From contig NZ_WBJR01000003.1 of NCBI RefSeq assembly GCF_009296185.1, forward strand, positions 310,001 through 374,000: a stretch of 64,000 nucleotides of DNA. Reading direction: 5' to 3'. Position 1 is the first letter of the stretch; each line of letters begins with the position of its first letter. Source of the DNA: Hydrogenovibrio sp. JE_KL2. GTDB taxonomy: Bacteria > Pseudomonadota > Gammaproteobacteria > Thiomicrospirales > Thiomicrospiraceae. Made by a program: the position numbers and the translations under genes. Under the pieces are notes generated by a model, which did no database searches, was not told where the DNA came from, and was given only the letters and a program-made list of their open reading frames with translations. Shown here in pieces: positions 1 to 64,000 of the stretch.

Positions 1-447
1 AAGATCGGTGTGATGTTTGGTAATCCTGAAACCACGACGGGTGGTAACGCATTGAAATTCTATTCTTCAGTACGTTTGGATATCCGTCGAATCGGTGCCA
101 TCAAAAAAGGTGAAGAGATTTTAGGAAACGAGACGCGCGTCAAAGTTGTGAAAAACAAAGTGGCGCCGCCGTTCAAGCAGGTTGAGTTCGATATCCTATA
201 TGGCGAAGGGATTTCTCGTGAAGGTGAGATTATCGACCTTGGTGTCAAAGAGAAATTGATTGAGAAAGCCGGTGCCTGGTATAGCTATCAAGGGCAAAAA
301 ATCGGACAAGGTAAGGATAACGTCCGTCAGTATTTGAAAGAGAATCCTGAGATTAACGAAACCTTACAAGCACAAATTAAAGAAAAACTGATGCCGGCGA
401 AGAAAGATGCGAAAGCCGCTGACGTTGAAGTAGATAGCGAAGCCTAA
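1..447 (+). CDS. recA: RecA recombinase, C-terminal part
   Basis: The gene enters from the left edge in frame, leaving 148 residues of the C-terminal part. RecA is the DNA-dependent ATPase that pairs homologous strands and triggers LexA cleavage. The visible sequence carries the [15 protein letters not shown] stretch that follows loop 2, then KVVKNKV and [11 protein letters not shown], all hallmarks of RecA. It ends with the usual short acidic tail, rich in Asp and Glu. It is followed 23 bases later by recX, the standard gammaproteobacterial arrangement. The N-terminal ATPase part lies outside the window. Identification is secure. Confidence 0.98.
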
Positions 448-470
448 GTTTTTAGCCGAGTTTCACTATC

Positions 471-956
471 TTGTTTTCGCTTGAAACCGCCTCTGCCGAA
501 GAGATTGATTTAGTCAAGCAAATGGAGGCTAGGGCGGTTTATTTACTGGCCATGCGAGAGCATGGTTCCAAAGAGCTGAAGCGAAAACTCAAGGAAAAAT
601 TTCCCGAGACTGAAAATCGACCCAACCTGGTCGATTTTGTCATTCTGACTTGCCAAAAAAACGGTTGGTTGTCAGATGAGCGTTTTGTTGAGATCAGTGT
701 GCGGCAAGGGATTGAAAAAGGGCATGGCCCTTATAAAATTCGCCAGACATTGCAGCAACGCACCGACGCATCGGATTTGATAGAAATGTATTTGGAAATG
801 GATGATTCCGATTGGGCTGAAATCGCTAAAGCCGCTTTGGAAAAGAAATACGGCGACGCTATCAAGCCAAAAGAAATGAAGGAGCAAGCGCGTAGAATGC
901 GCTTTCTACAAAGTCGTGGGTTTAGCCAATCGCAGATATGGAAAGCAATGCGATAA
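471..956 (+). CDS. recX: Regulatory protein RecX
   Basis: A 161-residue protein placed directly downstream of recA, the position of recX in many bacteria. RecX binds along or at the end of RecA filaments and limits their extension. The repeat-helix pattern of the family is visible in REHGSKELKRKLKEKF near residue 30 and in KNGWLSDERF near residue 65. The start used here is a TTG at 471 with no convincing ribosome binding site; an ATG at 522 would shorten the protein by 17 residues. Family call is firm, the start is not. Confidence 0.9.
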   Translation: MFSLETASAEEIDLVKQMEARAVYLLAMREHGSKELKRKLKEKFPETENRPNLVDFVILTCQKNGWLSDERFVEISVRQGIEKGHGPYKIRQTLQQRTDASDLIEMYLEMDDSDWAEIAKAALEKKYGDAIKPKEMKEQARRMRFLQSRGFSQSQIWKAMR

Positions 957-1016
957 CGAAATCGACGACGAATACAAAATTTGAATTAATGAGTAAAACT
1001 CTAGGAAAGTAACTTT

Positions 1017-3608
1017 ATGACCAGTGCAGAAATCAGAAAAGCGTTTTTAGACTTTTTTGTAAAGCAAGGCCATACCGCTGTGCATTCTAGCCCAGTCGTG
1101 CCGGCAAACGATCCGACCCTGCTGTTTACCAACGCGGGGATGGTTCAGTTTAAAGAAACCTTTTTGGGTCAAGAAACGCGTGATTACACTCGTGCGACCA
1201 GTGTTCAGCGTTGTATTCGTGCTGGCGGAAAACATAACGACTTGGAAAATGTCGGTTATACCGCTCGTCACCATACTTTCTTTGAGATGCTTGGAAACTT
1301 CAGTTTTGGGGACTACTTCAAACGTGAAGCGATTCAGTTCGCTTGGAAGTTTTTGACCGAAGAGTTGAATCTGCCACCAGAAAAGCTTTGGGTAACGGTC
1401 TTTGAAGAAGATAAAGAAGCTGAAGATATTTGGTTGAAAGAAATGAATATCGACGCATCGCGTTTTTCGCGTTGTGGTGCTAAAGACAACTTCTGGTCTA
1501 TGGGCGACACAGGACCTTGTGGACCTTGTAGTGAGATTTTCTACGATCATGGCGAAAGCGTTGCTGGCGGTCCTCCAGGTTCGCCGGATGAAGATGGTGA
1601 TCGTTATATCGAAATCTGGAACTTGGTATTCATGCAGTTCGATCGTTCTGCGGATGGCACCTTGACGCCTTTACCAAAACCTTCTGTCGATACTGGAATG
1701 GGTTTGGAGCGTTTGGCGGCGGTGATGCAAAAAGTGCATAACAACTACGATATCGACCTGTTTAAAGCCATTGTACAAAAAGCCTCAGAACTGACAGGGG
1801 AAAAAGACCTTGCCAACAGTTCTTTGCGCGTTATCGCAGACCATATTCGTTCGTGTTCGTTCATGATCGTTGATGGTGTATTACCGTCAAACGAAGGACG
1901 CGGCTATGTGTTGAGACGTATTATCCGTCGTGCGATCCGTCATGGTTACAAGCTAGGACAAACACAGGCTTTCTTCCATAAACTGGTGCCTGTATTGGTC
2001 GAGCAGATGGGAGATGCCTACCCTGAGCTAGTGAAAGAGCAGGCTAATGTCGAAAGAGCGCTGAAGTTGGAAGAAGAGCGTTTTGCTGAAACGCTGGAAA
2101 ACGGTATGAAGATTTTGGAAGAAGATATTGCTTCTTTGCAGTCTGACGTTATCAGTGGCACAACGGCATTCAAATTATATGACACCTATGGTTTCCCTTT
2201 GGATTTGACGGCAGACGTTGCGCGTGAGCGTGGCTTAACAGTTGATGAAGTCGGTTTCGAGAGAGAGATGGAAGCTCAGCGTGAGCGTGCGCGTTCCGCC
2301 AGTAACTTCTCAGCCCAATCAAAAGGCAAAATCGATTTCAACGGTCAAACAAAGTTCTTGGGCTACCACAAAGATGATGCTGATGGCGTGATTCAAGCAA
2401 TCTTCGTCGGTGAAGCTTCTGTAGAGTCTGCTGTTGAAGGTCAGGATGCAATCGTTATTTTGGATCAAACGCCTTTCTATGGTGAATCGGGTGGTCAGGC
2501 AGGTGATTCTGGAAGCCTGACGGAAGGCATGAACAGCTTCCATGTTAATGACTGTCAAAAACAAGGCGGCGCATTCCTGCATATTGGTCGTGTGACGGCA
2601 GGGCAGTTGAAAGTGGGTCAAACACTTCATGCTCAGGTAGATGTCGCGGCACGCCGTGCTTCTGAGAGAAACCATTCGGCAACGCATTTGTTGCATGCCG
2701 CTCTAAGACAAATTTTGGGAACACATGTTCAGCAAAAAGGGTCTTTGGTTCAGCCTGAAAGATTACGTTTTGACTTTGCACATTTTGAACCGATTTCCGC
2801 CGAGAAATTGCTGGAGATTGAAAAACTGGTTAACCATAACATCATGTTGAACACACCGGTTTGCACGGAAGAGATGAATATCGAAGCCGCTAAATCCAAA
2901 GGGGCGATGGCACTTTTCGGTGAAAAGTATGGTGATGTGGTTCGCGTGGTTGATATGGGAATCTTTTCAATCGAGCTTTGCGGTGGAACACACGTTAACT
3001 CCACGGGTGAAATCGGTCCTTTCCGTATTTTGTCTGAAACGGGGATTGCTTCCGGTGTGCGCCGTATTGAAGCGGTAACTGGCGAAGGTGCTTGGGACGC
3101 GATTTACAAAAATGAACAGACGCTTCTCAGTATCTCTACGGCAGTGAAATCTGATAAACAACAAGTTGAAAACAAGGTTCTTCAATTGGTTGCAGAGCAG
3201 CGCGAACAAGAAAAGTTGATTAAACAACTGCAATCCAAGTTGGCATCTTCTCAAGGAAGTGATTTGGCCAGCTCGGTTGTGAAAGTGGGTGATGTTAGTG
3301 TTTTAGCCGCTAAGTTGGAAGGCGCAGACGTCAATACCCTTCGTGAAACATTGGATTCGCTAAGAGATAAGCTGGAACCAGCAATTATTGTATTGTCGGC
3401 GGTCATGGACGACAAGGTGACTTTGGTTGCAGGTGTCAGCAAATCAATTACACAAACATATAAGGCTGGAGAGCTCGTCAATCACGTCGCCTCGCAAGTT
3501 GGTGGAAAAGGCGGCGGTCGTCCTGATATGGCTCAGGCTGGTGGGAATGATCCAAGCAAGCTTGACGAAGCATTGGCTTCTGTTCAGGCTTGGGTGGAAA
3601 GTAAATAG
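1017..3608 (+). CDS. alaS: Alanine--tRNA ligase
   Basis: A full-length class II alanyl-tRNA synthetase of 863 residues, close to the usual 870-880. It charges tRNA-Ala in the cytoplasm and hydrolyses mischarged Ser/Gly-tRNA. The N-terminal catalytic domain contains [10 protein letters not shown] near residue 38 and [15 protein letters not shown] near residue 72. The editing domain has the zinc motif HSATHLLH near residue 552 and CGGTHV near residue 655. The C-terminal DHHA1-type domain ends in the Gly-rich [15 protein letters not shown]. The start is an ATG. It is followed after 15 bases by lysC, as in pseudomonads, so the two are probably co-transcribed. Confidence 0.99.
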
Positions 3609-3623
3609 GAAGCATAAAAACAG

Positions 3624-4850
3624 ATGGCATTGATTGTCCAAAAATACGGCGGTACATCGGTTGGTAGCGTCGAAAGAATACAAAATGTAGCGAACAAGGT
3701 CGCAAAATTCGTTGATGAAGGGCATCAGGTAGTGGTCGCGGTTTCTGCCATGAGTGGTGAAACTAACCGATTGATGGCTTTGGCAAAGGAAATGCAGGAC
3801 GAACCTTCCAGAAGAGAGCTTGACGTTCTGTTGACGACCGGTGAGCAGGTTACAATTGCATTGTTGAGCATGGCGCTTCAGCAAAAGGGATATGATGCGA
3901 TTTCCTATACGGGATGGCAGGTTCCAATCCATACCAATAACGTCCACTTCAAAGCACGTATTGAAGATATTGATGCCGATAAGATGATGGCACAGTTGAA
4001 TCAAGGCAAGGTTGTCGTTGTTGCAGGCTTCCAAGGAGTCACACCTGATGGTGATATCACGACTCTGGGACGTGGCGGTTCGGATACGACGGCTGTAGCT
4101 TTGGCAGCAGCTTTGAAAGCGGATGAGTGTCAGATTTATACGGATGTTGATGGTGTTTACACAACAGATCCAAGAGTGGTGCCAGAAGCGAAGCGCCTAG
4201 ACGTCATTACCTATGATGAGATGTTGGAATTGGCCAGCCTTGGCGCTAAAGTTTTGCAAATTCGCTCAGTAGAGTTTGCCAGCAAATATAAAGTACCTTT
4301 GAGAGTATTGTCATCGTTGCAAGACGGCGGCGGTACATTGTTGATTTCAGAAGAAGATTTTGAGGGATTGGAAATGGAAAAACCATTGATTTCCGGTATT
4401 GCGTTCAGTCGTGATGAAGCTAAGTTAATGATTTTGGGCGTACCGGATAAGCCTGGTGTGGCTTACCAAATTCTAGGGCCTATTTCTGATGCGAATATTG
4501 AAATTGATATGATCATCCAAAACCAAGGTGTTGATGGCACGACAGACTTTACCTTTACGGTTGCCAGAAACGACTTGAACATGGCAAAGGACATTATCAA
4601 GAAGATTGCCGGTGAGCTTGGTGCGCGTGAAACGCTTTGCGATGACACCATCGTTAAAATCTCTATGGTAGGTGTTGGTATGAAATCTCATTCAGGGATT
4701 GCGAGCACGATGTTTAAGACATTGGCGGACAATAACATCAACATTCAGATGATTGGTACCACAGAAATCAAAATTTCTGTGGTGATTGATGAGCAGCATC
4801 TGGAAACGGCTGTTAAGGCATTACACCAAGCATTTGAGTTAGATAAATAA
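3624..4850 (+). CDS. lysC: Aspartate kinase
   Basis: A 408-residue aspartokinase that phosphorylates aspartate, the first step to lysine, methionine, threonine and diaminopimelate. The kinase signature KYGGTSVGS is at residues 7-15 and the substrate loop GRGGSDTTAVALAAAL is near residue 150. Two ACT domains occupy the last 150 residues (for example SGIASTMFKTLADNNINI), so the enzyme is expected to be feedback-controlled by lysine and/or threonine. It lies between alaS and csrA and is closed by a strong terminator, so csrA needs its own promoter. Confidence 0.98.
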   Translation: MALIVQKYGGTSVGSVERIQNVANKVAKFVDEGHQVVVAVSAMSGETNRLMALAKEMQDEPSRRELDVLLTTGEQVTIALLSMALQQKGYDAISYTGWQVPIHTNNVHFKARIEDIDADKMMAQLNQGKVVVVAGFQGVTPDGDITTLGRGGSDTTAVALAAALKADECQIYTDVDGVYTTDPRVVPEAKRLDVITYDEMLELASLGAKVLQIRSVEFASKYKVPLRVLSSLQDGGGTLLISEEDFEGLEMEKPLISGIAFSRDEAKLMILGVPDKPGVAYQILGPISDANIEIDMIIQNQGVDGTTDFTFTVARNDLNMAKDIIKKIAGELGARETLCDDTIVKISMVGVGMKSHSGIASTMFKTLADNNINIQMIGTTEIKISVVIDEQHLETAVKALHQAFELDK

Positions 4851-4871
4851 AGTTTTTCGACTTTATGAATG

Positions 4872-4900
4872 AAAAAGGCTCATTTGTGAGCCTTTTTTTA
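4872..4900 (+). terminator. Intrinsic terminator after lysC
   Basis: AAAGGCTCA and TGAGCCTTT form a stem around a short ATTTG-type loop, followed by seven T. It lies 20 bases after the lysC stop codon and should end the alaS-lysC transcript. Confidence 0.9.
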
Positions 4901-4933
4901 TGGACATTTTTCAACATAAGGTTGAAGATAAAA

Positions 4934-4962
4934 TAGATTTGGGGTTTGATAAAATATATAAT
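4934..4962 (+). promoter_or_regulatory. Probable csrA promoter
   Basis: A perfect TATAAT -10 box lies at 4957-4962, 33 bases before the csrA start, with only a weak TAGATT at -35 spacing (4934-4939). Its place between the lysC terminator and csrA supports an independent promoter; strength and exact use are inferred. Confidence 0.5.
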
Positions 4963-4995
4963 AAGTAGTTAATCTTATAAAAAAGGATTCCATTA

Positions 4996-5196
4996 ATGTT
5001 AGTACTGACTCGAAGAGTGGGCGAAACCCTTATCATTGGTGATAATGTGAAACTAACAATTGTTGGCGTAAAAAGCGGGCAAGTGAGAGTTGGAATTGAC
5101 GCACCTAAAGAGATTCAGATTCAACGTGAAGAGCTTCTTTTAAAGCAAGACAAAAATTCAGAAGATGCTTCTTCGAGCTCAGATGAAAATAGTTGA
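4996..5196 (+). CDS. csrA: Carbon storage regulator CsrA
   Basis: A 66-residue RNA-binding post-transcriptional regulator that binds GGA motifs in mRNA leaders and controls carbon flow, motility and biofilm switching. The N-terminal strand [10 protein letters not shown], with Arg-6 and Arg-7, and the [14 protein letters not shown] segment match the family closely. The C-terminal tail is Ser/Glu/Asp-rich and slightly longer than in E. coli. The position after alaS-lysC and before tRNA-Ser is typical of gammaproteobacteria. Confidence 0.98.
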
Positions 5197-5238
5197 AAAA
5201 ATAAAAGATCTATTTCTCAAGAAACTTCACGATTGCGG

Positions 5239-5267
5239 TTTACAAAATTTCTAAGAAACGTTAATAT
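5239..5267 (+). promoter_or_regulatory. Promoter of the tRNA-Ser gene
   Basis: TTTACA (5239-5244) and TAATAT (5262-5267) are separated by 17 bases and followed by a GC-rich ACGCGCC discriminator, as expected for a stable-RNA promoter under stringent control. The predicted start lies about 42 bases before the tRNA. Confidence 0.7.
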
Positions 5268-5272
5268 ACGCG

Positions 5273-5297
5273 CCATCGACAATGTCTATGTCGATGG
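5273..5297 (+). other. Leader hairpin of the tRNA-Ser precursor
   Basis: CCATCGAC and GTCGATGG form an 8-bp perfect stem around a 9-base loop at the predicted 5' end of the tRNA-Ser transcript. It could protect or help process the precursor; this function is inferred. Confidence 0.5.
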
Positions 5298-5315
5298 TAA
5301 ATCTACATTCTATAC

Positions 5316-5407
5316 GGTGAAATGGCCGAGAGGCTGAAGGCGCTCCCCTGCTAAGGGAGTATAGGGTTTATCCCCTATCGAGGGTTCGAATCCCTCTTTC
5401 ACCGCCA
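5316..5407 (+). tRNA. tRNA-Ser (anticodon GCT)
   Basis: A complete class II tRNA of 92 bases. The acceptor stem is GGTGAAA paired with TTTCACC, followed by discriminator G and an encoded CCA (5405-5407). The anticodon stem CTCCC/GGGAG encloses loop CTGCTAA with anticodon GCT at 5350-5352, reading AGC and AGU serine codons. The long variable arm (TAGGG/CCCTA) and the GGTTCGAATCC T arm are intact. tRNA-Ser next to csrA is a conserved gammaproteobacterial arrangement. The DNA immediately downstream is accessory. Confidence 0.98.
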
Positions 5408-5552
5408 TTTTCTAAATTGCTATAAAAACTTTTAAAAATCAATATCTTAATTTAGCATTGTTTTTTAGCTTTCCCCCACATTTATTTTACTCACGATGTT
5501 TTTTCTATTTGTTACTATGGTTTTTTTAATTGAAACGGCTTGAGTAAAACAA

Positions 5553-6128
5553 ATGGCTAGGAATATTCACTGGGATTACTACATTTCTTTAGAACAAGAT
5601 TTAGAAAACTTATCTAGATATATAGAGTTTGAAAAGTCTAACTTTTCTACACACTCTTTAGAGCTAACTAGATTGTTACTAACTATTGGTTCAGAAGTTG
5701 ATGTTGTTGCCAAGGAATTATGTTGTTTGTTTTCTTCGAAAACTCAATGCGGGAGTAGGATTAATCAGTATAAAAAAATATTAAAGGACAATATCCCAGA
5801 TATATCATCAATATCTGTATATTCTGACAGGTATATGCTTAGATTTACTCCATGGTTGAACTGGCAGAATATCGAGGCTGAAAACCCTAGTTGGTGGAAA
5901 GCGTATAATGATGTAAAACACTATCGAGGTGAGCATTTTAAGGATGCAAATTTGCAGAATGTTTTAGAAGCTATGTCTGCATTGCTAATAATGAATATAT
6001 ACCTTAATCATTATGTTACTGTAAGAAATGATCCTGATTTTCCTCATAATTTAATCACCTCTACTGATTGGTTGAAACCAAGAAGCTCTCTGCTTAAGTT
6101 TGATGAATTATTCTTATATCTAGGTTAG
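5553..6128 (+). CDS. Orphan protein, possibly HEPN-like
   Basis: A 191-residue protein I do not recognise with confidence. It is predicted to be soluble and largely helical. The C-terminal half contains WWKAYNDVKHYRGEHFKDA followed by NVLEAMSALLIMNIYLNHY, a pattern seen in HEPN-type or phage- and defence-associated helical proteins, with a possible R-x2-H motif in RGEH. It is more AT-rich than its flanks and stands alone directly after tRNA-Ser, suggesting acquisition. The ribosome binding site is weak. A nuclease role is only a guess. Confidence 0.6.
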   Translation: MARNIHWDYYISLEQDLENLSRYIEFEKSNFSTHSLELTRLLLTIGSEVDVVAKELCCLFSSKTQCGSRINQYKKILKDNIPDISSISVYSDRYMLRFTPWLNWQNIEAENPSWWKAYNDVKHYRGEHFKDANLQNVLEAMSALLIMNIYLNHYVTVRNDPDFPHNLITSTDWLKPRSSLLKFDELFLYLG

Positions 6129-6183
6129 CTCCTATCTTAAAAAGACCAGAAAAAAATAAAATCCTTTTTAAGAGTTGTACTAA

Positions 6184-6927
6184 CTAATGCAATTGGGTGA
6201 GTGGGTCAGTCCCGTGCTCTAAAGTCGTATATAGAATCACACTAGCTACGGAACTAATGATTGCACTTTCTTTGTGAGAAGCATCATGGCCTTTTCTGTC
6301 ATCAATTACAAAGAAGCTTTCAGGGCTTTCAGTAGCCTTAGATAGATCGGCAATCTTTCTCAATGCAGCTCCTGTAGCATTTCTATGGGGGTTCAGAACG
6401 TCGATATAGGTGTTTCCAGCTTTAATATCGAAAGAATACTTTGAACCAGATCCACCTTCGATTGGTTTTGGGTTTGTTTCGATTGAAAGACGAGGGTTTC
6501 TACGCTTGAGGATTGTAATTACATCATCAATAGCTGCGCCATCTTCATCGTCAATAAGTAGACTTTCTCTTTCCCATATTAGCAAACTAGGTATGAACTC
6601 TAGAAACCTACCGAAAGACAGTTCTAGTTTTTGAGTTGCTGTAAGCGTTTCAAAAGCTCCTTTTTCACTTAGAGCTATGCCAAATTCCTTGGCACTTTTA
6701 GTTAAATAACTAACTCTTCTTTGGTCACTTACGTTGAGTCCTGTACTTTCTAGGTGGAATAGAAACTCGCCTTTGTCTGATATTAGATAGGATTTTCCGA
6801 CTTTTTCAAGATATAGGTATACGGGTTCGCCATCATCAAAGATTAGTGGTGTTTCGATTTCTATAGAACCACTTTTTAGTTGGAAACAACCAAAACCTAG
6901 TTGTTTGAATACCTCTAGGCACTCCAT
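6184..6927 (-). CDS. DUF1828/DUF1829-like protein
   Basis: A 247-residue soluble protein. The N-terminal half fits a DUF1828-type domain: a compact fold with SIEIETPLIFDDGEPVYLYL, then YLISDKGEFLFHL ('lsD.G.t...L'). The C-terminal half (from about residue 130) resembles DUF1829. Both domains are known from phage and accessory loci, with no settled function. An ATG at 6933 also exists but abuts the GGAGG sequence, while the ATG at 6927 is 6 bases from it, so 6927 is preferred. It overlaps the upstream gene by 13 bases, implying translational coupling. Family call is from memory. Confidence 0.7.
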   Translation of the reverse strand: MECLEVFKQLGFGCFQLKSGSIEIETPLIFDDGEPVYLYLEKVGKSYLISDKGEFLFHLESTGLNVSDQRRVSYLTKSAKEFGIALSEKGAFETLTATQKLELSFGRFLEFIPSLLIWERESLLIDDEDGAAIDDVITILKRRNPRLSIETNPKPIEGGSGSKYSFDIKAGNTYIDVLNPHRNATGAALRKIADLSKATESPESFFVIDDRKGHDASHKESAIISSVASVILYTTLEHGTDPLTQLH

Positions 6928-7403
6928 GGCCATCCTCCGATTTGCTGGGACGGTGTATTGTCTTTAATGGTGAAGTTATACTTTTTAGCCATAAAATTTA
7001 GCCAATTAATTCTATTATCTCTATCAAAGCATTCAAGTTCGAGTGCTACATCGCTAACAGTATCCAATTCATGAAGGTGTGTTCCATGAAAGACGTTACC
7101 GTCAGAGTGTTTGTGCGTTCGTTTTCTGCTGGGGGCAACGTCTAACCTTGCTACAGGTTCTTTTTTGCCTTGATAGCTTTTGAATATTGAGTAGTTTTCT
7201 TTACAATTTTCTTCGCTAGGTGGATTTGCTAGCACCCTAAAGAACCAACCAGGAATGGTGACTCCATTAGCGTCGTAGAAGTCTGAAGCCCAGTCTGCGT
7301 ACTCCCTGTGAGAATGTGGCTTGAGACCTTCTGCGGGAATAACGATATATTTTTCCTTTTCGATGAATGCTCGAAGCTCACTTTCAGTGGTACGGAATGG
7401 CAT
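6915..7403 (-). CDS. DUF6978-like accessory protein
   Basis: A 162-residue protein, first gene of the two-gene reverse-strand module. It contains VARLDVAPSRKRTHKHSDG and GTHLHELD, a His-rich centre that could bind metal or nucleic acid, and ends in a Gly-Trp-rich tail. It resembles the DUF6978 family that I recall occurring next to DUF1828 proteins. No membrane segment or signal peptide is visible. Start is an ATG with an AGAGAG ribosome binding site. A toxin-antitoxin or defence role is plausible from the overlapping pair and location but unproven. Confidence 0.65.
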   Translation of the reverse strand: MPFRTTESELRAFIEKEKYIVIPAEGLKPHSHREYADWASDFYDANGVTIPGWFFRVLANPPSEENCKENYSIFKSYQGKKEPVARLDVAPSRKRTHKHSDGNVFHGTHLHELDTVSDVALELECFDRDNRINWLNFMAKKYNFTIKDNTPSQQIGGWPWSA

Positions 7404-7541
7404 TACTCTCTACACTTTTTTCTTAATGTACTAGCATTATGGCAATTAAATACTAAAAGACAACTATAAGGTATTTGTTTTTGCTTATATAGGAATGAAT
7501 CTGTATCACGATACACCCCTAGGGATGATACATAAGACTAT

Positions 7542-7628
7542 CTAAAAGTCAGGGTTTACATCCCCCCAAGAATCAAGCGGAACGCCCAGATATTCGCCTA
7601 GTCTTTCAACCAATTGTGGCGAGTAAAT
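7542..7628 (-). pseudogene. C-terminal remnant of an unidentified protein
   Basis: The reverse strand reads 28 codons ending in TAG that look like real protein, including SPQLVERLGEYLGVPLDSW. A TAG stop lies immediately upstream (7629-7631) and no start codon is present. It looks like the end of a gene eroded by insertion or deletion in the accessory pocket. The parent family is not recognised. Confidence 0.4.
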
Positions 7629-7740
7629 CTAGCTAGCCTTTAATTTTAGCCGAGTGTGGCTATAAGAGCAGTTCTCAAAAGTATTGTTGGATTAGACAGA
7701 AGTGATTGTTGTTTGGCGATATGGGTTATTGTTGAAACAA

Positions 7741-7774
7741 AGCCGATGAAGTGAGTGCCTTCATCGGCTTTTTT
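7741..7774. terminator. Bidirectional terminator after the DUF481 gene
   Basis: AGCCGATGAAG and CTTCATCGGCT form an 11-bp perfect stem with loop TGAGTGC. It is flanked by a T run on the forward strand and a weaker TTTGTTT on the reverse. It lies just after the stop codon of the reverse-strand gene at 7778. Confidence 0.85.
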
Positions 7775-7777
7775 GTT

Positions 7778-8509
7778 TTAGAAGTCGTAGATCATGGTGA
7801 TCATTGATTCAGTATCTTCTTTAACTTTTCCAGCCGCCGGTGCTGAATTGTAACGATACTTGTACGACACCTTCATATTAAGGTTGTCAGCAAGTTTAAC
7901 TTTAAGCCCGGTGTTGGATTCAAAGTTGGCTTGTTTTTCACCATAGTACTCGGTAAGTCCTTGGAAGAATCGAACATTGGGATTGAAACTGTAGCCAAAT
8001 TTTCCGCTAAATTTACCGATTGCTTGTTCGAAATCTTTAACACCACTCTTAACCGTATAATTCTGGCTTTGATAACCTAGACCCACTTCAGCGCTTAATT
8101 TGGCGGTATCATTGTCGAGGAACTGATAACCCAAACCGGCGATATAGTAGCTATTCAAGTCAATGTCGGAAAAATGGTCGCTTTCCCAGCGCGTCTGACC
8201 AAAGCCATAAGCCTTTTGGTAGTCGGAGAAGAATAGGTTGCCTTGCAGGTCGCCAACATAACGTTCTTTTGTGCGAACACCGTTTTCGGATTTATTGTTG
8301 GCTTCAACCAAACCTTTGAGTTGATACATTTTTTGGAGATACTTCAAACGAAGTGATGAGTAGATTGAGCTTGAAGGGGTGTTACCTGTACTATCAGATA
8401 AGCCCACCTCTCCCGAACCACTGGTTCCATACTTTTTTGTGTCTGCGATTGCCGCAGTTGAAGCCATCATTAGGCTGATTAGAAGTGTGCGTTTTGCCGT
8501 AAATTTCAC
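7778..8509 (-). CDS. DUF481 (YdiY-like) outer-membrane protein
   Basis: A 243-residue protein with a clear signal peptide ending near ATAAIADTKK. The rest shows alternating polar/aromatic beta-strands and ends in phenylalanine (MIYDF), as expected for a small beta-barrel outer-membrane protein. The pattern GLGYQFLDNDTAKLSAEVGLGY fits the DUF481/YdiY family, whose function is not settled. The start is a GTG with an excellent AAGGAG ribosome binding site. It follows the mscS-like gene by 33 bases on the same strand, so the two may be co-transcribed. Confidence 0.85.
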   Translation of the reverse strand: MKFTAKRTLLISLMMASTAAIADTKKYGTSGSGEVGLSDSTGNTPSSSIYSSLRLKYLQKMYQLKGLVEANNKSENGVRTKERYVGDLQGNLFFSDYQKAYGFGQTRWESDHFSDIDLNSYYIAGLGYQFLDNDTAKLSAEVGLGYQSQNYTVKSGVKDFEQAIGKFSGKFGYSFNPNVRFFQGLTEYYGEKQANFESNTGLKVKLADNLNMKVSYKYRYNSAPAAGKVKEDTESMITMIYDF

Positions 8510-8542
8510 TTTTACTCCTTAATTTGGATTTAGAGTTTTATT

Positions 8543-9388
8543 TTAGTTTTCTGTTTTTGTCTCGGTGTGAAGGTGCACATCCATTTGAGGGTAAGGGATG
8601 CTGATACCGGCGTCATCAAACGCCAGCTTGACCTTTTCGTTCATGTCCCAGAGTACAGCCCAGTAGTCAGCTGCATTTACCCATGGACGGACGATAAAGT
8701 TGATGCTCGAATCCCCGAGTTCGGAAAGAGCGATGGTAGGCTGAGGATCTTTTAAGATGCGCTCATCTTCTTGAACCAATTGTTCTAAAATCGATTTTGC
8801 CTTTTTGATGTCGTCATCATACCCAATTCCAAAGGTCATATCCACCCGGCGCGTAGGCTTTGTCGAAAAGTTGGTGATGCTCCCGGAGTAGATGGCACCG
8901 TTTGGCATAATCAATGTTTTGTTATCGCCAGTGCGTAGTGTGGTGCTGAAAATACCAACCGCCTCGACTGTTCCAATTTTGCCTCCGATTTCGACAACAT
9001 CTCCTACCTTAAAGTGTTTAAAAACTAGTAACAACACGCCGGCAGCAAAGTTTTGCAGGGAGTTTTGCAAAGCAAGGCCAATAGCAAGACCTGCAGCACC
9101 AATCAAAGCGATTAAGGATGCAGTGTTGACGCCTAGTTGACTCAGCGCTGCAATGATAATCAGCAGCAACAGCAGTGTTTTTGAAACAGAAACAACGAAA
9201 TTGGAAAGCATTGGGTCAACGGATGCTTTTTGAAGACCTTTCTTGAGTAGTTTAATCAAGATATTCGCGATGCTTTTCCCAATAAAGAATATCAGGATGG
9301 CAAACAGAATATTGCTACCCCATGGAATGATGACTGTGTCCCATAGCGTTTCAATATCAAGGTGTGCGACTAGGTTTTCGAATGTCAT
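8543..9388 (-). CDS. mscS: Small-conductance mechanosensitive channel (MscS family)
   Basis: A 281-residue inner-membrane channel that opens under membrane tension to release solutes during hypo-osmotic shock. Three N-terminal membrane helices are visible. The third, pore-lining helix is LIALIGAAGLAIGLALQNSL, with the Gly/Ala packing pattern of MscS. It is followed by the beta domain (FKVGDVVEIGGKIGTVEAVG) and a C-terminal alpha/beta domain. Length matches E. coli MscS (286). This is useful for a marine or brackish organism facing changing salinity. Confidence 0.95.
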   Translation of the reverse strand: MTFENLVAHLDIETLWDTVIIPWGSNILFAILIFFIGKSIANILIKLLKKGLQKASVDPMLSNFVVSVSKTLLLLLIIIAALSQLGVNTASLIALIGAAGLAIGLALQNSLQNFAAGVLLLVFKHFKVGDVVEIGGKIGTVEAVGIFSTTLRTGDNKTLIMPNGAIYSGSITNFSTKPTRRVDMTFGIGYDDDIKKAKSILEQLVQEDERILKDPQPTIALSELGDSSINFIVRPWVNAADYWAVLWDMNEKVKLAFDDAGISIPYPQMDVHLHTETKTEN

Positions 9389-9438
9389 AGGTTATGAGCT
9401 CCAAAAGTGATAGAGGCCGTTATTTTACGGCGTTATGC

Positions 9439-10707
9439 TTATTTTACAATTTTATAAGGCGCTAATTGTTGCGGTAGTAGTGAAAAATTGAATAGGCGGA
9501 TATCAGGCAGTCCGTTGGTATAGGTGAACGGCATTTCCCCTTGGATTAGCGGGGTGAGGTAATCAAGCGCCGCTTGGGTGATGTCCATGCCATCTGGGGT
9601 TAGGAAGTGGTCAGGTACTGTTTTTTCCAAGTCTGCAACGGTCATTAAATCTACGTTGGTAAAGCGCCAGGTAAACGAAGAATCAGAAGTCATCTCAATA
9701 ATGGGAAGTACGCCATGTTCGCCATTCATTGCGGCGATAACGGCAGCCTTTCCAGCGTCATAGGCCATTTGCCAGTCGGTTTTTGAAACGAAATGGCTGG
9801 CAGAGCGCTGAAGATAGTCAGGTGTAATGCTGTGCGTTTTAACGCCCGTTTCTTGAGCAACCATGTGAGATAAAGCGTCCGCTACACCGCCAAGCTGGGT
9901 GTAATCTTGTAGGTGGGTATGCTCGATATTGGCGATAGAGACATAGTTGCCTTGTTCATCCTGTAAGCCTTCAGACACTACGCAAAGACAATAGCCTTTT
10001 TCATCGAACAACTGCTGAACACGTGTTAGAAACTTTTGTTTGTTGAAAGCTCTCTCCGCAGGCAGAATCAGTAGAGGAATATCTGGAACTGCATTCTTGA
10101 TTAACCCCCCTGCAATCGTGAGCCAGCCGGTATTTCTTCCCATGGCTTCAAATGCTAAGAATTTAGTTGAAGTGTTGTGCATGGACTTAAGGTCCATATT
10201 GACTTCCAATAAGCTGGAGGCAATGAATTTGGCGGCACTACCAAACCCAGGGCTGCAATGCGAAATATCCAAATCGTTATCAATGGTTTTAGCAACGCCA
10301 ATGCAGGTGACGGGGTGGCCTTGGCTGGTACAGTAATCCGCGACTTTTTGGGCGGTAACCATGGAGCCGTTTCCACCGTTATAGAAGAAATAACCGATGT
10401 CATAGTGTTTGAAGACCGTCAGAACACGTTCGTATTGTTCAGGGTTGTCTTCTAATGGATCTAGGTCAAATCGGCATGCTTCAAATGCAGCACCTGGGTG
10501 TGTTTTCAGTTGTTCGACTTGCGATGCGCTTAACTGAGACATATCGACAAGACGCTCTTCCAGCACACCGACAATGCCGTTGATCGCGGCATATACGGTA
10601 CCGAACTTTTCGGGATGGCTCTGAGCAGTTTCCAATACCGCAGCAGCACTAGCGTTAATAACCGCTGTGATACCGCCGGCCTGAGCATAAAGAACATTTT
10701 TAGACAT
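9439..10707 (-). CDS. pfp: Pyrophosphate-dependent 6-phosphofructokinase
   Basis: A 422-residue phosphofructokinase. The GGNGSM loop near residue 113 and PKTIDND-like motif (KTIDNDLD near residue 145) replace the GGDGS/T-x-DND pattern of classic ATP enzymes. The protein resembles the long PPi-dependent group, which interconverts fructose 6-phosphate and fructose 1,6-bisphosphate reversibly using pyrophosphate. In autotrophs such an enzyme can serve both glycolysis and the Calvin cycle. GRNTGW near residue 190 is the substrate motif. PPi rather than ATP specificity is inferred from family resemblance. Confidence 0.88.
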   Translation of the reverse strand: MSKNVLYAQAGGITAVINASAAAVLETAQSHPEKFGTVYAAINGIVGVLEERLVDMSQLSASQVEQLKTHPGAAFEACRFDLDPLEDNPEQYERVLTVFKHYDIGYFFYNGGNGSMVTAQKVADYCTSQGHPVTCIGVAKTIDNDLDISHCSPGFGSAAKFIASSLLEVNMDLKSMHNTSTKFLAFEAMGRNTGWLTIAGGLIKNAVPDIPLLILPAERAFNKQKFLTRVQQLFDEKGYCLCVVSEGLQDEQGNYVSIANIEHTHLQDYTQLGGVADALSHMVAQETGVKTHSITPDYLQRSASHFVSKTDWQMAYDAGKAAVIAAMNGEHGVLPIIEMTSDSSFTWRFTNVDLMTVADLEKTVPDHFLTPDGMDITQAALDYLTPLIQGEMPFTYTNGLPDIRLFNFSLLPQQLAPYKIVK

Positions 10708-10740
10708 GGGATATTCTCATTTCTGAAAGGTTTGAATTTG

Positions 10741-11880
10741 TCATAAACTTAAGTGTCCATTGTTCACTTTCAGGCAGCTTTCAGTATGAAAGATTTTTTG
10801 CAAAGGCTGCTCGACCAGTAGGTGTCGCCATCCGACGAATTGTGGCGTTTGGGGCGCGCGAATCAGTTCTAACAGTTGGTTTTTAGCCGCCAGGTTAGGG
10901 AATTGTATGTTGTAATCCAGCGCCACTTGCTGGCAGAAAGCGTGCGCTAAGGACAATAAAACTTCTTCCTGAGGTGTGGGGGGCGGAGGCGTTTCTAGCT
11001 TTTCCGGCCAATATTCAGGATGCGCGAATATCTCGTCAATAATACTGATCCATTCGTCGCCGTAGCTTTTAACACTGGATGCTTTGATATTAGGGACTTT
11101 GTAAAGCGCTTGCGCTGTTTTGGGCGGCCGTTTAGCGATGGCGACAAGCGCATCATCCGATAACACCCAACGTCTTGGCTCATTGTTCTTTTGTGCATAG
11201 AGCTCGCGCCATTCAGCCAGTGCATAACAAATCGCCATGTATTTAGGTTTGAGATGCCTGCCGGACTTAATTCTTTCGCCAGCCTTTTCGGGTTGGATTT
11301 GATATAAATTAATGTCCAAAAGCGCGGCAAAGTCTTCACTCAGTACATGAAGTTGTTCGGGGGTTAAGCGCTCGCAGATTTTTTCATAGAGTGGTGCTAG
11401 ATAACAAACGTCATCAAATGCGTAGGCAAGCTGCTCTTGGCTTAATGGACGCTGGTTCCAGTTGGTTCTGGTTTGGTCTTTCGGGAGTTGAACGCCTAAC
11501 TCTGCGTCGACGATTTTTGCTAGGCCAACGAGGTCGCCATAGCCGAGAAAAACGGCGGCAATCTGTGTGTCGAAAATTGACTGGGGCAAGCGCCCTGCAA
11601 CTTGATACAATACTTCCAAGTCTTGACGCGCCGAGTGAAATACTTTCAAAATGCCTGGGTTATCTAAAATTTTCCAGAGCGGTTCGAGGTCATCGATTGA
11701 TAACGGGTCGATAATGGCGGCGGCGCCTAGGTTAGATTGTATCTGGATCAAGCTTAATTCAGGATAATAGGTATCCTTACGGACAAATTCCGTATCGATT
11801 GCAACCCATTCAGTTTGTTCGCAAAGCGAGTTGCAAAACTGGACGAGGTCGTTTGTATGGGTAAGGTACTGATACTGCAT
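10741..11880 (-). CDS. rnd: Ribonuclease D
   Basis: A 379-residue DEDD 3'-5' exoribonuclease that trims tRNA and other stable RNA precursors. Exo I WVAIDTEFVRKDTYYPE is near residue 26, Exo II FHSARQDLEVLY near residue 80 and Exo III YAFDDVCYLAPLYE near residue 153 supply the four acidic residues. An HRDC domain follows (about residues 205-290). It is divergent from mpl with 75 bases between, which must hold both promoters. Its stop lies 33 bases before the pfp start on the same strand, suggesting joint transcription. Confidence 0.96.
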   Translation of the reverse strand: MQYQYLTHTNDLVQFCNSLCEQTEWVAIDTEFVRKDTYYPELSLIQIQSNLGAAAIIDPLSIDDLEPLWKILDNPGILKVFHSARQDLEVLYQVAGRLPQSIFDTQIAAVFLGYGDLVGLAKIVDAELGVQLPKDQTRTNWNQRPLSQEQLAYAFDDVCYLAPLYEKICERLTPEQLHVLSEDFAALLDINLYQIQPEKAGERIKSGRHLKPKYMAICYALAEWRELYAQKNNEPRRWVLSDDALVAIAKRPPKTAQALYKVPNIKASSVKSYGDEWISIIDEIFAHPEYWPEKLETPPPPTPQEEVLLSLAHAFCQQVALDYNIQFPNLAAKNQLLELIRAPQTPQFVGWRHLLVEQPLQKIFHTESCLKVNNGHLSL

Positions 11881-11955
11881 ATCTCGAAGTTTAAGGGCTT
11901 AGAGGATACAGGGCAAGATGATAAGGTCAGATAATTAAGAATAAAGAGGATTTAA

Positions 11956-13356
11956 GTGGCTGAGCGAAAACATCACATTCATATTCTAGGGATTGCCGGC
12001 ACATTTATGGGCGGCATCGCTCAGCTTGCTAAAGAAAAAGGATTCGAGGTCACCGGTTCGGATCATGCGATCTATCCGCCAATGAGTACTCAGCTTGAAC
12101 AAGCCGGAATAGCGGTTTCCGCTTATGAGGACGATGACTTTTTATCAAATCCTCCAGAAGAGGTCGTTATCGGCAATGCGTTGAGCCGTGGGCATCAGTT
12201 GGTGGAAGATGTGCTTAATCGCCAGCAACGTTATACTTCAGGGCCACAATGGTTGGCGGAAAATATCCTGCAAGACCGCTGGGTGGTCGCTGTTGCAGGA
12301 ACGCATGGCAAAACCACAACCGCTTCCATGGTTGCCTGGATTTTGGAATATGCCAAATTGGAGCCAGGGTTTCTTATTGGTGGCGTACCGGAAAACTTTG
12401 GAAAATCTGCCAGGTTGGGGGCCTCTCCTTTCTTTGTGGTTGAGGCGGATGAGTATGACACCGCGTTTTTCGACAAGCGTTCCAAGTTTGTTCACTATCA
12501 TCCAAGAACTTGTGTGATGAACAACTTGGAGTTTGATCACGCCGATATCTTTGAGAACTTGGAAGCCATTCAGAAGCAGTTCCATCATTTGGTGCGCACC
12601 GTTCCGGGAAATGGATTGATTGTGGTGCCAAGCGATGATGATAATCTTCAAGCAGTGTTGGAGAAGGGCTGTTGGACGCCTAAAGAAAAGCAAGGTTCAG
12701 CCGACAGCCTTAGTGGTTGGTCTTTTAAATTGTTGGCTGAAGATGGCTCTAAGTTTGAGGTGAGGCTAGATGGTAAACCTCAAGGAGAAGTGCATTGGTC
12801 CATGACAGGGTTGCACTCCGTTAGAAACGGTTTGAGTGCGATTGCCGCGGCGAGACACTGTGGTGTGCCGGTAACGGTGGCCATAGATGGGCTTTGTCAT
12901 TTTAAAGGTGTTAAACGCAGAATGACCAAAGTTGGTGAAGTGAACGACATTGTGATTTATGATGATTTCGCCCATCATCCGACGGCAATTAAGACCACTT
13001 TGCAGGGGCTGAGAGCGCAGAAAAATCTTGCGACTGTGGAAGATAAAGCCTCTACAGGGCGCATAATTGCCGTGTTTGAACCAAGATCGAATACGATGCG
13101 TATGGGCGTGCATCGACAAACCTTGCCAAAGGCATTTGTCGACGCTGACCAAGTGTTTGCTTTCATTGACCCAAGCTGGCAGTGGGAACTGCCGACCGAG
13201 TCTTTTGAAAAGCCAGTTTTTGTCTATGATAGCTATGATGCGCTTTTAGAAGGGTTGTTGGAAGGTTTACAACCATTTGATAGAGTGGTTATCATGTCAA
13301 ACGGTAGCTTTGGAAATATTCATCAAAAGCTATTGTCATCATTACAAGCAAAATAA
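11956..13356 (+). CDS. mpl: Murein peptide ligase Mpl
   Basis: A 466-residue ligase that recycles cell-wall tripeptide by joining L-Ala-gamma-D-Glu-mesoDAP to UDP-MurNAc. The Mur-family ATP loop AGTHGKTTTASM is near residue 112, and EADEYDTAFFD near residue 165 and the DDFAHHP motif near residue 335 are diagnostic. The start is GTG with AGAGGA upstream. One copy of the window's dispersed 20-bp repeat (12402-12420) lies inside the gene and encodes KSARLG without visibly disturbing the conserved alignment. Confidence 0.97.
   Translation: MAERKHHIHILGIAGTFMGGIAQLAKEKGFEVTGSDHAIYPPMSTQLEQAGIAVSAYEDDDFLSNPPEEVVIGNALSRGHQLVEDVLNRQQRYTSGPQWLAENILQDRWVVAVAGTHGKTTTASMVAWILEYAKLEPGFLIGGVPENFGKSARLGASPFFVVEADEYDTAFFDKRSKFVHYHPRTCVMNNLEFDHADIFENLEAIQKQFHHLVRTVPGNGLIVVPSDDDNLQAVLEKGCWTPKEKQGSADSLSGWSFKLLAEDGSKFEVRLDGKPQGEVHWSMTGLHSVRNGLSAIAAARHCGVPVTVAIDGLCHFKGVKRRMTKVGEVNDIVIYDDFAHHPTAIKTTLQGLRAQKNLATVEDKASTGRIIAVFEPRSNTMRMGVHRQTLPKAFVDADQVFAFIDPSWQWELPTESFEKPVFVYDSYDALLEGLLEGLQPFDRVVIMSNGSFGNIHQKLLSSLQAK
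12402..12420 (+). repeat. 20-bp dispersed repeat, copy 1 (19/20)
   Basis: The first 19 bases of AAAATCTGCCAGGTTGGGGT occur exactly, the last base being G. The copy sits inside mpl, where it encodes Lys-Ser-Ala-Arg-Leu-Gly. Confidence 0.9.
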
Positions 13357-13424
13357 ATATGCGACTGTCGGGAAGATAGCGCATGGAAGTGATTTGGGTG
13401 TAACTGTGATTAAGGAAGTAATAC

Positions 13425-14453
13425 ATGAATGAGCATGTGACGGCCAGGAAGGTTCTGGAGTACCTGACAAAAGAAGATATTAAGCCGAATCCCGTTACCT
13501 TGAGCATTTGGTATTTGTATTTCCGTGGTAGCAATAAAAACTTCATTTCCCGGATGAAGTCTTTGTTATCGACTGGTCAGCCCATTTCTGACGAATCCTA
13601 TCAGAAGCTTTATGAGACTTATGTACTCAAGTCCTACTTCAAAGAATCTCTGGGAATCAATCGCACCACCACTCAAATCATTGAGCGTGCAAATGACTTG
13701 AAAGCGCGCATTGGTGAATTCGTTGACGCTATTCGCGAACATCAATCATCTATTGGCGATATGCGTAACAGCTTGTCCATTGCCGAAACCAAAGATGCGA
13801 TTGAGGTCATTTTGTCCGAAGCCATGTTGCAACTCAAGCAAGTTGAAACCGAGTCGGTCGACACCACTTTAAAAATGGAAAAGGGCACGCAACATCTATC
13901 GCAAGCAAACCAAGAGATTGTGGAAATAGAGCAGGCAATGAACCGTGATTTCCTGACAGGGCTGCCGGATTATGGTTATTTTCAAAAGACCTTGTCTCAG
14001 ATGCTGACCGATTCGCTGTCTGGCGTAGTGACGAAACGTTATTTTATCGTGTTCGATATTCAGCAGCTTGAAGCCTACAACAAAAAGCTGTCCTGGTTGG
14101 TCGGAGACAGTATTATCCGTCTCATGGTAAAAATGATTCAGGATTTGACCGACAAGTCTTGGCCGGTGATGCGACTTCAGGATGATGAAATTGCAGTATT
14201 GCCGCCAGAGACCTTCCCGATTCATGAAATTCCTGCCTACATTCAAGAAATACAGAATGCCGTCAGTTCTAAAAAATTGAAGGTTAAGAACCGGGATGAA
14301 GACATTCAGAATGTTACTTTGAACGCTGCCATTATCAAGGTGCTGGTGTACGATGATACCAACACCATAGAGCAGAAGATTCACCGTGCTCTGAAGCTGA
14401 TCAAAAACGATGGCAACGGTAAGCGTTCATCATTGGTCAAGATAGACGACTGA
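13425..14453 (+). CDS. Degenerate GGDEF-domain protein
   Basis: A 342-residue protein with an N-terminal helical domain found before some GGDEF proteins (NPVTLSIWYLYFRGSNKN), a coiled-coil-like middle (residues about 80-165) and a C-terminal GGDEF fold starting at RDFLTGLPDYGYFQ. The signature GGDEF is replaced by QDDEI in MRLQDDEIAVLPPE, so diguanylate cyclase activity is unlikely. It may bind a nucleotide or act through protein contacts instead. No membrane segment is present. It lies 68 bases after mpl on the same strand. Confidence 0.88.
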   Translation: MNEHVTARKVLEYLTKEDIKPNPVTLSIWYLYFRGSNKNFISRMKSLLSTGQPISDESYQKLYETYVLKSYFKESLGINRTTTQIIERANDLKARIGEFVDAIREHQSSIGDMRNSLSIAETKDAIEVILSEAMLQLKQVETESVDTTLKMEKGTQHLSQANQEIVEIEQAMNRDFLTGLPDYGYFQKTLSQMLTDSLSGVVTKRYFIVFDIQQLEAYNKKLSWLVGDSIIRLMVKMIQDLTDKSWPVMRLQDDEIAVLPPETFPIHEIPAYIQEIQNAVSSKKLKVKNRDEDIQNVTLNAAIIKVLVYDDTNTIEQKIHRALKLIKNDGNGKRSSLVKIDD

Positions 14454-14455
14454 AT

Positions 14456-14539
14456 ATGTGGGCGCTGTTAGAAGTCGGCATTATTTTGTTTATCGTCCTG
14501 CTGATTGTTTGGGCGATATTCAGTAAACCCAAGTCTTAA
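14456..14539 (+). CDS. 27-residue membrane peptide
   Basis: A short reading frame starting 2 bases after the GGDEF gene stop encodes 27 residues. A central hydrophobic stretch, VGIILFIVLLIVWAIF, spans one membrane helix and is followed by the basic tail SKPKS. The composition and topology (short N-terminus outside or in, Lys-containing C-terminus) are typical of bacterial small membrane proteins. It is too tightly placed behind the upstream gene to have its own promoter, so translational coupling is likely. Function is unknown. Confidence 0.6.
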   Translation: MWALLEVGIILFIVLLIVWAIFSKPKS

Positions 14540-14578
14540 ACAACTACCTGCTTATGTTCACAACCAAGGGTTGTGTGA

Positions 14579-14597
14579 CTAACGGTTTCTCCGTTAG
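14579..14597. other. Short hairpin between convergent genes
   Basis: CTAACGG and CCGTTAG form a 7-bp stem around TTTCT in the 182 bases between the converging 27-residue peptide and GNAT genes. No T run follows, so its role as a terminator is uncertain. Confidence 0.35.
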
Positions 14598-14721
14598 CAC
14601 TGTAAATAAAAGAATCCAAGGGATGTAACGGCGCGCTAGTTGACCGGAAATCCATTTTCTTAAGATTCATTTCCCTCCCTGTTTTCTGAAGACAGCCATT
14701 TCTTCATGGGATTGTCCTTTT

Positions 14722-15546
14722 TCATACAACTTCATCAGGTTGTTTTGCTATCCAGTAATGATTTATCTGGAATAGTTCGTTAAATCCTAGTTTTTGGTAT
14801 AAAGGTAAACCTGCTTTGGATGCTTGCAGTACTAGTGAGTCAGTGTTTAGGTTGGCGCTAAACTGCAAAATCTCCTTCATCACTTTTAATCCGATGCCTT
14901 GACCTTGCATGGATTTTTTGACCCCGACTTGATGAATTCCTATCGTGTTTTGTGAAACATTCAATAGAGCGCTGGCAACCGGGGTGCTGTGGTGATAGAA
15001 CAGTAGGAGTTTTATCTCTGGGTAAGCCAGTAGACCTTGTATGACATTTGGGGTAACTTGATATTGGAATGCTTCATTGGTGATCTCAATCCACGTTCTA
15101 AGTTGTTTTTGTGAATCCGGTTGGGCTTGTTTATTTACCGCTTGGATTACCTCGATTGCTAGATCGGTTTTATACTCTGAATCTTGCGCCGCATTGAACT
15201 TTTTATGCATTGCAGTCAGCTGGAAAATTGATGTGTACTGGTGCTTGTCCAAAAATGAATTTAGATAGCTTGTATGGTTTAGCCAATTTAGAGTAAGTGG
15301 TTGATCCAAAGATTTATCATCAATTATGGGCAGAATTCTACCTGGTGCAATTTGCTGAATCACCTTTTCTAGCGGATTCGAATGAAGGTCATTTATTGAT
15401 GCCGTATTAGATTTTCTTTCTAACCAAACCCGATTTGGCCAAGTCACGTGCTGATACAGTTCCATACCAGCAAGGGAATGGCTCACCGCACCGTATTTTT
15501 TCCAAAGATCAAGGAGATTGTTAAGATTCTGTTCAATCGGATTCAT
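14722..15546 (-). CDS. GNAT-family N-acetyltransferase
   Basis: A 274-residue protein whose C-terminal half carries a GNAT fold. The acetyl-CoA loop is SMQGQGIGLKVMKEIL near residue 212, preceded by IGIHQVGV. The N-terminal half is a less conserved domain. These enzymes transfer an acetyl group to small-molecule or protein amines; the substrate cannot be read from sequence. It overlaps the transporter gene upstream by 4 bases, so the two are translated from one message. Confidence 0.8.
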   Translation of the reverse strand: MNPIEQNLNNLLDLWKKYGAVSHSLAGMELYQHVTWPNRVWLERKSNTASINDLHSNPLEKVIQQIAPGRILPIIDDKSLDQPLTLNWLNHTSYLNSFLDKHQYTSIFQLTAMHKKFNAAQDSEYKTDLAIEVIQAVNKQAQPDSQKQLRTWIEITNEAFQYQVTPNVIQGLLAYPEIKLLLFYHHSTPVASALLNVSQNTIGIHQVGVKKSMQGQGIGLKVMKEILQFSANLNTDSLVLQASKAGLPLYQKLGFNELFQINHYWIAKQPDEVV

Positions 15547-15995
15547 CTGTTTGGGCCTTCCCAGTTAATTAAAAAAATTCCGGCTAGCATGGCAAACAGT
15601 CCGAATAGCTTGCTAAGATTTATGGGGGATTTGGGCATTTCTAACCAGCCAAAGTGGCTGATTATCATTGCAAAAACAATCTGTGCACCTAGGACATAGG
15701 TCATCATACTGCCTGCCCCCATTTTGGGAATGAGAAAATAGAACAACCCCACGCCTAAAGCACTCAAACCACCTGAAAACCAGAGATACCACGGAATTTG
15801 CTTAAACTCAGAGAAGTTTGGAGTACTTTTATTCCAATAGAGCCAGAACAGGGTGGTTACCGTTAGGGCAGCTAAAAATGCAATCAGAGTGGCGAGCAGT
15901 GAATCTTTTAATAGAACACCTAATTTTGCATTCATTACCGCTTGTAATGCAATTGATAAGCCTGCAACAATTGCTAAGATAGGAAAGGTTGCCAT
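15543..15995 (-). CDS. YdcZ-like small DMT-family transporter
   Basis: A 150-residue hydrophobic protein with five predicted membrane helices and little soluble part. It matches the short YdcZ/DUF606 group of the drug/metabolite transporter superfamily (LQAVMNAKLG near residue 18 and a helix starting GAGSMMTYVLGAQIVFAM). Proteins of this size usually act as dimers, and the substrate is unknown. Its ribosome binding site GGAGG lies inside the last codons of the truncated nitroreductase gene. It overlaps the downstream acetyltransferase gene by 4 bases. Confidence 0.82.
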   Translation of the reverse strand: MATFPILAIVAGLSIALQAVMNAKLGVLLKDSLLATLIAFLAALTVTTLFWLYWNKSTPNFSEFKQIPWYLWFSGGLSALGVGLFYFLIPKMGAGSMMTYVLGAQIVFAMIISHFGWLEMPKSPINLSKLFGLFAMLAGIFLINWEGPNR

Positions 15996-15996
15996 T

Positions 15997-16263
15997 TTAA
16001 ACCTCCAGTCTCATATCTTGGTCGTCGGTCGTCATGACGAATTTTCGGCGGCTTGCTTGTCTGTATGAGTGTTCAGCCAGTTGCTGACGGATCGAATCAG
16101 ATGCCCGAACCAAAATTCTAAAAGATTGCAGCCCGTAAAAGGTTGCAACCAAACCGGTTGCTTCCAACAAGTTTTGAATCTGCTCTGTAGAGATTTGATT
16201 TGTAAATTGGTGCACCGCATGGCGCCACGATAATACATTAAGTAATGCATTAAATAATTCCAT
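15997..16263 (-). pseudogene. Truncated nitroreductase-family gene
   Basis: This encodes 88 residues from an ATG with a good AGGAG site. The sequence WRHAVHQFTNQIST, IQNLLEATGLVATFYGLQSF and QQLAEHSYRQ are the N-terminal flavin-binding region of NAD(P)H-dependent nitroreductases, which are normally about 200 residues long. After SYRQ the homology stops and 18 unrelated residues lead to a stop that overlaps the next gene's ribosome binding site. The remaining FMN-binding part is missing, so it is probably a deletion remnant retained for coupling. Confidence 0.75.
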
Positions 16264-16343
16264 TTTTATTCTCCTAAGTTTGTTTACTTGAACGTAGAGA
16301 ATAAATGGTTGGCTTAAAAGTCGCATTTACATAGGTTGATTGG

Positions 16344-16928
16344 CTAGATTTTTTTTCGTATGCGGCTCAATTGGGTTGGTGTAATGCCGAGATGTGAGGC
16401 TATGTGGTACTGTGGGAGGCGTTTTGCCAAGTTGGGATGTTCCATTAAAAAACGCTGATAACGCTCGGAGGCATCCTCTTGCACAATTTCTACTTCCCGA
16501 GCGTCTTTTTCCAAAAGCCAGTGTTTCTCCAAATAATGGATTTGAAGCAGCTTAAGGTCGTCCTTTTGGTGCATCAGTTTTCTGTATGCGACAAAGTCGA
16601 TTTCAAACAGGGTGGTTGGTTCAAGTGCTTCAAAAGTGAGCTCAGAAGGCGTAGCGGTGAGAAGCGATGTCATTGATCCGGGAAAGCGTCCTTCATAGAA
16701 AAAGTTTTTATTGTACTCATTGCCTTTCTCGTTCAATGAATAGGAGCGGATAAGTCCTTTAATCACAAACGCAAAGGATTTAGACAGTTCGCCAGGCGCA
16801 TAAAGTATTTCATCAGGTGCTAGCTCTCTTAGCTTAAGCAGAGGCAGAAAATCCTGCCACGTTTCTTCACTAATCGGATAATAGGAATCCAAAACTTTTT
16901 TTAAAGATTGTTGAGCGGCCTGTTTCAT
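16344..16928 (-). CDS. Crp/Fnr-family transcription regulator
   Basis: A 194-residue regulator with an N-terminal cyclic-nucleotide-binding-type beta-barrel (EILYAPGELSKSFAFVIKG near residue 40) and a C-terminal helix-turn-helix (HIASHLGITPTQLSRIR). It lacks the cysteine cluster of Fnr and the full cAMP-binding RxS signature, so the effector is unknown. It is the first gene of the reverse-strand group leading to the nitroreductase remnant, transporter and acetyltransferase, and could regulate them. Confidence 0.88.
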   Translation of the reverse strand: MKQAAQQSLKKVLDSYYPISEETWQDFLPLLKLRELAPDEILYAPGELSKSFAFVIKGLIRSYSLNEKGNEYNKNFFYEGRFPGSMTSLLTATPSELTFEALEPTTLFEIDFVAYRKLMHQKDDLKLLQIHYLEKHWLLEKDAREVEIVQEDASERYQRFLMEHPNLAKRLPQYHIASHLGITPTQLSRIRKKI

Positions 16929-17058
16929 TACCTAAAGTCCACTTGTAGAGTGAAAAATAATCACTATTTCTCGCCCTTAACCAGAGCAACTATCTGCAAG
17001 GGCACTTTTCCCCAAAATACAGGAAATCTCGACCTGTGCTAAAAAACATCAGCCTGAT

Positions 17059-17604
17059 TCACTGATCTTCGCTCAGCTCAAATTCCTCAACGCTCAATGG
17101 TTTATCGGCACGATAAAAACCAATCAAAGTTTCCGACCACAGCTGAGCATCTGATGGTAACCCCTGATGCAAATAGTGTAAAGCCTGTTCTCTGACCCTT
17201 TCTCTAAAGGCAGAAGAGACGCCTGCGGCTCCGTTTAAATTGTCGGCGCTGAACACAAAATGGAATCCGGCAGAGACAGAGAAAATCCATTCTAAGGCCT
17301 GAGGTTTGACCTCAACCGACTCAAACAATCTTTGCTGTTCTTCCGTTCGGCCATCCGGTTGATACCAGTAACCGAAGTCTTCCTGTTGTCTTCTGTCTTT
17401 GCCTGCGATACACCAATGCGCGATTTCATGTAATGCAGAGGCGAAGAAACCATGTGCGAAAATAATCCTGTGGTGGGGGTGTAAAGCATCCGCAGGGCGG
17501 TAAATAGGCTCAGGTTCACAGCACACCAACTCCGTGTTGTGTAACGGAATAAAACGCGTGTTGAATAGTGTGATCAAGTCATCAATATGGTGGCGAGTGT
17601 GCAT
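17059..17604 (-). CDS. epmC: Elongation factor P hydroxylase EpmC
   Basis: A 181-residue protein of the YfcM/EpmC family, which hydroxylates the beta-lysylated lysine of elongation factor P. The metal-binding motif HEIAHWCIAG near residue 61 and HTRHHIDDLI at the N-terminus are characteristic, as is the SVEVKPQALEWI segment. epmA and epmB, which add the beta-lysine, are not in this window. The gene is on the reverse strand and is separated from hemL by an inverted pair of the 20-bp repeat. Confidence 0.93.
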   Translation of the reverse strand: MHTRHHIDDLITLFNTRFIPLHNTELVCCEPEPIYRPADALHPHHRIIFAHGFFASALHEIAHWCIAGKDRRQQEDFGYWYQPDGRTEEQQRLFESVEVKPQALEWIFSVSAGFHFVFSADNLNGAAGVSSAFRERVREQALHYLHQGLPSDAQLWSETLIGFYRADKPLSVEEFELSEDQ

Positions 17605-17648
17605 TTCGAGATGTTGTTAGAAGATGGTGGTTGAGTAGCATAAATCAG

Positions 17649-17668
17649 AAAATCTGCCAGGTTGGGGT
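17649..17668 (+). repeat. 20-bp dispersed repeat, copy 2 (exact)
   Basis: An exact AAAATCTGCCAGGTTGGGGT between epmC and hemL. It forms the left arm of an inverted pair with the copy at 17681-17700. Confidence 0.95.
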
Positions 17669-17680
17669 TTGCTGCGAAGC

Positions 17681-17700
17681 ACCCCAACCTGGTAGTTTTT
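17681..17700 (-). repeat. 20-bp dispersed repeat, copy 3 (18/20)
   Basis: The reverse-complement copy of the repeat with two changes, overlapping the last bases of the hemL stop codon region. It pairs with copy 2. Confidence 0.85.
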
Positions 17701-18979
17701 ATAGTGTTTTCATCACACGACGGGCAGCGGCAATGGTATTGTCGATATCTGCGTCCGTGTGCGCAGAGGACACGAAGCCGGCTTCAAAAGCTGAAGGCGC
17801 CAAGTAAACACCTTCATCCAACATACCGTGATAGAACTTCTTGAATCGTTCCATGTCGCCTTTGGCTACTTGGGCGAAGCGACGGATGTTTTTCTCTGTG
17901 CTAAAGAAATAGCCGAACATTGCGCCTACTTGATTGGTTGTGAAGTCAATCCCAGCGTCATCAGCGGCACTTTGTAAGCCTGCTACCAGTTTGGTGGTTT
18001 TGGCTTCCAAGGCTTCAAAGAAACCGGCTTGGCTAATCAATTCCAAAGTCTTTAGACCGGCTGCCATTGCGATAGGGTTACCGGAAAGCGTCCCCGCTTG
18101 ATAGACAGGACCTAGCGGCGCAATTTTTTCCATGATTTCGCGTTTACCGCCGAAAGCACCTACCGGCATACCGCCACCGATGACTTTACCGAAAGTGGTT
18201 AGGTCTGGGGTAATGCCGAAGCGCCCTTGTGCGCCGGACAGTCCCACACGGAAACCACACATGACTTCATCAAAAATGAGTACCGTGCCGTATTGATCGC
18301 AGACTTCACGTAGTGTTTCCAGGAAGCCTTCTTCCGGTGGAATACAGTTCATGTTGCCAGCAACCGGTTCAACGATGATACAAGCGATCTGTTCGCCGAT
18401 TTCAGAGAAAACTTTGCGCACTTCATCCGCATCATTGTGCGTTAGCGTCAGTGTCTCTTCTGCCAAGGCAGCAGGCACCCCCGGAGAAGAAGGTACGCCC
18501 AATGTCAATGCACCTGAACCTGCTTTAACCAGCAAGGAGTCCGAGTGACCGTGGTAACAGCCTTCAAATTTAACAATCTTATCTCTGCCGGTATAACCAC
18601 GCGCTAAACGAATGGCCGTCATGGTTGCTTCGGTTCCCGAACTCACCATACGCACCATGTCCATGGAAGGAATCAGGTCACAAACCAAATCTGCCATGGT
18701 AGTTTCGATTTCGGTTGGTGCACCGAAGCTTAGGCCAAGTTCGGCTTGCTCTTGAACGACTTTAATTACATCAGGATGAGCGTGTCCAAGAATCGCAGGT
18801 CCCCAGGAAGCAACATAGTCGATATAAGTCTTATCATCGGCATCAGTCAGGTAAGCCCCTTTTGCCGACTTGAAAAAGACAGGATCACCGCCAACACCTT
18901 TGAAAGCTCTTACTGGAGAGTTTACGCCACCAGGAATGTGTTTTTGCGCGGCAATGAATAAATCGTGTGAATGAGACAT
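17699..18979 (-). CDS. hemL: Glutamate-1-semialdehyde 2,1-aminomutase
   Basis: A 426-residue PLP enzyme that converts glutamate-1-semialdehyde to 5-aminolevulinate, the second step of C5-pathway haem synthesis. The lysine for Schiff-base formation is in [18 protein letters not shown] near residue 267, with FVSSGTEA-like [18 protein letters not shown] near residue 117 and [13 protein letters not shown] near residue 303. Length is the usual 425-430. It lies on the reverse strand ahead of epmC, and its message probably ends at the paired-repeat hairpin. Confidence 0.98.
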
Positions 18980-19022
18980 GTTGCTTCCTTAGTTGTCTGT
19001 CTTAAATATTTGTTGATGCCTT

Positions 19023-19523
19023 TTAAAGATCGGGCGTCATTTCTGCCAGTTTTTTATTGACGATAGCATAATCAATTTCGCCGACCTTTTGGTAAACGAT
19101 ATTGCCATTAGGTGCAATCAAAAAGCTGGTAGGGGTGAGCATAACGCCACCAAAAGCTTTCGCCATAGAACCGGTTTTATCCATGATATAGGTAAATGGA
19201 TAGTTGTGATTTGCCATGAATTTTTTCACTTGGTCTTCAGGGTCATAATCCATAGACACGGCAACCAACTCAAATTTGTCGCCGAATTTTTTCTTCATAG
19301 CGGCAAGGTGTGGCAATTCGGCAACGCAGCCCGGACAAGTCGTTGCCCAGAAGTTTACCAAAACCGGTTTCATCGGTTTGCTGAGGTTCAGCGTTTGATT
19401 GCTTGCGGTTTTGACTTGAATGTCTGGTGCTTGTCCATTGCCGGAAAAAACGGTGACATAAACCAGTGCGGCCAGTAAAACGACAACGAGTAGGCTAAAA
19501 AGTTTACTTCCAAGTGAATTCAT
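19023..19523 (-). CDS. TlpA/ResA-like thiol-disulfide oxidoreductase
   Basis: A 166-residue periplasmic thioredoxin anchored or exported by an N-terminal hydrophobic segment (LFSLLVVVLLAALVYVTVF). The redox motif is WATTCPGCVAELPHL near residue 60, with C-P-G-C as active site, and the cis-proline loop MLTPTSFLI is near residue 131. Such proteins reduce disulfides for cytochrome c or oxidase maturation. It is near the copper and SCO1 genes on the same strand, which fits a role in cytochrome oxidase assembly, but this link is inferred. Confidence 0.88.
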   Translation of the reverse strand: MNSLGSKLFSLLVVVLLAALVYVTVFSGNGQAPDIQVKTASNQTLNLSKPMKPVLVNFWATTCPGCVAELPHLAAMKKKFGDKFELVAVSMDYDPEDQVKKFMANHNYPFTYIMDKTGSMAKAFGGVMLTPTSFLIAPNGNIVYQKVGEIDYAIVNKKLAEMTPDL

Positions 19524-19550
19524 CTTGCGTTGCTCTCTACAAAAATAAGA

Positions 19551-19578
19551 ATAAAAAAGGAGAAAATTTTCTCCTTCT
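19551..19578 (-). terminator. Palindromic terminator upstream of the TlpA gene
   Basis: AAGGAGAAAATTTTCTCCTT is a perfect 20-base palindrome, followed on the reverse strand by a TTTTTTA run. It can end the rpiA transcript before the TlpA gene. Confidence 0.75.
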
Positions 19579-19598
19579 TTAGTTGCTATAAAGCTGGG

Positions 19599-19632
19599 GA
19601 TTAAAAAGCTTAAGTGTATAAGCTTTTTAATC
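19599..19632 (-). terminator. AT-rich 14-bp stem-loop after rpiA
   Basis: GATTAAAAAGCTTA and TAAGCTTTTTAATC form a perfect 14-bp stem around AGTGTA, 30 bases beyond the rpiA stop codon. Two hairpins in a row suggest a double terminator or an mRNA-stabilising 3' end. Confidence 0.7.
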
Positions 19633-19661
19633 TAGGCTGTAGTGCTTGAGGCTAATTTCAA

Positions 19662-20324
19662 TTATGCTTCAATAACTTCCACACCATTTGCCGTACCGCA
19701 CAAGAAAACATCCGCTTTTCTAGCAGCAAATAGACCGTTGGTCACAACACCAACAATGCCGTTCAGTTCATTTTCCATCGCAACTGGGTCAACGATTTGC
19801 AAGCCATGAACGTCCAAAATAACGTTACCGTTATCCGTGACGAATCCATCACGTAGTACAGGTTCTCCGCCGAAACGTTTCACGATTTCACGTGCAACGT
19901 AACTGCGAGCCATAGGTATGACTTCAATTGGAAGAGGGAACTTACCTAGAATGTCGACTTTCTTGCTATCGTCAGCAATACAAACAAATTTGTCAGCAAC
20001 TGCTAGCACGATTTTCTCACGTGTCAAAGCACCGCCGCCGCCTTTAACCAAGTGTAGACCTGGATCCGCTTCATCAGCACCATCAATGTAAACGGAAATT
20101 TCAGAAACCGAGTTTAAATCCAATACTGGAATGCCGTGGCCTTTTAAGCGTTCAGCAGAAGCTTCCGAGCTAGCAACAGTTCCTTCGATTTGACCTTTGA
20201 TTTTAGCCAATTCATCAATAAAGAAGTTAGCCGTTGAGCCTGTACCAACACCGATAATCGTACCTGGAACAACGTGTTCAATCGCTGCTTTTGCAACCTG
20301 TTGTTTTAATTCATCTTGTGTCAT
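19662..20324 (-). CDS. rpiA: Ribose-5-phosphate isomerase A
   Basis: A 220-residue isomerase interconverting ribose 5-phosphate and ribulose 5-phosphate, used in the pentose phosphate pathway and, in autotrophs, the Calvin cycle. Substrate loop [16 protein letters not shown] is near residue 24, [20 protein letters not shown] near residue 78 and the LPIEVIPMA segment near residue 128. Length equals the E. coli enzyme (219). It stands alone between a terminator pair and the next reverse-strand gene. Confidence 0.98.
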
Positions 20325-20512
20325 ATTTTTGTTCTCGATTGTGTGAGCGGATAGCTCGGTTAGAAATAATTGGCGTTATTTTAATCAGTCTTGGCTGGTT
20401 TATCCAGTAAAACGGATAGAGGCAGGAAAATGCCAAGGAAGAAAAAAACGGTGATGCAGTTAGAAACCCTCCTCTTTCCCATGCAGGGAGAAGAGGAAGT
20501 GGATGGGATGGT

Positions 20513-21082
20513 TTATTTTTGAGGTTCCATGCCTGGGTGCATTGGACGTCCGCCCGGTGCTTCGAAAATCACTGGTGGCCCTTGCACTTTTGGTGCTTTT
20601 TCGATGAGTTTTGGTGGCATCTCACCTGGTTTACGCTCATATTTGTTCATGACCATGCCCACTTGGGTGACATAGTAATGTTTAGGGTAAACGTGAACCA
20701 CTTTAAAAACCATTGGTCTTAGCCATACGCCTTTTTCCTGTAAAGGTTTGCCAAGTATCATGTACATGCCACAAGTGGTATTGCCTGGTTCGACCAGTTT
20801 TTTCTTAAGGTTTTCGTGATCTTTCTCACTGAGTTGGGTGCGTTTATCCAGCTCTGCCATCACCGCTTTCTTTTCCTTTTCCATTTTTAGAGTGGAATAG
20901 GCAACACATAAGTCGATATTACGTGCTTTGTCCAAAGGGTAAATGGGGCGAGGTTTGTTTGTTGGAACTTTGCCTGCATTTGGATCTGCTGCAAATGAAA
21001 TCTGTGAAAAAGTCAAAGTTAAACCGCCAAGCAATGACAGGGCAAGCATCTTGAAGAAATTTGGTTTTGGTAAATATTTCAT
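20513..21082 (-). CDS. Secreted protein of unknown function in the copper cluster
   Basis: A 189-residue protein with a signal peptide ending at about ISFAADPN. The mature part contains two separated cysteines (NIDLC, NTTCGMY), a charged Lys/Glu helix in the middle and a Pro/Met/His-rich C-terminus (RPMHPGMEPQ). The Met/His tail might bind copper, consistent with the PCu(A)C, SCO1 and copper receptor genes that precede it in transcription order. I do not recognise a named family. Confidence 0.7.
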   Translation of the reverse strand: MKYLPKPNFFKMLALSLLGGLTLTFSQISFAADPNAGKVPTNKPRPIYPLDKARNIDLCVAYSTLKMEKEKKAVMAELDKRTQLSEKDHENLKKKLVEPGNTTCGMYMILGKPLQEKGVWLRPMVFKVVHVYPKHYYVTQVGMVMNKYERKPGEMPPKLIEKAPKVQGPPVIFEAPGGRPMHPGMEPQK

Positions 21083-21205
21083 AGGTTTTTTATCTGTTGT
21101 CTGTTTATTTTTAGACTGTGTAATATAGAGGATTGGTGTGTTTTTTCAAGCTAAAAAAATGAATACACCTTGGATATGTATTGAGAGAGGAAATGTGTGA
21201 GCTTG

Positions 21206-21243
21206 TTTCTCGAACCCAAAAGGACTTTGGGTTCGAGGAGAAA
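21206..21243 (-). terminator. Long hairpin after the PCu(A)C gene
   Basis: TTTCTCGAACCCAAA pairs with TTTGGGTTCGAGGAGAAA (one bulged base) around AGGAC, 17 bases after the stop codon. The stem is strong but no U run follows on the reverse strand, so it may stabilise the mRNA end or act weakly as a terminator. Confidence 0.6.
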
Positions 21244-21259
21244 CCTAATGTTGCTTTGG

Positions 21260-21775
21260 TTACATATTGTGCATATGCATCATGCCACCCATGCCTTGAA
21301 TGGCTTTGACTGGCATGTTAACGGTTTTGTGGCTGCCGTCCTTGAAGGTGAGTTCGACTTGAATTTGCTGTCCTTTAACCAATTTCTGTTTTAGCCCAAT
21401 CAACATGATGTGGAATCCACCTGGTTGTAGCATGGTCATGCCGTGAGCGGGAATCTTGATGTCTGGTACCTGACGCATACGCATCACACCGTTATCGTGA
21501 ATATGGGTATGAAGTTGGACTTCTTTTGCTACTTTTGAGTCGGCTTGAATCAAATAAATATCGTGATCGCTGGTGTTTTTAAGCGTCATAAAGCTGGCAC
21601 TTGCCATGGCACCAGGAGGCACTTCTCTTGCATAAGGGTTGGAAACTTCGATTTGTGAAGCTTCATTCTTTGACATCGCACTTGCCATTGTGCTGATGAA
21701 CAAACTACTTAGCAAAATAACTGCTGCTGCATAGCTTTTGTTTTGGAAAAAAGACAAAAGTGTTTGTTTTTTCAT
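21260..21775 (-). CDS. PCu(A)C-type periplasmic copper chaperone
   Basis: A 171-residue secreted protein with a membrane-type signal (ILLSSLFISTMASA). It has the family's Met/His copper site: HTHIHDNGVMRMRQV near residue 92 and HGMTMLQPGGFHIMLIGL near residue 114, H(M)X10MX21HXM in pattern. PCu(A)C takes copper(I) in the periplasm and passes it to the CuA site of cytochrome oxidase with SCO1 and a thioredoxin. An extra Met/His tail (MGGMMHMHNM) may bind more copper. SCO1 lies just upstream in the operon. Confidence 0.93.
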   Translation of the reverse strand: MKKQTLLSFFQNKSYAAAVILLSSLFISTMASAMSKNEASQIEVSNPYAREVPPGAMASASFMTLKNTSDHDIYLIQADSKVAKEVQLHTHIHDNGVMRMRQVPDIKIPAHGMTMLQPGGFHIMLIGLKQKLVKGQQIQVELTFKDGSHKTVNMPVKAIQGMGGMMHMHNM

Positions 21776-21785
21776 GAGATTCTCC

Positions 21786-22412
21786 TTAATGAGAGGTCGA
21801 TTGGTTTAAATGCTTGCGCATATTCTTTAAAAAATCCTGTGGGCTAGTGCCGTGCGGGAGCTGCTCAATGAGCTTGCCATCGGGTGAAATCACATAAGTG
21901 AACGCCGAATGGTCAACCGAATAATCATCCCCGTCTCCTTTTTCGCGATGGATGGAGTATACCGCGCCGTAACGTTTGGTGACATCATCAATGACAGATT
22001 TCGTGGCGGTGACGCCAAGTAGATTCATGTCGAAATAACGGCTGTATTCATCCAGTCTTGCCGGTGTGTCTCTTTGAGGGTCAACTGAAAAGAAAATCAA
22101 TTGAAGGTGTTTCTTTTCTTCTGGCGTCAGTTGATGGTAAGCCCCTGAGAGGTTGCCTAGGTTGGTAGGGCAAATATCCGGACAAAAGGTGTAGCCGAAG
22201 TAGAGGTAAACCCATTTTCCTTTGAAGTCGGATAATGAGACAGGACCTTTTAAAGATATTGCGGTAAAGCCTCCGCCAGTTGGTGCTGCCGAAATCTCTG
22301 ACTTGGATGGATGGGTGTTGGTAGAGTCGAACCCTCCAAAATAGAGAAGGCCAGCCACCAAAGCGATGACTAGCCCAACTAGGATAAGACTCAAGCGAGA
22401 ACGTTGAGACAT
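21786..22412 (-). CDS. SCO1/SenC copper chaperone
   Basis: A 208-residue membrane-anchored thioredoxin-fold protein. An N-terminal hydrophobic segment (LILVGLVIALVAGLLYF) anchors it to the membrane. The copper-binding CPDICP motif is near residue 76 and the third ligand, histidine in SVDHSAFTY, is near residue 163. It delivers copper to the CuA centre of cytochrome c oxidase. It lies 10 bases upstream of the PCu(A)C gene and just after the TonB copper receptor gene, giving an intact copper-uptake-to-oxidase operon. Confidence 0.95.
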   Translation of the reverse strand: MSQRSRLSLILVGLVIALVAGLLYFGGFDSTNTHPSKSEISAAPTGGGFTAISLKGPVSLSDFKGKWVYLYFGYTFCPDICPTNLGNLSGAYHQLTPEEKKHLQLIFFSVDPQRDTPARLDEYSRYFDMNLLGVTATKSVIDDVTKRYGAVYSIHREKGDGDDYSVDHSAFTYVISPDGKLIEQLPHGTSPQDFLKNMRKHLNQSTSH

Positions 22413-22427
22413 AAGCTTCCTTTGAAA

Positions 22428-24473
22428 TTAAAACTTGGCTGAAATACGAGCCCAGATATTGCGGCCTGGTTCCATGACTTTATAACTCGTACCCAGCACG
22501 TCAGTACGGTTCAAGTAGTTATAATAAGCATGGTCAAATAGGTTGTCTACACCTGCTTGCAGTTGTAAGGTTTTGTTCATGGTGTAACCAGCAAACAAAT
22601 CAACCGTACTCCACGCTGGGGTTTTGTCCTCACCATATTCAGTGTTGACGGAAGACTGTTCTGATGCAAAGTTGAATCGTGTTCCGGTATACCAGTTAGA
22701 ACCTGTGTATTTTGCATTCAGGTTACCGCTAATAGGAGCAATGTTGCTCAGGTTGCGTTTGTCGGTGGTGTTGCGACCATACACTGCAGAAACCTGTCCA
22801 CCCAAATCAACTGAAGATGATACATGGAATGTTGTTTCCAGTTCTGCACCATAGATAGTGGCATCTTTATTGACATAGATGTTTTCTGTACCTGTCAATG
22901 ATGTCAGGCCTGCTTGGTTCTTAGCATAATCTCTTAAGATGTAGTCTTTAACCTGGTCGTAATACGCATTGGCGCTCCAAGAAACGGAAGTCGTTGCTTG
23001 AGCCAATCCGATGTCTACTTGTGTGTGTTTTTCTGGTTTAAGGTCAGGGTTACCGATCCAGTTACTTTTGGCCATGAAGCGCTCGGTTTCATCCGCAGTT
23101 CGGCTGGTTAGGCTGACACCTGTAAACCAACTCATGCCTTTTGAAAGGCGCTGTTCATAACGCACTAAACCATTCCAGTTGGTTTCATCCACTTTGGTCT
23201 TACCAGAGTAGTTGGTGTATTTTGAATACAACGAAGTTGCTTTGACGTTTGTGTCGGATGCCACGTTTGCCTTTTTGGCTTCTGCTGTGACTTGGTCAAC
23301 TCGTACGCCATAAATTAAGTCTTGGCTGTCTGTTAAAGCACTTTTAGCTTGAACGAATGCGCCATTTTGATCTGTGTGCGCATCTGGCCACATTAAAGAA
23401 ACCGATTTGTTGGTGCCTCTGTTATATAGCGTAGCGTTTTTAACAACTGATTGCAGTTGAATACCATAGTCTAACTGGGTTTTGCCAATTAGATGGGTAA
23501 GCTTGATTTTTGCACCTTTTGCTGTAGTGTCGGTAGGCGTTTCCATTTTCATCATGCCTGGCGTACGAAGTGTGTAGTTATCCATCACATGCTTTACAGT
23601 AGATTGGTAGGCATCAACCAATACAGCATCCAATTGGCCATTGGTTTTGCCATCGGACAATTTTTTGCCTTTATATTGTAGTCTTAAGATGTCACCATCA
23701 GACTTTGGAGCGTCCATTCCAGCACCACCATAAAGCGCATCTTGCGTGCTACTTTTCTCAGCCGAGAACTTCACTTCATTATGTTCATTTGGTGTCCAAC
23801 CTAGGTCAATGTGTCCTTGTTGGGTTTTGTAGCTGGATTTTACGGTGTCGCCATTACCATCCTGATAGTTGTTGGCTTCTTTTGTGTCACCTTGAAGCAC
23901 GACATACCCTTTTTTACCAACCGCTTGAACTTGAGCATTAAGGTCGAAGTTCAAGATGTTTGATTTCATGGCAGACACTTCGCCCGATACAGATTTGTTT
24001 GGATCATATTTCGGAGTTTCACGTTCAAAAAGAATCGTACCACCCGTACCACCTGCACCATACTCTAAAGACTTGACGCCTTTAATAACGGTGACCTTGT
24101 CATAGCTAGAGACTTCTGCATAAGATGTTGGCGGATCCATGCGGTTTGGACAGCCCCCTTCGATTTTAGCGCCGTCTAAAAGGATGTTAAGTTGAGATTG
24201 TGTTTGCCCTCTGATGACTGTATCTAGACCGTGTCCCCCCATTCTGTCAGCATCGACACCATTCACCTGTCTAAGAACGCTACCTGTCTCGGAGTTTCCA
24301 GTATTTTCCAGCTCTTGTTTGGTAAAGGTTTGTGATTGAGATGCGGTTTTGTCGGTAGCCGTGACTGCAATCGGATCAAGTTGTGTTGTGTCGGTTGTTG
24401 CGGCTAAAGAAACATGGGGAATAGACATCACAATTGCGCTGTTGATCGCCAGCCAAAGAGGGGTTCTTTTCAT
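22428..24473 (-). CDS. TonB-dependent copper receptor (OprC/NosA-like)
   Basis: A 681-residue outer-membrane receptor. A signal peptide precedes mature TTDTTQLDPIAVTAT, a TonB-box-like start. The plug domain contains LRQVNGVDADRMGGHGLDTV and the diagnostic GGCPNRMDPPTSYAEVSSY, found in copper receptors such as OprC and NosA. The protein ends in aromatic SAKF. A longer upstream frame exists, but the ATG at 24473 is placed by the signal peptide and an AAGGA site. It leads a set with SCO1, PCu(A)C and a secreted protein. Confidence 0.95.
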   Translation of the reverse strand: MKRTPLWLAINSAIVMSIPHVSLAATTDTTQLDPIAVTATDKTASQSQTFTKQELENTGNSETGSVLRQVNGVDADRMGGHGLDTVIRGQTQSQLNILLDGAKIEGGCPNRMDPPTSYAEVSSYDKVTVIKGVKSLEYGAGGTGGTILFERETPKYDPNKSVSGEVSAMKSNILNFDLNAQVQAVGKKGYVVLQGDTKEANNYQDGNGDTVKSSYKTQQGHIDLGWTPNEHNEVKFSAEKSSTQDALYGGAGMDAPKSDGDILRLQYKGKKLSDGKTNGQLDAVLVDAYQSTVKHVMDNYTLRTPGMMKMETPTDTTAKGAKIKLTHLIGKTQLDYGIQLQSVVKNATLYNRGTNKSVSLMWPDAHTDQNGAFVQAKSALTDSQDLIYGVRVDQVTAEAKKANVASDTNVKATSLYSKYTNYSGKTKVDETNWNGLVRYEQRLSKGMSWFTGVSLTSRTADETERFMAKSNWIGNPDLKPEKHTQVDIGLAQATTSVSWSANAYYDQVKDYILRDYAKNQAGLTSLTGTENIYVNKDATIYGAELETTFHVSSSVDLGGQVSAVYGRNTTDKRNLSNIAPISGNLNAKYTGSNWYTGTRFNFASEQSSVNTEYGEDKTPAWSTVDLFAGYTMNKTLQLQAGVDNLFDHAYYNYLNRTDVLGTSYKVMEPGRNIWARISAKF

Positions 24474-24530
24474 TTTTAGAGCGTCCTTTAAAATCATTTT
24501 GTTTTTAAAAGCTAAGAGACCTTTGAATAA

Positions 24531-24549
24531 GAACACTGTTATCGTTATC
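24531..24549 (-). promoter_or_regulatory. Fur-box-like operator at the copper receptor promoter
   Basis: On the reverse strand, GATAACGATAACAGTGTTC matches 13 of 19 bases of the Fur consensus, with two perfect GATAA starts in a row. It overlaps a plausible -10 (GATAAC) spaced 17 bases from TTGTGC, about 60 bases upstream of the receptor start. Confidence 0.5.
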
Positions 24550-24582
24550 GAAAAAGTCTGGCACAAGCATTTTTCGACTGAT

Positions 24583-24616
24583 AAAAAAAACGCAATAGTG
24601 AGGAGTAGCTATTGCG
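24583..24616 (-). terminator. Strong terminator on the reverse strand, upstream of the copper receptor
   Basis: CGCAATAG and CTATTGCG form a perfect 8-bp stem around a 10-base loop, followed on the reverse strand by eight T. No reverse-strand protein gene precedes it, so it should end either a small RNA or an attenuated leader. Confidence 0.88.
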
Positions 24617-24720
24617 TGAGGTTTTTGACTAAACTTACTTTGCAATGAATATCGAAGCTATTATCGCGGATAGCCCCGACAGTGTTCTTATGCAAAGATC
24701 TCTGAGGGTTTTATTTTGTA
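24583..24720 (-). ncRNA. Candidate small RNA (or attenuated leader)
   Basis: On the reverse strand a promoter (TTGATT, 17 bases, TAATAT) predicts a start near 24720, and the strong terminator ends the RNA at about 24583, giving roughly 138 bases. Inside, CTTTGCA and TGCAAAG can close a 7-bp stem (24638-24644 with 24691-24697) that encloses GCTAT/ATAGC. No ATG-started frame with a ribosome binding site is visible. A 17-base perfect palindrome lies just upstream of the -35. It could be a separate small RNA, or a terminated 5' leader controlling the copper receptor. Confidence 0.5.
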
Positions 24721-24726
24721 AGGCAG

Positions 24727-24755
24727 ATATTAAGGAATGCTCTGAAATCAATCAA
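24727..24755 (-). promoter_or_regulatory. Promoter of the candidate small RNA
   Basis: On the reverse strand TTGATT and TAATAT (24727-24732 on the forward axis) are spaced by 17 bases, directly next to the palindromic operator. Confidence 0.5.
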
Positions 24756-24772
24756 TGCGACAAATTGTCGCA
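24756..24772. promoter_or_regulatory. 17-bp perfect palindrome, probable operator
   Basis: TGCGACAAATTGTCGCA is a perfect 8+1+8 inverted repeat between the divergent ilvA and copper-receptor genes. On the reverse strand its centre lies about 42 bases before the predicted small-RNA start, the class II activator position of Crp/Fnr-type regulators. The binding protein is unknown. Confidence 0.6.
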
Positions 24773-24822
24773 CCCCCGAATTTACACGGTGAATCAAGGT
24801 TGTTTAATTCAGATTGCAGTGA

Positions 24823-24850
24823 TTGTGGTTAAGAAACCTTTTGTTATAAT
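24823..24850 (+). promoter_or_regulatory. ilvA promoter
   Basis: TTGTGG and a consensus TATAAT (24845-24850) are spaced by 16 bases, 76 bases ahead of the ilvA start codon. Confidence 0.75.
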
Positions 24851-24925
24851 GCAAAATCAATATTGAAAATGTCCAGTCGCCGCAGTTGGTGACCTGGGTC
24901 AACCCCTAATGTCATCGAGAGTTTT

Positions 24926-26449
24926 ATGCCTGAAAAGATTTTAAGACAAGTTTTGTCTGTCCCTGTTTATGAAATCGCGGAACAAACCCCATTGGAGAAA
25001 GCGCCGCTGATTTCCCAGCGACTCAGAAATCAGGTATGGCTTAAACGTGAGGACTTGCAACCGGTTTTTTCTTTTAAATTGCGCGGTGCCTACAACCGCA
25101 TGCTTCATTTGACCGAAGAAGAAAAACAACGTGGCATTATTGCCGCTTCCGCCGGAAACCATGCACAAGGGGTTGCGATGACGGCCTCTAAGATGGGTAT
25201 CAGTGCAACGATTGTCATGCCTCAGACCACGCCTGCCATCAAAGTCAACTCGGTGCGCAACTGGGGTGGAAACGCGGTTCTATTCGGTGATACTTATGAT
25301 GAAGCTGCCGCTCATGCGGAAATGCTGCGCGCGAAAGATAATCTGACTTATATTGCGCCTTATGACGATGAATATGTGATTGCCGGGCAAGGCACTATTG
25401 CTTTGGAGTTGCTTAGACAGGGGAAGGATCTAGATGTCATTTTTGTGCCTGTTGGCGGTGGTGGTTTGATTGCCGGTATCAGCGCTGTCATTAAACAAGT
25501 TTCGCCAAAGACAAGAGTGGTTGGTGTCGAGCCGGAAGATGCCGCCTGCATGACAGAAGCGCTGAAAGCAGGCAAACGTGTCGTGCTGGATTCTGTCGGC
25601 ATTTTTGCCGATGGGGTTGCGGTGGCGCAAGTAGGGAAAATTCCGTTCAGGATTGCACAGACCTGTGTGGATGAAATGGTCACTGTGAAAACAGATGAAA
25701 TCTGTGCTGCAGTCAAAGATATTTTTGAAGACACCCGAGCGATTGCTGAGCCAGCAGGTGCATTAGCGCTGGCTGGGATGAAAAAATTTGTTGAGGAAAA
25801 AGGTGTTTCCGATCTGAACATGGTGGCGATTGTAAGTGGGGCGAATATGAATTTCGACCGTTTACGCCATATTTCAGAAAGAACGGAAATCGGTGAAAAG
25901 CGTGAAGCGATTTTTGCGGTAACGATCCCTGAAACTCCGGGCAGCTTCAAGAAATTCTGCGAATTTTTGGGCGACAGACGTGCCATTACTGAATTTAACT
26001 ACCGATTCGCGGACAGCAAAAGAGCGGTGGTGTTTGTGGGGGTTCGCACCGAAGGCGGGTTTGCTGAAAAAGAGCAGTTGAAAAAGCAAATGCTGGAAGC
26101 AGGTTATCAGTTCGAGGATATGAGCGATAACGAGATGGCGAAACTCCATCTGCGTTATATGGTCGGTGGTCATGCGCCGGGTATCAAAAACGAGATTCTC
26201 TATCGCTTCCAGTTCCCTGAGCGCCCGGGCGCATTGCTGCAATTTTTGATTCAAATGTCGGAAGAGTGGAACATCAGTTTGTTCCATTACCGTAACCACG
26301 GTGCGGCATATGGTCGAGTGTTGATTGGTGTGCAAGTGCCGCCAGAACAAGAGGAGGCTTTTGAGTGCTACTTGAAAAATCTTGGCTATCCATACGATTG
26401 CGAACAAGACAACATCGGTTATGACCTGTTTTTGAAACCTATTGATTGA
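24926..26449 (+). CDS. ilvA: Threonine ammonia-lyase, biosynthetic
   Basis: A 507-residue PLP enzyme converting threonine to 2-oxobutyrate, the entry to isoleucine synthesis. The PLP lysine is in FSFKLRGAYNRM near residue 50, with SAGNHAQGVA near residue 76 and the Gly-loop PVGGGGLIAG near residue 178. Two ACT-like regulatory domains fill residues about 325-505, the long IlvA form that is feedback-inhibited by isoleucine. It is a single gene followed, 6 bases after the stop, by a copy of the 20-bp repeat. Confidence 0.97.
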   Translation: MPEKILRQVLSVPVYEIAEQTPLEKAPLISQRLRNQVWLKREDLQPVFSFKLRGAYNRMLHLTEEEKQRGIIAASAGNHAQGVAMTASKMGISATIVMPQTTPAIKVNSVRNWGGNAVLFGDTYDEAAAHAEMLRAKDNLTYIAPYDDEYVIAGQGTIALELLRQGKDLDVIFVPVGGGGLIAGISAVIKQVSPKTRVVGVEPEDAACMTEALKAGKRVVLDSVGIFADGVAVAQVGKIPFRIAQTCVDEMVTVKTDEICAAVKDIFEDTRAIAEPAGALALAGMKKFVEEKGVSDLNMVAIVSGANMNFDRLRHISERTEIGEKREAIFAVTIPETPGSFKKFCEFLGDRRAITEFNYRFADSKRAVVFVGVRTEGGFAEKEQLKKQMLEAGYQFEDMSDNEMAKLHLRYMVGGHAPGIKNEILYRFQFPERPGALLQFLIQMSEEWNISLFHYRNHGAAYGRVLIGVQVPPEQEEAFECYLKNLGYPYDCEQDNIGYDLFLKPID

Positions 26450-26455
26450 GGTGTG

Positions 26456-26475
26456 ACCCCAACCTGGCAGATTTT
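26456..26475 (-). repeat. 20-bp dispersed repeat, copy 4 (exact)
   Basis: An exact reverse-complement copy 6 bases after the ilvA stop codon. It has no inverted partner nearby, so it does not make a hairpin terminator here. Confidence 0.95.
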
Positions 26476-26662
26476 ATGAGGGTAATATCGCTCTCTGTCA
26501 CCTACTGGGTAAATCAATCAATCTTATGGAATGATTATAAGTTTTAATTATTTATCTTTCGGCTTTGATGGTTTAATTGAACGTTAGATAAAAATATAAG
26601 TTGTTCTAAAACAACATGTTATTCCTTTGATTGATTATGCTAAGTAGGTTTCTTGGGCGCGA

Positions 26663-27337
26663 ATGATTCATATTTTTAGGTTGTACAGTAATAAAAAATG
26701 CGACTTTTTAGAGTTTGTAGATAAAACCGATGTAGTGGATGTGTTCAAGCAAGAACGCAATCCTATGCAATATGACTGGCGTACAATGCCGATCAAGCAA
26801 GCTTTGAAAGAAGAAGAGAGTTTGCTCAAACACGGCTCTCTGTTGAAAATGCAGCAACGCGGTGATAAAGCGGTCATCCGTGTGACTCTCAAAGGGGAAT
26901 GTAGCTGGTATTCTCCGAGTTCGCAATATACTCAAGGTATCCCATCCTTTTATCGCGTTGCCATCAGTTATTTCACTGATCCGGCAAAGGAATTCAAAGT
27001 TACGACACAGCATCATGAGATTTTTGAGGTTATTCGTGACGAACGCTTCAGCAGTCTGAGTCGTCAACTGTTTTACAGTATTTTGAAACGTGTAAAAAGT
27101 TCTCAGTGCGAAAGGCGGCTAGATCAATACGTTGACTACAATTTGAAGAAGCTCAAAGAGTACGGCGTCAATTTACCCAGCGTGAAAGGCACCTATATTC
27201 AGATCAAACAACAGGTCGCCAACGAAGATATTTCTTGTCCTTTCTACAGTGATTTCTTTCATCAACTGCTCGATGTATGCATTGAAAAGGAAAAAGAACT
27301 GCTAGGTGAAAACCGAACCTACGTCAAATACATCTAA
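26663..27337 (+). CDS. Hypothetical protein
   Basis: A 224-residue soluble protein with no recognised family, signal peptide or membrane segment. It is rich in charged and aromatic residues, with a basic, Lys/Arg-rich helical stretch (SILKRVKSSQCERRLDQY) in its second half. An internal ATG at 26765 could be the true start but lacks a clear ribosome binding site. Codon use resembles the neighbouring housekeeping genes, so it is probably resident rather than recently acquired. Confidence 0.65.
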   Translation: MIHIFRLYSNKKCDFLEFVDKTDVVDVFKQERNPMQYDWRTMPIKQALKEEESLLKHGSLLKMQQRGDKAVIRVTLKGECSWYSPSSQYTQGIPSFYRVAISYFTDPAKEFKVTTQHHEIFEVIRDERFSSLSRQLFYSILKRVKSSQCERRLDQYVDYNLKKLKEYGVNLPSVKGTYIQIKQQVANEDISCPFYSDFFHQLLDVCIEKEKELLGENRTYVKYI

Positions 27338-27373
27338 GTTTTTCTTGTCAAAGCAAATTTGGCTTATCTAATT

Positions 27374-27402
27374 TTGTCTCGTCTTGCAAAACAGAGTAAA
27401 AT
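27374..27402 (+). promoter_or_regulatory. pcnB promoter
   Basis: TTGTCT (27374-27379) and TAAAAT (27397-27402) are spaced by exactly 17 bases, 45 bases upstream of the pcnB start. Confidence 0.65.
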
Positions 27403-27447
27403 AACGCCACTTCTATTCTTTTATAAATGGTTCTGTAATTTTCATCT

Positions 27448-28860
27448 ATGCAACGTTTGATTCGAAAAGTCGCTTCGTTTTTCTCCAAAGCCCAAAGCCA
27501 ACCTCCTTATACAAATTCAGAACCGGATATCATTTCGCGAAAGCAGCATAGTATTTCCCGTGAACAAATTGATAAAGGTGCATTGGATGTGCTTTACGGT
27601 TTGAAGCGAGCAGGGTATGAAGCCTACCTCGTTGGGGGCGCAGTGAGAGACCTTTTACTAGGGCTTGAACCGAAAGATTTTGATATTGTCACCAATGCCG
27701 AACCGGAAGAGATTAAGGCGGTATTCCGCCAGCGCTGTCGTTTGATCGGTAGACGTTTTCGCCTAGCGCATGTGCACTTTGGTAGAAATGTTATTGAAGT
27801 GGCAACTTTTCGTGGTGCCGGTGATGCAGAAACTCTAAAACCCTCCAGAAGAAAGACCAGTCACTCAAGAGCAGTTGATGAGACCGGACGTTTGGTGCGT
27901 GATAATGTTTATGGCACCATTGATGAAGATATCTGGCGACGAGACTTTACGGTTAATAGCCTTTACTACAACATCAAGGATTTTTCGATTGTCGATTATG
28001 CCGGCGCACTGCGCGATATCAAAAAAGGTCAGTTACGTTTGATTGGTGATCCTGAAACCCGATACCGTGAAGACCCGGTCAGAATGATTCGTGCGGTACG
28101 TTTTGCCGCCAAGCTCGGTTTTGAGATTGAGTCCAAGACCAAAGCGCCGCTTTATGAAATGGGACATTTGCTGAAAGATGTTTCCAATGCTCGCATGTTT
28201 GAAGAGGTTCTGAAGCTTTTCCATAGTGGTGTGGCAATAGAGGTGTTTGAAAAACTGCGCCATTTCGGTCTCTTTACCTATCTTTTTCCTCAAACACATC
28301 ATGTCTTGTCCCAAGAAGAACAAGGGTTTCCGAGAATGTTAGTGGTTGAAGCGCTCAAAAGTACTGATGCACGCATTCAGTCAGGAAAAGGCGTGAATCC
28401 TTCTTTCCTTTTTGCGGCCATGTTGTGGGAACCTATGTTGCAAAGACGCGAGCAACATCTGTCAGAAGGCTTTACGCATCAAGATGCTTTATATGCTGCT
28501 GCGAATGATGTGATTGAACAACAAATTGTGGCAACCTCCATTCCTAAGCGCTTTTCATCGCAGATTAGAGAAATTTGGAGTTTGCAGTTCAGGTTGGCGA
28601 GGCGTTCGGGCACGAGAGCGCAAAGGTTGTTCGAGCATCCTCGATTCCGCGCGGCCTACGACTTCCTTGGGATCAGAGCGGCAGCTGGTGAAACATCAGA
28701 GCAGGAATTGTTTGATTGGTGGACGCAGTATCAAGAAAAGGATGCTATCGATCAAGTGGCTTTCGCGAATGACGTGCGAACTGAAGGCCGAAAGCCAAGA
28801 AGACCGAGAAGAGGGCGTAACCCTTACCGTAAAAGAAGCAGTTCGACCGACGCGGAATAA
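27448..28860 (+). CDS. pcnB: Poly(A) polymerase I
   Basis: A 470-residue class II nucleotidyltransferase that adds 3' poly(A) tails to RNA and so promotes decay. The nucleotidyltransferase core is seen in EAYLVGGAVRDLLLG and PKDFDIVTNAEPEE (residues about 57-90), with catalytic carboxylates in DFDIVT, and the DFTVNSLYYNI motif near residue 170. The basic C-terminal tail (RRGRNPYRKRSS) is typical of PcnB and separates it from CCA-adding enzymes. It starts the pcnB-folK-panB-panC run. Confidence 0.96.
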   Translation: MQRLIRKVASFFSKAQSQPPYTNSEPDIISRKQHSISREQIDKGALDVLYGLKRAGYEAYLVGGAVRDLLLGLEPKDFDIVTNAEPEEIKAVFRQRCRLIGRRFRLAHVHFGRNVIEVATFRGAGDAETLKPSRRKTSHSRAVDETGRLVRDNVYGTIDEDIWRRDFTVNSLYYNIKDFSIVDYAGALRDIKKGQLRLIGDPETRYREDPVRMIRAVRFAAKLGFEIESKTKAPLYEMGHLLKDVSNARMFEEVLKLFHSGVAIEVFEKLRHFGLFTYLFPQTHHVLSQEEQGFPRMLVVEALKSTDARIQSGKGVNPSFLFAAMLWEPMLQRREQHLSEGFTHQDALYAAANDVIEQQIVATSIPKRFSSQIREIWSLQFRLARRSGTRAQRLFEHPRFRAAYDFLGIRAAAGETSEQELFDWWTQYQEKDAIDQVAFANDVRTEGRKPRRPRRGRNPYRKRSSSTDAE

Positions 28861-28865
28861 ACGGT

Positions 28866-29342
28866 TTGGTTGAGGCATATATCGGTATAGGTAGCAATCT
28901 GGAGAACCCCGTTTTTCAGGTTAATGCCGCCATCGAATCTTTAGCACACCTGCCGGATACAAGGCTGGTTTCGTTTTCGTCTCTGTATGTGTCAAAGCCG
29001 CAAGGGCCACAAGATCAACCGGATTTCGTTAATGCCGTCGCCAAAATAGCAACGCATATGTCTGCAACAGCGTTGTTAAGTGCTTTGCAGACCTTGGAGC
29101 GAGAACAAGGGAAAGTGAAGAAACGCCATTGGGGAGAAAGGCTGATTGATTTGGATATTCTCCTGTATGGTTCCATGACCATCGAAACCCCCCAATTGGT
29201 GGTTCCTCACCCAGAAATGCAGTCGCGAGACTTCGTTTTGCTCCCATTAAGAGAGTTGGTTCCCGATATCCCCGTTTTGGGAAGTGTGGACGCTCTCATC
29301 AACGAACTGAAAGAAACGTTTGTTTTTCCGCTAAATACATAG
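28866..29342 (+). CDS. folK: HPPK pyrophosphokinase
   Basis: A 158-residue 6-hydroxymethyl-7,8-dihydropterin pyrophosphokinase for folate synthesis. Family motifs are AYIGIGSNLENP at the start, PQGPQDQPDFVNAV near residue 45, and RWGERLIDLDILLYG-like HWGERLIDLDILLYG near residue 90, which holds the two metal-binding aspartates. The start is a TTG only 6 bases after the pcnB stop. The pcnB-folK-pan order matches E. coli. Confidence 0.96.
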   Translation: MVEAYIGIGSNLENPVFQVNAAIESLAHLPDTRLVSFSSLYVSKPQGPQDQPDFVNAVAKIATHMSATALLSALQTLEREQGKVKKRHWGERLIDLDILLYGSMTIETPQLVVPHPEMQSRDFVLLPLRELVPDIPVLGSVDALINELKETFVFPLNT

Positions 29343-29369
29343 TCCTCAAAATTTTAAGAGAGCCTTACT

Positions 29370-30164
29370 ATGACTACGAAGAAAAAAATGACCTTATCCC
29401 GTCTGAAAAAGATGAAGATGGCAGAGGAAAAAATCGTCTGTTTAACGGCTTATGACGCGACGATGGGGTATTGGTTAGATCAGGCCGGCGTAGATGTTAT
29501 TTTGGTCGGCGATACGCTGGGAATGGTGGTGCAAGGCCATCAAACCACTTTGCCCGTCACCTTGCAGGAAATGGTCTACCACACGCAAATGGTGCAGAGA
29601 GGGAACCAGCATGCTTGGTGCGTGGCGGACTTTCCTTTTATGTCTGATATTTCCATTGAAAAAGCGTGTGAGTCAGCGGCGATGCTGATGAAAGAAGGTC
29701 ATGCGAATATGGTGAAGCTTGAAGGTGGTTCACCGAGAACGCTCTCAATTGTTGAGCGTTTATCTGAGTTGGGCGTGCCCGTTTGTGGTCACTTAGGCTT
29801 GTTGCCTCAATCAGTGGAAAAAAGCGGCTATCGTCGAGCAGGAAAGGACGAAGCTTCTGCCAAAGTATTGCTGGAAAGCGCTATTGCACTAGAGAAAGCA
29901 GGGGCAGAAATGTTGGTGCTGGAATGTGTTCCTGACTATCTTGCAGGGGACATATCGCGAGCAACAAGTATTCCCGTGATTGGTATTGGGTCAGGTGGTG
30001 AAAGCGATGGTCAGGTATTGGTATTGACGGATATTTTAGGGACTTCCGTAGGCGGTATTCCTCCTTTTGCTAAAAACTATCTGGCGAGCGCTGGTTCAAT
30101 TCAACAAGCCATACAAAATTATGTCGAGGAAGTGCGTAACAAGCTGTTCCCTGGGCAGTTATGA
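29370..30164 (+). CDS. panB: 3-methyl-2-oxobutanoate hydroxymethyltransferase
   Basis: A 264-residue enzyme making ketopantoate for pantothenate and CoA. Active-site segments include [18 protein letters not shown] near residue 23, [15 protein letters not shown] near residue 43 and [11 protein letters not shown] near residue 135, with the Asp and Glu ligands of the metal. It is followed after 19 bases by panC and preceded by folK, forming a co-transcribed set. Confidence 0.97.
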
Positions 30165-30183
30165 GAGCAGGGAGTCAATACGG

Positions 30184-31032
30184 ATGCTAAAAGTCGAGAC
30201 CATAAAATCGGTTCGAGAACAAGTTGCTCAGTGGAAACAAGAGGGGCTGAAAGTTGGTTTTGTGCCGACAATGGGAAACCTGCATGACGGGCACTTAAGC
30301 CTTGTTAAAATGGCGCAGGAAAAGGCAGATAAAGTTGTTGTCAGCATTTTTGTTAATCCGCTTCAGTTTGGACCAAATGAAGACTTTGGTAATTACCCGC
30401 GTACCTTGCAGAAGGATTGTGAAAAGCTCGGTGCATTAAACGTCGACATGGTGTTTTTCCCTTCGGTAGAAGAAATGTATCCGGAAAATGGTATGGACAC
30501 TTTAGTGAAGGCTTCTGCAACGCTAGGCGCCTTGTGGGAAGGAGCGTCTCGTCCTGGTCATTTCGACGGTGTAACGACCGTTGTGACTAAGCTGTTTAAT
30601 ATTGTTACCCCGGATGTTGCCGTTTTTGGACAGAAAGATTTTCAGCAGTGGCGTATCATCAAGCAAATGGTGGTTGACTTGTCCATGAGTGTTGACATAC
30701 TCAGAGCGCCTATCGGAAGAGATATAGATGGTTTGGCGCTGAGTTCGAGGAATCAGTATTTGACAGAAGTACAGCGGCAAGTTGCACCAAAATTATTCGT
30801 TACCCTACAAGATATTGCTTCTGCCATTGAATCAGGTAATACGCTTTATAGAGAGCTAGAGGTTACAGCAGAAAAACAATTGCTTGCTTATGGCTTTGAT
30901 GCTGTTGATTATATTAGAATTGTAGATGCAGATACGTTAAAACCCGTAATGGAAAAGAATGGTAGTTTGGTTGTTTTAGCCGTGGTTCGTTTGGGGGCTA
31001 CGCGCTTGCTGGATAATATTTGCATTAACTAA
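30184..31032 (+). CDS. panC: Pantothenate synthetase
   Basis: A 282-residue ligase joining pantoate and beta-alanine. HIGH-like FVPTMGNLHDGHLSLV is near residue 26 and the ATP motif includes VFGQKDFQQWRIIKQMV near residue 150 and LALSSRNQYL near residue 185. An in-frame upstream extension would overlap panB, but the ATG at 30184 follows a GGGAG site and matches the family N-terminus (MLKVETI). The next gene, pomA, follows after 33 bases. Confidence 0.97.
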   Translation: MLKVETIKSVREQVAQWKQEGLKVGFVPTMGNLHDGHLSLVKMAQEKADKVVVSIFVNPLQFGPNEDFGNYPRTLQKDCEKLGALNVDMVFFPSVEEMYPENGMDTLVKASATLGALWEGASRPGHFDGVTTVVTKLFNIVTPDVAVFGQKDFQQWRIIKQMVVDLSMSVDILRAPIGRDIDGLALSSRNQYLTEVQRQVAPKLFVTLQDIASAIESGNTLYRELEVTAEKQLLAYGFDAVDYIRIVDADTLKPVMEKNGSLVVLAVVRLGATRLLDNICIN

Positions 31033-31065
31033 TGCTTACCTGAACTTTGGAATTGTAGAGAAAGC

Positions 31066-31833
31066 ATGAATTTTTCAACATTTATTGGACTGATTGTCGG
31101 TATTGTCATTGTGCTTTGGGCGATGTCGATGGGGTCGTCCATTTTGATTTTCTTTAATATTCCCGGGTTGATGATCGTTTTTGGCGGCACCATTGCTGCG
31201 ACCATGATTCGCTATTCACTCAAAGAAGCGATCTATTCAATTAAGATGTCCTTTCGCATTCTAATGCCATCAACAGATATTCAAGATAAAGAAGAACTGA
31301 TTGAACTCACCGATCAACTGGTGAGATCGGCAAGACAAAACGGTATTGTTTCACTAGAAAAGATAGAAGTTCGTAATGAATTCTATCAATATGGTGTAAG
31401 AATGCTGGTTGATAATTATCCTAGAGAATTAGTGCGTCAAACCCTCAAAGAAGAGAATAGACTGTTGGTCGAAAGAGCGCAAACAAGTGCAGGGGTCTTC
31501 AGTTCAATTGGTGGGGCGGCACCAGCATTCGGTATGATTGGAACCTTAGTCGGTCTGGTGCAGATGTTGGCGAACTTATCTGACCCGTCTTCAATTGGTC
31601 CAGCAATGGCGGTTGCTATGTTGACGACGCTTTATGGCGCGATGATCGCCAATTTATTTGCATTGCCTTTAGCGGATAAGATTGCTGTCTGGGGGCAGGA
31701 AGAGTCCATTCGCCAGCAAATGATTATCGATGCGGTTGATTTTATCGCCAAAGGGCTACATCACAGTATGTTGCGAGATGTTCTATCGCCTTACTTAGAT
31801 AAGAAGCCACAGTTCGATGAGGAAGTCGCCTGA
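31066..31833 (+). CDS. pomA: Flagellar motor stator protein, PomA/MotA-like
   Basis: A 255-residue inner-membrane stator subunit with four predicted helices. The conserved APAFGMIGTLVGLVQMLANL and PAMAVAMLTTLYGAMIANL segments (residues about 148-200) carry the pore-facing prolines. The cytoplasmic loop contains Arg/Glu residues used for torque contact. Similarity in PomA-type signatures suggests sodium coupling, common in marine bacteria, but the ion is inferred. It overlaps the partner gene by one base and interrupts the usual pan gene order. Confidence 0.93.
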   Translation: MNFSTFIGLIVGIVIVLWAMSMGSSILIFFNIPGLMIVFGGTIAATMIRYSLKEAIYSIKMSFRILMPSTDIQDKEELIELTDQLVRSARQNGIVSLEKIEVRNEFYQYGVRMLVDNYPRELVRQTLKEENRLLVERAQTSAGVFSSIGGAAPAFGMIGTLVGLVQMLANLSDPSSIGPAMAVAMLTTLYGAMIANLFALPLADKIAVWGQEESIRQQMIIDAVDFIAKGLHHSMLRDVLSPYLDKKPQFDEEVA

Positions 31834-32564
31834 TGGCTAAAAGAACGAAGCCATGTCCAGAGTGGATGGCGACGTTTGCCGATTTGATGTCGTTATTGAT
31901 GGCTGTTTTTGTGTTACTTTTTTCCATGTCGACTATTGATGCCAAAAAATATGAATCTTTGGTCGAGTCTTTGACTAATGCCCTTGGATTTGGTGTTGGT
32001 CTTTCTCCTTCTCAAGTTGAATACTTTAATGCTACCAAAGACCAGGCGGAAAAAAATGCTATTGTGAACAAGCCACAACAGCAGGTGATAGATGAGCTAC
32101 ATCCGTTATATGAAAGCCTGATTAAAACCTATGCTCTCGGGCACCATACCGACAGTCCCGAGAAGAAAATCGATGTCAGTATGGATTTGCAAAAACGACA
32201 AATAAAAGTTTTGCTGCCTGAGACCATTTCCTTTTCGCCCGGTAGGGCAGACTTGAAGACGGAAAGTTTTGCAGAGCTAGATAAGCTACGCCCCTATATT
32301 ACGAATAAGGTCTCAGTAAAAGTAATCGGTCACACGGATAAGCGTGCCGTCACCGGTGGGCGTTTCAGAAGTAATTGGGAGCTTTCTAGTGCTCGTGCCG
32401 CGGCAGTCGTGGAAAAACTGATTGAAGATAAAATTGTGATGCCGAAGCAAGTTGAGGCCATTGGCGTAGCGGATACGCAGCCAATCAGTAACCAGGAAAC
32501 AGAAGAAGGTTTTGCGAAAAACCGCCGTGTCGAGATTGTTATTATCCCGAAAGCGGAACCATAA
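31833..32564 (+). CDS. pomB: Flagellar motor stator protein, PomB/MotB-like
   Basis: A 243-residue partner of the preceding stator. Its single helix has the ion-binding Asp in ATFADLMSLLMAVFVLLFS near residue 12, closely matching the PomB form. The C-terminal OmpA-like peptidoglycan-binding domain includes VIGHTDKRAV and NWELSSARAAAVVEKL near residue 170, and NRRVEIVI at the end. It converges on panD, with only 3 bases between the two stop codons, so transcripts overlap. No other flagellar genes are present in this window. Confidence 0.95.
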   Translation: MAKRTKPCPEWMATFADLMSLLMAVFVLLFSMSTIDAKKYESLVESLTNALGFGVGLSPSQVEYFNATKDQAEKNAIVNKPQQQVIDELHPLYESLIKTYALGHHTDSPEKKIDVSMDLQKRQIKVLLPETISFSPGRADLKTESFAELDKLRPYITNKVSVKVIGHTDKRAVTGGRFRSNWELSSARAAAVVEKLIEDKIVMPKQVEAIGVADTQPISNQETEEGFAKNRRVEIVIIPKAEP

Positions 32565-32567
32565 ACA

Positions 32568-32960
32568 CTAAGCAGTGTGTTGCTGCATTTGTACAGGAAT
32601 GCTGTTGCGAGTGTTTGTAATTTTATTGTCTTTATCAAAGTAAACCAGCACTGGCTTGAAGTTATCTGCTTCTTGCGCATCCATTGTGGCATACGTCGCA
32701 ATAATCAATAAATCGCCAGGTTGGGCCTTGTGAGCAGCAGCACCATTAACCGAGATGATGCCTGAATCTCTTTCAGCGCAAATAGCGTAAGTTGTAAATC
32801 TTTCCCCATTATTCACGTTGTATATTTGAATCTGCTCGTATTCACGAATACCTGCAACGTCCAATAGGTGAGAATCAATTGCACACGAGCCTTCGTAGTC
32901 TAGCTCCGAATGCGTGGTGGTAACTCTGTGAAGTTTAGATTTAAGCAGGGTAATTTGCAT
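32568..32960 (-). CDS. panD: Aspartate 1-decarboxylase
   Basis: A 130-residue pyruvoyl enzyme that makes beta-alanine for pantothenate. It self-cleaves at the Gly-Ser bond in YEGSCAID near residue 24 to form the pyruvoyl group. YATM and [14 protein letters not shown] near residue 74 complete the active site. Unlike E. coli, panD is on the opposite strand and separated from panC by the stator genes. The GATTTATTG-side sequence at 32711 only resembles the 20-bp repeat and is normal coding sequence. Confidence 0.95.
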
Positions 32961-33062
32961 ATTTACAATCGCTAATTTTGTGGGTTTTAAACAACAGGCG
33001 GCTAATTATACAGAAAATTTTCTTTAAAGTTAATAAGACCGTTTTATAGATTTTCAAGGGAT

Positions 33063-33095
33063 GCCGAGATGTTCTATGTTATAAAACATCTCGGC
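33063..33095. terminator. 11-bp hairpin between ppc and panD
   Basis: GCCGAGATGTT and AACATCTCGGC form a perfect 11-bp stem around an 11-base AT-rich loop, 20 bases after the ppc stop codon and upstream of panD. No T run follows, so it may end ppc transcription weakly or be an operator for panD. Confidence 0.55.
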
Positions 33096-33115
33096 TAATC
33101 ATAACGGAAGCCGTT

Positions 33116-35905
33116 TTATCCTGTGTTTCTCATGCCAGCAGCAATCGCATTGATGCTGTTCAGTAAGGGCGTTACCCAAACTTCGCGTTCTTCATCAGTA
33201 AGGTCAGGGTTTTTGTAACGCTTAAGAATCGCAACTTGAATGTTGTTTAGCGGCTCAAGATACGGTGTTCTTCTCATTAGCGATAAAGCAATTTGAGGCG
33301 TTTCTGCCATTAAGTATTCATTGCCACTGATGTTCAAGTTGGCTTCAACCGCACGCGTATGCTCATCCGCAATCATGTGGTAGATTTTTTGTGCAGTTTC
33401 CTGATCAGTGCCAAGCTCACTGTAGCTCTTACCGATAATCAAATCGGTTTTGAATAGTGCCATTTGAATATTACTTACCAAACCTCTAAAGAAAGGCCAG
33501 TTTTCATACATGTCTTTCAGTTGCTTGTCACCATGATTATTGGTCCAATCAGCTAAAGCCGAACCTGTTCCATACCATGCAGGGAAGGTAAGTCTAGCTT
33601 GCGCCCAGCCAAATACCCAAGGAATAGCTCGGATAGAAGATTTGGATAGGTTTCCTTGCTTTCTATGTGATGGTCTTGAGCCAATGTTTAATAAGCCAAT
33701 TTCGGTAACGGGAGTTGCTTCGTAGAAGAACTTAAAGAAGCCATTGGTGTGGTCAGTGAGTTCTCTGAATGCTTGCTCGCCTTGTTTTGCCAATTGTTGC
33801 ATGGTTGCAAGGAATTCTGGGTTGTCATCTTTGGTTTCTCTAACCAAGCATTTACTGGCTTTCATTAGCCCGGTGACACCAAGAGAAATTTCATACATAG
33901 CAGTTTCAGCATTGCTGTATTTGTACGACAATACTTCACCTTGCTCTGTGAACTTGATTTGCCCACGAACAGTGCCTGTTGGCTGAGACAGAATCGCGTT
34001 ATGTGTTGGTCCGCCTCCACGTCCAACCGTACCCCCACGGCCATGGAACAAGCGACAGTCAATGCCGTATTCGTCAGCAAGTTTCATGATTTGCTCTTGT
34101 GCTTGGTAAAGTGTCCAAGCTGAAGACAAGTTCCCCCCATCTTTCGCAGAGTCTGAGTAACCTAGCATGATTTCCTGCAGGTTGCCTGATACTTTTAGCA
34201 GTGCGTGGTAGGTTGGATTGTCGAATAGTGCCGTTGTAACCGGGACGATGTGCTCTAAGTCTTGAATGGTTTCAAACAATGGCGAGATACGGATTTTGCA
34301 ATAAGGTTCACCAGCGTTGTATCCTGCTAGACCCGCTTGGTGAGCAAGGAACAGGACTTCCATGACATGACTTGCTTCGTGCGTCATGGAGATAACATAG
34401 TTATTGAAGGCTTTTGGACTGATTTCTTCGCGCATTCTGCGGATGACGTGGAAGACTTCCAAGACTTCTTTTGTCATTTTATTCAGCGCCAGATGCTGTG
34501 TATCAATGATTGTCGGTGAAGAAATATGCTTAGAAAGTAGGTCAATACGTTCAGCTTCCGAAAGTTGTTCGTAGTTGATGCCTAGGTGAGACAAGAGATC
34601 TGAGACAGCATCGGTGTGAACGGTTGACTCCTGGCGAATGTCGAGTCTCATCAGGTAGAAGCCGAAAGTCTGAGCAAGGCGAATAAGGTCTTTCAAATCC
34701 GCATCAGCGACTTCTTGGTCACCATGACCGCATAGTGATTCGTAAATCAGCTCTAAATCGTCAATAAACTCTTCTTCACTGTTGTAACAGAACGGTGATT
34801 TCTCAATAGGATCATCGTTAAGCTGTGCTTCAACATAGGCAATGTTTTGCTGAATGCGACCACGCATTAAATAAAGGAATCGACGGTAAGGTTCATCGAT
34901 AAAACGTGATGAACGCTTGTGGAAAACCAGCTCCATTAAGTCAGCATCGATAATCGTCGTTTTATTAAGGATTTCTTGTTTGATCTCCGTTAAATAACGA
35001 GATTGAGTCAGTTGGCTACTTAGTTGGAAGATGCGTTTCTCATATTCGTAAAGCACAGCGCGTGCTTGCATGAGTAGCGCATTCACCGTGGTTTTGTGTG
35101 TTACGAATGGATTACCGTCGCGGTCACCACCAATCCATGAACCAAATGTTAAAAAGTTTGGTGTAGGAATATTGTCATCTGGGTAGTGTCTCGCAAGGGC
35201 ACGTTCCATGTAGCGGTAAACCGTTGGAATTGCTGCAAATAGAGATTGTCTGAAGTAATAGATACCGTTACGAATTTCGTCTTCTACAGTCGGCTTAATG
35301 CGTCTTACTTCGTCTGTACGCCAAAGTACCTGAATTTGGTATTGTAGCTTTTTAATAACTTCTTCTTGCGCATAAGGATTTTGGTAGTTTTCGGCTTCGT
35401 TAAGCTCGCCTAGCGTTAAGAAAATGCGGCGAAGGTTATCCATGACCGCGCGTCTTTTGGACTCTGTAGGGTGTGCAGTGAAAACCGGAATATAGTTTAG
35501 TTTTCCAATCAAGGTTTTTACTTCATCAGCAGTCAAGCCGTCTTTCTTGAACTCTTCAATAGTGTTAAGAACCGAGCCCATCCATAAGGGGCCGTCAGAT
35601 TTTAGTTGACTTTGGCGTTCATGAAATTGATGTTCTTCTTCCGCCAAGTTGACTAAGCTGAAGTAAAGGTTGAATGCACGGATAATTAGGATTAAATCTT
35701 CAGGATTTTGCTCTTCAATAAATGCTTTTAGCTCGGCTCTTAAAACTGGATCTTCATTATCATGAAGTTTAATGTAGCCTTTGCGCAATTTCTCAACAGC
35801 ATTCAGAATATCTTTACCTACTTGCGTTTCAATCACTTCACCTAGAAGTGAGCCAAGTAGTTTGACGCGCGATCTGAGTTGCTTATCTCGAAGTTCCTTT
35901 GCCAT
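33116..35905 (-). CDS. ppc: Phosphoenolpyruvate carboxylase
   Basis: A 929-residue carboxylase making oxaloacetate from PEP and bicarbonate, replenishing the TCA intermediates. The catalytic histidine is in FTAHPTESKRR near residue 138, SRPSHRK-type catalytic signatures occur near residue 745, and the glycine loop FHGRGGTVGRGGGPTHNAIL is near residue 625. The terminal MRNTG motif is that of the full-length bacterial enzyme. In an autotroph it helps anaplerosis. It has its own reverse-strand transcription. Confidence 0.98.
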   Translation of the reverse strand: MAKELRDKQLRSRVKLLGSLLGEVIETQVGKDILNAVEKLRKGYIKLHDNEDPVLRAELKAFIEEQNPEDLILIIRAFNLYFSLVNLAEEEHQFHERQSQLKSDGPLWMGSVLNTIEEFKKDGLTADEVKTLIGKLNYIPVFTAHPTESKRRAVMDNLRRIFLTLGELNEAENYQNPYAQEEVIKKLQYQIQVLWRTDEVRRIKPTVEDEIRNGIYYFRQSLFAAIPTVYRYMERALARHYPDDNIPTPNFLTFGSWIGGDRDGNPFVTHKTTVNALLMQARAVLYEYEKRIFQLSSQLTQSRYLTEIKQEILNKTTIIDADLMELVFHKRSSRFIDEPYRRFLYLMRGRIQQNIAYVEAQLNDDPIEKSPFCYNSEEEFIDDLELIYESLCGHGDQEVADADLKDLIRLAQTFGFYLMRLDIRQESTVHTDAVSDLLSHLGINYEQLSEAERIDLLSKHISSPTIIDTQHLALNKMTKEVLEVFHVIRRMREEISPKAFNNYVISMTHEASHVMEVLFLAHQAGLAGYNAGEPYCKIRISPLFETIQDLEHIVPVTTALFDNPTYHALLKVSGNLQEIMLGYSDSAKDGGNLSSAWTLYQAQEQIMKLADEYGIDCRLFHGRGGTVGRGGGPTHNAILSQPTGTVRGQIKFTEQGEVLSYKYSNAETAMYEISLGVTGLMKASKCLVRETKDDNPEFLATMQQLAKQGEQAFRELTDHTNGFFKFFYEATPVTEIGLLNIGSRPSHRKQGNLSKSSIRAIPWVFGWAQARLTFPAWYGTGSALADWTNNHGDKQLKDMYENWPFFRGLVSNIQMALFKTDLIIGKSYSELGTDQETAQKIYHMIADEHTRAVEANLNISGNEYLMAETPQIALSLMRRTPYLEPLNNIQVAILKRYKNPDLTDEEREVWVTPLLNSINAIAAGMRNTG

Positions 35906-35998
35906 AGTTATCCTATTAAAAATAAAATTGAAATCATTGAAAAAAATTATACCGTATTCTACGAATTTTTGGGGTTGGTTTTGTCTTGGACCAGAAGA

Positions 35999-36925
35999 TT
36001 ATTGGCGCCAGCGATTATGCACCCAGAGATACTGAGAAGGGTTCTGTCGGATCTCATCTTCGTAGAGTTTATGGAGCCTTAAAATATCTTCATAATCATT
36101 TCCAGAGGGAAAATTTTCTAGTGGTGCATGAAAATACATTTCATAGTGGACGCCGTTTCTGCGGGTAAAACAAGGAATGACTTTGGCTCGTCCTAGTTTT
36201 GCAAGTTTGGTTATGCCTGGGTTGCTGGGAGCGGGTTTTCCAAAAAAGGGCACTTTAACGCTGCCTTTTCCATTGTATTTTTGGTCCGGCAAAATAAATA
36301 AGATTTTTTTATCTCTCAAAGCTTTGAGCATGCTTTTAGTATCTGTATTGACAAGAGGGGTGACCTGCTTCTGTTTGGTCTTTTGGGTTCTTTGAGTTCG
36401 ACTTTTTCTAATGAGATAATCCAATAATGCATTGTCATTGGCGCGATAAATTGGGCTGTAATCCGTTATAAAAGAAACCATCAATCCTGTAATTTCGGTT
36501 GTTGTAAAGTGTGGAACCAGAAGAAGGATGCCTTGGTCTCGGTTTTCTTTAAGGTGCTCAAGACCGTAGTAAGTGAAGTACCGGGTTTCATTATCTTGTT
36601 GAGAGTAGCGGTGCCTGCCCCAAGTGGTAATGGTGAACTCAACTAAGGTTACACCTAGCGACTTAAAGTGCTCAAACAATAGGGTGTTGATCTCATCATT
36701 ATCTTTTTCGGGGAAGGCGGTTTTTAAGTTTTTCAATGCAACTTTTTTCCGGTTTCCAGCAATCCAATAAATGAATTTTCCGAGATTTTCACCTAAATGA
36801 ATTTTTGTAGTATAAGGAAGAAAAGCAATCAATCTTAAGATTCCGTAGCCTAACCAGATTCCCCAATACTTGGGCAGTAAGAATGACAGCTTCAATCTAT
36901 GTTTTGAGTTATTCAATGAGTTCAC
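35999..36925 (-). CDS. lpxL: Lipid A biosynthesis acyltransferase (LpxL/HtrB family)
   Basis: A 308-residue inner-membrane acyltransferase that adds a secondary acyl chain to lipid A. An N-terminal hydrophobic segment ([19 protein letters not shown]) precedes the catalytic HX4E motif [15 protein letters not shown] near residue 128 and the [19 protein letters not shown] motif near residue 210. It overlaps msbA by 17 bases on the reverse strand. In this lineage the acyl chain length is not known from sequence. Confidence 0.9.
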
Positions 36926-38657
36926 CTAATGAACCTTTTTGATAAAGATTGGCATAAATGCCTTTTTGCTCTAATAGATTGTTGTGGCTTCCGAGTTCCT
37001 TGAGCACACCTTTTTCTATAACAGCAATTTGATCTGCGTTTTGAATGGTGCTCAAGCGGTGTGCAATGATAATAACGGTTCTGTTTTTTCTCAAGTTTTC
37101 TAGTGCTTGCTGGATCATGAGTTCGGATTGGTTGTCCAAAGCGGAGGTGGCCTCATCCATAATTAAAATGGGGGCATTTTTGAGAAATGCTCTGGCAATT
37201 GCAATCCGTTGGCGTTGGCCACCAGAGAGTTTTGTGCCGTTATTACCGATAGGGGTGTTTAAGCCTTCGGGCAGTTTTTCAATGAACTCCCAGGCATGGG
37301 CAGCTTTTGCCGCAGAGATAATGTCTTCTTCGTTGAACTCGGAGTGCCCGTAAGCAATGTTTGCTGCAATGGTGTCGTTAAACAAAACAATATTTTGGCT
37401 AACGAAAGAAATGTGAGCTCTCAAATCAGCTAAATCAATATCGTTGATATTGACGTTATCAAGGGTAATGGTTCCCTGATCAAGTTGGTAAAATCTGGGG
37501 ATCAAGTTGGCAAGTGTGCTTTTTCCGCTACCGGACTTTCCAACTAAAGCTGTGGTTTTCGCAGCAGGAATTTTTAAAGAGAAATTCGTGAAAACATTTT
37601 TATCTGTACCAGGGTAAGAAAAGCTAATTTCCTTTAGTTCAATTTCACCGATGATGTTTGTTATTTTGCTGGAGCCATTATTGGTTTCACTAGGGGTGTC
37701 AAGCATGGTAAATATGCTTTCTGCGGCCGCCATTCCTCTTTGAACCGTTGCGTTGATATTTGTAATACGACGAATGGGTTCAAAAATTAACCCCATTGCT
37801 GTGACATAAGTAATTAAGTCACCGGCACTCATTGATCCTTTGTTTACCATTTGAATGGCTGCGTAAACTACAATGGATAAGGCAATGGCAGCAATGACCT
37901 GTACCAAAGGAACATTGAGAGCAGATACTCGTGTGACTTTCAATGTGTTGGCTCGTAATGATTCAGCAGACTCTAAAAACCGCTTGATTTCATAACCTTC
38001 AGCATTGTAGATTTTGACGTCACGATAACCTTTAAGGCCTTCTTCAAGGCGGTGCGTGAGTTGTCCCATGTCGTTTTGCATATCTGCGCTAGAAGCTCGC
38101 ATTAGCTTTCCAGCCTTTTCGATGAAGTAAGCAACGATTGGACCGATAATCAGCATGACCAAAGTTAGTTCCCAGGAGTAATAAACCAAAGTTGCAATAA
38201 GTGCGGCAATGGTGATCGAATCTCTTGCGATTACAATCCAAGCTTCGGAAAGTGCGGTGCCTGTTTGGGTCACATCGTAAGTTATTTTTGACATGAGTGA
38301 TCCAGTGGTGTGCTTGTCGTATTCCTTTAAAGGCAAGAAAAGCATCTTTTGGTAAATTTCATGTCGGATGTTGAGTATGGCTTTTTGAGCTATCCATGTA
38401 CTCATAACTTTGCTGAAATACTCTGCCACACCTTTAATTACAAATACACCTGCTAAAAGTAATGGTAAGACTAGGAAGGTATTTGGATCTTTTTCAATCA
38501 AACTTTTGTCAACAAGCTTTCCTAGAATAATTGCGCTCAGAGGCTCCATTGCGGAGATTATAATGAGTGTCAAAATAGTGATGAAAATCGCGCTTTTATA
38601 AGAGGCGATATACTTCAAAAGTTTACGGTAGAGTCTTAGAGTTTTTTTGTCAAACAT
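36909..38657 (-). CDS. msbA: Lipid A flippase MsbA
   Basis: A 582-residue ABC exporter with six N-terminal helices fused to one ATPase. Walker [20 protein letters not shown] is near residue 370, the signature [18 protein letters not shown] near residue 478 and Walker [15 protein letters not shown] near residue 502. It flips core-lipid A across the inner membrane. It is sandwiched between a phosphatase-like gene 4 bases upstream and lpxL downstream, forming a lipid A export/acylation operon. Confidence 0.95.
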
Positions 38658-38661
38658 TGTC

Positions 38662-39324
38662 TTATTCTCGGTGCAAAATCTTATTGACGATGATGTTTGC
38701 CCAGGAGGTGCTTTTAAATTTTTGTCTTAAATAGGGTTCATCATAATGGTGTTCCACCCATTCAAGAAAAGAGACTTCAGGGTGATTTTTTTGGAAGTCG
38801 AAATAATTATCGAATAAGTAATCTAGTTTACCTGTGTCTGCCCATTTGAAATGCCCGTATTTTATGCTCAGCTGTTTAACGGCTTCAGATATTGGTTGTT
38901 GTTTGATAAAGTGCATATAAAAGACGCTCATTAAACCTGCTCTGTCAGCTCCAGATTTGCAATGGATTAAGATGGGATATTCCGCCTCTTCGAGAATCTT
39001 TTTGGCACCTAGGATTTGCTCTGGATCAGGTAGGCAGCGAGAAGACATGGGGTAGTTGATTAATGTAATTTCTTCTTTTTTGCAGACATATTGCTCAAGC
39101 AGGTATTGGCCACTTGTGTCTGCTCTACGCATGCTGATGATGGTTTTAATACCGTATTTCTTCTTTAGTTTTCTGATGAAGCTAGGTGATGGATGATTGC
39201 TTCGGTACGCATTTTCAGACAGTTTGTGGAAATTCCGGTAGAAAATTCGCAGAATTTCATGGTCGATAAACCACGCCTTGGCATGGGCGATAAATCTACC
39301 CCATTTTGAATTCAATTGACTCAT
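38662..39324 (-). CDS. Dual-specificity/tyrosine phosphatase-like protein
   Basis: A 220-residue soluble protein with a CX5R phosphatase signature, [15 protein letters not shown] near residue 120, in which Cys and Arg form the phosphate loop. [19 protein letters not shown] is the beta-strand region before it. Similar proteins near lipopolysaccharide genes suggest a role in lipid A or heptose phosphate metabolism, but the substrate is unknown. An upstream in-frame ATG at 39420 would extend it by 32 residues without an improved fit; 39324 is preferred. It is 4 bases ahead of msbA. Confidence 0.8.
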
Positions 39325-39476
39325 TGTATATTTGGTTTCGATAGGAAAATTTGGCGCTATTTTACTATTTGCAGCATGCGATTGGAAATTATCTCGGCTA
39401 AATCTTGAACAACCCCTCAATAAATAAGTGTTAAAATTCTGAGATTATTGAAAAACAGTTAGTTTTAGGGTTGTTC

Positions 39477-40445
39477 ATGATTGTAGTAACAGGCGGTGCC
39501 GGGTTTATTGGTTCTAATATCGTTAAGGCTTTGAACGAACAAGGTATTACCGATATCTTAGTGGTTGATAACTTAAAAAATGGTAAAAAATTCATTAATT
39601 TAGCAGATTGTAACTTTGCCGATTTTTTAGATAAAGAAGATTTTCAGGCGCGAATTTTTGCCGAAGAAGGCCTGCCTGAAATCGAGTGTGTTTTTCATCA
39701 GGGTGCTTGTTCAGCCACTACGGAGTGGGACGGTAAGTTCATGATGGATAACAATTATGAATACTCCAAAGATCTGCTGAACTTCTGTTTGAACAGAAAA
39801 ATCCCTTTTCTTTATGCCTCTTCAGCCTCTGTGTATGGCGATGGGCCGACGTTTATAGAAAAACGCGAGTATGAAAAGCCGCTGAATGTTTATGGTTTTT
39901 CCAAGTTTCAGTTTGATCAGTATATCCGTAGAGTCCTTCCTCATGCAGAAAGTCAGGTTGTTGGTTTTAGATACTTCAATGTGTATGGGCCGAGAGAACA
40001 ACACAAAGGGGATATGGCAAGTGTTGCGTTTAAACTGCATAACCAAATCCTAAAAGGCGAAAAGCTCAAACTTTTTGGTCCGTATGATGGTTATGAGGCT
40101 GGGATGCAGACGCGTGATTTTGTCTATGTTGAAGATGTTGTTAAAGTCAACTTGTGGTTTAAGGATAACCCTGACAAGTCGGGAATATTCAACTTAGGGC
40201 CTGCCGCAGCGGAACCTTTTAAAAACATCGCAGAAGCGGTTATCAAATTTCATGGCAAGGGAGAGATTGAGTACATTCCTTTTCCAGAACACCTTAAAGG
40301 AGCATACCAAAGCTATACTCAAGCAGATAATAGCTTGTTGCGAGAAGCGGGTTATACCGGGAATTTCCACACGGTTGCTGAAGGTGTTCATAAATACCTG
40401 ACTTGGTTGAGTGAAAATCCGACCACACTGAATTTTACTAAATAA
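39477..40445 (+). CDS. hldD: ADP-L-glycero-D-manno-heptose-6-epimerase
   Basis: A 322-residue NAD(P)-dependent epimerase that makes the L,D-heptose donor for the LPS inner core. The Rossmann signature [16 protein letters not shown] is at residues 4-19. The catalytic Ser and YxxxK pair lie in [12 protein letters not shown] and [12 protein letters not shown] (residues about 115 and 140). A TTG two codons upstream is possible, but the ATG at 39477 with TAGGG upstream fits best. It is divergent from the phosphatase-msbA-lpxL operon. Confidence 0.96.
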
Positions 40446-40460
40446 GTTTTTAGAGAGTTC

Positions 40461-41498
40461 ATGCGGATTTTGCTAATTAAAATGTCTTCAATGGGGGATG
40501 TGTTTCATACATTCCCCGCACTTTCCGATGCACAAGCCAATGTTCCAAGTCTAACTGTAGATTGGGTGGTTGAAGAGGCGTTCGCAGAAATTCCGAGCTG
40601 GCATCCGGTGGTGGATAAGGTTTACCCGATTGAATTAAGGCGCTGGCGTAAAACTCCTTTTAGTTCTAAAACACGATCCGAAATCAAAGCTTTTTTTGAA
40701 GAAATTAATCGTACGCAGTATGACTTGGTGTTAGACGCTCAAGGCTTGTATAAAAGCTTGTGGGTTGCCAAAAAAATTGAGGCACCAGTTTATGGTATGG
40801 ATTTTTCCAGCGTCAGAGAGCCGCTAGTCAGTTTGTTTTATAACCACAAAATTCACGTCGAAAAAGCGCAGCATGCCATCACTCGGCTGAGAGAGTTGTT
40901 CTCCAAAGCTCTTAACTATTCGATTTCTCCTACTTCAGCAATCGCTTATGGTTTGAATACGTCTGATTGGAAAAGGCCTGATTTGCCATGGCAGGCAGAG
41001 CCTCACATGGTTTTTTTGCACGGAACGACTTGGGATACAAAATGCTGGCCAGAGGAGTATTGGCGAGAATTACTACAAAAAATCTGCCAGGTTGGGTATA
41101 AGGTTATTTTGCCTTGGGGCACGAAGGAAGAACAAGAACGCTCATATCGTTTGCAACAGGGCTACGAAGACTGTACATGGGTACCTGAACAACTTATCAG
41201 TTTGAATGATATTACAAGAATGTTGAAGTTTTCAAAGGCGGTAGTTTCTGTTGACACGGGTTTGTCTCATGTGGCCGCGGCGTTGGATGTGCCGATGGTA
41301 GTATTATATCTTGTGACCGACCCAGGTTTGGTTGGGGCAAAGGGGTTGCATGTAAAATATTTGGTGTCACCTGTTGCGAGCAAATATCTGAAACAGTTCA
41401 AAAATAGTCAGCAGCAAGCACAATCACTGGAAAGAGTCGGTGTCACAGACGTGATTGAATCGTTGCATGCATTAAAGATAGAGATGGAAGAAAAGTAA
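40461..41498 (+). CDS. waaC: Lipopolysaccharide heptosyltransferase I
   Basis: A 345-residue GT9 enzyme adding the first heptose to Kdo in the inner core. MRILLIKMSSMGDVFHTFPA starts the N-terminal domain, LDAQGLYKSLWVA is near residue 95, and TTWDTKCWPEEYW and SVDTGLSHVAAALDVP form the donor site. It lies 15 bases after hldD. A copy of the 20-bp repeat (41080-41099, 18/20) encodes KICQVG inside a conserved region without extending the protein. Confidence 0.93.
   Translation: MRILLIKMSSMGDVFHTFPALSDAQANVPSLTVDWVVEEAFAEIPSWHPVVDKVYPIELRRWRKTPFSSKTRSEIKAFFEEINRTQYDLVLDAQGLYKSLWVAKKIEAPVYGMDFSSVREPLVSLFYNHKIHVEKAQHAITRLRELFSKALNYSISPTSAIAYGLNTSDWKRPDLPWQAEPHMVFLHGTTWDTKCWPEEYWRELLQKICQVGYKVILPWGTKEEQERSYRLQQGYEDCTWVPEQLISLNDITRMLKFSKAVVSVDTGLSHVAAALDVPMVVLYLVTDPGLVGAKGLHVKYLVSPVASKYLKQFKNSQQQAQSLERVGVTDVIESLHALKIEMEEK
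41080..41099 (+). repeat. 20-bp dispersed repeat, copy 5 (18/20)
   Basis: The first 18 bases of the repeat, AAAATCTGCCAGGTTGGG, occur exactly inside waaC, read in a frame different from the mpl copy. Confidence 0.85.
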
Positions 41499-42392
41499 GT
41501 GGTTTATTTGAAAGCGCTCGCGGCATTGTTTAAAGACTCGACGGCAACCCATAAAGATAAAATCAAAAGCCTATTTTGGTTTGCGAAAAAGTATGATTGG
41601 ATTTGTAGTTTGCACTCTGCATTTAAAGGCTTGGGAATTGAAAAGTCCTTAAGTCAGCATGGTTATGTCTACTACTTGTTTAAACGCATGTATGTCTTTA
41701 TGCATAAAGATTCTCGCCAAGAACTCGCTGAGACGGATAATCATAGTTTGATTCCGAGTATTGTCGAACATTACAGGATTTTAAACGCTCATTTGTCTAG
41801 TGAAAGTATTCAAAATTTGACTCAAGGTGGAGTGAATCTGTTTAAAACGGAGTTGGAAGACAGTTTACAACTGGAAATGAAATTGTTGCATATTCACCAA
41901 AATAGGCGTGAAGGATTGAGTTCGATAGGTCTTTGGGTGAATGGCACCCCCCTTTACTATATGAATTTTCTTTTAGCACAGCAGTCAGTTTTTATTGCAG
42001 GTGTTCAGGGAGGGAAAAACACTTTGGAATTGGCGCGGGCTTTTACCACGAAAACACAAGGTATTCCGCCGCATAAATATCTTTTTATTGGCTTAGCAGC
42101 CTTGATGAGTGAGTGGGGAATGACAGAAATTTTTGGCATTCGCCATGAGAAACATGTCTTCCAGGGAGAAGAAAAAACACAGTATAAGCTGGACAAGTTT
42201 GACTACAATGCGTTTTGGCAAGACGTATTGGAGGCAGAGCCTTTTGATGACTATTGGTTTAGAATGGCGTTACCACTTGTGAGAAAAGACTTATCTGAAA
42301 TGAATGCCAAAAAACGCGGTAAGCTGAAAAAACGTTATCCGTTTATGGATGCTTTGGAGTCTGGGATTAAGAGCTCTGTTCACCATGTCTAA
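41499..42392 (+). CDS. VirK/YbjX (DUF535) family protein
   Basis: A 297-residue protein starting with GTG directly after the waaC stop. It contains SIGLWVNGTPLYYMNFLL, GVQGGKNTLELARAFT and FIGLAALMSEWG, typical of the VirK/YbjX family linked to envelope stress and lipid A-related virulence in enteric bacteria. Biochemical activity is unknown. It overlaps the following gene by 8 bases, so the hldD-waaC run continues as one transcriptional unit. Confidence 0.88.
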   Translation: MVYLKALAALFKDSTATHKDKIKSLFWFAKKYDWICSLHSAFKGLGIEKSLSQHGYVYYLFKRMYVFMHKDSRQELAETDNHSLIPSIVEHYRILNAHLSSESIQNLTQGGVNLFKTELEDSLQLEMKLLHIHQNRREGLSSIGLWVNGTPLYYMNFLLAQQSVFIAGVQGGKNTLELARAFTTKTQGIPPHKYLFIGLAALMSEWGMTEIFGIRHEKHVFQGEEKTQYKLDKFDYNAFWQDVLEAEPFDDYWFRMALPLVRKDLSEMNAKKRGKLKKRYPFMDALESGIKSSVHHV

Positions 42393-43554
42393 ACGATTGA
42401 TTCTATTTGCAGCCAGCCGTGATCAAGCACGATATTTTGAAGCGCTTACTCAGCATGTCAGTTTAATGGGTAAGCAGGTTTTGGCTGTCAAATCTTCCCA
42501 GATTCCCTTTGCATTTCAAGCACTTTTCAAAGTGTTTTTACCGTTGCCTCTCAATGTGCTTGAGGCAATTGAGCATCAGGTATGTATTTTACAAAATCGT
42601 AAAAAAGCCAGTCGTAAAGGTCGTGGCAAAGCTCAATGGTTCTGGTCTTTATTCGGTTTTGTGGAGACCTTGCGAGCCAAGTATCTTTTTGGGCGCTATT
42701 CATTGTGGATAGCTGATAACAAGGATGCGCTTATTGGTGTATGGAATGGTAAGAAGTTTCGCCAGGCGATTCTTGTTATTGCGGCGCAGCAGCAAAAAGT
42801 GCCTTTGGTGTTCTTTGAAACAGGCCCGCTACCGGGATATTCGGTTGTAGATCCGGAAGGTGTTGATTTTTATGCTGCAACACCGAGGCGTATTGATTTT
42901 TACAAGCAGTATCAATGTCGGCTAAAGCCGGAAGAGCAATTGAAGTTTGAACCGGTTAAAAAATCACAAGACCTACCGGAATCCTATATTTTTATCCCTT
43001 TTCAAGTCGTTGAAGATAGTAATATTTATTTGCACTCTCCTTGGATCAAAGATATGAGAGCGTTATATTCTGAGATTGAAGCGCTGGCAGAGAAGTTTTC
43101 CCATCAACAATTTGTCATTAAACCTCATCCTGCTTGCCCAGAAGACTATACAGATATTATCGATAAGCATCATCCTCAAATCCATTTTGTCCTAGATAAG
43201 CCAACGATAGAGTTGGTGCAACATGCTGAAGCCGTTATTACGGTGAACTCCACAGTGGGGATGGAAGCGTTGATTGCACATAAAAAAGTGATTGTGATGG
43301 GACAAGCCATTTATGGCTTTGAGGGGCTTACCCAACCTGTTTCAAAACAGTCAGAACTTATTCAAGCACTAGGCGAGCTTGAAACATGGCAGTTGGATGA
43401 GTCTGCGGTTAACAACTATCTTTGTTATTTGCAGGAAGATTATGCGATTCCAGGTGATGCGATGAAAGGTCCTACGGATGAGCACTGGGCAGTTCTATCG
43501 AAGAAGCTACAGCTTTGTTTAGATGGACAGGCTTATCAGTCTATAGGTTTGTAA
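42385..43554 (+). CDS. Capsule-synthesis-like glycosyltransferase (KpsC/KpsS type)
   Basis: A 389-residue protein with the GT-B type pattern of capsular polysaccharide enzymes: FIPFQVVEDSNIYLHSPW near residue 205, FVIKPHPACPE near residue 242 and VITVNSTVGMEALIAHKKVI near residue 287. The family adds beta-Kdo or similar linkers to lipid for capsules. Its presence in an LPS core cluster suggests transfer of Kdo or a related sugar. The ATG at 42385 overlaps the DUF535 gene, so translation is coupled. Exact acceptor is unknown. Confidence 0.82.
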   Translation: MSKRLILFAASRDQARYFEALTQHVSLMGKQVLAVKSSQIPFAFQALFKVFLPLPLNVLEAIEHQVCILQNRKKASRKGRGKAQWFWSLFGFVETLRAKYLFGRYSLWIADNKDALIGVWNGKKFRQAILVIAAQQQKVPLVFFETGPLPGYSVVDPEGVDFYAATPRRIDFYKQYQCRLKPEEQLKFEPVKKSQDLPESYIFIPFQVVEDSNIYLHSPWIKDMRALYSEIEALAEKFSHQQFVIKPHPACPEDYTDIIDKHHPQIHFVLDKPTIELVQHAEAVITVNSTVGMEALIAHKKVIVMGQAIYGFEGLTQPVSKQSELIQALGELETWQLDESAVNNYLCYLQEDYAIPGDAMKGPTDEHWAVLSKKLQLCLDGQAYQSIGL

Positions 43555-43555
43555 T

Positions 43556-44635
43556 ATGGAAAAACGAACCTTATATTTGCCATCGACACCATTAAATTTA
43601 TTGGTCAGTGTCGCGCATGCTTTGAGGTTTCGAGATTCGCAACGTGCTTGGTTGTGTTTGATTGACCAGAAAACGGCGGATTCTCCATATGCTTCAGTAT
43701 TGAAGCGGTGGGATGATTCTCCTTTTGAAAGTGTGGAGGTGTTGTGTCAGCCGACAAAAAGTGAGAGTAAGCGTGATGCTCGTAAAGCCGTTTTTGCTTC
43801 ACTTAAGCAAATGGTAATGAATGTTCAACCAACGCGCATTGGCGTGGGAAGTGACCGAAGAGCTGAGTTTCAATACGCTATGCATCAAGCTTCACGTTTT
43901 GATGGAAGAGATGCTGTCACTGGTTTTTATTTGGATGATGGCTTGTATTCGTATGCGGGCCGACCCTATAAATGGTACAAGGACAAAATCAACTCATTGT
44001 TGAAAAAGTTAGCCTATGGTTTTTGGTGGGAAGAACCCACTACGGTAGGAGCCTCTTCGTGGATTGATGAAGCTTGGCTTTTTGAATCGAAAAAGGCAGT
44101 ATCGGAGATCACAAGAGGAAAGAAAGTTTGTTCGATAGAGCAAGAGTGGTTCGTTGCCGAGCAAGTGAAGCAATTTTCATCATCTGTTTTGAAAGCGTTT
44201 GATTTTGAGGCCAAGCTGTTAAGTGAAGTGGATATGTTGGTATTTATTCCTCATCCCAATAACGTGCTTAAAATGCGAGGCTATGAGCAGAATCTAAAAG
44301 CTTCCATATCCACGTTAAAGGCACAGAAAAAACGTATTGCGGTAAAGTATCACCCTCGTGTTGAAGAAGAGGATTTTTTTAGTCTTAGAGCGCTCGGTGT
44401 TGAAGTCATTGTGCCGGCAAAACTGGCCTCGGAGTTTGTCTTGCCGGCATTAAAACGAGAATGCTATGTTGTTGGTGATGTGGGAACAGCATTACTGACA
44501 GTACGATGGATTCGTCCTGAATTGGAGGTGTTTTCGATTTTGTCGGAGAGTGATCCATTTCAAAATAAATTTGTTGGACTGATGCATGCGATGGGTGTGC
44601 ATGTCGTTAAATCAATAGGTGAAGTCGTACAATGA
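43556..44635 (+). CDS. Polysialyltransferase-like glycosyltransferase
   Basis: A 359-residue protein starting with ATG one base after the previous gene. The pattern LYLPSTPLNLLVSVAHAL at the start, FYLDDGLYSYAGRP near residue 125, VKYHPRVEEEDF near residue 263 and VVGDVGTALLTVRW near residue 303 resembles bacterial polysialyl/GT52 transferases of GT-B fold. No sialic acid synthesis genes are in this window, so the sugar donor may be different. Moderate confidence in class, low in substrate. Confidence 0.65.
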   Translation: MEKRTLYLPSTPLNLLVSVAHALRFRDSQRAWLCLIDQKTADSPYASVLKRWDDSPFESVEVLCQPTKSESKRDARKAVFASLKQMVMNVQPTRIGVGSDRRAEFQYAMHQASRFDGRDAVTGFYLDDGLYSYAGRPYKWYKDKINSLLKKLAYGFWWEEPTTVGASSWIDEAWLFESKKAVSEITRGKKVCSIEQEWFVAEQVKQFSSSVLKAFDFEAKLLSEVDMLVFIPHPNNVLKMRGYEQNLKASISTLKAQKKRIAVKYHPRVEEEDFFSLRALGVEVIVPAKLASEFVLPALKRECYVVGDVGTALLTVRWIRPELEVFSILSESDPFQNKFVGLMHAMGVHVVKSIGEVVQ

Positions 44636-45552
44636 TGCATCATATGCGCTATTTCTTGCAAATGAATCGATCCAAGTCTGTCTCGGACCGTTTGGTAATG
44701 ACGATTTTATGTCGAAATGAAGTTGATATTATTGAACATAATATTCGCTTGCACAGTCAGCTAGGTGTTGATGCATTTTTGGTTATGGATAACGGGTCGA
44801 CAGATGGCACTCGTGAAAAGTTGGAGTCGTTAAAAAGCGAGTTCGATCTTCAAGTGATAGATGAATCCGGCGTCTACCAACAAGCGAAATGGATGAAACA
44901 ACTGGCGATTAGAGCGCGCGCGAAAATGGGAGCTGATTGGGTTATCAGTAACGATGCCGATGAATTTTGGATTCCTCAAGATGGAGGCAAGAGCTTAAAG
45001 GACTACCTGAATCACAGGGATTCAGTCGTTACCGTTAAGCGAAGTAATATGTTGTTAACAGAATCCGCATTGGAATCAGGTTATCATTTCTCTCAGGCCA
45101 GCTTTAGGGTCGGCTATCCTATTTGCTATGACAAGCAGGCAGAATTACAAGATGACTCGGTTTCCATGTTTTTTGCAAACATTAGCCCCAAAGTAATTGT
45201 GAATCCCAAAGGGTTTATCAAAATTAGTGGTGGTAACCATCGAGCAAGGCATATTGGAAAGTGGTTTACGGCAAGACAAGAAAGCGGTATTCGAGTTTAT
45301 CATTACCCCATTCGATCATGGGAGCAGTTTGAGGCCAATATTCAACATCGGCGTGAATTGCTCTCGAAGGGCAATGTTCGTATGGGCGATCATTATAGAC
45401 GTTGGGTACGTTTGTTGGATGAGGGTAAGCTTTATGAAGAATTTGAAAAATTCATTGTTGATGACAATCAGCAGAAAGTTTTGGCGAAGAAGGGACTAGT
45501 TGTTAAAGATGCCATACCTTGTCAGTTATTTAAAGAGTTATTTGAAAGTTAG
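44632..45552 (+). CDS. Glycosyltransferase family 2-like protein
   Basis: A 306-residue GT-A enzyme. MTILCRNEVDIIEHNIRLH near residue 22, MDNGSTDGTREKLESL near residue 45 and WVISNDADEFWIPQ near residue 100 contain the DxD-like metal site of the group (Glyco_tranf_2_4 type). The N-terminal ATG pair overlaps the previous stop by four bases. Donor and acceptor sugars cannot be assigned, but it belongs to the same glycan assembly run. Confidence 0.85.
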   Translation: MMHHMRYFLQMNRSKSVSDRLVMTILCRNEVDIIEHNIRLHSQLGVDAFLVMDNGSTDGTREKLESLKSEFDLQVIDESGVYQQAKWMKQLAIRARAKMGADWVISNDADEFWIPQDGGKSLKDYLNHRDSVVTVKRSNMLLTESALESGYHFSQASFRVGYPICYDKQAELQDDSVSMFFANISPKVIVNPKGFIKISGGNHRARHIGKWFTARQESGIRVYHYPIRSWEQFEANIQHRRELLSKGNVRMGDHYRRWVRLLDEGKLYEEFEKFIVDDNQQKVLAKKGLVVKDAIPCQLFKELFES

Positions 45553-45559
45553 ATTTTAA

Positions 45560-46633
45560 ATGAAAAAAGTTGTTTTTATTGTTCATAGTCTTCATGGTGG
45601 AGGCACTCAAGGTTATGTGAGGAGCCTTGCGAATTATTTTTATGAACAGGGTAATCAGGTCGCGATTATTGTGCTTTCGAATAACCAAGAGAAAGTGCCA
45701 GATGATTTATTGGTACCTGCGTTTTTTTTACCCAAAGCATTGGCCAGAAAGAAATTAATAGAGCGTTTTTTGGCCTTGATTGAGATGCATTTTTTAAATG
45801 GTGTCGATGCATTTTTTGCTAATTCATTTGATGCTTATAAGTTGTTGTCTGTACAAAAACGAATTCCTAACGATAAACAGTTTTATGTCGTTCATGCCGA
45901 TTATTCAACTATGCGTTATAGCTTTTACACGCCCTTTAAGAACATGGAAAGAACGTTTAAATATAGAAGGCTATTCAATAAAAAAAATATCATTGTGAAT
46001 AGTGATGGTGTAAAAGAAAGTTTGACTAAGAAATTGGGTATTAAGCCTAAGAGTATGTCAGTTATTTTTCCGCCGATTAACTGTGACTTGGTAAAAACAA
46101 TGGCTACCGAAAAGTTGACTATGGCTTTGCCTGAAGAGTACCTAGTGGCATTGGGGCGGCTATCAGAGGGTAAAAGAGTTTATCTGGCGGTTGAACTTTT
46201 GAAGTATTTGCCAAACAGCTTTCATTTGCTTGTAATTGGTGATGGGGATCAATTGCCGAACATAAAAAAACGCGTTCAAAGCGAAAGGTTAGAAAGTAGG
46301 GTGCACTTTTTAGGCTGGCAACCGAACCCTTATCCTATTCTCAGGAATGCGAAAGCTCTGGTTTCAATGTCTGAGTCAGAGGGGTTTTCTTTAGTCGTTG
46401 CAGAGGCATTATTGTTGGGAGTTGCCTCTCTGGCGGTTAACTCTGCGGGACCACAAACGATTTTAGGTGAAAAGTTTCCAAAGCTCATTTTTGAAGAAAA
46501 TAAAACAATGCTTAAAGAGATGGCTGAGACGATTAAACATTTACCACTATATCCAGAACAATATTATGAGTCCTACGCTGAAACATTTGATATTTCGCAT
46601 GCCTATAAAAAATATTATGCATTGTTGGGTTGA
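45560..46633 (+). CDS. Glycosyltransferase family 4 protein (first copy)
   Basis: A 357-residue GT-B glycosyltransferase. HSLHGGGTQGYVRSLANY opens the N-terminal domain, VALGRLSEGKRVYLAVELL near residue 195 begins the donor domain and SMSESEGFSLVVAEALLLGV near residue 272 is the EX7E motif. It likely transfers a nucleotide-activated sugar during outer-core or O-unit assembly. The gene is AT-rich relative to the housekeeping genes nearby. Confidence 0.9.
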   Translation: MKKVVFIVHSLHGGGTQGYVRSLANYFYEQGNQVAIIVLSNNQEKVPDDLLVPAFFLPKALARKKLIERFLALIEMHFLNGVDAFFANSFDAYKLLSVQKRIPNDKQFYVVHADYSTMRYSFYTPFKNMERTFKYRRLFNKKNIIVNSDGVKESLTKKLGIKPKSMSVIFPPINCDLVKTMATEKLTMALPEEYLVALGRLSEGKRVYLAVELLKYLPNSFHLLVIGDGDQLPNIKKRVQSERLESRVHFLGWQPNPYPILRNAKALVSMSESEGFSLVVAEALLLGVASLAVNSAGPQTILGEKFPKLIFEENKTMLKEMAETIKHLPLYPEQYYESYAETFDISHAYKKYYALLG

Positions 46634-46639
46634 ACAAAT

Positions 46640-47350
46640 ATGAAAAAAGTTCCAATCCTAATGTATCACCATGTTTCAAGCGTTTCAGAAGCTACGCCGT
46701 TGAAAAGCCTTTTTGTTTCGCCAAGGGTGTTTGATCTTCAGATGAAAGTCTTGAGCTTTTTTGGCTATCAAGGCAAAAGTATGAGAGAGTTGCTTCCTTA
46801 TTTGGATGGTAAAAAAGAAGGCAAGGTGTTTGGTATTACCTTTGATGATGGTTATAAAGATGTTTTGGAGAATGCTCTCCCCATTCTTAATAAATATGGA
46901 TTTTCTTCAACATGCTATGTTGTGAGTGATGAAGTTGGCAACTATAACCGTTGGGATGAGGGATACAAAGATAGACATAATCTTATGGACATTCCTGATT
47001 TAAATACTTGGCTTAATTCTGGTCAGGATATTGGGGTACATACTGCAACTCATGTAAGTTTGCTTAACTTGCAAGAGTCTCGATATACAGAAGAAATTTT
47101 AAACCCTAAAACAAAATTAGAGAATTTTTTCCCTGGAAGACAGTTTCAAGACTTTTGTTACCCATATGGTGATTTTACGCTAAATGTTGTGAACTTTATC
47201 GAACAGTCTCGTGCTTATAAGACTGCAACCACAACTGTTAGAGGTGTTGCAAAAGCAGGTGATAATGCGTTATTACTTTCTAGGGTGTTTATGAAAAATA
47301 ATATGGGATTCGTAAAGACGTTTTTAAAAGTAATATTGGGCATTAAGTAG
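46640..47350 (+). CDS. Polysaccharide deacetylase
   Basis: A 236-residue NodB-fold hydrolase. GITFDDGYKDVLENALPIL near residue 70 has the catalytic Asp pair, and IGVHTATHVSLLNL near residue 131 the zinc-binding His-x3-His. FCYPYGDFT near residue 172 is the third motif. It probably removes an N-acetyl group from a sugar in the glycan built by the flanking transferases. No signal peptide is visible, so it may act on a cytoplasmic lipid-linked intermediate. Confidence 0.88.
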   Translation: MKKVPILMYHHVSSVSEATPLKSLFVSPRVFDLQMKVLSFFGYQGKSMRELLPYLDGKKEGKVFGITFDDGYKDVLENALPILNKYGFSSTCYVVSDEVGNYNRWDEGYKDRHNLMDIPDLNTWLNSGQDIGVHTATHVSLLNLQESRYTEEILNPKTKLENFFPGRQFQDFCYPYGDFTLNVVNFIEQSRAYKTATTTVRGVAKAGDNALLLSRVFMKNNMGFVKTFLKVILGIK

Positions 47351-47356
47351 GTTTGT

Positions 47357-48523
47357 ATGAGAATAGCAATTGCTGGAACAGGATATGTTGGATTGTCACT
47401 TGCGGTGTTGTTAGCGCAACATCACGACGTTGTTGCTCTGGATATCATCCCTGAGAAAATAGAGTTATTGAATGCAAAGCGTTCGCCGATAGCAGATGCG
47501 GAAATTGAAGAGTACTTAGCGAATAAAAACCTAAATTTTTCAGCTACCTTAGATAAAGATTTGGCATACAAAGAAGCGGACTTTGTCATTATTGCCACGC
47601 CAACGGATTATGACACGCAAACAAATACCTTTAATACCTCGTCTGTAGAGGCTGTGATTGGGGACGTAATGGCTATCAATCCTGATGCCGTGATGGTTAT
47701 AAAATCCACTATCCCTGTTGGTTATACAGATGATATAAAGCAGCAGTTTGGCTGTGAGAATCTAATTTTCTCCCCTGAGTTTCTTCGTGAAGGCAAGGCG
47801 CTTTACGATAACCTTTATCCTTCTAGAATTATCGTTGGAGAGGACTCAGAGCGTGCTAGAGTGTTTGCAGATATGTTGGTTGAGGGAGCCATAAAAACAG
47901 ATATTCCTGTTTTATTTACCAATGCGACTGAAGCTGAGGCTGTTAAACTGTTTTCTAACACCTATCTGGCGATGAGAGTGGCTTATTTTAATGAGCTAGA
48001 TTCTTATTGCGAGGCTCATGGTTTGAGTTCAAGGCAAGTGATTGAAGGGGTTGGCTTAGATCCAAGAATTGGCAATCACTATAATAATCCTTCGTTTGGA
48101 TATGGAGGCTACTGCCTACCTAAAGATACCAAGCAACTTTTGGCGAATTACCAAAATGTTCCTAACAATATCATTAGAGCGATTGTTGATGCCAATACAA
48201 CCCGTAAAGACTTTATTGCTGATTCTATATTGAGCCGCAAGCCAAAAGTTGTTGGGATTTATCGCTTAGTGATGAAGCAAGGGTCGGATAATTTTAGGGC
48301 ATCAGCCATTCAAGGTGTGATGAAGCGAATTAAAGCGAAAGGCGTGCAAGTTGTGGTTTATGAGCCAGTTTTGCATGAGGATGAGTTTTTTAACTCCAGT
48401 GTGGTGAAAGATATTGAAGCGTTCAAATCTCAATGTGACGTGATAGTCGCTAACCGCATCACAGCAGAGCTTTATGATGTTGAAGATAAAGTATACACGC
48501 GTGATTTGTTTGGGAAGGATTAA
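47357..48523 (+). CDS. ugd: UDP-glucose 6-dehydrogenase
   Basis: A 388-residue NAD-dependent oxidase making UDP-glucuronate. The Rossmann motif [17 protein letters not shown] is at residues 4-20, [12 protein letters not shown] near residue 114, [18 protein letters not shown] near residue 138, and the catalytic Cys is in [14 protein letters not shown] near residue 250. It supplies the substrate for the epimerase directly behind it, whose start overlaps this stop by one base. Confidence 0.95.
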
Positions 48524-49524
48524 TGAAAATCTTAGTTACTGGTAGTGCAGGATTTATAGGCTTTTTTACGGTTCAAGCGTTACTGAAGCAAGGGCATGAG
48601 GTTGTCGGCATTGATAACTTAAATGATTACTATGATATTAGTCTGAAGAATGGGCGTCTGAATGCGTTAAAAGAATTTTGCGAGCAGCAAGGATTGGTAA
48701 ATTCCTATCGTTTTATAGAGATGGATATTGCTGATCGACCTGCAATGCAAGCTTTGTTTGATGAGCAGAAATTCGATCGAGTGATTCATCTTGCAGCGCA
48801 GGCAGGTGTTCGTTATTCGTTGCAAAACCCTCATGCTTATGTCGACTCAAACTTGGTTGGCTTTGTAAATATTTTGGAAGGATGTCGACAAACAAAAGTT
48901 GGACATCTGGTCTATGCTTCCTCTAGTTCCGTTTATGGAATGAATGCTAAGATTCCATTTTCTACTGAAGATAGGGTGGATTTTCCAATCTCGCTTTATG
49001 CAGCAACTAAAAAATCGAATGAGTTGATGGCTCATGCCTATAGTCATTTATATGACATTCCAACCACAGGTCTACGTTTCTTTACAGTTTATGGCCCATG
49101 GGGTCGTCCTGATATGGCCTACTTTTCATTTACGAAAAAGATTCTAGCGGGTGAAGCGATAGATGTTTTCAATAATGGACAAATGGAGCGTGACTTTACT
49201 TATATCGACGATATTGTTGAGGGTGTTGTTCGTGTTATGGATCGTATTCCTCAACCCCAATCTAGCGAGTTCACAATGGCTCACGCGCCCTACAAAATTT
49301 ATAACATTGGTAATAATCAGCCCATTACTTTGGAAAGGTTTATCAACGCTATAGAGTCTGCAACAGGCAAGAAAGCTATACGTAATAATTTACCCATGCA
49401 GCCAGGAGATGTGCCACGAACCTTTGCTGATGTGGATGATTTAATTGCAGATACAGGTTTTAAACCTGAAACTGAGATTGAGGTTGGAATTGATAGATTT
49501 GTGGACTGGTATAAGTCGTTTTAG
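48523..49524 (+). CDS. UDP-glucuronate 4-epimerase
   Basis: A 333-residue SDR epimerase. [17 protein letters not shown] binds NAD near residue 4, [11 protein letters not shown] near residue 125 and [19 protein letters not shown] near residue 156 carry Ser-Tyr-Lys. [18 protein letters not shown] near residue 183 is typical of UDP-glucuronate 4-epimerases. With ugd it gives UDP-galacturonate, an acidic donor for the LPS core or O-antigen. Pure sequence cannot exclude other UDP-uronates. Confidence 0.9.
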
Positions 49525-49533
49525 TAAAGTTAA

Positions 49534-51446
<1,913 letters not shown>

Positions 51447-52502
51447 TTGAAAGTATTAATTGTCGCTAATGGCGTTGTTAGGGCTGGTGTATCAAGAGTT
51501 TTAAGCCTTTTGTCACAAGAGTGGGAAAAGGAGCATGATGTTTATTTGAGCATATTTAGAAATGCAGATCCAAGTTATCCTGTTGGAGGTGACTTTCTTT
51601 TAAAGGGGATTCCATTTAGAGGGATGATTTGGAGTCAAGTGTTTCATTTGTATAAGCTTTTGAAGAAGTACCCTTTTGATAGGATTTATGGTTTTTCAGA
51701 AGATGCAAATTATCCTCTTTCGATAGCGGCAAGATTGGCTGGTGTGCCAGATAAAGTGGTTTTGACCGTTCATAATCCGATACAGAAGATGTCAGCTAAA
51801 GTTCAAAAAAGAATTACACAGCATTATGGAAAGGTTGGCAGAGTGTTAGCCGTATCTGAAGGCGTTAGAGAAGGATTGATTTCACTAGGTCTACAGCAGG
51901 AAAAAGTCACCTTTGTCCCCAATCCAATTGACCTTTCTATGGTTGATGATGCCAAAAAATTGCCACCATCGATTGAATTGCCTAAAAATAAGATTAATGT
52001 CATGACGGTTGGTCGGCTTCATTCCCATAAGGGTTTTGACTTGCTCATTGAGGCATTTAAACGCATTGATAATAATGGTTACCATTTGTGGATCGTTGGA
52101 GGCGGAGATGAGAAAGAGGTCCTTGAACACCAAATACAGGCTCTTTCTTTACAAACTAACGTAACTTTGCTGGGTGAACAGGAGAACCCTTTTAATTTGT
52201 TGGCTCAGGCCGATTTTTATGTTATGTCGTCTCGGTTAGAGGGGTGGCCTCTAGTATTGATGGAAGCTATGTCAGTCGGACTCCCCGTCATTTCTTTCGA
52301 TTGCCCTAATGGTCCTGATGAAATTATAGAAAATAATAAAAGTGGCATTTTAGTGTCCTGTGGCGATGTTGCGGCATTGTCCGAGAAAGTGGATTTGTTA
52401 GCGAAAAACTCTGCGTTACGAGATTCTCTTGGGTGGGGAGCTTTGTCAAGGATTGAAGATTTTGATGTGAAAAAGGTTGCGAAACAGTGGTTAGAAGTTT
52501 AA
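51447..52502 (+). CDS. Glycosyltransferase family 4 protein (second copy)
   Basis: A 351-residue GT-B glycosyltransferase beginning with TTG directly after the previous stop. TVGRLHSHKGFDLLIEAFKR near residue 188, LLGEQENPFNLLAQADFYVM near residue 240 and SSRLEGWPLVLMEAMSVGLP near residue 260 are GT4 hallmarks. It is related in fold, but not closely in sequence, to the enzyme at 45560. It overlaps the start of the O-antigen ligase gene by 16 bases. Confidence 0.9.
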   Translation: MKVLIVANGVVRAGVSRVLSLLSQEWEKEHDVYLSIFRNADPSYPVGGDFLLKGIPFRGMIWSQVFHLYKLLKKYPFDRIYGFSEDANYPLSIAARLAGVPDKVVLTVHNPIQKMSAKVQKRITQHYGKVGRVLAVSEGVREGLISLGLQQEKVTFVPNPIDLSMVDDAKKLPPSIELPKNKINVMTVGRLHSHKGFDLLIEAFKRIDNNGYHLWIVGGGDEKEVLEHQIQALSLQTNVTLLGEQENPFNLLAQADFYVMSSRLEGWPLVLMEAMSVGLPVISFDCPNGPDEIIENNKSGILVSCGDVAALSEKVDLLAKNSALRDSLGWGALSRIEDFDVKKVAKQWLEV

Positions 52503-53779
52503 CTTTCGAAAGTGCAACTCGTTCTTTATTTCTTTTGTTGACTCTGATAGTCACTTTTTTTATTGCATCCGCAACATTATTTAAACAAGTGGATGTTGTG
52601 TTTTATGCAATTATTTTATGGGGAATTTGGGGGTATTTTAAATTTTTTCCGAATAAAGTTCTTCCTAAAGAGCTGAGGGTTGAAGTCTATTTGATTTGGT
52701 CCGCTTTGCTCATTATTTTTCTTGGTTTGGTTGTGACAAAAAATTGGGAAAAGCTATTCGAGTTTAGGTTCCAAAGTTTTCGGGATACCATTTGGGTCTA
52801 CTTTATAGCACTGCTATTTGTTAATTACCGTCTTAATGCACAAACAATCTGGAAAATAATTGTACTTTCGGGGCTCTACGCACTTTTATGTTCTCTATTG
52901 ATTGTTGTTGAAGATCCCACTCGAGGAACGGGTCTTTTAGAGACACCAATTGCAAGAGGAAATCTAGGTATGCTATTTGGCATGCTGTCACTTTTAGCTG
53001 TTTTGGGATTGAAAGGCAAGAGGTGGAAGTTGTTGGCTTTAATTACGATGATTTCAGGAATCTTGTTAAGCTTGTTATCCGGATCTCGTGGTGGTTGGTT
53101 GACGATGTTACTTGTTTTTATGACGCTGGTTTTTTTGCTTCCTAAAATAGATCGAAAATTCAATTATATTATTTGGGGAATTGTCGCTGCTTTGGGTGTT
53201 GTATTGTATCTAATGTGGCATGAATTACCGGTTGAGAAAAGGATTCTACAAACCCTGAATAGTATTCAAGCGTATATGAATGGTAACGCACATACTTCAC
53301 TTGGTTACCGTTTTGAAATGTGGAAGGCGGCTTATTGGGCATTTTTAGAAAAACCGCTCTTTGGTTGGGGGTTTGATAACTTTAATGTTTATTTTCAGAA
53401 ATATTTGAATGAAGGATTGGTAGTAGGGAAACTGTGGGGGCACCCTCATAATGATTATATGCTGCTTCTCTCGGAAAAAGGTGTTTTAGGATTTGTTATT
53501 GTCCTTTCAGTCCTCCTTTACCCTTTTGTAGTCATGTTAAAGTATGCAAGAAAAGCCATTCAAACGAAGCAACTTGAGAAGTTATCGCTTGCATTAACTG
53601 GTATGGTATTAATTGAAGCATTAATGGAATTCATGCTTTCAGATCAGACAATTACCATGAAGTTTCAATACCATCTTTATGTTGTATTAATACTGATGAT
53701 TATGTCGGCGCTATGGTTCTATGATACGGAATCTTCGAAGATCGAAGAAGAAATTAAAGATGAAACGAGATCGTCATAA
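52487..53779 (+). CDS. waaL: O-antigen ligase-like membrane protein
   Basis: A 430-residue polytopic protein with about eleven to twelve helices. The periplasmic loop holds RFEMWKAAYWAFLEKPLFGW near residue 266 and WGHPHNDYMLLLSEKGVLG near residue 315, containing the conserved Arg and His of the Wzy/WaaL family. Length and the final position after the transferases fit a ligase joining O-antigen to core-lipid A, though a polymerase role is possible. The GTG at 52487 overlaps the previous gene; its end overlaps the oxidoreductase gene by 20 bases. Confidence 0.82.
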   Translation: MVRSLTFESATRSLFLLLTLIVTFFIASATLFKQVDVVFYAIILWGIWGYFKFFPNKVLPKELRVEVYLIWSALLIIFLGLVVTKNWEKLFEFRFQSFRDTIWVYFIALLFVNYRLNAQTIWKIIVLSGLYALLCSLLIVVEDPTRGTGLLETPIARGNLGMLFGMLSLLAVLGLKGKRWKLLALITMISGILLSLLSGSRGGWLTMLLVFMTLVFLLPKIDRKFNYIIWGIVAALGVVLYLMWHELPVEKRILQTLNSIQAYMNGNAHTSLGYRFEMWKAAYWAFLEKPLFGWGFDNFNVYFQKYLNEGLVVGKLWGHPHNDYMLLLSEKGVLGFVIVLSVLLYPFVVMLKYARKAIQTKQLEKLSLALTGMVLIEALMEFMLSDQTITMKFQYHLYVVLILMIMSALWFYDTESSKIEEEIKDETRSS

Positions 53780-56537
53780 AACCGTTACAGACGCTTCAGT
53801 TTACGAATTCCCGTTAAACCAATGGGTCACACCTCGTTCTCTGCCTGAGCTTGTCAAAACCTGCCGTGACGCCTTTTCCAATAAACAATCCGTTACGATG
53901 AGAGCTGGCGGAACATCGCTTGGCGGTCAGGCAATCGGCTCTGAAGTGTTGGTTGATGTCTCCAAGCATCTGACGCAAATTCTGGATTATCGCCCTGAGA
54001 GAAAAGAAGTTGTTGTCGAGCCCGGCGTCATTCAGGATGATTTGAATGCTTACGTAAAAGCCGATGGCCTTCGTTTTGCGCCAGACACCTCCACCTCCAA
54101 TCGCGCGATGATTGGCGGCATGATTGGTAATAACTCCTGTGGTTCCTACTCGGTTTATTACGGCACGACCCGAGAACACGTCAAGTCTGTTGAAGTGATT
54201 CTGTCAGATGGTTCTGAAGTGATTTTTGAGGATTTGACCTCAGAAGAGTTGGCGCACAAGCAAACACTTGATACTTTGGAAGGGCATTTGTATCGCGGTG
54301 TGGTGTCTATGCTTGAAGAGCACGGCGACACAATTCTTGAAAACTTTCCCGATGCATCTATCAAACGTCGCAACACCGGCTATGCTTTGGATGAGTTGTA
54401 TCGCCATCATCAGCCGTTTAACCCTCATGGCAAACCATTTAACTTAGCACCGCTTATCTGTGGCAGTGAGGGAACGCTTGCGGTTGTAAAATCTGCCAGG
54501 TTGGGGTTGGTGGATGCGCCGAAACATCGTCAATTGATTTGTGCGCATTACCATTCCGTGCGTGAGGCGATGCAGGTTGTGCCTGAGTTTTTACAATTTC
54601 ACCCAGCAGCGATTGAGTTGATTGACCGCCCAACGCTTGAAGGAACTAAGGACAACAAGGCTTTGCAGCTGAACCGATTTTGGATACAAGATGACCCGGC
54701 GGCCGTTTTGGTGGTTGAGCTGTTTGATGATTGTTTGGATAGCTTGAACGCACGTTTAAGAATTTGCCAGGCATGGCTGGCTGAGAATGGTTCTTATGCC
54801 ACGCCGATTATTGATGCGGCGGACAGCGACAAAGTATGGAGCATCCGCAAAGCTGGCCTTGGTTTACTGATGGGTAAGGTCACGCGCCAGAAGGCGGTTG
54901 CTGTCATTGAGGATGCGGCTGTGCCGGTTGCCAAGCTGCCGGATTATTATCATGATGTTGAGCAAATGATGGCAGAGCTGGGCGTTGGCTGTATTTACTA
55001 TGGTCATGCTTCTGTCGGGTTGATTCATATTCGCCCGGAATTGGATTTGGCAACGGAAAAAGGGCGGCAGCTATTTGAAGAAATCGCCAAGCGTAACTCA
55101 AAACTGGTGAAGTCTTATCGTGGTGCGATTTCCGGTGAGCATGGCGATGGTCGAATCCGCGCGCCTTTTATCAAGGAGCAAGTCGGTGAAACCGTTTACC
55201 AGTGTTTGGTCGATTTAAAGCGATTGTTTGACCCGCAAAATTTATTGAACCCTGGTGTCATTATCGGCGATATGCCGATTACCGATAATTTGCGTGCCAA
55301 CCGTCAGCCGAAAGAAAGGCTTGCGACGGGGTTTGATTGGTCCAAAGATTTATCGCTCATGGATGCTGTGGAAAAATGTAATGGCGCAGCGGCGTGTCGT
55401 AAATCGACCGGTACCATGTGCCCGTCCTATCAAGCCACCAGAGAAGAAAATTACTCTACGCGAGGGCGCAGTAATTTATTGCGTTACGCATTGACGGAAC
55501 CAAACCCTCAGGCAGCGCTTTCAAGTGCCGAGCTGCAGGACGCTTTGGAAATGTGTCTGGGTTGCAAAGCCTGTCACTCCGAGTGTCCGGCCAATGTTGA
55601 TATGGCGAGATTAAAGGCGGAAGTGCTTTATCAAACAGGCAAAATGAGTTTGTCTCGCTTGGCGTTGAAGTATTACGGCTTTTTGATGCGAATGGGGAGC
55701 ATTTTCCCCAGTGTTTATAACCGAGTACAAAACTTGGTTTGGGTGAAGCGCTTGATGAATGTTGACAGCCGTAGAGCCTTACCTACACTTTCTAATCTGG
55801 AATTAAGTCGCTGGTGGCAAACGACGGATCGTACAACGAAAGACAGTCGCCAACGCGTTTGGCTTTTGTGTGACTTATACAGTCGCTATCAAGAATCGGA
55901 AGTGGGTCAAGCCGCAATTTTGACATTGCATAAGTTGGGGTGTGAGGTTCAGCCGATTTTTCTAGAGGCATCTCCAAGAGCTTTAATCAGCCAAGGCTTG
56001 CTGGATGACGCTCGTAAAGCTTTGCTAAACATCAGTCATCAGCTGTCAGCCGTTCAGGAAAATGATTGGGTTGTGGGTATCGAGCCTTCGGAGGTCTTGG
56101 TATGGCGCGATGAAGCTCAAGCCTTAATGAAGGCAGAGACCCCAACCTGGCAGATTTTATTGTTTGAGGAAGCGGTATTGAAGCTAGCCGAAAAAGGCGA
56201 ACTGCCTTTCCAGACATTAACGCAGAAAGTGAAGGTGCATACCCATTGTCACCAGAAATCGTTGGCGAAAGAAGCGGATGTTGCAAAGGCATTAAGCCTG
56301 ATTCCTGGTCTAGAAGTTGAACGCATTGCTTCAGGTTGTTGCGGCATGTCAGGTGAGTTTGGCTATCGTCATTATGATGTTTCAAAGAAAATTGCCGAGC
56401 AAACCTTGTTGCCGGCAGTTGAAGATGGCGATGCATTAATTGTGGCGACAGGCACCAGTTGTCGCCACCAACTAGAAGACTTTTCTACTAAGCAAGGGCT
56501 GCATTCAGCTCAGGTTTTTCTTAAAGCCTTGTCCTAG
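53760..56537 (+). CDS. FAD/Fe-S oxidoreductase, YdiJ-like D-2-hydroxyacid dehydrogenase
   Basis: A 925-residue fusion of an FAD-linked oxidase and an Fe-S/CCG protein. MRAGGTSLGGQAIGSEVLVD binds FAD near residue 45, SGEHGDGRIRAPF near residue 458 lies in the oxidase C-domain, the cysteines of CNGAAACRKSTGTMCPSY and CLGCKACHSECP (residues about 540-615) hold two 4Fe-4S clusters, and the CCG motif is ASGCCGMSGEFGY near residue 860. It probably oxidises a D-2-hydroxyacid such as lactate or 2-hydroxyglutarate to feed quinones. Two repeat copies lie inside it and one just beyond. Confidence 0.88.
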   Translation: MKRDRHKTVTDASVYEFPLNQWVTPRSLPELVKTCRDAFSNKQSVTMRAGGTSLGGQAIGSEVLVDVSKHLTQILDYRPERKEVVVEPGVIQDDLNAYVKADGLRFAPDTSTSNRAMIGGMIGNNSCGSYSVYYGTTREHVKSVEVILSDGSEVIFEDLTSEELAHKQTLDTLEGHLYRGVVSMLEEHGDTILENFPDASIKRRNTGYALDELYRHHQPFNPHGKPFNLAPLICGSEGTLAVVKSARLGLVDAPKHRQLICAHYHSVREAMQVVPEFLQFHPAAIELIDRPTLEGTKDNKALQLNRFWIQDDPAAVLVVELFDDCLDSLNARLRICQAWLAENGSYATPIIDAADSDKVWSIRKAGLGLLMGKVTRQKAVAVIEDAAVPVAKLPDYYHDVEQMMAELGVGCIYYGHASVGLIHIRPELDLATEKGRQLFEEIAKRNSKLVKSYRGAISGEHGDGRIRAPFIKEQVGETVYQCLVDLKRLFDPQNLLNPGVIIGDMPITDNLRANRQPKERLATGFDWSKDLSLMDAVEKCNGAAACRKSTGTMCPSYQATREENYSTRGRSNLLRYALTEPNPQAALSSAELQDALEMCLGCKACHSECPANVDMARLKAEVLYQTGKMSLSRLALKYYGFLMRMGSIFPSVYNRVQNLVWVKRLMNVDSRRALPTLSNLELSRWWQTTDRTTKDSRQRVWLLCDLYSRYQESEVGQAAILTLHKLGCEVQPIFLEASPRALISQGLLDDARKALLNISHQLSAVQENDWVVGIEPSEVLVWRDEAQALMKAETPTWQILLFEEAVLKLAEKGELPFQTLTQKVKVHTHCHQKSLAKEADVAKALSLIPGLEVERIASGCCGMSGEFGYRHYDVSKKIAEQTLLPAVEDGDALIVATGTSCRHQLEDFSTKQGLHSAQVFLKALS
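54488..54507 (+). repeat. 20-bp dispersed repeat, copy 6 (exact)
   Basis: An exact copy inside the oxidoreductase gene, read in the same frame as the mpl copy and again encoding KSARLG. Confidence 0.95.
56139..56158 (-). repeat. 20-bp dispersed repeat, copy 7 (exact, inverted)
   Basis: An exact reverse-complement copy in the same gene, encoding TPTWQIL in a different reading frame. Confidence 0.95.
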
Positions 56538-56548
56538 TGCAAGCCGCT

Positions 56549-56568
56549 AAAATCTGCCAGGTTGGGGT
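56549..56568 (+). repeat. 20-bp dispersed repeat, copy 8 (exact)
   Basis: An exact copy 12 bases after the oxidoreductase stop codon, between it and the convergent HIT gene. With copies 6 and 7 it makes the densest cluster in the window. Confidence 0.95.
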
Positions 56569-56589
56569 AAGAGGGGCGGGCAAAAGGTT

Positions 56590-56988
56590 TTAGGCGTAAA
56601 ACTCAGCCAGCAAGGTTTTTAGTTTCTGCGTTATTTTCTCATTAGGCGTTAAGTTCGGTAGGCACCAAATTGGCTCCGGCCACGCTTCATCATTCGGCTT
56701 TCTGAAAACCAGATGAATATGGTAATAGGGAAGCTTATTGCCGATTTTGGCAACATTAAAATGCTCTGCCAGTCCTTTGTTTTTCAAATAGCCCGCCACG
56801 CGGTAAATCTCACCATAAAGCTTTGCAGCATAGTCGGTATCTGACAATTCGCGGTTCGGAATGAACTGCAACCATGGGATGTCTGTTTCCTCACACATCA
56901 AAGAATAAGTTTCGGTTTGATAGAGAAATTTATTTTCGTAAATCTTTTCCAGGTTTTCTGGTGAATGGTCTTGAATGATAATATCCAT
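56590..56988 (-). CDS. HIT-family protein
   Basis: A 132-residue protein of the HIT nucleotide-binding superfamily. IGNKLPYYHIHLVFRKPND near residue 92 has the HxH part of the histidine triad, followed by WPEPIWCLPNL, typical of a gammaproteobacterial HIT subgroup. The third histidine is not present in the usual place, so activity may be reduced. It could hydrolyse dinucleoside polyphosphates or adenylates. It is convergent with the large oxidoreductase gene. Confidence 0.75.
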   Translation of the reverse strand: MDIIIQDHSPENLEKIYENKFLYQTETYSLMCEETDIPWLQFIPNRELSDTDYAAKLYGEIYRVAGYLKNKGLAEHFNVAKIGNKLPYYHIHLVFRKPNDEAWPEPIWCLPNLTPNEKITQKLKTLLAEFYA

Positions 56989-57103
56989 TTTGTCGGTCTT
57001 ATTTTTTAAAGGTTTCTTCTAAATATTGCCTTTTATTGCAGGTAGAATAGAGGGCATTTGTCGAATATTACTGGCTCACTCTAAATTTGTAAAAGGATTC
57101 GTT

Positions 57104-57472
57104 GTGAAATCTCCCCACAAAGGAATTAAGCGTATTGTATATGCAGGGATGAACTCTATAAATGGTTTGGTGTCGACTTACAGAGAAGAAGAAGCTTTTC
57201 GTCAGGAAGTCTGGTTGTTTGTGGTGCTGACACCAATCGCCTTTTGGCTAGGAAAGACGGCGTGGGACATTGCGATACTGTTGGGGGTGTGGATTTTTGT
57301 CATGATTGTCGAGTTGTTGAACTCGTCATTGGAAACGGCGGTCGATCGAATTGGTCATGAATACAACGAGCTTTCGGGGCGAGCCAAGGATCAAGCTTCA
57401 GCTGCGGTATTGCTGAGTTTTGTGATTGCCATAGGCGTTTGGGTCGGTTTTTTGTTGGAAAGGTTTTTATGA
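57104..57472 (+). CDS. dgkA: Diacylglycerol kinase
   Basis: A 122-residue inner-membrane kinase, the same length as the E. coli enzyme, that phosphorylates diacylglycerol to recycle it into phospholipid synthesis. EEEAFRQEVWLFVV near residue 28 and MIVELLNSSLETAVDRIG near residue 66 form the active site, with three membrane helices. The GTG at 57104 is preferred over a longer frame because AAAAGGA lies 7 bases upstream and the N-terminus then aligns. The stop overlaps the maf start (ATGA). Confidence 0.93.
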   Translation: MKSPHKGIKRIVYAGMNSINGLVSTYREEEAFRQEVWLFVVLTPIAFWLGKTAWDIAILLGVWIFVMIVELLNSSLETAVDRIGHEYNELSGRAKDQASAAVLLSFVIAIGVWVGFLLERFL

Positions 57473-58077
57473 GTTTAGGTGTCTCACAACAAAATAAATT
57501 GTTTTTGTCGTCCAGCTCGCCAAGAAGGCTTGAGTTGGTAAAACAGCTCAATCTGCATTGTGAAGTAGTCAATGCACCGGTAGAAGAAGTGGGGTTGCCG
57601 GGCGAGTCGGCAGAGTCTTATGCGCTTCGCATGGCGTTCGAGAAAGCCGATTCGGGTTACAACAAGTTGGCAGGTAATGATATTTGGGTAATCGGCGGCG
57701 ATACCTTGATACTGTTTGAGGGCAAGGTGTTTGAAAAACCGAGAAATCAGCAAGATGCTTATCGAATGCTCAAGCAGTTATCCGGTCATTCGCATGAAGT
57801 GTTGTCATCTGTTGCCGTGATGCATGATGGCGCCACTTTCTCGGCATTGAACAAAACACGCGTGTTCTTTCGCACCTTAAGTGACGCAGAAATAGAAGCC
57901 TACTGGCGAACCGGTGAACCATGCGATAAGGCAGGTGCCTATGCGATCCAAGGTATAGCGGCAGGGTTTATCGAAAAAATCGAAGGCAGCTTCTCAGGTG
58001 TAATGGGGTTGCCGCTATTTGAATTACAGGAATTATTAAAAGAGTCCGGTTTTTATCAGCCGGTAAATGATATGTGA
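57469..58077 (+). CDS. maf: Maf/YhdE nucleoside triphosphate pyrophosphatase
   Basis: A 202-residue enzyme that hydrolyses non-canonical or dTTP/UTP nucleotides to monophosphates. LSSSSPRRLELVKQL near residue 11, GGDTLILFEGKVFEKPRN near residue 75 and AYAIQGIAAGFIEKIEGSF near residue 165 are family motifs. The gene overlaps dgkA (ATGA) and precedes rng after 18 bases, matching the maf-rng-yhdP order of E. coli. Confidence 0.93.
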   Translation: MSLGVSQQNKLFLSSSSPRRLELVKQLNLHCEVVNAPVEEVGLPGESAESYALRMAFEKADSGYNKLAGNDIWVIGGDTLILFEGKVFEKPRNQQDAYRMLKQLSGHSHEVLSSVAVMHDGATFSALNKTRVFFRTLSDAEIEAYWRTGEPCDKAGAYAIQGIAAGFIEKIEGSFSGVMGLPLFELQELLKESGFYQPVNDM

Positions 58078-58095
58078 AGCGAAGTGTGAAGCATT

Positions 58096-59568
58096 ATGTC
58101 GAATGAAGAAAAAATTTTGGTGAACGTCACCCCTTATGAAACCCGGGTTGCATGGGTGGAGAACGGGGTGCTACAAGAAGTCTGGATTGAACGAGCCAAC
58201 AAAAAAGGGTTGGTCGGTAATATTTACATTGGCAAGGTCGACAGAGTTTTGCCTGGGATGCAAGCAGCGTTTGTTGACATCGGTTTGGAGCGTACGGCAT
58301 TTTTGCATGTGTCGGATGTCTGTCCGAGCGCCGTTGGAAAAACGGTGGAGCCGGATTGCGAAGATATCACCAAGTTTCTTCATGCTGGACAGAAAGTGAT
58401 GGTACAAGTCGTTAAAGATCCCATCAGTTCTAAGGGCGCTCGCTTGGCAATGAATGTGACCATTCCTTCGCGTATGTTGGTGTATATGCCGGGCGAAAAG
58501 ATGGTGGGTGTTTCTCAGAAGATCGAAGATGCAGATGAGCGCGAACGCTTGAGAGAGTTGATTAAATCCATGCCGGAAACAACCGAATCGGAAGGTGGTT
58601 TTATCGTACGAACGGTTGCTGAAGGGGTTGACTTCCACGAGATGCGGGCAGATTTGATTTACTTGCAAAAGCTTTGGGGTGTGATTCAAGAAAAAGCGAA
58701 AAAGGTCAGAACCTCGGCGTTAATCTACGAAGATTTACCCTTGTATCTTCATTTGTTGCGAGACATCCCTAGTGACCGTATTGAAGAAATTCGAGTGGAT
58801 TCTCTTGAAACCTTCAAGAAGATGAAAGACTTCGCGGAGTCTTATGTGATGGAATTATCAAATAAGCTCCATCGCTACCAAGGGGAACGCCCGATTTTTG
58901 ATGTTTATAACATTGAAGAAGAAATTCAACAGGCGTTGGAAAAGCGTGTGAACCTAAAATCTGGTGGTTATTTGGTAATTGATCAGACTGAGGCTATGAC
59001 AACGATTGACGTCAATACAGGTGGTTTTGTTGGGCATAAAAACTTAGAAGAAACCATTTTTAGAACCAACTTGGAAGCGACTCAAGCAATAGCACGGCAG
59101 CTACGATTACGAAACTTGGGTGGTATTATCATCCTTGATTTGATTGATATGGACGTCGAAGAGCATAAGAAGGTCGTGTATGCAGCACTGCAGAAAGAGT
59201 TGGCAAAAGACCGGGTGAAAACCTCCATGAGTGAGATTTCTTCACTCGGATTGATTGAAATGACGCGTAAACGTACCAGAGAAAGTTTGGAAAGAACGCT
59301 TTGTGAACCCTGCTTGGTTTGTCATGGGAGAGGGTCGGTCAAAACGCCTGAGACGATTTCCTTTGAGATATTCCGTGAAATTACACGGATGGCAAAGCAG
59401 TTTGATGCTGAAAAGTATCGAGTGATTGCCGCCGAGTCAGTGGTTTCTTATATCTTGGATGAAGCTTCTACAAGGGTAGCGGAGTTGGAAAGCTTCTTGG
59501 AGAAAAGCATCCGTTTTCAGGCTGAAAGCGGGTATTTTGTTGAGCAATTCGATGTTGTGATGTCTTAA
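58096..59568 (+). CDS. rng: Ribonuclease G
   Basis: A 490-residue single-strand endoribonuclease that matures 16S rRNA 5' ends and turns over mRNA. The S1 domain starts with GNIYIGKVDRVLPGMQAAFV near residue 37. The catalytic metal site includes TTIDVNTGGFVGHK and GGIIILDLIDMDVEEHKK (residues about 298-355), and the zinc-link CEPCLVCHGRG is near residue 402. The final C-terminal extension of RNase E is absent. It lies between maf and yhdP and just upstream of an rRNA operon. Confidence 0.96.
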   Translation: MSNEEKILVNVTPYETRVAWVENGVLQEVWIERANKKGLVGNIYIGKVDRVLPGMQAAFVDIGLERTAFLHVSDVCPSAVGKTVEPDCEDITKFLHAGQKVMVQVVKDPISSKGARLAMNVTIPSRMLVYMPGEKMVGVSQKIEDADERERLRELIKSMPETTESEGGFIVRTVAEGVDFHEMRADLIYLQKLWGVIQEKAKKVRTSALIYEDLPLYLHLLRDIPSDRIEEIRVDSLETFKKMKDFAESYVMELSNKLHRYQGERPIFDVYNIEEEIQQALEKRVNLKSGGYLVIDQTEAMTTIDVNTGGFVGHKNLEETIFRTNLEATQAIARQLRLRNLGGIIILDLIDMDVEEHKKVVYAALQKELAKDRVKTSMSEISSLGLIEMTRKRTRESLERTLCEPCLVCHGRGSVKTPETISFEIFREITRMAKQFDAEKYRVIAAESVVSYILDEASTRVAELESFLEKSIRFQAESGYFVEQFDVVMS

Positions 59569-59615
59569 GCAAACACGATGTTGACGTTTGAATTGAAGTT
59601 TTAGGTAAGGTTTCC

Positions 59616-62600
59616 ATGCGTGATTGGTTTTATAGAATCTCTCTGATTGTTGTAGGGATTTTTGTTGCCTATTTACTTGTGATGAGAGCATTCATTACCT
59701 GGGTTCAATATGCGCCAGATACGGCGATTTCTTTTGTTGAAACCGTCACGCAATCACAAATTCATGTTGATTCTATTCAAGCCGATCAAAACTGGTTGGG
59801 GGCTGACTTTCAAATCAATGGTTTGAAATATGATGATGCCACCACTCATCTTGCCTTACAGAAGCTTTCCGGTGATGTGAATATTTTTGCTCCTTGGATT
59901 CCGCAGTTGAAGTATGGACACCACTTGGAGCTGAGTGGTTTGACCGTTTTGCTAAGTGGTGGAACCGACACAACCGTTAGTGATGTGAATTGGCAAAACT
60001 TCCCGGAGCATGTTAAACGTTGGCGTTTACAGAAACTGTGGAAATCTATCAAGGTAGACAATGCGCAATTGACCTTCAATCAAGCCAAACCCTTTACGGT
60101 TGATGTAAAGCTGTTTCAGTCATTTTTTGGGCTGAGGTGGTCTTTCGTCGGTTTGCTGGAGATAATGACAGGCCAAAAGGTCGCCAATGAAGTGCAGGTC
60201 AAGGGGGATTTTTCTACCAATCTATGGAATGTGCCCGAGGAAGGGGAAGGTTCCGTTTCTATCTTAAAACCGATCAGCTTGGATGATGTCTATCATTTTG
60301 CTTCTACAAAGGTTACAGCTAAGCTCCCTAAGGGCGAAATGGTTGGTGATATTAAGTTCCGACTTCAAGCCGGACGTCTAAAACGTTTAAGAACTTATTT
60401 GACGATACAAGACTTAAGTTGGCCTGCACATGATCGCTTATTACCAAAAAGTATTGGTGTCACCTTAAGATTGAGATCTAAGGCCGACTTTATTACCGGA
60501 TCCTTCGTTGACTGGGTTTTTGAGCTCGAAAAATTGCGCTTTGATGATCAATATGTCCAGACGATTTCCCCCGTTTACTTCAGTTTGACTCAAAACCAGA
60601 ACTTGTCGTTTTCAGCTGAAAAATTCAAACTCCATGAGATCAAGCCGTTGTTTGATGTGGTTTTGCATAGCATTGAGTACCAAGGTGTTGGTAAAGAATT
60701 GAAGTCTTTGGAGTTGAAACAATTGAGTGGTGTGTTCAATTTTAAAACGGCTTCTTTGTCAAAGCTTAGCTTTCAATTGCCGTCTATCAAACTTGAGCCT
60801 CAAGAAGGCATTCCCGGGTTAACGATTAGTCGCCTTAGTTTTAACAAAGATCATGGCAAGGTACAAATTCGAATTTTAGATCCGGTGGCATTGTTGTCCA
60901 AGTACATCAAGCCGGAGCCCATCAAGTTTACGTTTGCTAAACCTATTCAGTTGACCGTTGGTCAGAGAGGGGAAGGTCAATGGTCTTTAGATAAAGTCAA
61001 CTTCACCATGGATGACATGCCCGCAACCCTGGTTGCTTCCAGCTTGCCAGAGGGAGGGGTGGATGCGACGGCAACGATTGTGCCTGGCACTGTCGAAAAA
61101 GTGAAAGCATACCTTCCGTACAGCATTATGTCCAAGCCATTGGAACATTGGTTGAAATCTGCACTCGTTAGTGGAGATGACGTTCATGGCATAGCTCACT
61201 TTAAGGGGAAGCTGGAGAATTTTCCATTTAAAAAATCTCCAGGTTTTTTTAAAGCCGAAGCTTTTGTTCAAAATACGGAGCTGAAATTCCAACCGGATTG
61301 GCCTTCAGTAAAAGACTTTGCGGCCAAGCTTGAGTTCACGCCGTATGATCTTAAGATCACATCCACTAAAGCAAAACTAATGGATGTGGATGCATCAAAT
61401 GTCGAAGTGAATATCAATAACCTGGACAGTAAAAATATCGCGGTTGATATCTCCGGTAATGCCGATGCCGATGCGCAGGATGCGCTCAACTTTATAAATA
61501 ATACGCCATTAACTGGAAAGTTGGGCCTCAAAGCGTTTCTTGATTCTCAATTGGTTGCGCAGGGTGCAGTACATGTTGGATTGAAAAAAATCTGGGTGCC
61601 GGTTTATGGATTTGGCAAAAAGTCTGAGGCAGTGAATGGTAGTGTTTCGTTGTCGGATGTGAATGCCAAATTGTTTGATGTGATTGATTTACAAAAACTG
61701 AACGGCAAACTCAACTTTACCGAGTCCAAAGTAGAGTCCGTTAAGCCTATTTCAGGGCAAGCGATGGGGGGTAATTTGACCCTTGATGTGCAAACCCAGA
61801 AAGAACGGGTTTTGCTTCAATCCCATGGTGATGCAGTGTTAAACAATCAGTACTTGCAAGGTCCGTTGCCATGGACGACGCAGGTTGTGATTCCGTTGAA
61901 AAAAACAGAACCTGTCAAAGTGGTTACAAACGCCAGTCTAGAAAAAGTGAAGAGTTTGTTGCCGAGTCCGATGGAAACCTTTGTTGCAACAGCAGATCAT
62001 AAAAAGTCATGTCAATTAGATTTGACTGTTCAGAAACAAATGGTGAAGGTCAAAGGGATTGTCGCGGGCAATGCTAAATTCTATGCAGACTGGGATACTG
62101 ATAAATCAACGCCTAAGAATTTGAGGCTGGTATTGGGCGGTAAGTCTGAAGGCTTTCCTGCGCCAATAAAGGGATATCGTGTACATGGAGAAGTCCCTTC
62201 TCTTGATGTAGATGGGTGGAATGACTTATTGTCGAATACCGCAAGGTCTACTAAGCCTTCGGATGTGGTTGTGTGGCAGGCATCTGACTTAAAGGTCAAT
62301 AAGCTTGTTTTAGGCGGGCATGATTTTCACCACGTTAATATGAACTGGGATTCCGTTAAACGTCCGAGTCAAAAAGAAAAATTCCTCGCGTTCAATCTTA
62401 AAGCTGATGAAACGGCTTTGGTGATGACTAAATCCGACTCAGATGCCTTTAATGTTGACCTTACTTTTTTGAAATTAAAAACTAAAAAACAAAATGAAGG
62501 AAAAGATAAAAAAGTGGCTACGGATTTAGCGCCTATTGCTGATAAGTCTGGTGCTGAACCAAAGTGCGCAATTCACGAGAATCCGATTAACTTACCGAGG

Positions 62601-63464
62601 ATTCATTTTACGGGGACAAATATTGAAGTAAATGATCGCTTGGTTTCAAAGTTAAGTTTTGATTTGTCGGATAGTGATAAAGAAATCGTATTGTCGAAGT
62701 TAAGTGCAGATTTCTCGAGATTACATACCGTGTTATCCGGGGAGTATCGTTTCGATAAGCAAGCAAACTTAAGTTCTTTGGATGGCAATATTCATGCCTC
62801 TAATGTCGAACAGTTATCCAATTTGTTAGGTGTCAAAAAAGGCTTTACTGGTAAAGATGGTCGATTAGCAATGAAAGTGACATGGGCGGGCGCCTATGAC
62901 TGTTACTCACCAATTACGATAAAAGGCACGATAGACTTCTCGTTAAAAAATGGTGTCATTGTTAATGCGGAGCCTGGCATTGCAAGGGTGCTAGGATTGC
63001 TAAGTTTTGATTCACTAGCACGTCGGTTGAAGTTGGATGTGTCCGATGTTACGGATAAAGGGCTGGCTTATGACAGCATAAAAGGAAATGGTCAATTTAA
63101 TAGAGGTGTGTTTGATTTAGAAAAGCTTGAACTTAAAGCACCTGCTGCTTCTGCTAATGTATTCGGGCAGATAAACCTGATTCAAAAAGATATGTCGCTT
63201 AAAGCGGACATTACACCTGCTATTGGTGAAAGCATTCCTGCGCTGGTCGCATTAAGTGGAGCGGCAAATCCACTTGCCGGTTTAGCCGCTTATGCCTTTT
63301 TAAAAGTGGTTCCGATGGTGAATGATGATTTGGTTACATACCGTTATGAAGTCTCAGGAACCTTCGATAAACCCGTTATTAAAGAAAAAGGGTTGAACTT
63401 GGATTTACTGAAGCTAAAAAGTAAGCCAACCAATAAAGAAGATCTAATCTTGGAAAGTCAATAA
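59616..63464 (+). CDS. yhdP: YhdP, AsmA-like envelope protein
   Basis: A 1282-residue protein with one N-terminal helix (LIVVGIFVAYLLVMRAF) and a very long periplasmic beta-rich body ending in an AsmA-type C-terminal region (NAEPGIARVLGLLSFDSLAR near residue 1120). Size and domain layout match E. coli YhdP, which bridges the inner and outer membranes and helps move phospholipids outward with TamB and YdbH. A Lys-rich insertion near residue 950 may be lineage-specific. The order rng-yhdP is conserved. Confidence 0.9.
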   Translation: MRDWFYRISLIVVGIFVAYLLVMRAFITWVQYAPDTAISFVETVTQSQIHVDSIQADQNWLGADFQINGLKYDDATTHLALQKLSGDVNIFAPWIPQLKYGHHLELSGLTVLLSGGTDTTVSDVNWQNFPEHVKRWRLQKLWKSIKVDNAQLTFNQAKPFTVDVKLFQSFFGLRWSFVGLLEIMTGQKVANEVQVKGDFSTNLWNVPEEGEGSVSILKPISLDDVYHFASTKVTAKLPKGEMVGDIKFRLQAGRLKRLRTYLTIQDLSWPAHDRLLPKSIGVTLRLRSKADFITGSFVDWVFELEKLRFDDQYVQTISPVYFSLTQNQNLSFSAEKFKLHEIKPLFDVVLHSIEYQGVGKELKSLELKQLSGVFNFKTASLSKLSFQLPSIKLEPQEGIPGLTISRLSFNKDHGKVQIRILDPVALLSKYIKPEPIKFTFAKPIQLTVGQRGEGQWSLDKVNFTMDDMPATLVASSLPEGGVDATATIVPGTVEKVKAYLPYSIMSKPLEHWLKSALVSGDDVHGIAHFKGKLENFPFKKSPGFFKAEAFVQNTELKFQPDWPSVKDFAAKLEFTPYDLKITSTKAKLMDVDASNVEVNINNLDSKNIAVDISGNADADAQDALNFINNTPLTGKLGLKAFLDSQLVAQGAVHVGLKKIWVPVYGFGKKSEAVNGSVSLSDVNAKLFDVIDLQKLNGKLNFTESKVESVKPISGQAMGGNLTLDVQTQKERVLLQSHGDAVLNNQYLQGPLPWTTQVVIPLKKTEPVKVVTNASLEKVKSLLPSPMETFVATADHKKSCQLDLTVQKQMVKVKGIVAGNAKFYADWDTDKSTPKNLRLVLGGKSEGFPAPIKGYRVHGEVPSLDVDGWNDLLSNTARSTKPSDVVVWQASDLKVNKLVLGGHDFHHVNMNWDSVKRPSQKEKFLAFNLKADETALVMTKSDSDAFNVDLTFLKLKTKKQNEGKDKKVATDLAPIADKSGAEPKCAIHENPINLPRIHFTGTNIEVNDRLVSKLSFDLSDSDKEIVLSKLSADFSRLHTVLSGEYRFDKQANLSSLDGNIHASNVEQLSNLLGVKKGFTGKDGRLAMKVTWAGAYDCYSPITIKGTIDFSLKNGVIVNAEPGIARVLGLLSFDSLARRLKLDVSDVTDKGLAYDSIKGNGQFNRGVFDLEKLELKAPAASANVFGQINLIQKDMSLKADITPAIGESIPALVALSGAANPLAGLAAYAFLKVVPMVNDDLVTYRYEVSGTFDKPVIKEKGLNLDLLKLKSKPTNKEDLILESQ

Positions 63465-63500
63465 AAACAATGGCTTGAAGTTTCTTGGCGCCGGTTTATA

Positions 63501-63559
63501 GAAAAAAAATAACTTTTTTTATAAATTTGGGTTGCAAAACCAATAGGAATGTTTAAAAT
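63501..63559 (+). promoter_or_regulatory. rRNA promoter with UP element
   Basis: A/T tracts at 63501-63527 resemble an UP element. TTGCAA (63532-63537) and TAAAAT (63554-63559) follow with 16-base spacing, giving a strong stable-RNA promoter 211 bases before the 16S sequence. Confidence 0.75.
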
Positions 63560-63600
63560 ACGCATCTCTTTCGGACGACAAGCTAGTTTTTTGGGAGAGA

Positions 63601-63649
63601 GGCAAGGATCTTTATAAGATGTTTTTGCCGGACTTAGTTCTTTAAAAAT
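63601..63649 (+). promoter_or_regulatory. rRNA leader hairpin and boxA-like antiterminator
   Basis: GGCAAGG-ATCTT pairs with AAGAT-TTTGCC-type sequence (63601-63629), a boxB-like hairpin, and is followed by GTTCTTTAAAAAT (63637-63649), close to the boxA sequence of rRNA leaders. These recruit the NusB-S10 antitermination complex. Confidence 0.7.
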
Positions 63650-63770
63650 CAGGTAATACAGAGATAATTTATGTGGGAGCTACTTAAGTGAGTAGTTGCT
63701 AAAAACATAAATATCTCGACAACTATGTATATGGTTAATTGTTGAATACTTAGGTATTTAATAATACATG

Positions 63771-64000
63771 ACGGTAACAGAAGAAAGCTTGCTTTCTTGC
63801 TGACGAGTGGCGGACGGGTGAGTAATGTATGGGAATCTGCCCTCTAGTTGGGGACAACATATGGAAACGTATGCTAATACCGAATGTGATCTACGGATTA
63901 AAGGTGCCCTCTCCTTGGAAGGTATCGCTAGAGGATGAGCCCATATTAGATTAGCTAGTTGGTGGGGTAAAGGCCTACCAAGGCGACGATCTATAGCTGG
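63771..64000 (+). rRNA. rrs: 16S rRNA, 5' end missing, right end off window
   Basis: From ACGGTAACAG at 63771 the sequence follows bacterial 16S rRNA, corresponding to about E. coli position 66 onward. GACGAGTGGCGGACGGGTGA, then the helix 6 region and GGCGACGATCTATAGCTGG at the window end are clear. The first roughly 65 bases, including the universal AGAGTTTGATC segment, are not found upstream; the leader is joined to AT-rich DNA instead. This part holds the central pseudoknot strand, so the copy as given should not be functional. Confidence 0.9.

Follow-up and report, generated by a model that had tools for sequence, protein, structure and literature searches.

The window analysed here, a stretch of 64,000 nucleotides, corresponds to G000:C8:310001-374000, that is, to part of contig C8 of a 15-contig, 2.44-Mb draft (G000) rated 100% complete. 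Its right-hand end holds the start of an rRNA (rrn) operon, which we compared with all three operons of G011, the closest relative, and all three of G003, both genomes being of the same genus and closed or nearly closed. The features that concern us are as follows.

59616-63464, + strand: upstream protein-coding gene (1282 aa), part of the operon's unique left flank
63465-63621, + strand: operon-specific (unique) promoter region, 'TTGCAAAACC...TAAAATACGC' and its surroundings, aligning over its full length to operon 1 of G011
63622-63770, + strand: rRNA leader common to the operons, exactly 149 bases long, with a boxA-like AGTTCTTTAAAAATCAGG and the 5' arm of the 16S processing stem
63653-63690, + strand: the 5' arm of the RNase III-type stem that encloses the 16S
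63770-63771, + strand: junction at which 133 bases are absent without microhomology, from alignment to the G011 and G003 operons
63771-64000, continuing past the window, + strand: 16S rRNA gene from E. coli position 66 onward

The product of the upstream gene is presumably a YhdP/AsmA-type envelope protein. The end of this gene and the promoter region align to operon 1 of G011; the end of the ORF adjoins the orthologous rrn operon in G003 as well as in G011. Beyond the window edge, a normal 16S 3' end is followed by tRNA-Ile, tRNA-Ala and a 23S gene that is cut.

The alignment bears out the sequence-only reading in that 16S homology begins at E. coli position 66, which is window position 63771, and that the promoter-like region and the boxA-like leader look normal; the RNase III-type processing stem is present too. 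The region from AGAGTTTGATC to CTGGCGGC, including the 27F primer site, is indeed missing, both at the locus and in the assembly contigs other than C3-C7, C14 and C15 (hereafter, the searched contigs). The bases upstream of the junction had been described as unrelated AT-rich DNA, which is wrong: the stretch ending TAATACATG is a normal rrn leader, as in the G011 ortholog, and the 157 bases leftward of the junction are identical to the orthologous operon of that genome. The loss had also been sized incompletely, because the 65 bases of the 16S are gone together with 68 bases of the leader. Measured against the three operons of G011, the gap thus consists of the last 68 leader bases and 16S positions 1-65, 133 bases in all, and measured against the three operons of G003 it is 134 bases. 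In comparison with all six relative operons, normal sequence is recognisable on both sides of the gap, the window matching leader through 63770 and 16S beyond that point. In a homology search of 37 relatives the region falls into two separate matches in the closest genomes.

The assembled junction reads TAATACATG-ACGGTAACAG, whereas the normal leader continues TAATACATG-TACCTTG... No microhomology was found at the breakpoints: the left side ends ...ACATG, the deleted segment runs TACC...GTCGA and the right side begins ACGG, with no base in common at either edge. Neither a short direct repeat nor a mobile element, which are usual though not obligatory at a real deletion, is present there. The searched contigs contain no copy of the relative's 133-base segment and no site matching the 27F pattern with up to three mismatches, a site that was found in 20 of 38 genomes searched, among them all single-contig genomes of the genus. 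An exact-pattern scan of the named genome collection for the same junction gave no match, and a search of the plasmid collection returned generic 16S matches only.

Apart from its start, the 16S gene appears ordinary. The bacterial SSU rRNA model (RF00177) matches C8:373712-375249 with 1449.6 bits, and its segment 1-65, with the 27F site and the 5' strands of h1-h3, is absent at the locus. This match seemingly runs from model position 1; the leader bases are forced onto the missing ~65 positions and do not represent a true 5' end. Reading the upstream AT-rich bases as a diverged 16S 5' end, on the strength of that weak alignment, was rejected, since they are normal leader in the relatives. Mature 16S usually starts AAACTGAAGAGTTTGATC. 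The 16S body shows 6 differences from that of G011 over 1490 bases, and from 63771 to the contig end identity to G011 is 99.1% over 3731 aligned positions. The gene retains AGCGTTATTC, the partner of the missing helix 3 strand, which is GAATGAACGCT in this genus and AGCGTTAATC in E. coli (helix assignments as generally known), and the h2-partner region and the anti-Shine-Dalgarno sequence are intact. The 5' arm of the processing stem in the leader pairs with a 3' arm just past the 16S (core G000:C8:375279-375306), and the two arms fold at -52.8 kcal/mol with a z of -12.4. Judged by its sequence, then, the gene is undamaged beyond the gap and remains complementary to the absent segment.

At the contig end (C8:377500; region G000:C8:377197-377500) the 23S gene is cut near position 1648 of the 2925 in its model, and despite the 100% completeness rating the searched contigs do not contain its 3' half. 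They hold a single 16S and lack both a complete 23S and a 27F site. The flanks nevertheless show that the genome has three rrn operons, whose 5' flanks lie on C8 (the present locus), at the start of C2 and at the end of C11, and whose 3' flanks lie at the start of C8, the end of C9 and the end of C12. Five of these six flanks sit at contig ends, and a single partial 16S-23S copy was assembled for the three operons.

The way in which the contigs end is uniform. The start of C2 and the end of C11, 5' flanks of the other two operons, have exactly 149 bases in common, and so do the three 3' flanks at the start of C8 and the ends of C9 and C12. A duplicated tuf gene behaves in the same manner, with 149 bases shared between contig ends at both of its ends. 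Breakage with a constant overlap at a multi-copy repeat with unique flanks is therefore seen in four sets of contig ends, always with 149 bases, and an overlap of this kind at every repeat-bounded contig end is the mark of a k-mer-graph assembler. From the point at which operon 1 diverges from operons 2 and 3 (63622) to the junction (63770) the distance is again 149 bases. Position 63770, lying 149 bases into the common leader, is thus the point where the contig carrying the unique flank should have stopped.

A model of such an assembly also predicts the collapsed nodes that should remain. For the tuf gene it predicts a node of 1186 nt (G011 stretch L095, positions 313-1498), and for the 5' flank of the other two operons a node of 149 + 78 + 149 = 376 nt, which ends at the counterpart of 63770. 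Two contigs have these lengths, C14 with 1186 bases and C5 with 376, the correspondence being one of size alone and not of sequence. They belong to seven small contigs (C3-C7, C14 and C15) that span 312-1186 bases; the other five, of 698, 411, 337, 312 and 1033 bases, may hold the missing rRNA pieces. In G011, a single base, 80 bases ahead of the junction, distinguishes the leader of operon 1 from those of operons 2 and 3, and for this reason the exact 149-base repeat at the present locus is deduced from homology and contig sizes rather than seen directly. The 376-base contig is independent support for that repeat.

We are highly confident that the missing 16S start reflects an assembly misjoin over an ordinary operon and not unusual biology. 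A k-mer-graph assembler would have collapsed the three near-identical rRNA operons, and the contig with the operon's unique left flank would have ended one overlap (149 bases) into the common leader, at 63770. At that point a scaffolding or gap-merging step, whose involvement we infer, would then have attached, at the wrong offset, 3730 bases of collapsed rRNA sequence (a contig or graph piece reaching from 16S position 66 to mid-23S), and the join would have been made without overlap or Ns, so that 133 bases were dropped. The 3730 bases after the junction do look like such a collapsed-operon piece, which itself ends inside the 23S. The misjoin is supported by the single 16S and the lack of a complete 23S and of a 27F site, given that a living cell must possess a complete 16S 5' end and a 23S. 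It is further supported by the intact 16S body, partner strands and processing stem, by a junction free of microhomology and by the occurrence of the predicted 1186- and 376-base nodes as contigs. Very probably, leader and 5' end are normal in the real gene, which would then encode an ordinary 16S, central pseudoknot included. The 133-base gap, the 149-base signature, the three operons and the incomplete 23S are observed, and from them we infer that reads would reveal the normal segment at the junction.

The sequence-only reading had left three options side by side, a broken operon copy, a rearranged active copy and an assembly error. The last is favoured by the position of the junction at the overlap boundary, by the presence of three operons with one partial copy and by the breaking off of the 23S, whereas a broken copy needs a coincidence. 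As a real event, it would be a 133-base deletion in one of the three rRNA operons, with the dead 16S tolerated and two intact copies unassembled. With three operons present, a cell could survive losing one 16S copy, and nothing else is abnormal in the flanking sequence on either side. However, the edge of the deletion would have to fall by chance 149 bases into the common leader, the same 149 as at all other repeat boundaries, and the junction lacks microhomology. The 16S shows no decay elsewhere, with the 6 differences noted above; a long-dead copy should drift, although a recently deleted one would not. With a true deletion, moreover, the unique contig would be expected to merge with the other copies only ~149 bases beyond the junction, and the observed extension is 3730 bases, ending inside the 23S. 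We consider such a deletion highly improbable, and a shade more so its consequence, namely that removal of the leader end and of 16S 1-65 in one operon gives a transcribed and processed but non-functional 16S. A rearranged active 16S, its 5' domain drawn from the upstream AT-rich sequence or from a separately encoded fragment, can be dismissed almost entirely: the Rfam model can align the leader over positions 1-65 through a weak likeness that is due to chance, but the adjoining bases are the ordinary leader of the relatives, in which they precede the normal 5' segment, the searched contigs contain no other copy of that segment, and its partner strands are unchanged.

That rDNA repeats are hard to assemble from short reads is well documented and is addressed by riboSeed (PMC6009695). 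The present case resembles the collapsed or misjoined rrn operons of short-read assemblies (riboSeed, PMC6009695) in its multiple copies, unique flanks at contig ends, single partial copy and wrong join inside the operon. Unlike the usual collapsed operons of short-read drafts, it has a join with neither an N run nor an overlap, and it therefore appears as a clean 133-base deletion. The locus shares with the intact operons of G011 and G003 the same leader, processing stem, 16S and 23S and, for operon 1, an orthologous upstream gene, and it differs from them in the 133 bases (134 in G003) that those operons possess.

The result matters mainly for quality control. In a 16S extracted from this assembly, leader sequence would stand where the first 65 bases belong, and the species would falsely appear unamplifiable when the 27F primer is tested in silico. 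An odd junction lying one k-mer overlap inside a repeat offers a cheap general test for false deletions.

Contig ends of another kind were also noticed. At the start of C1 (G000:C1:1-212, stretch L058) a 36-base unit, GCCGCCCGAAGGGGTAAGGCGAGAAACGAAGCACTC, is repeated perfectly 3.7 times, and a related unit of 39 bases comes next. The start of C12 is the reverse complement of the 36-base array, the two forming an exact dovetail of 134 bases. C1 and C12 probably join across this tandem array.
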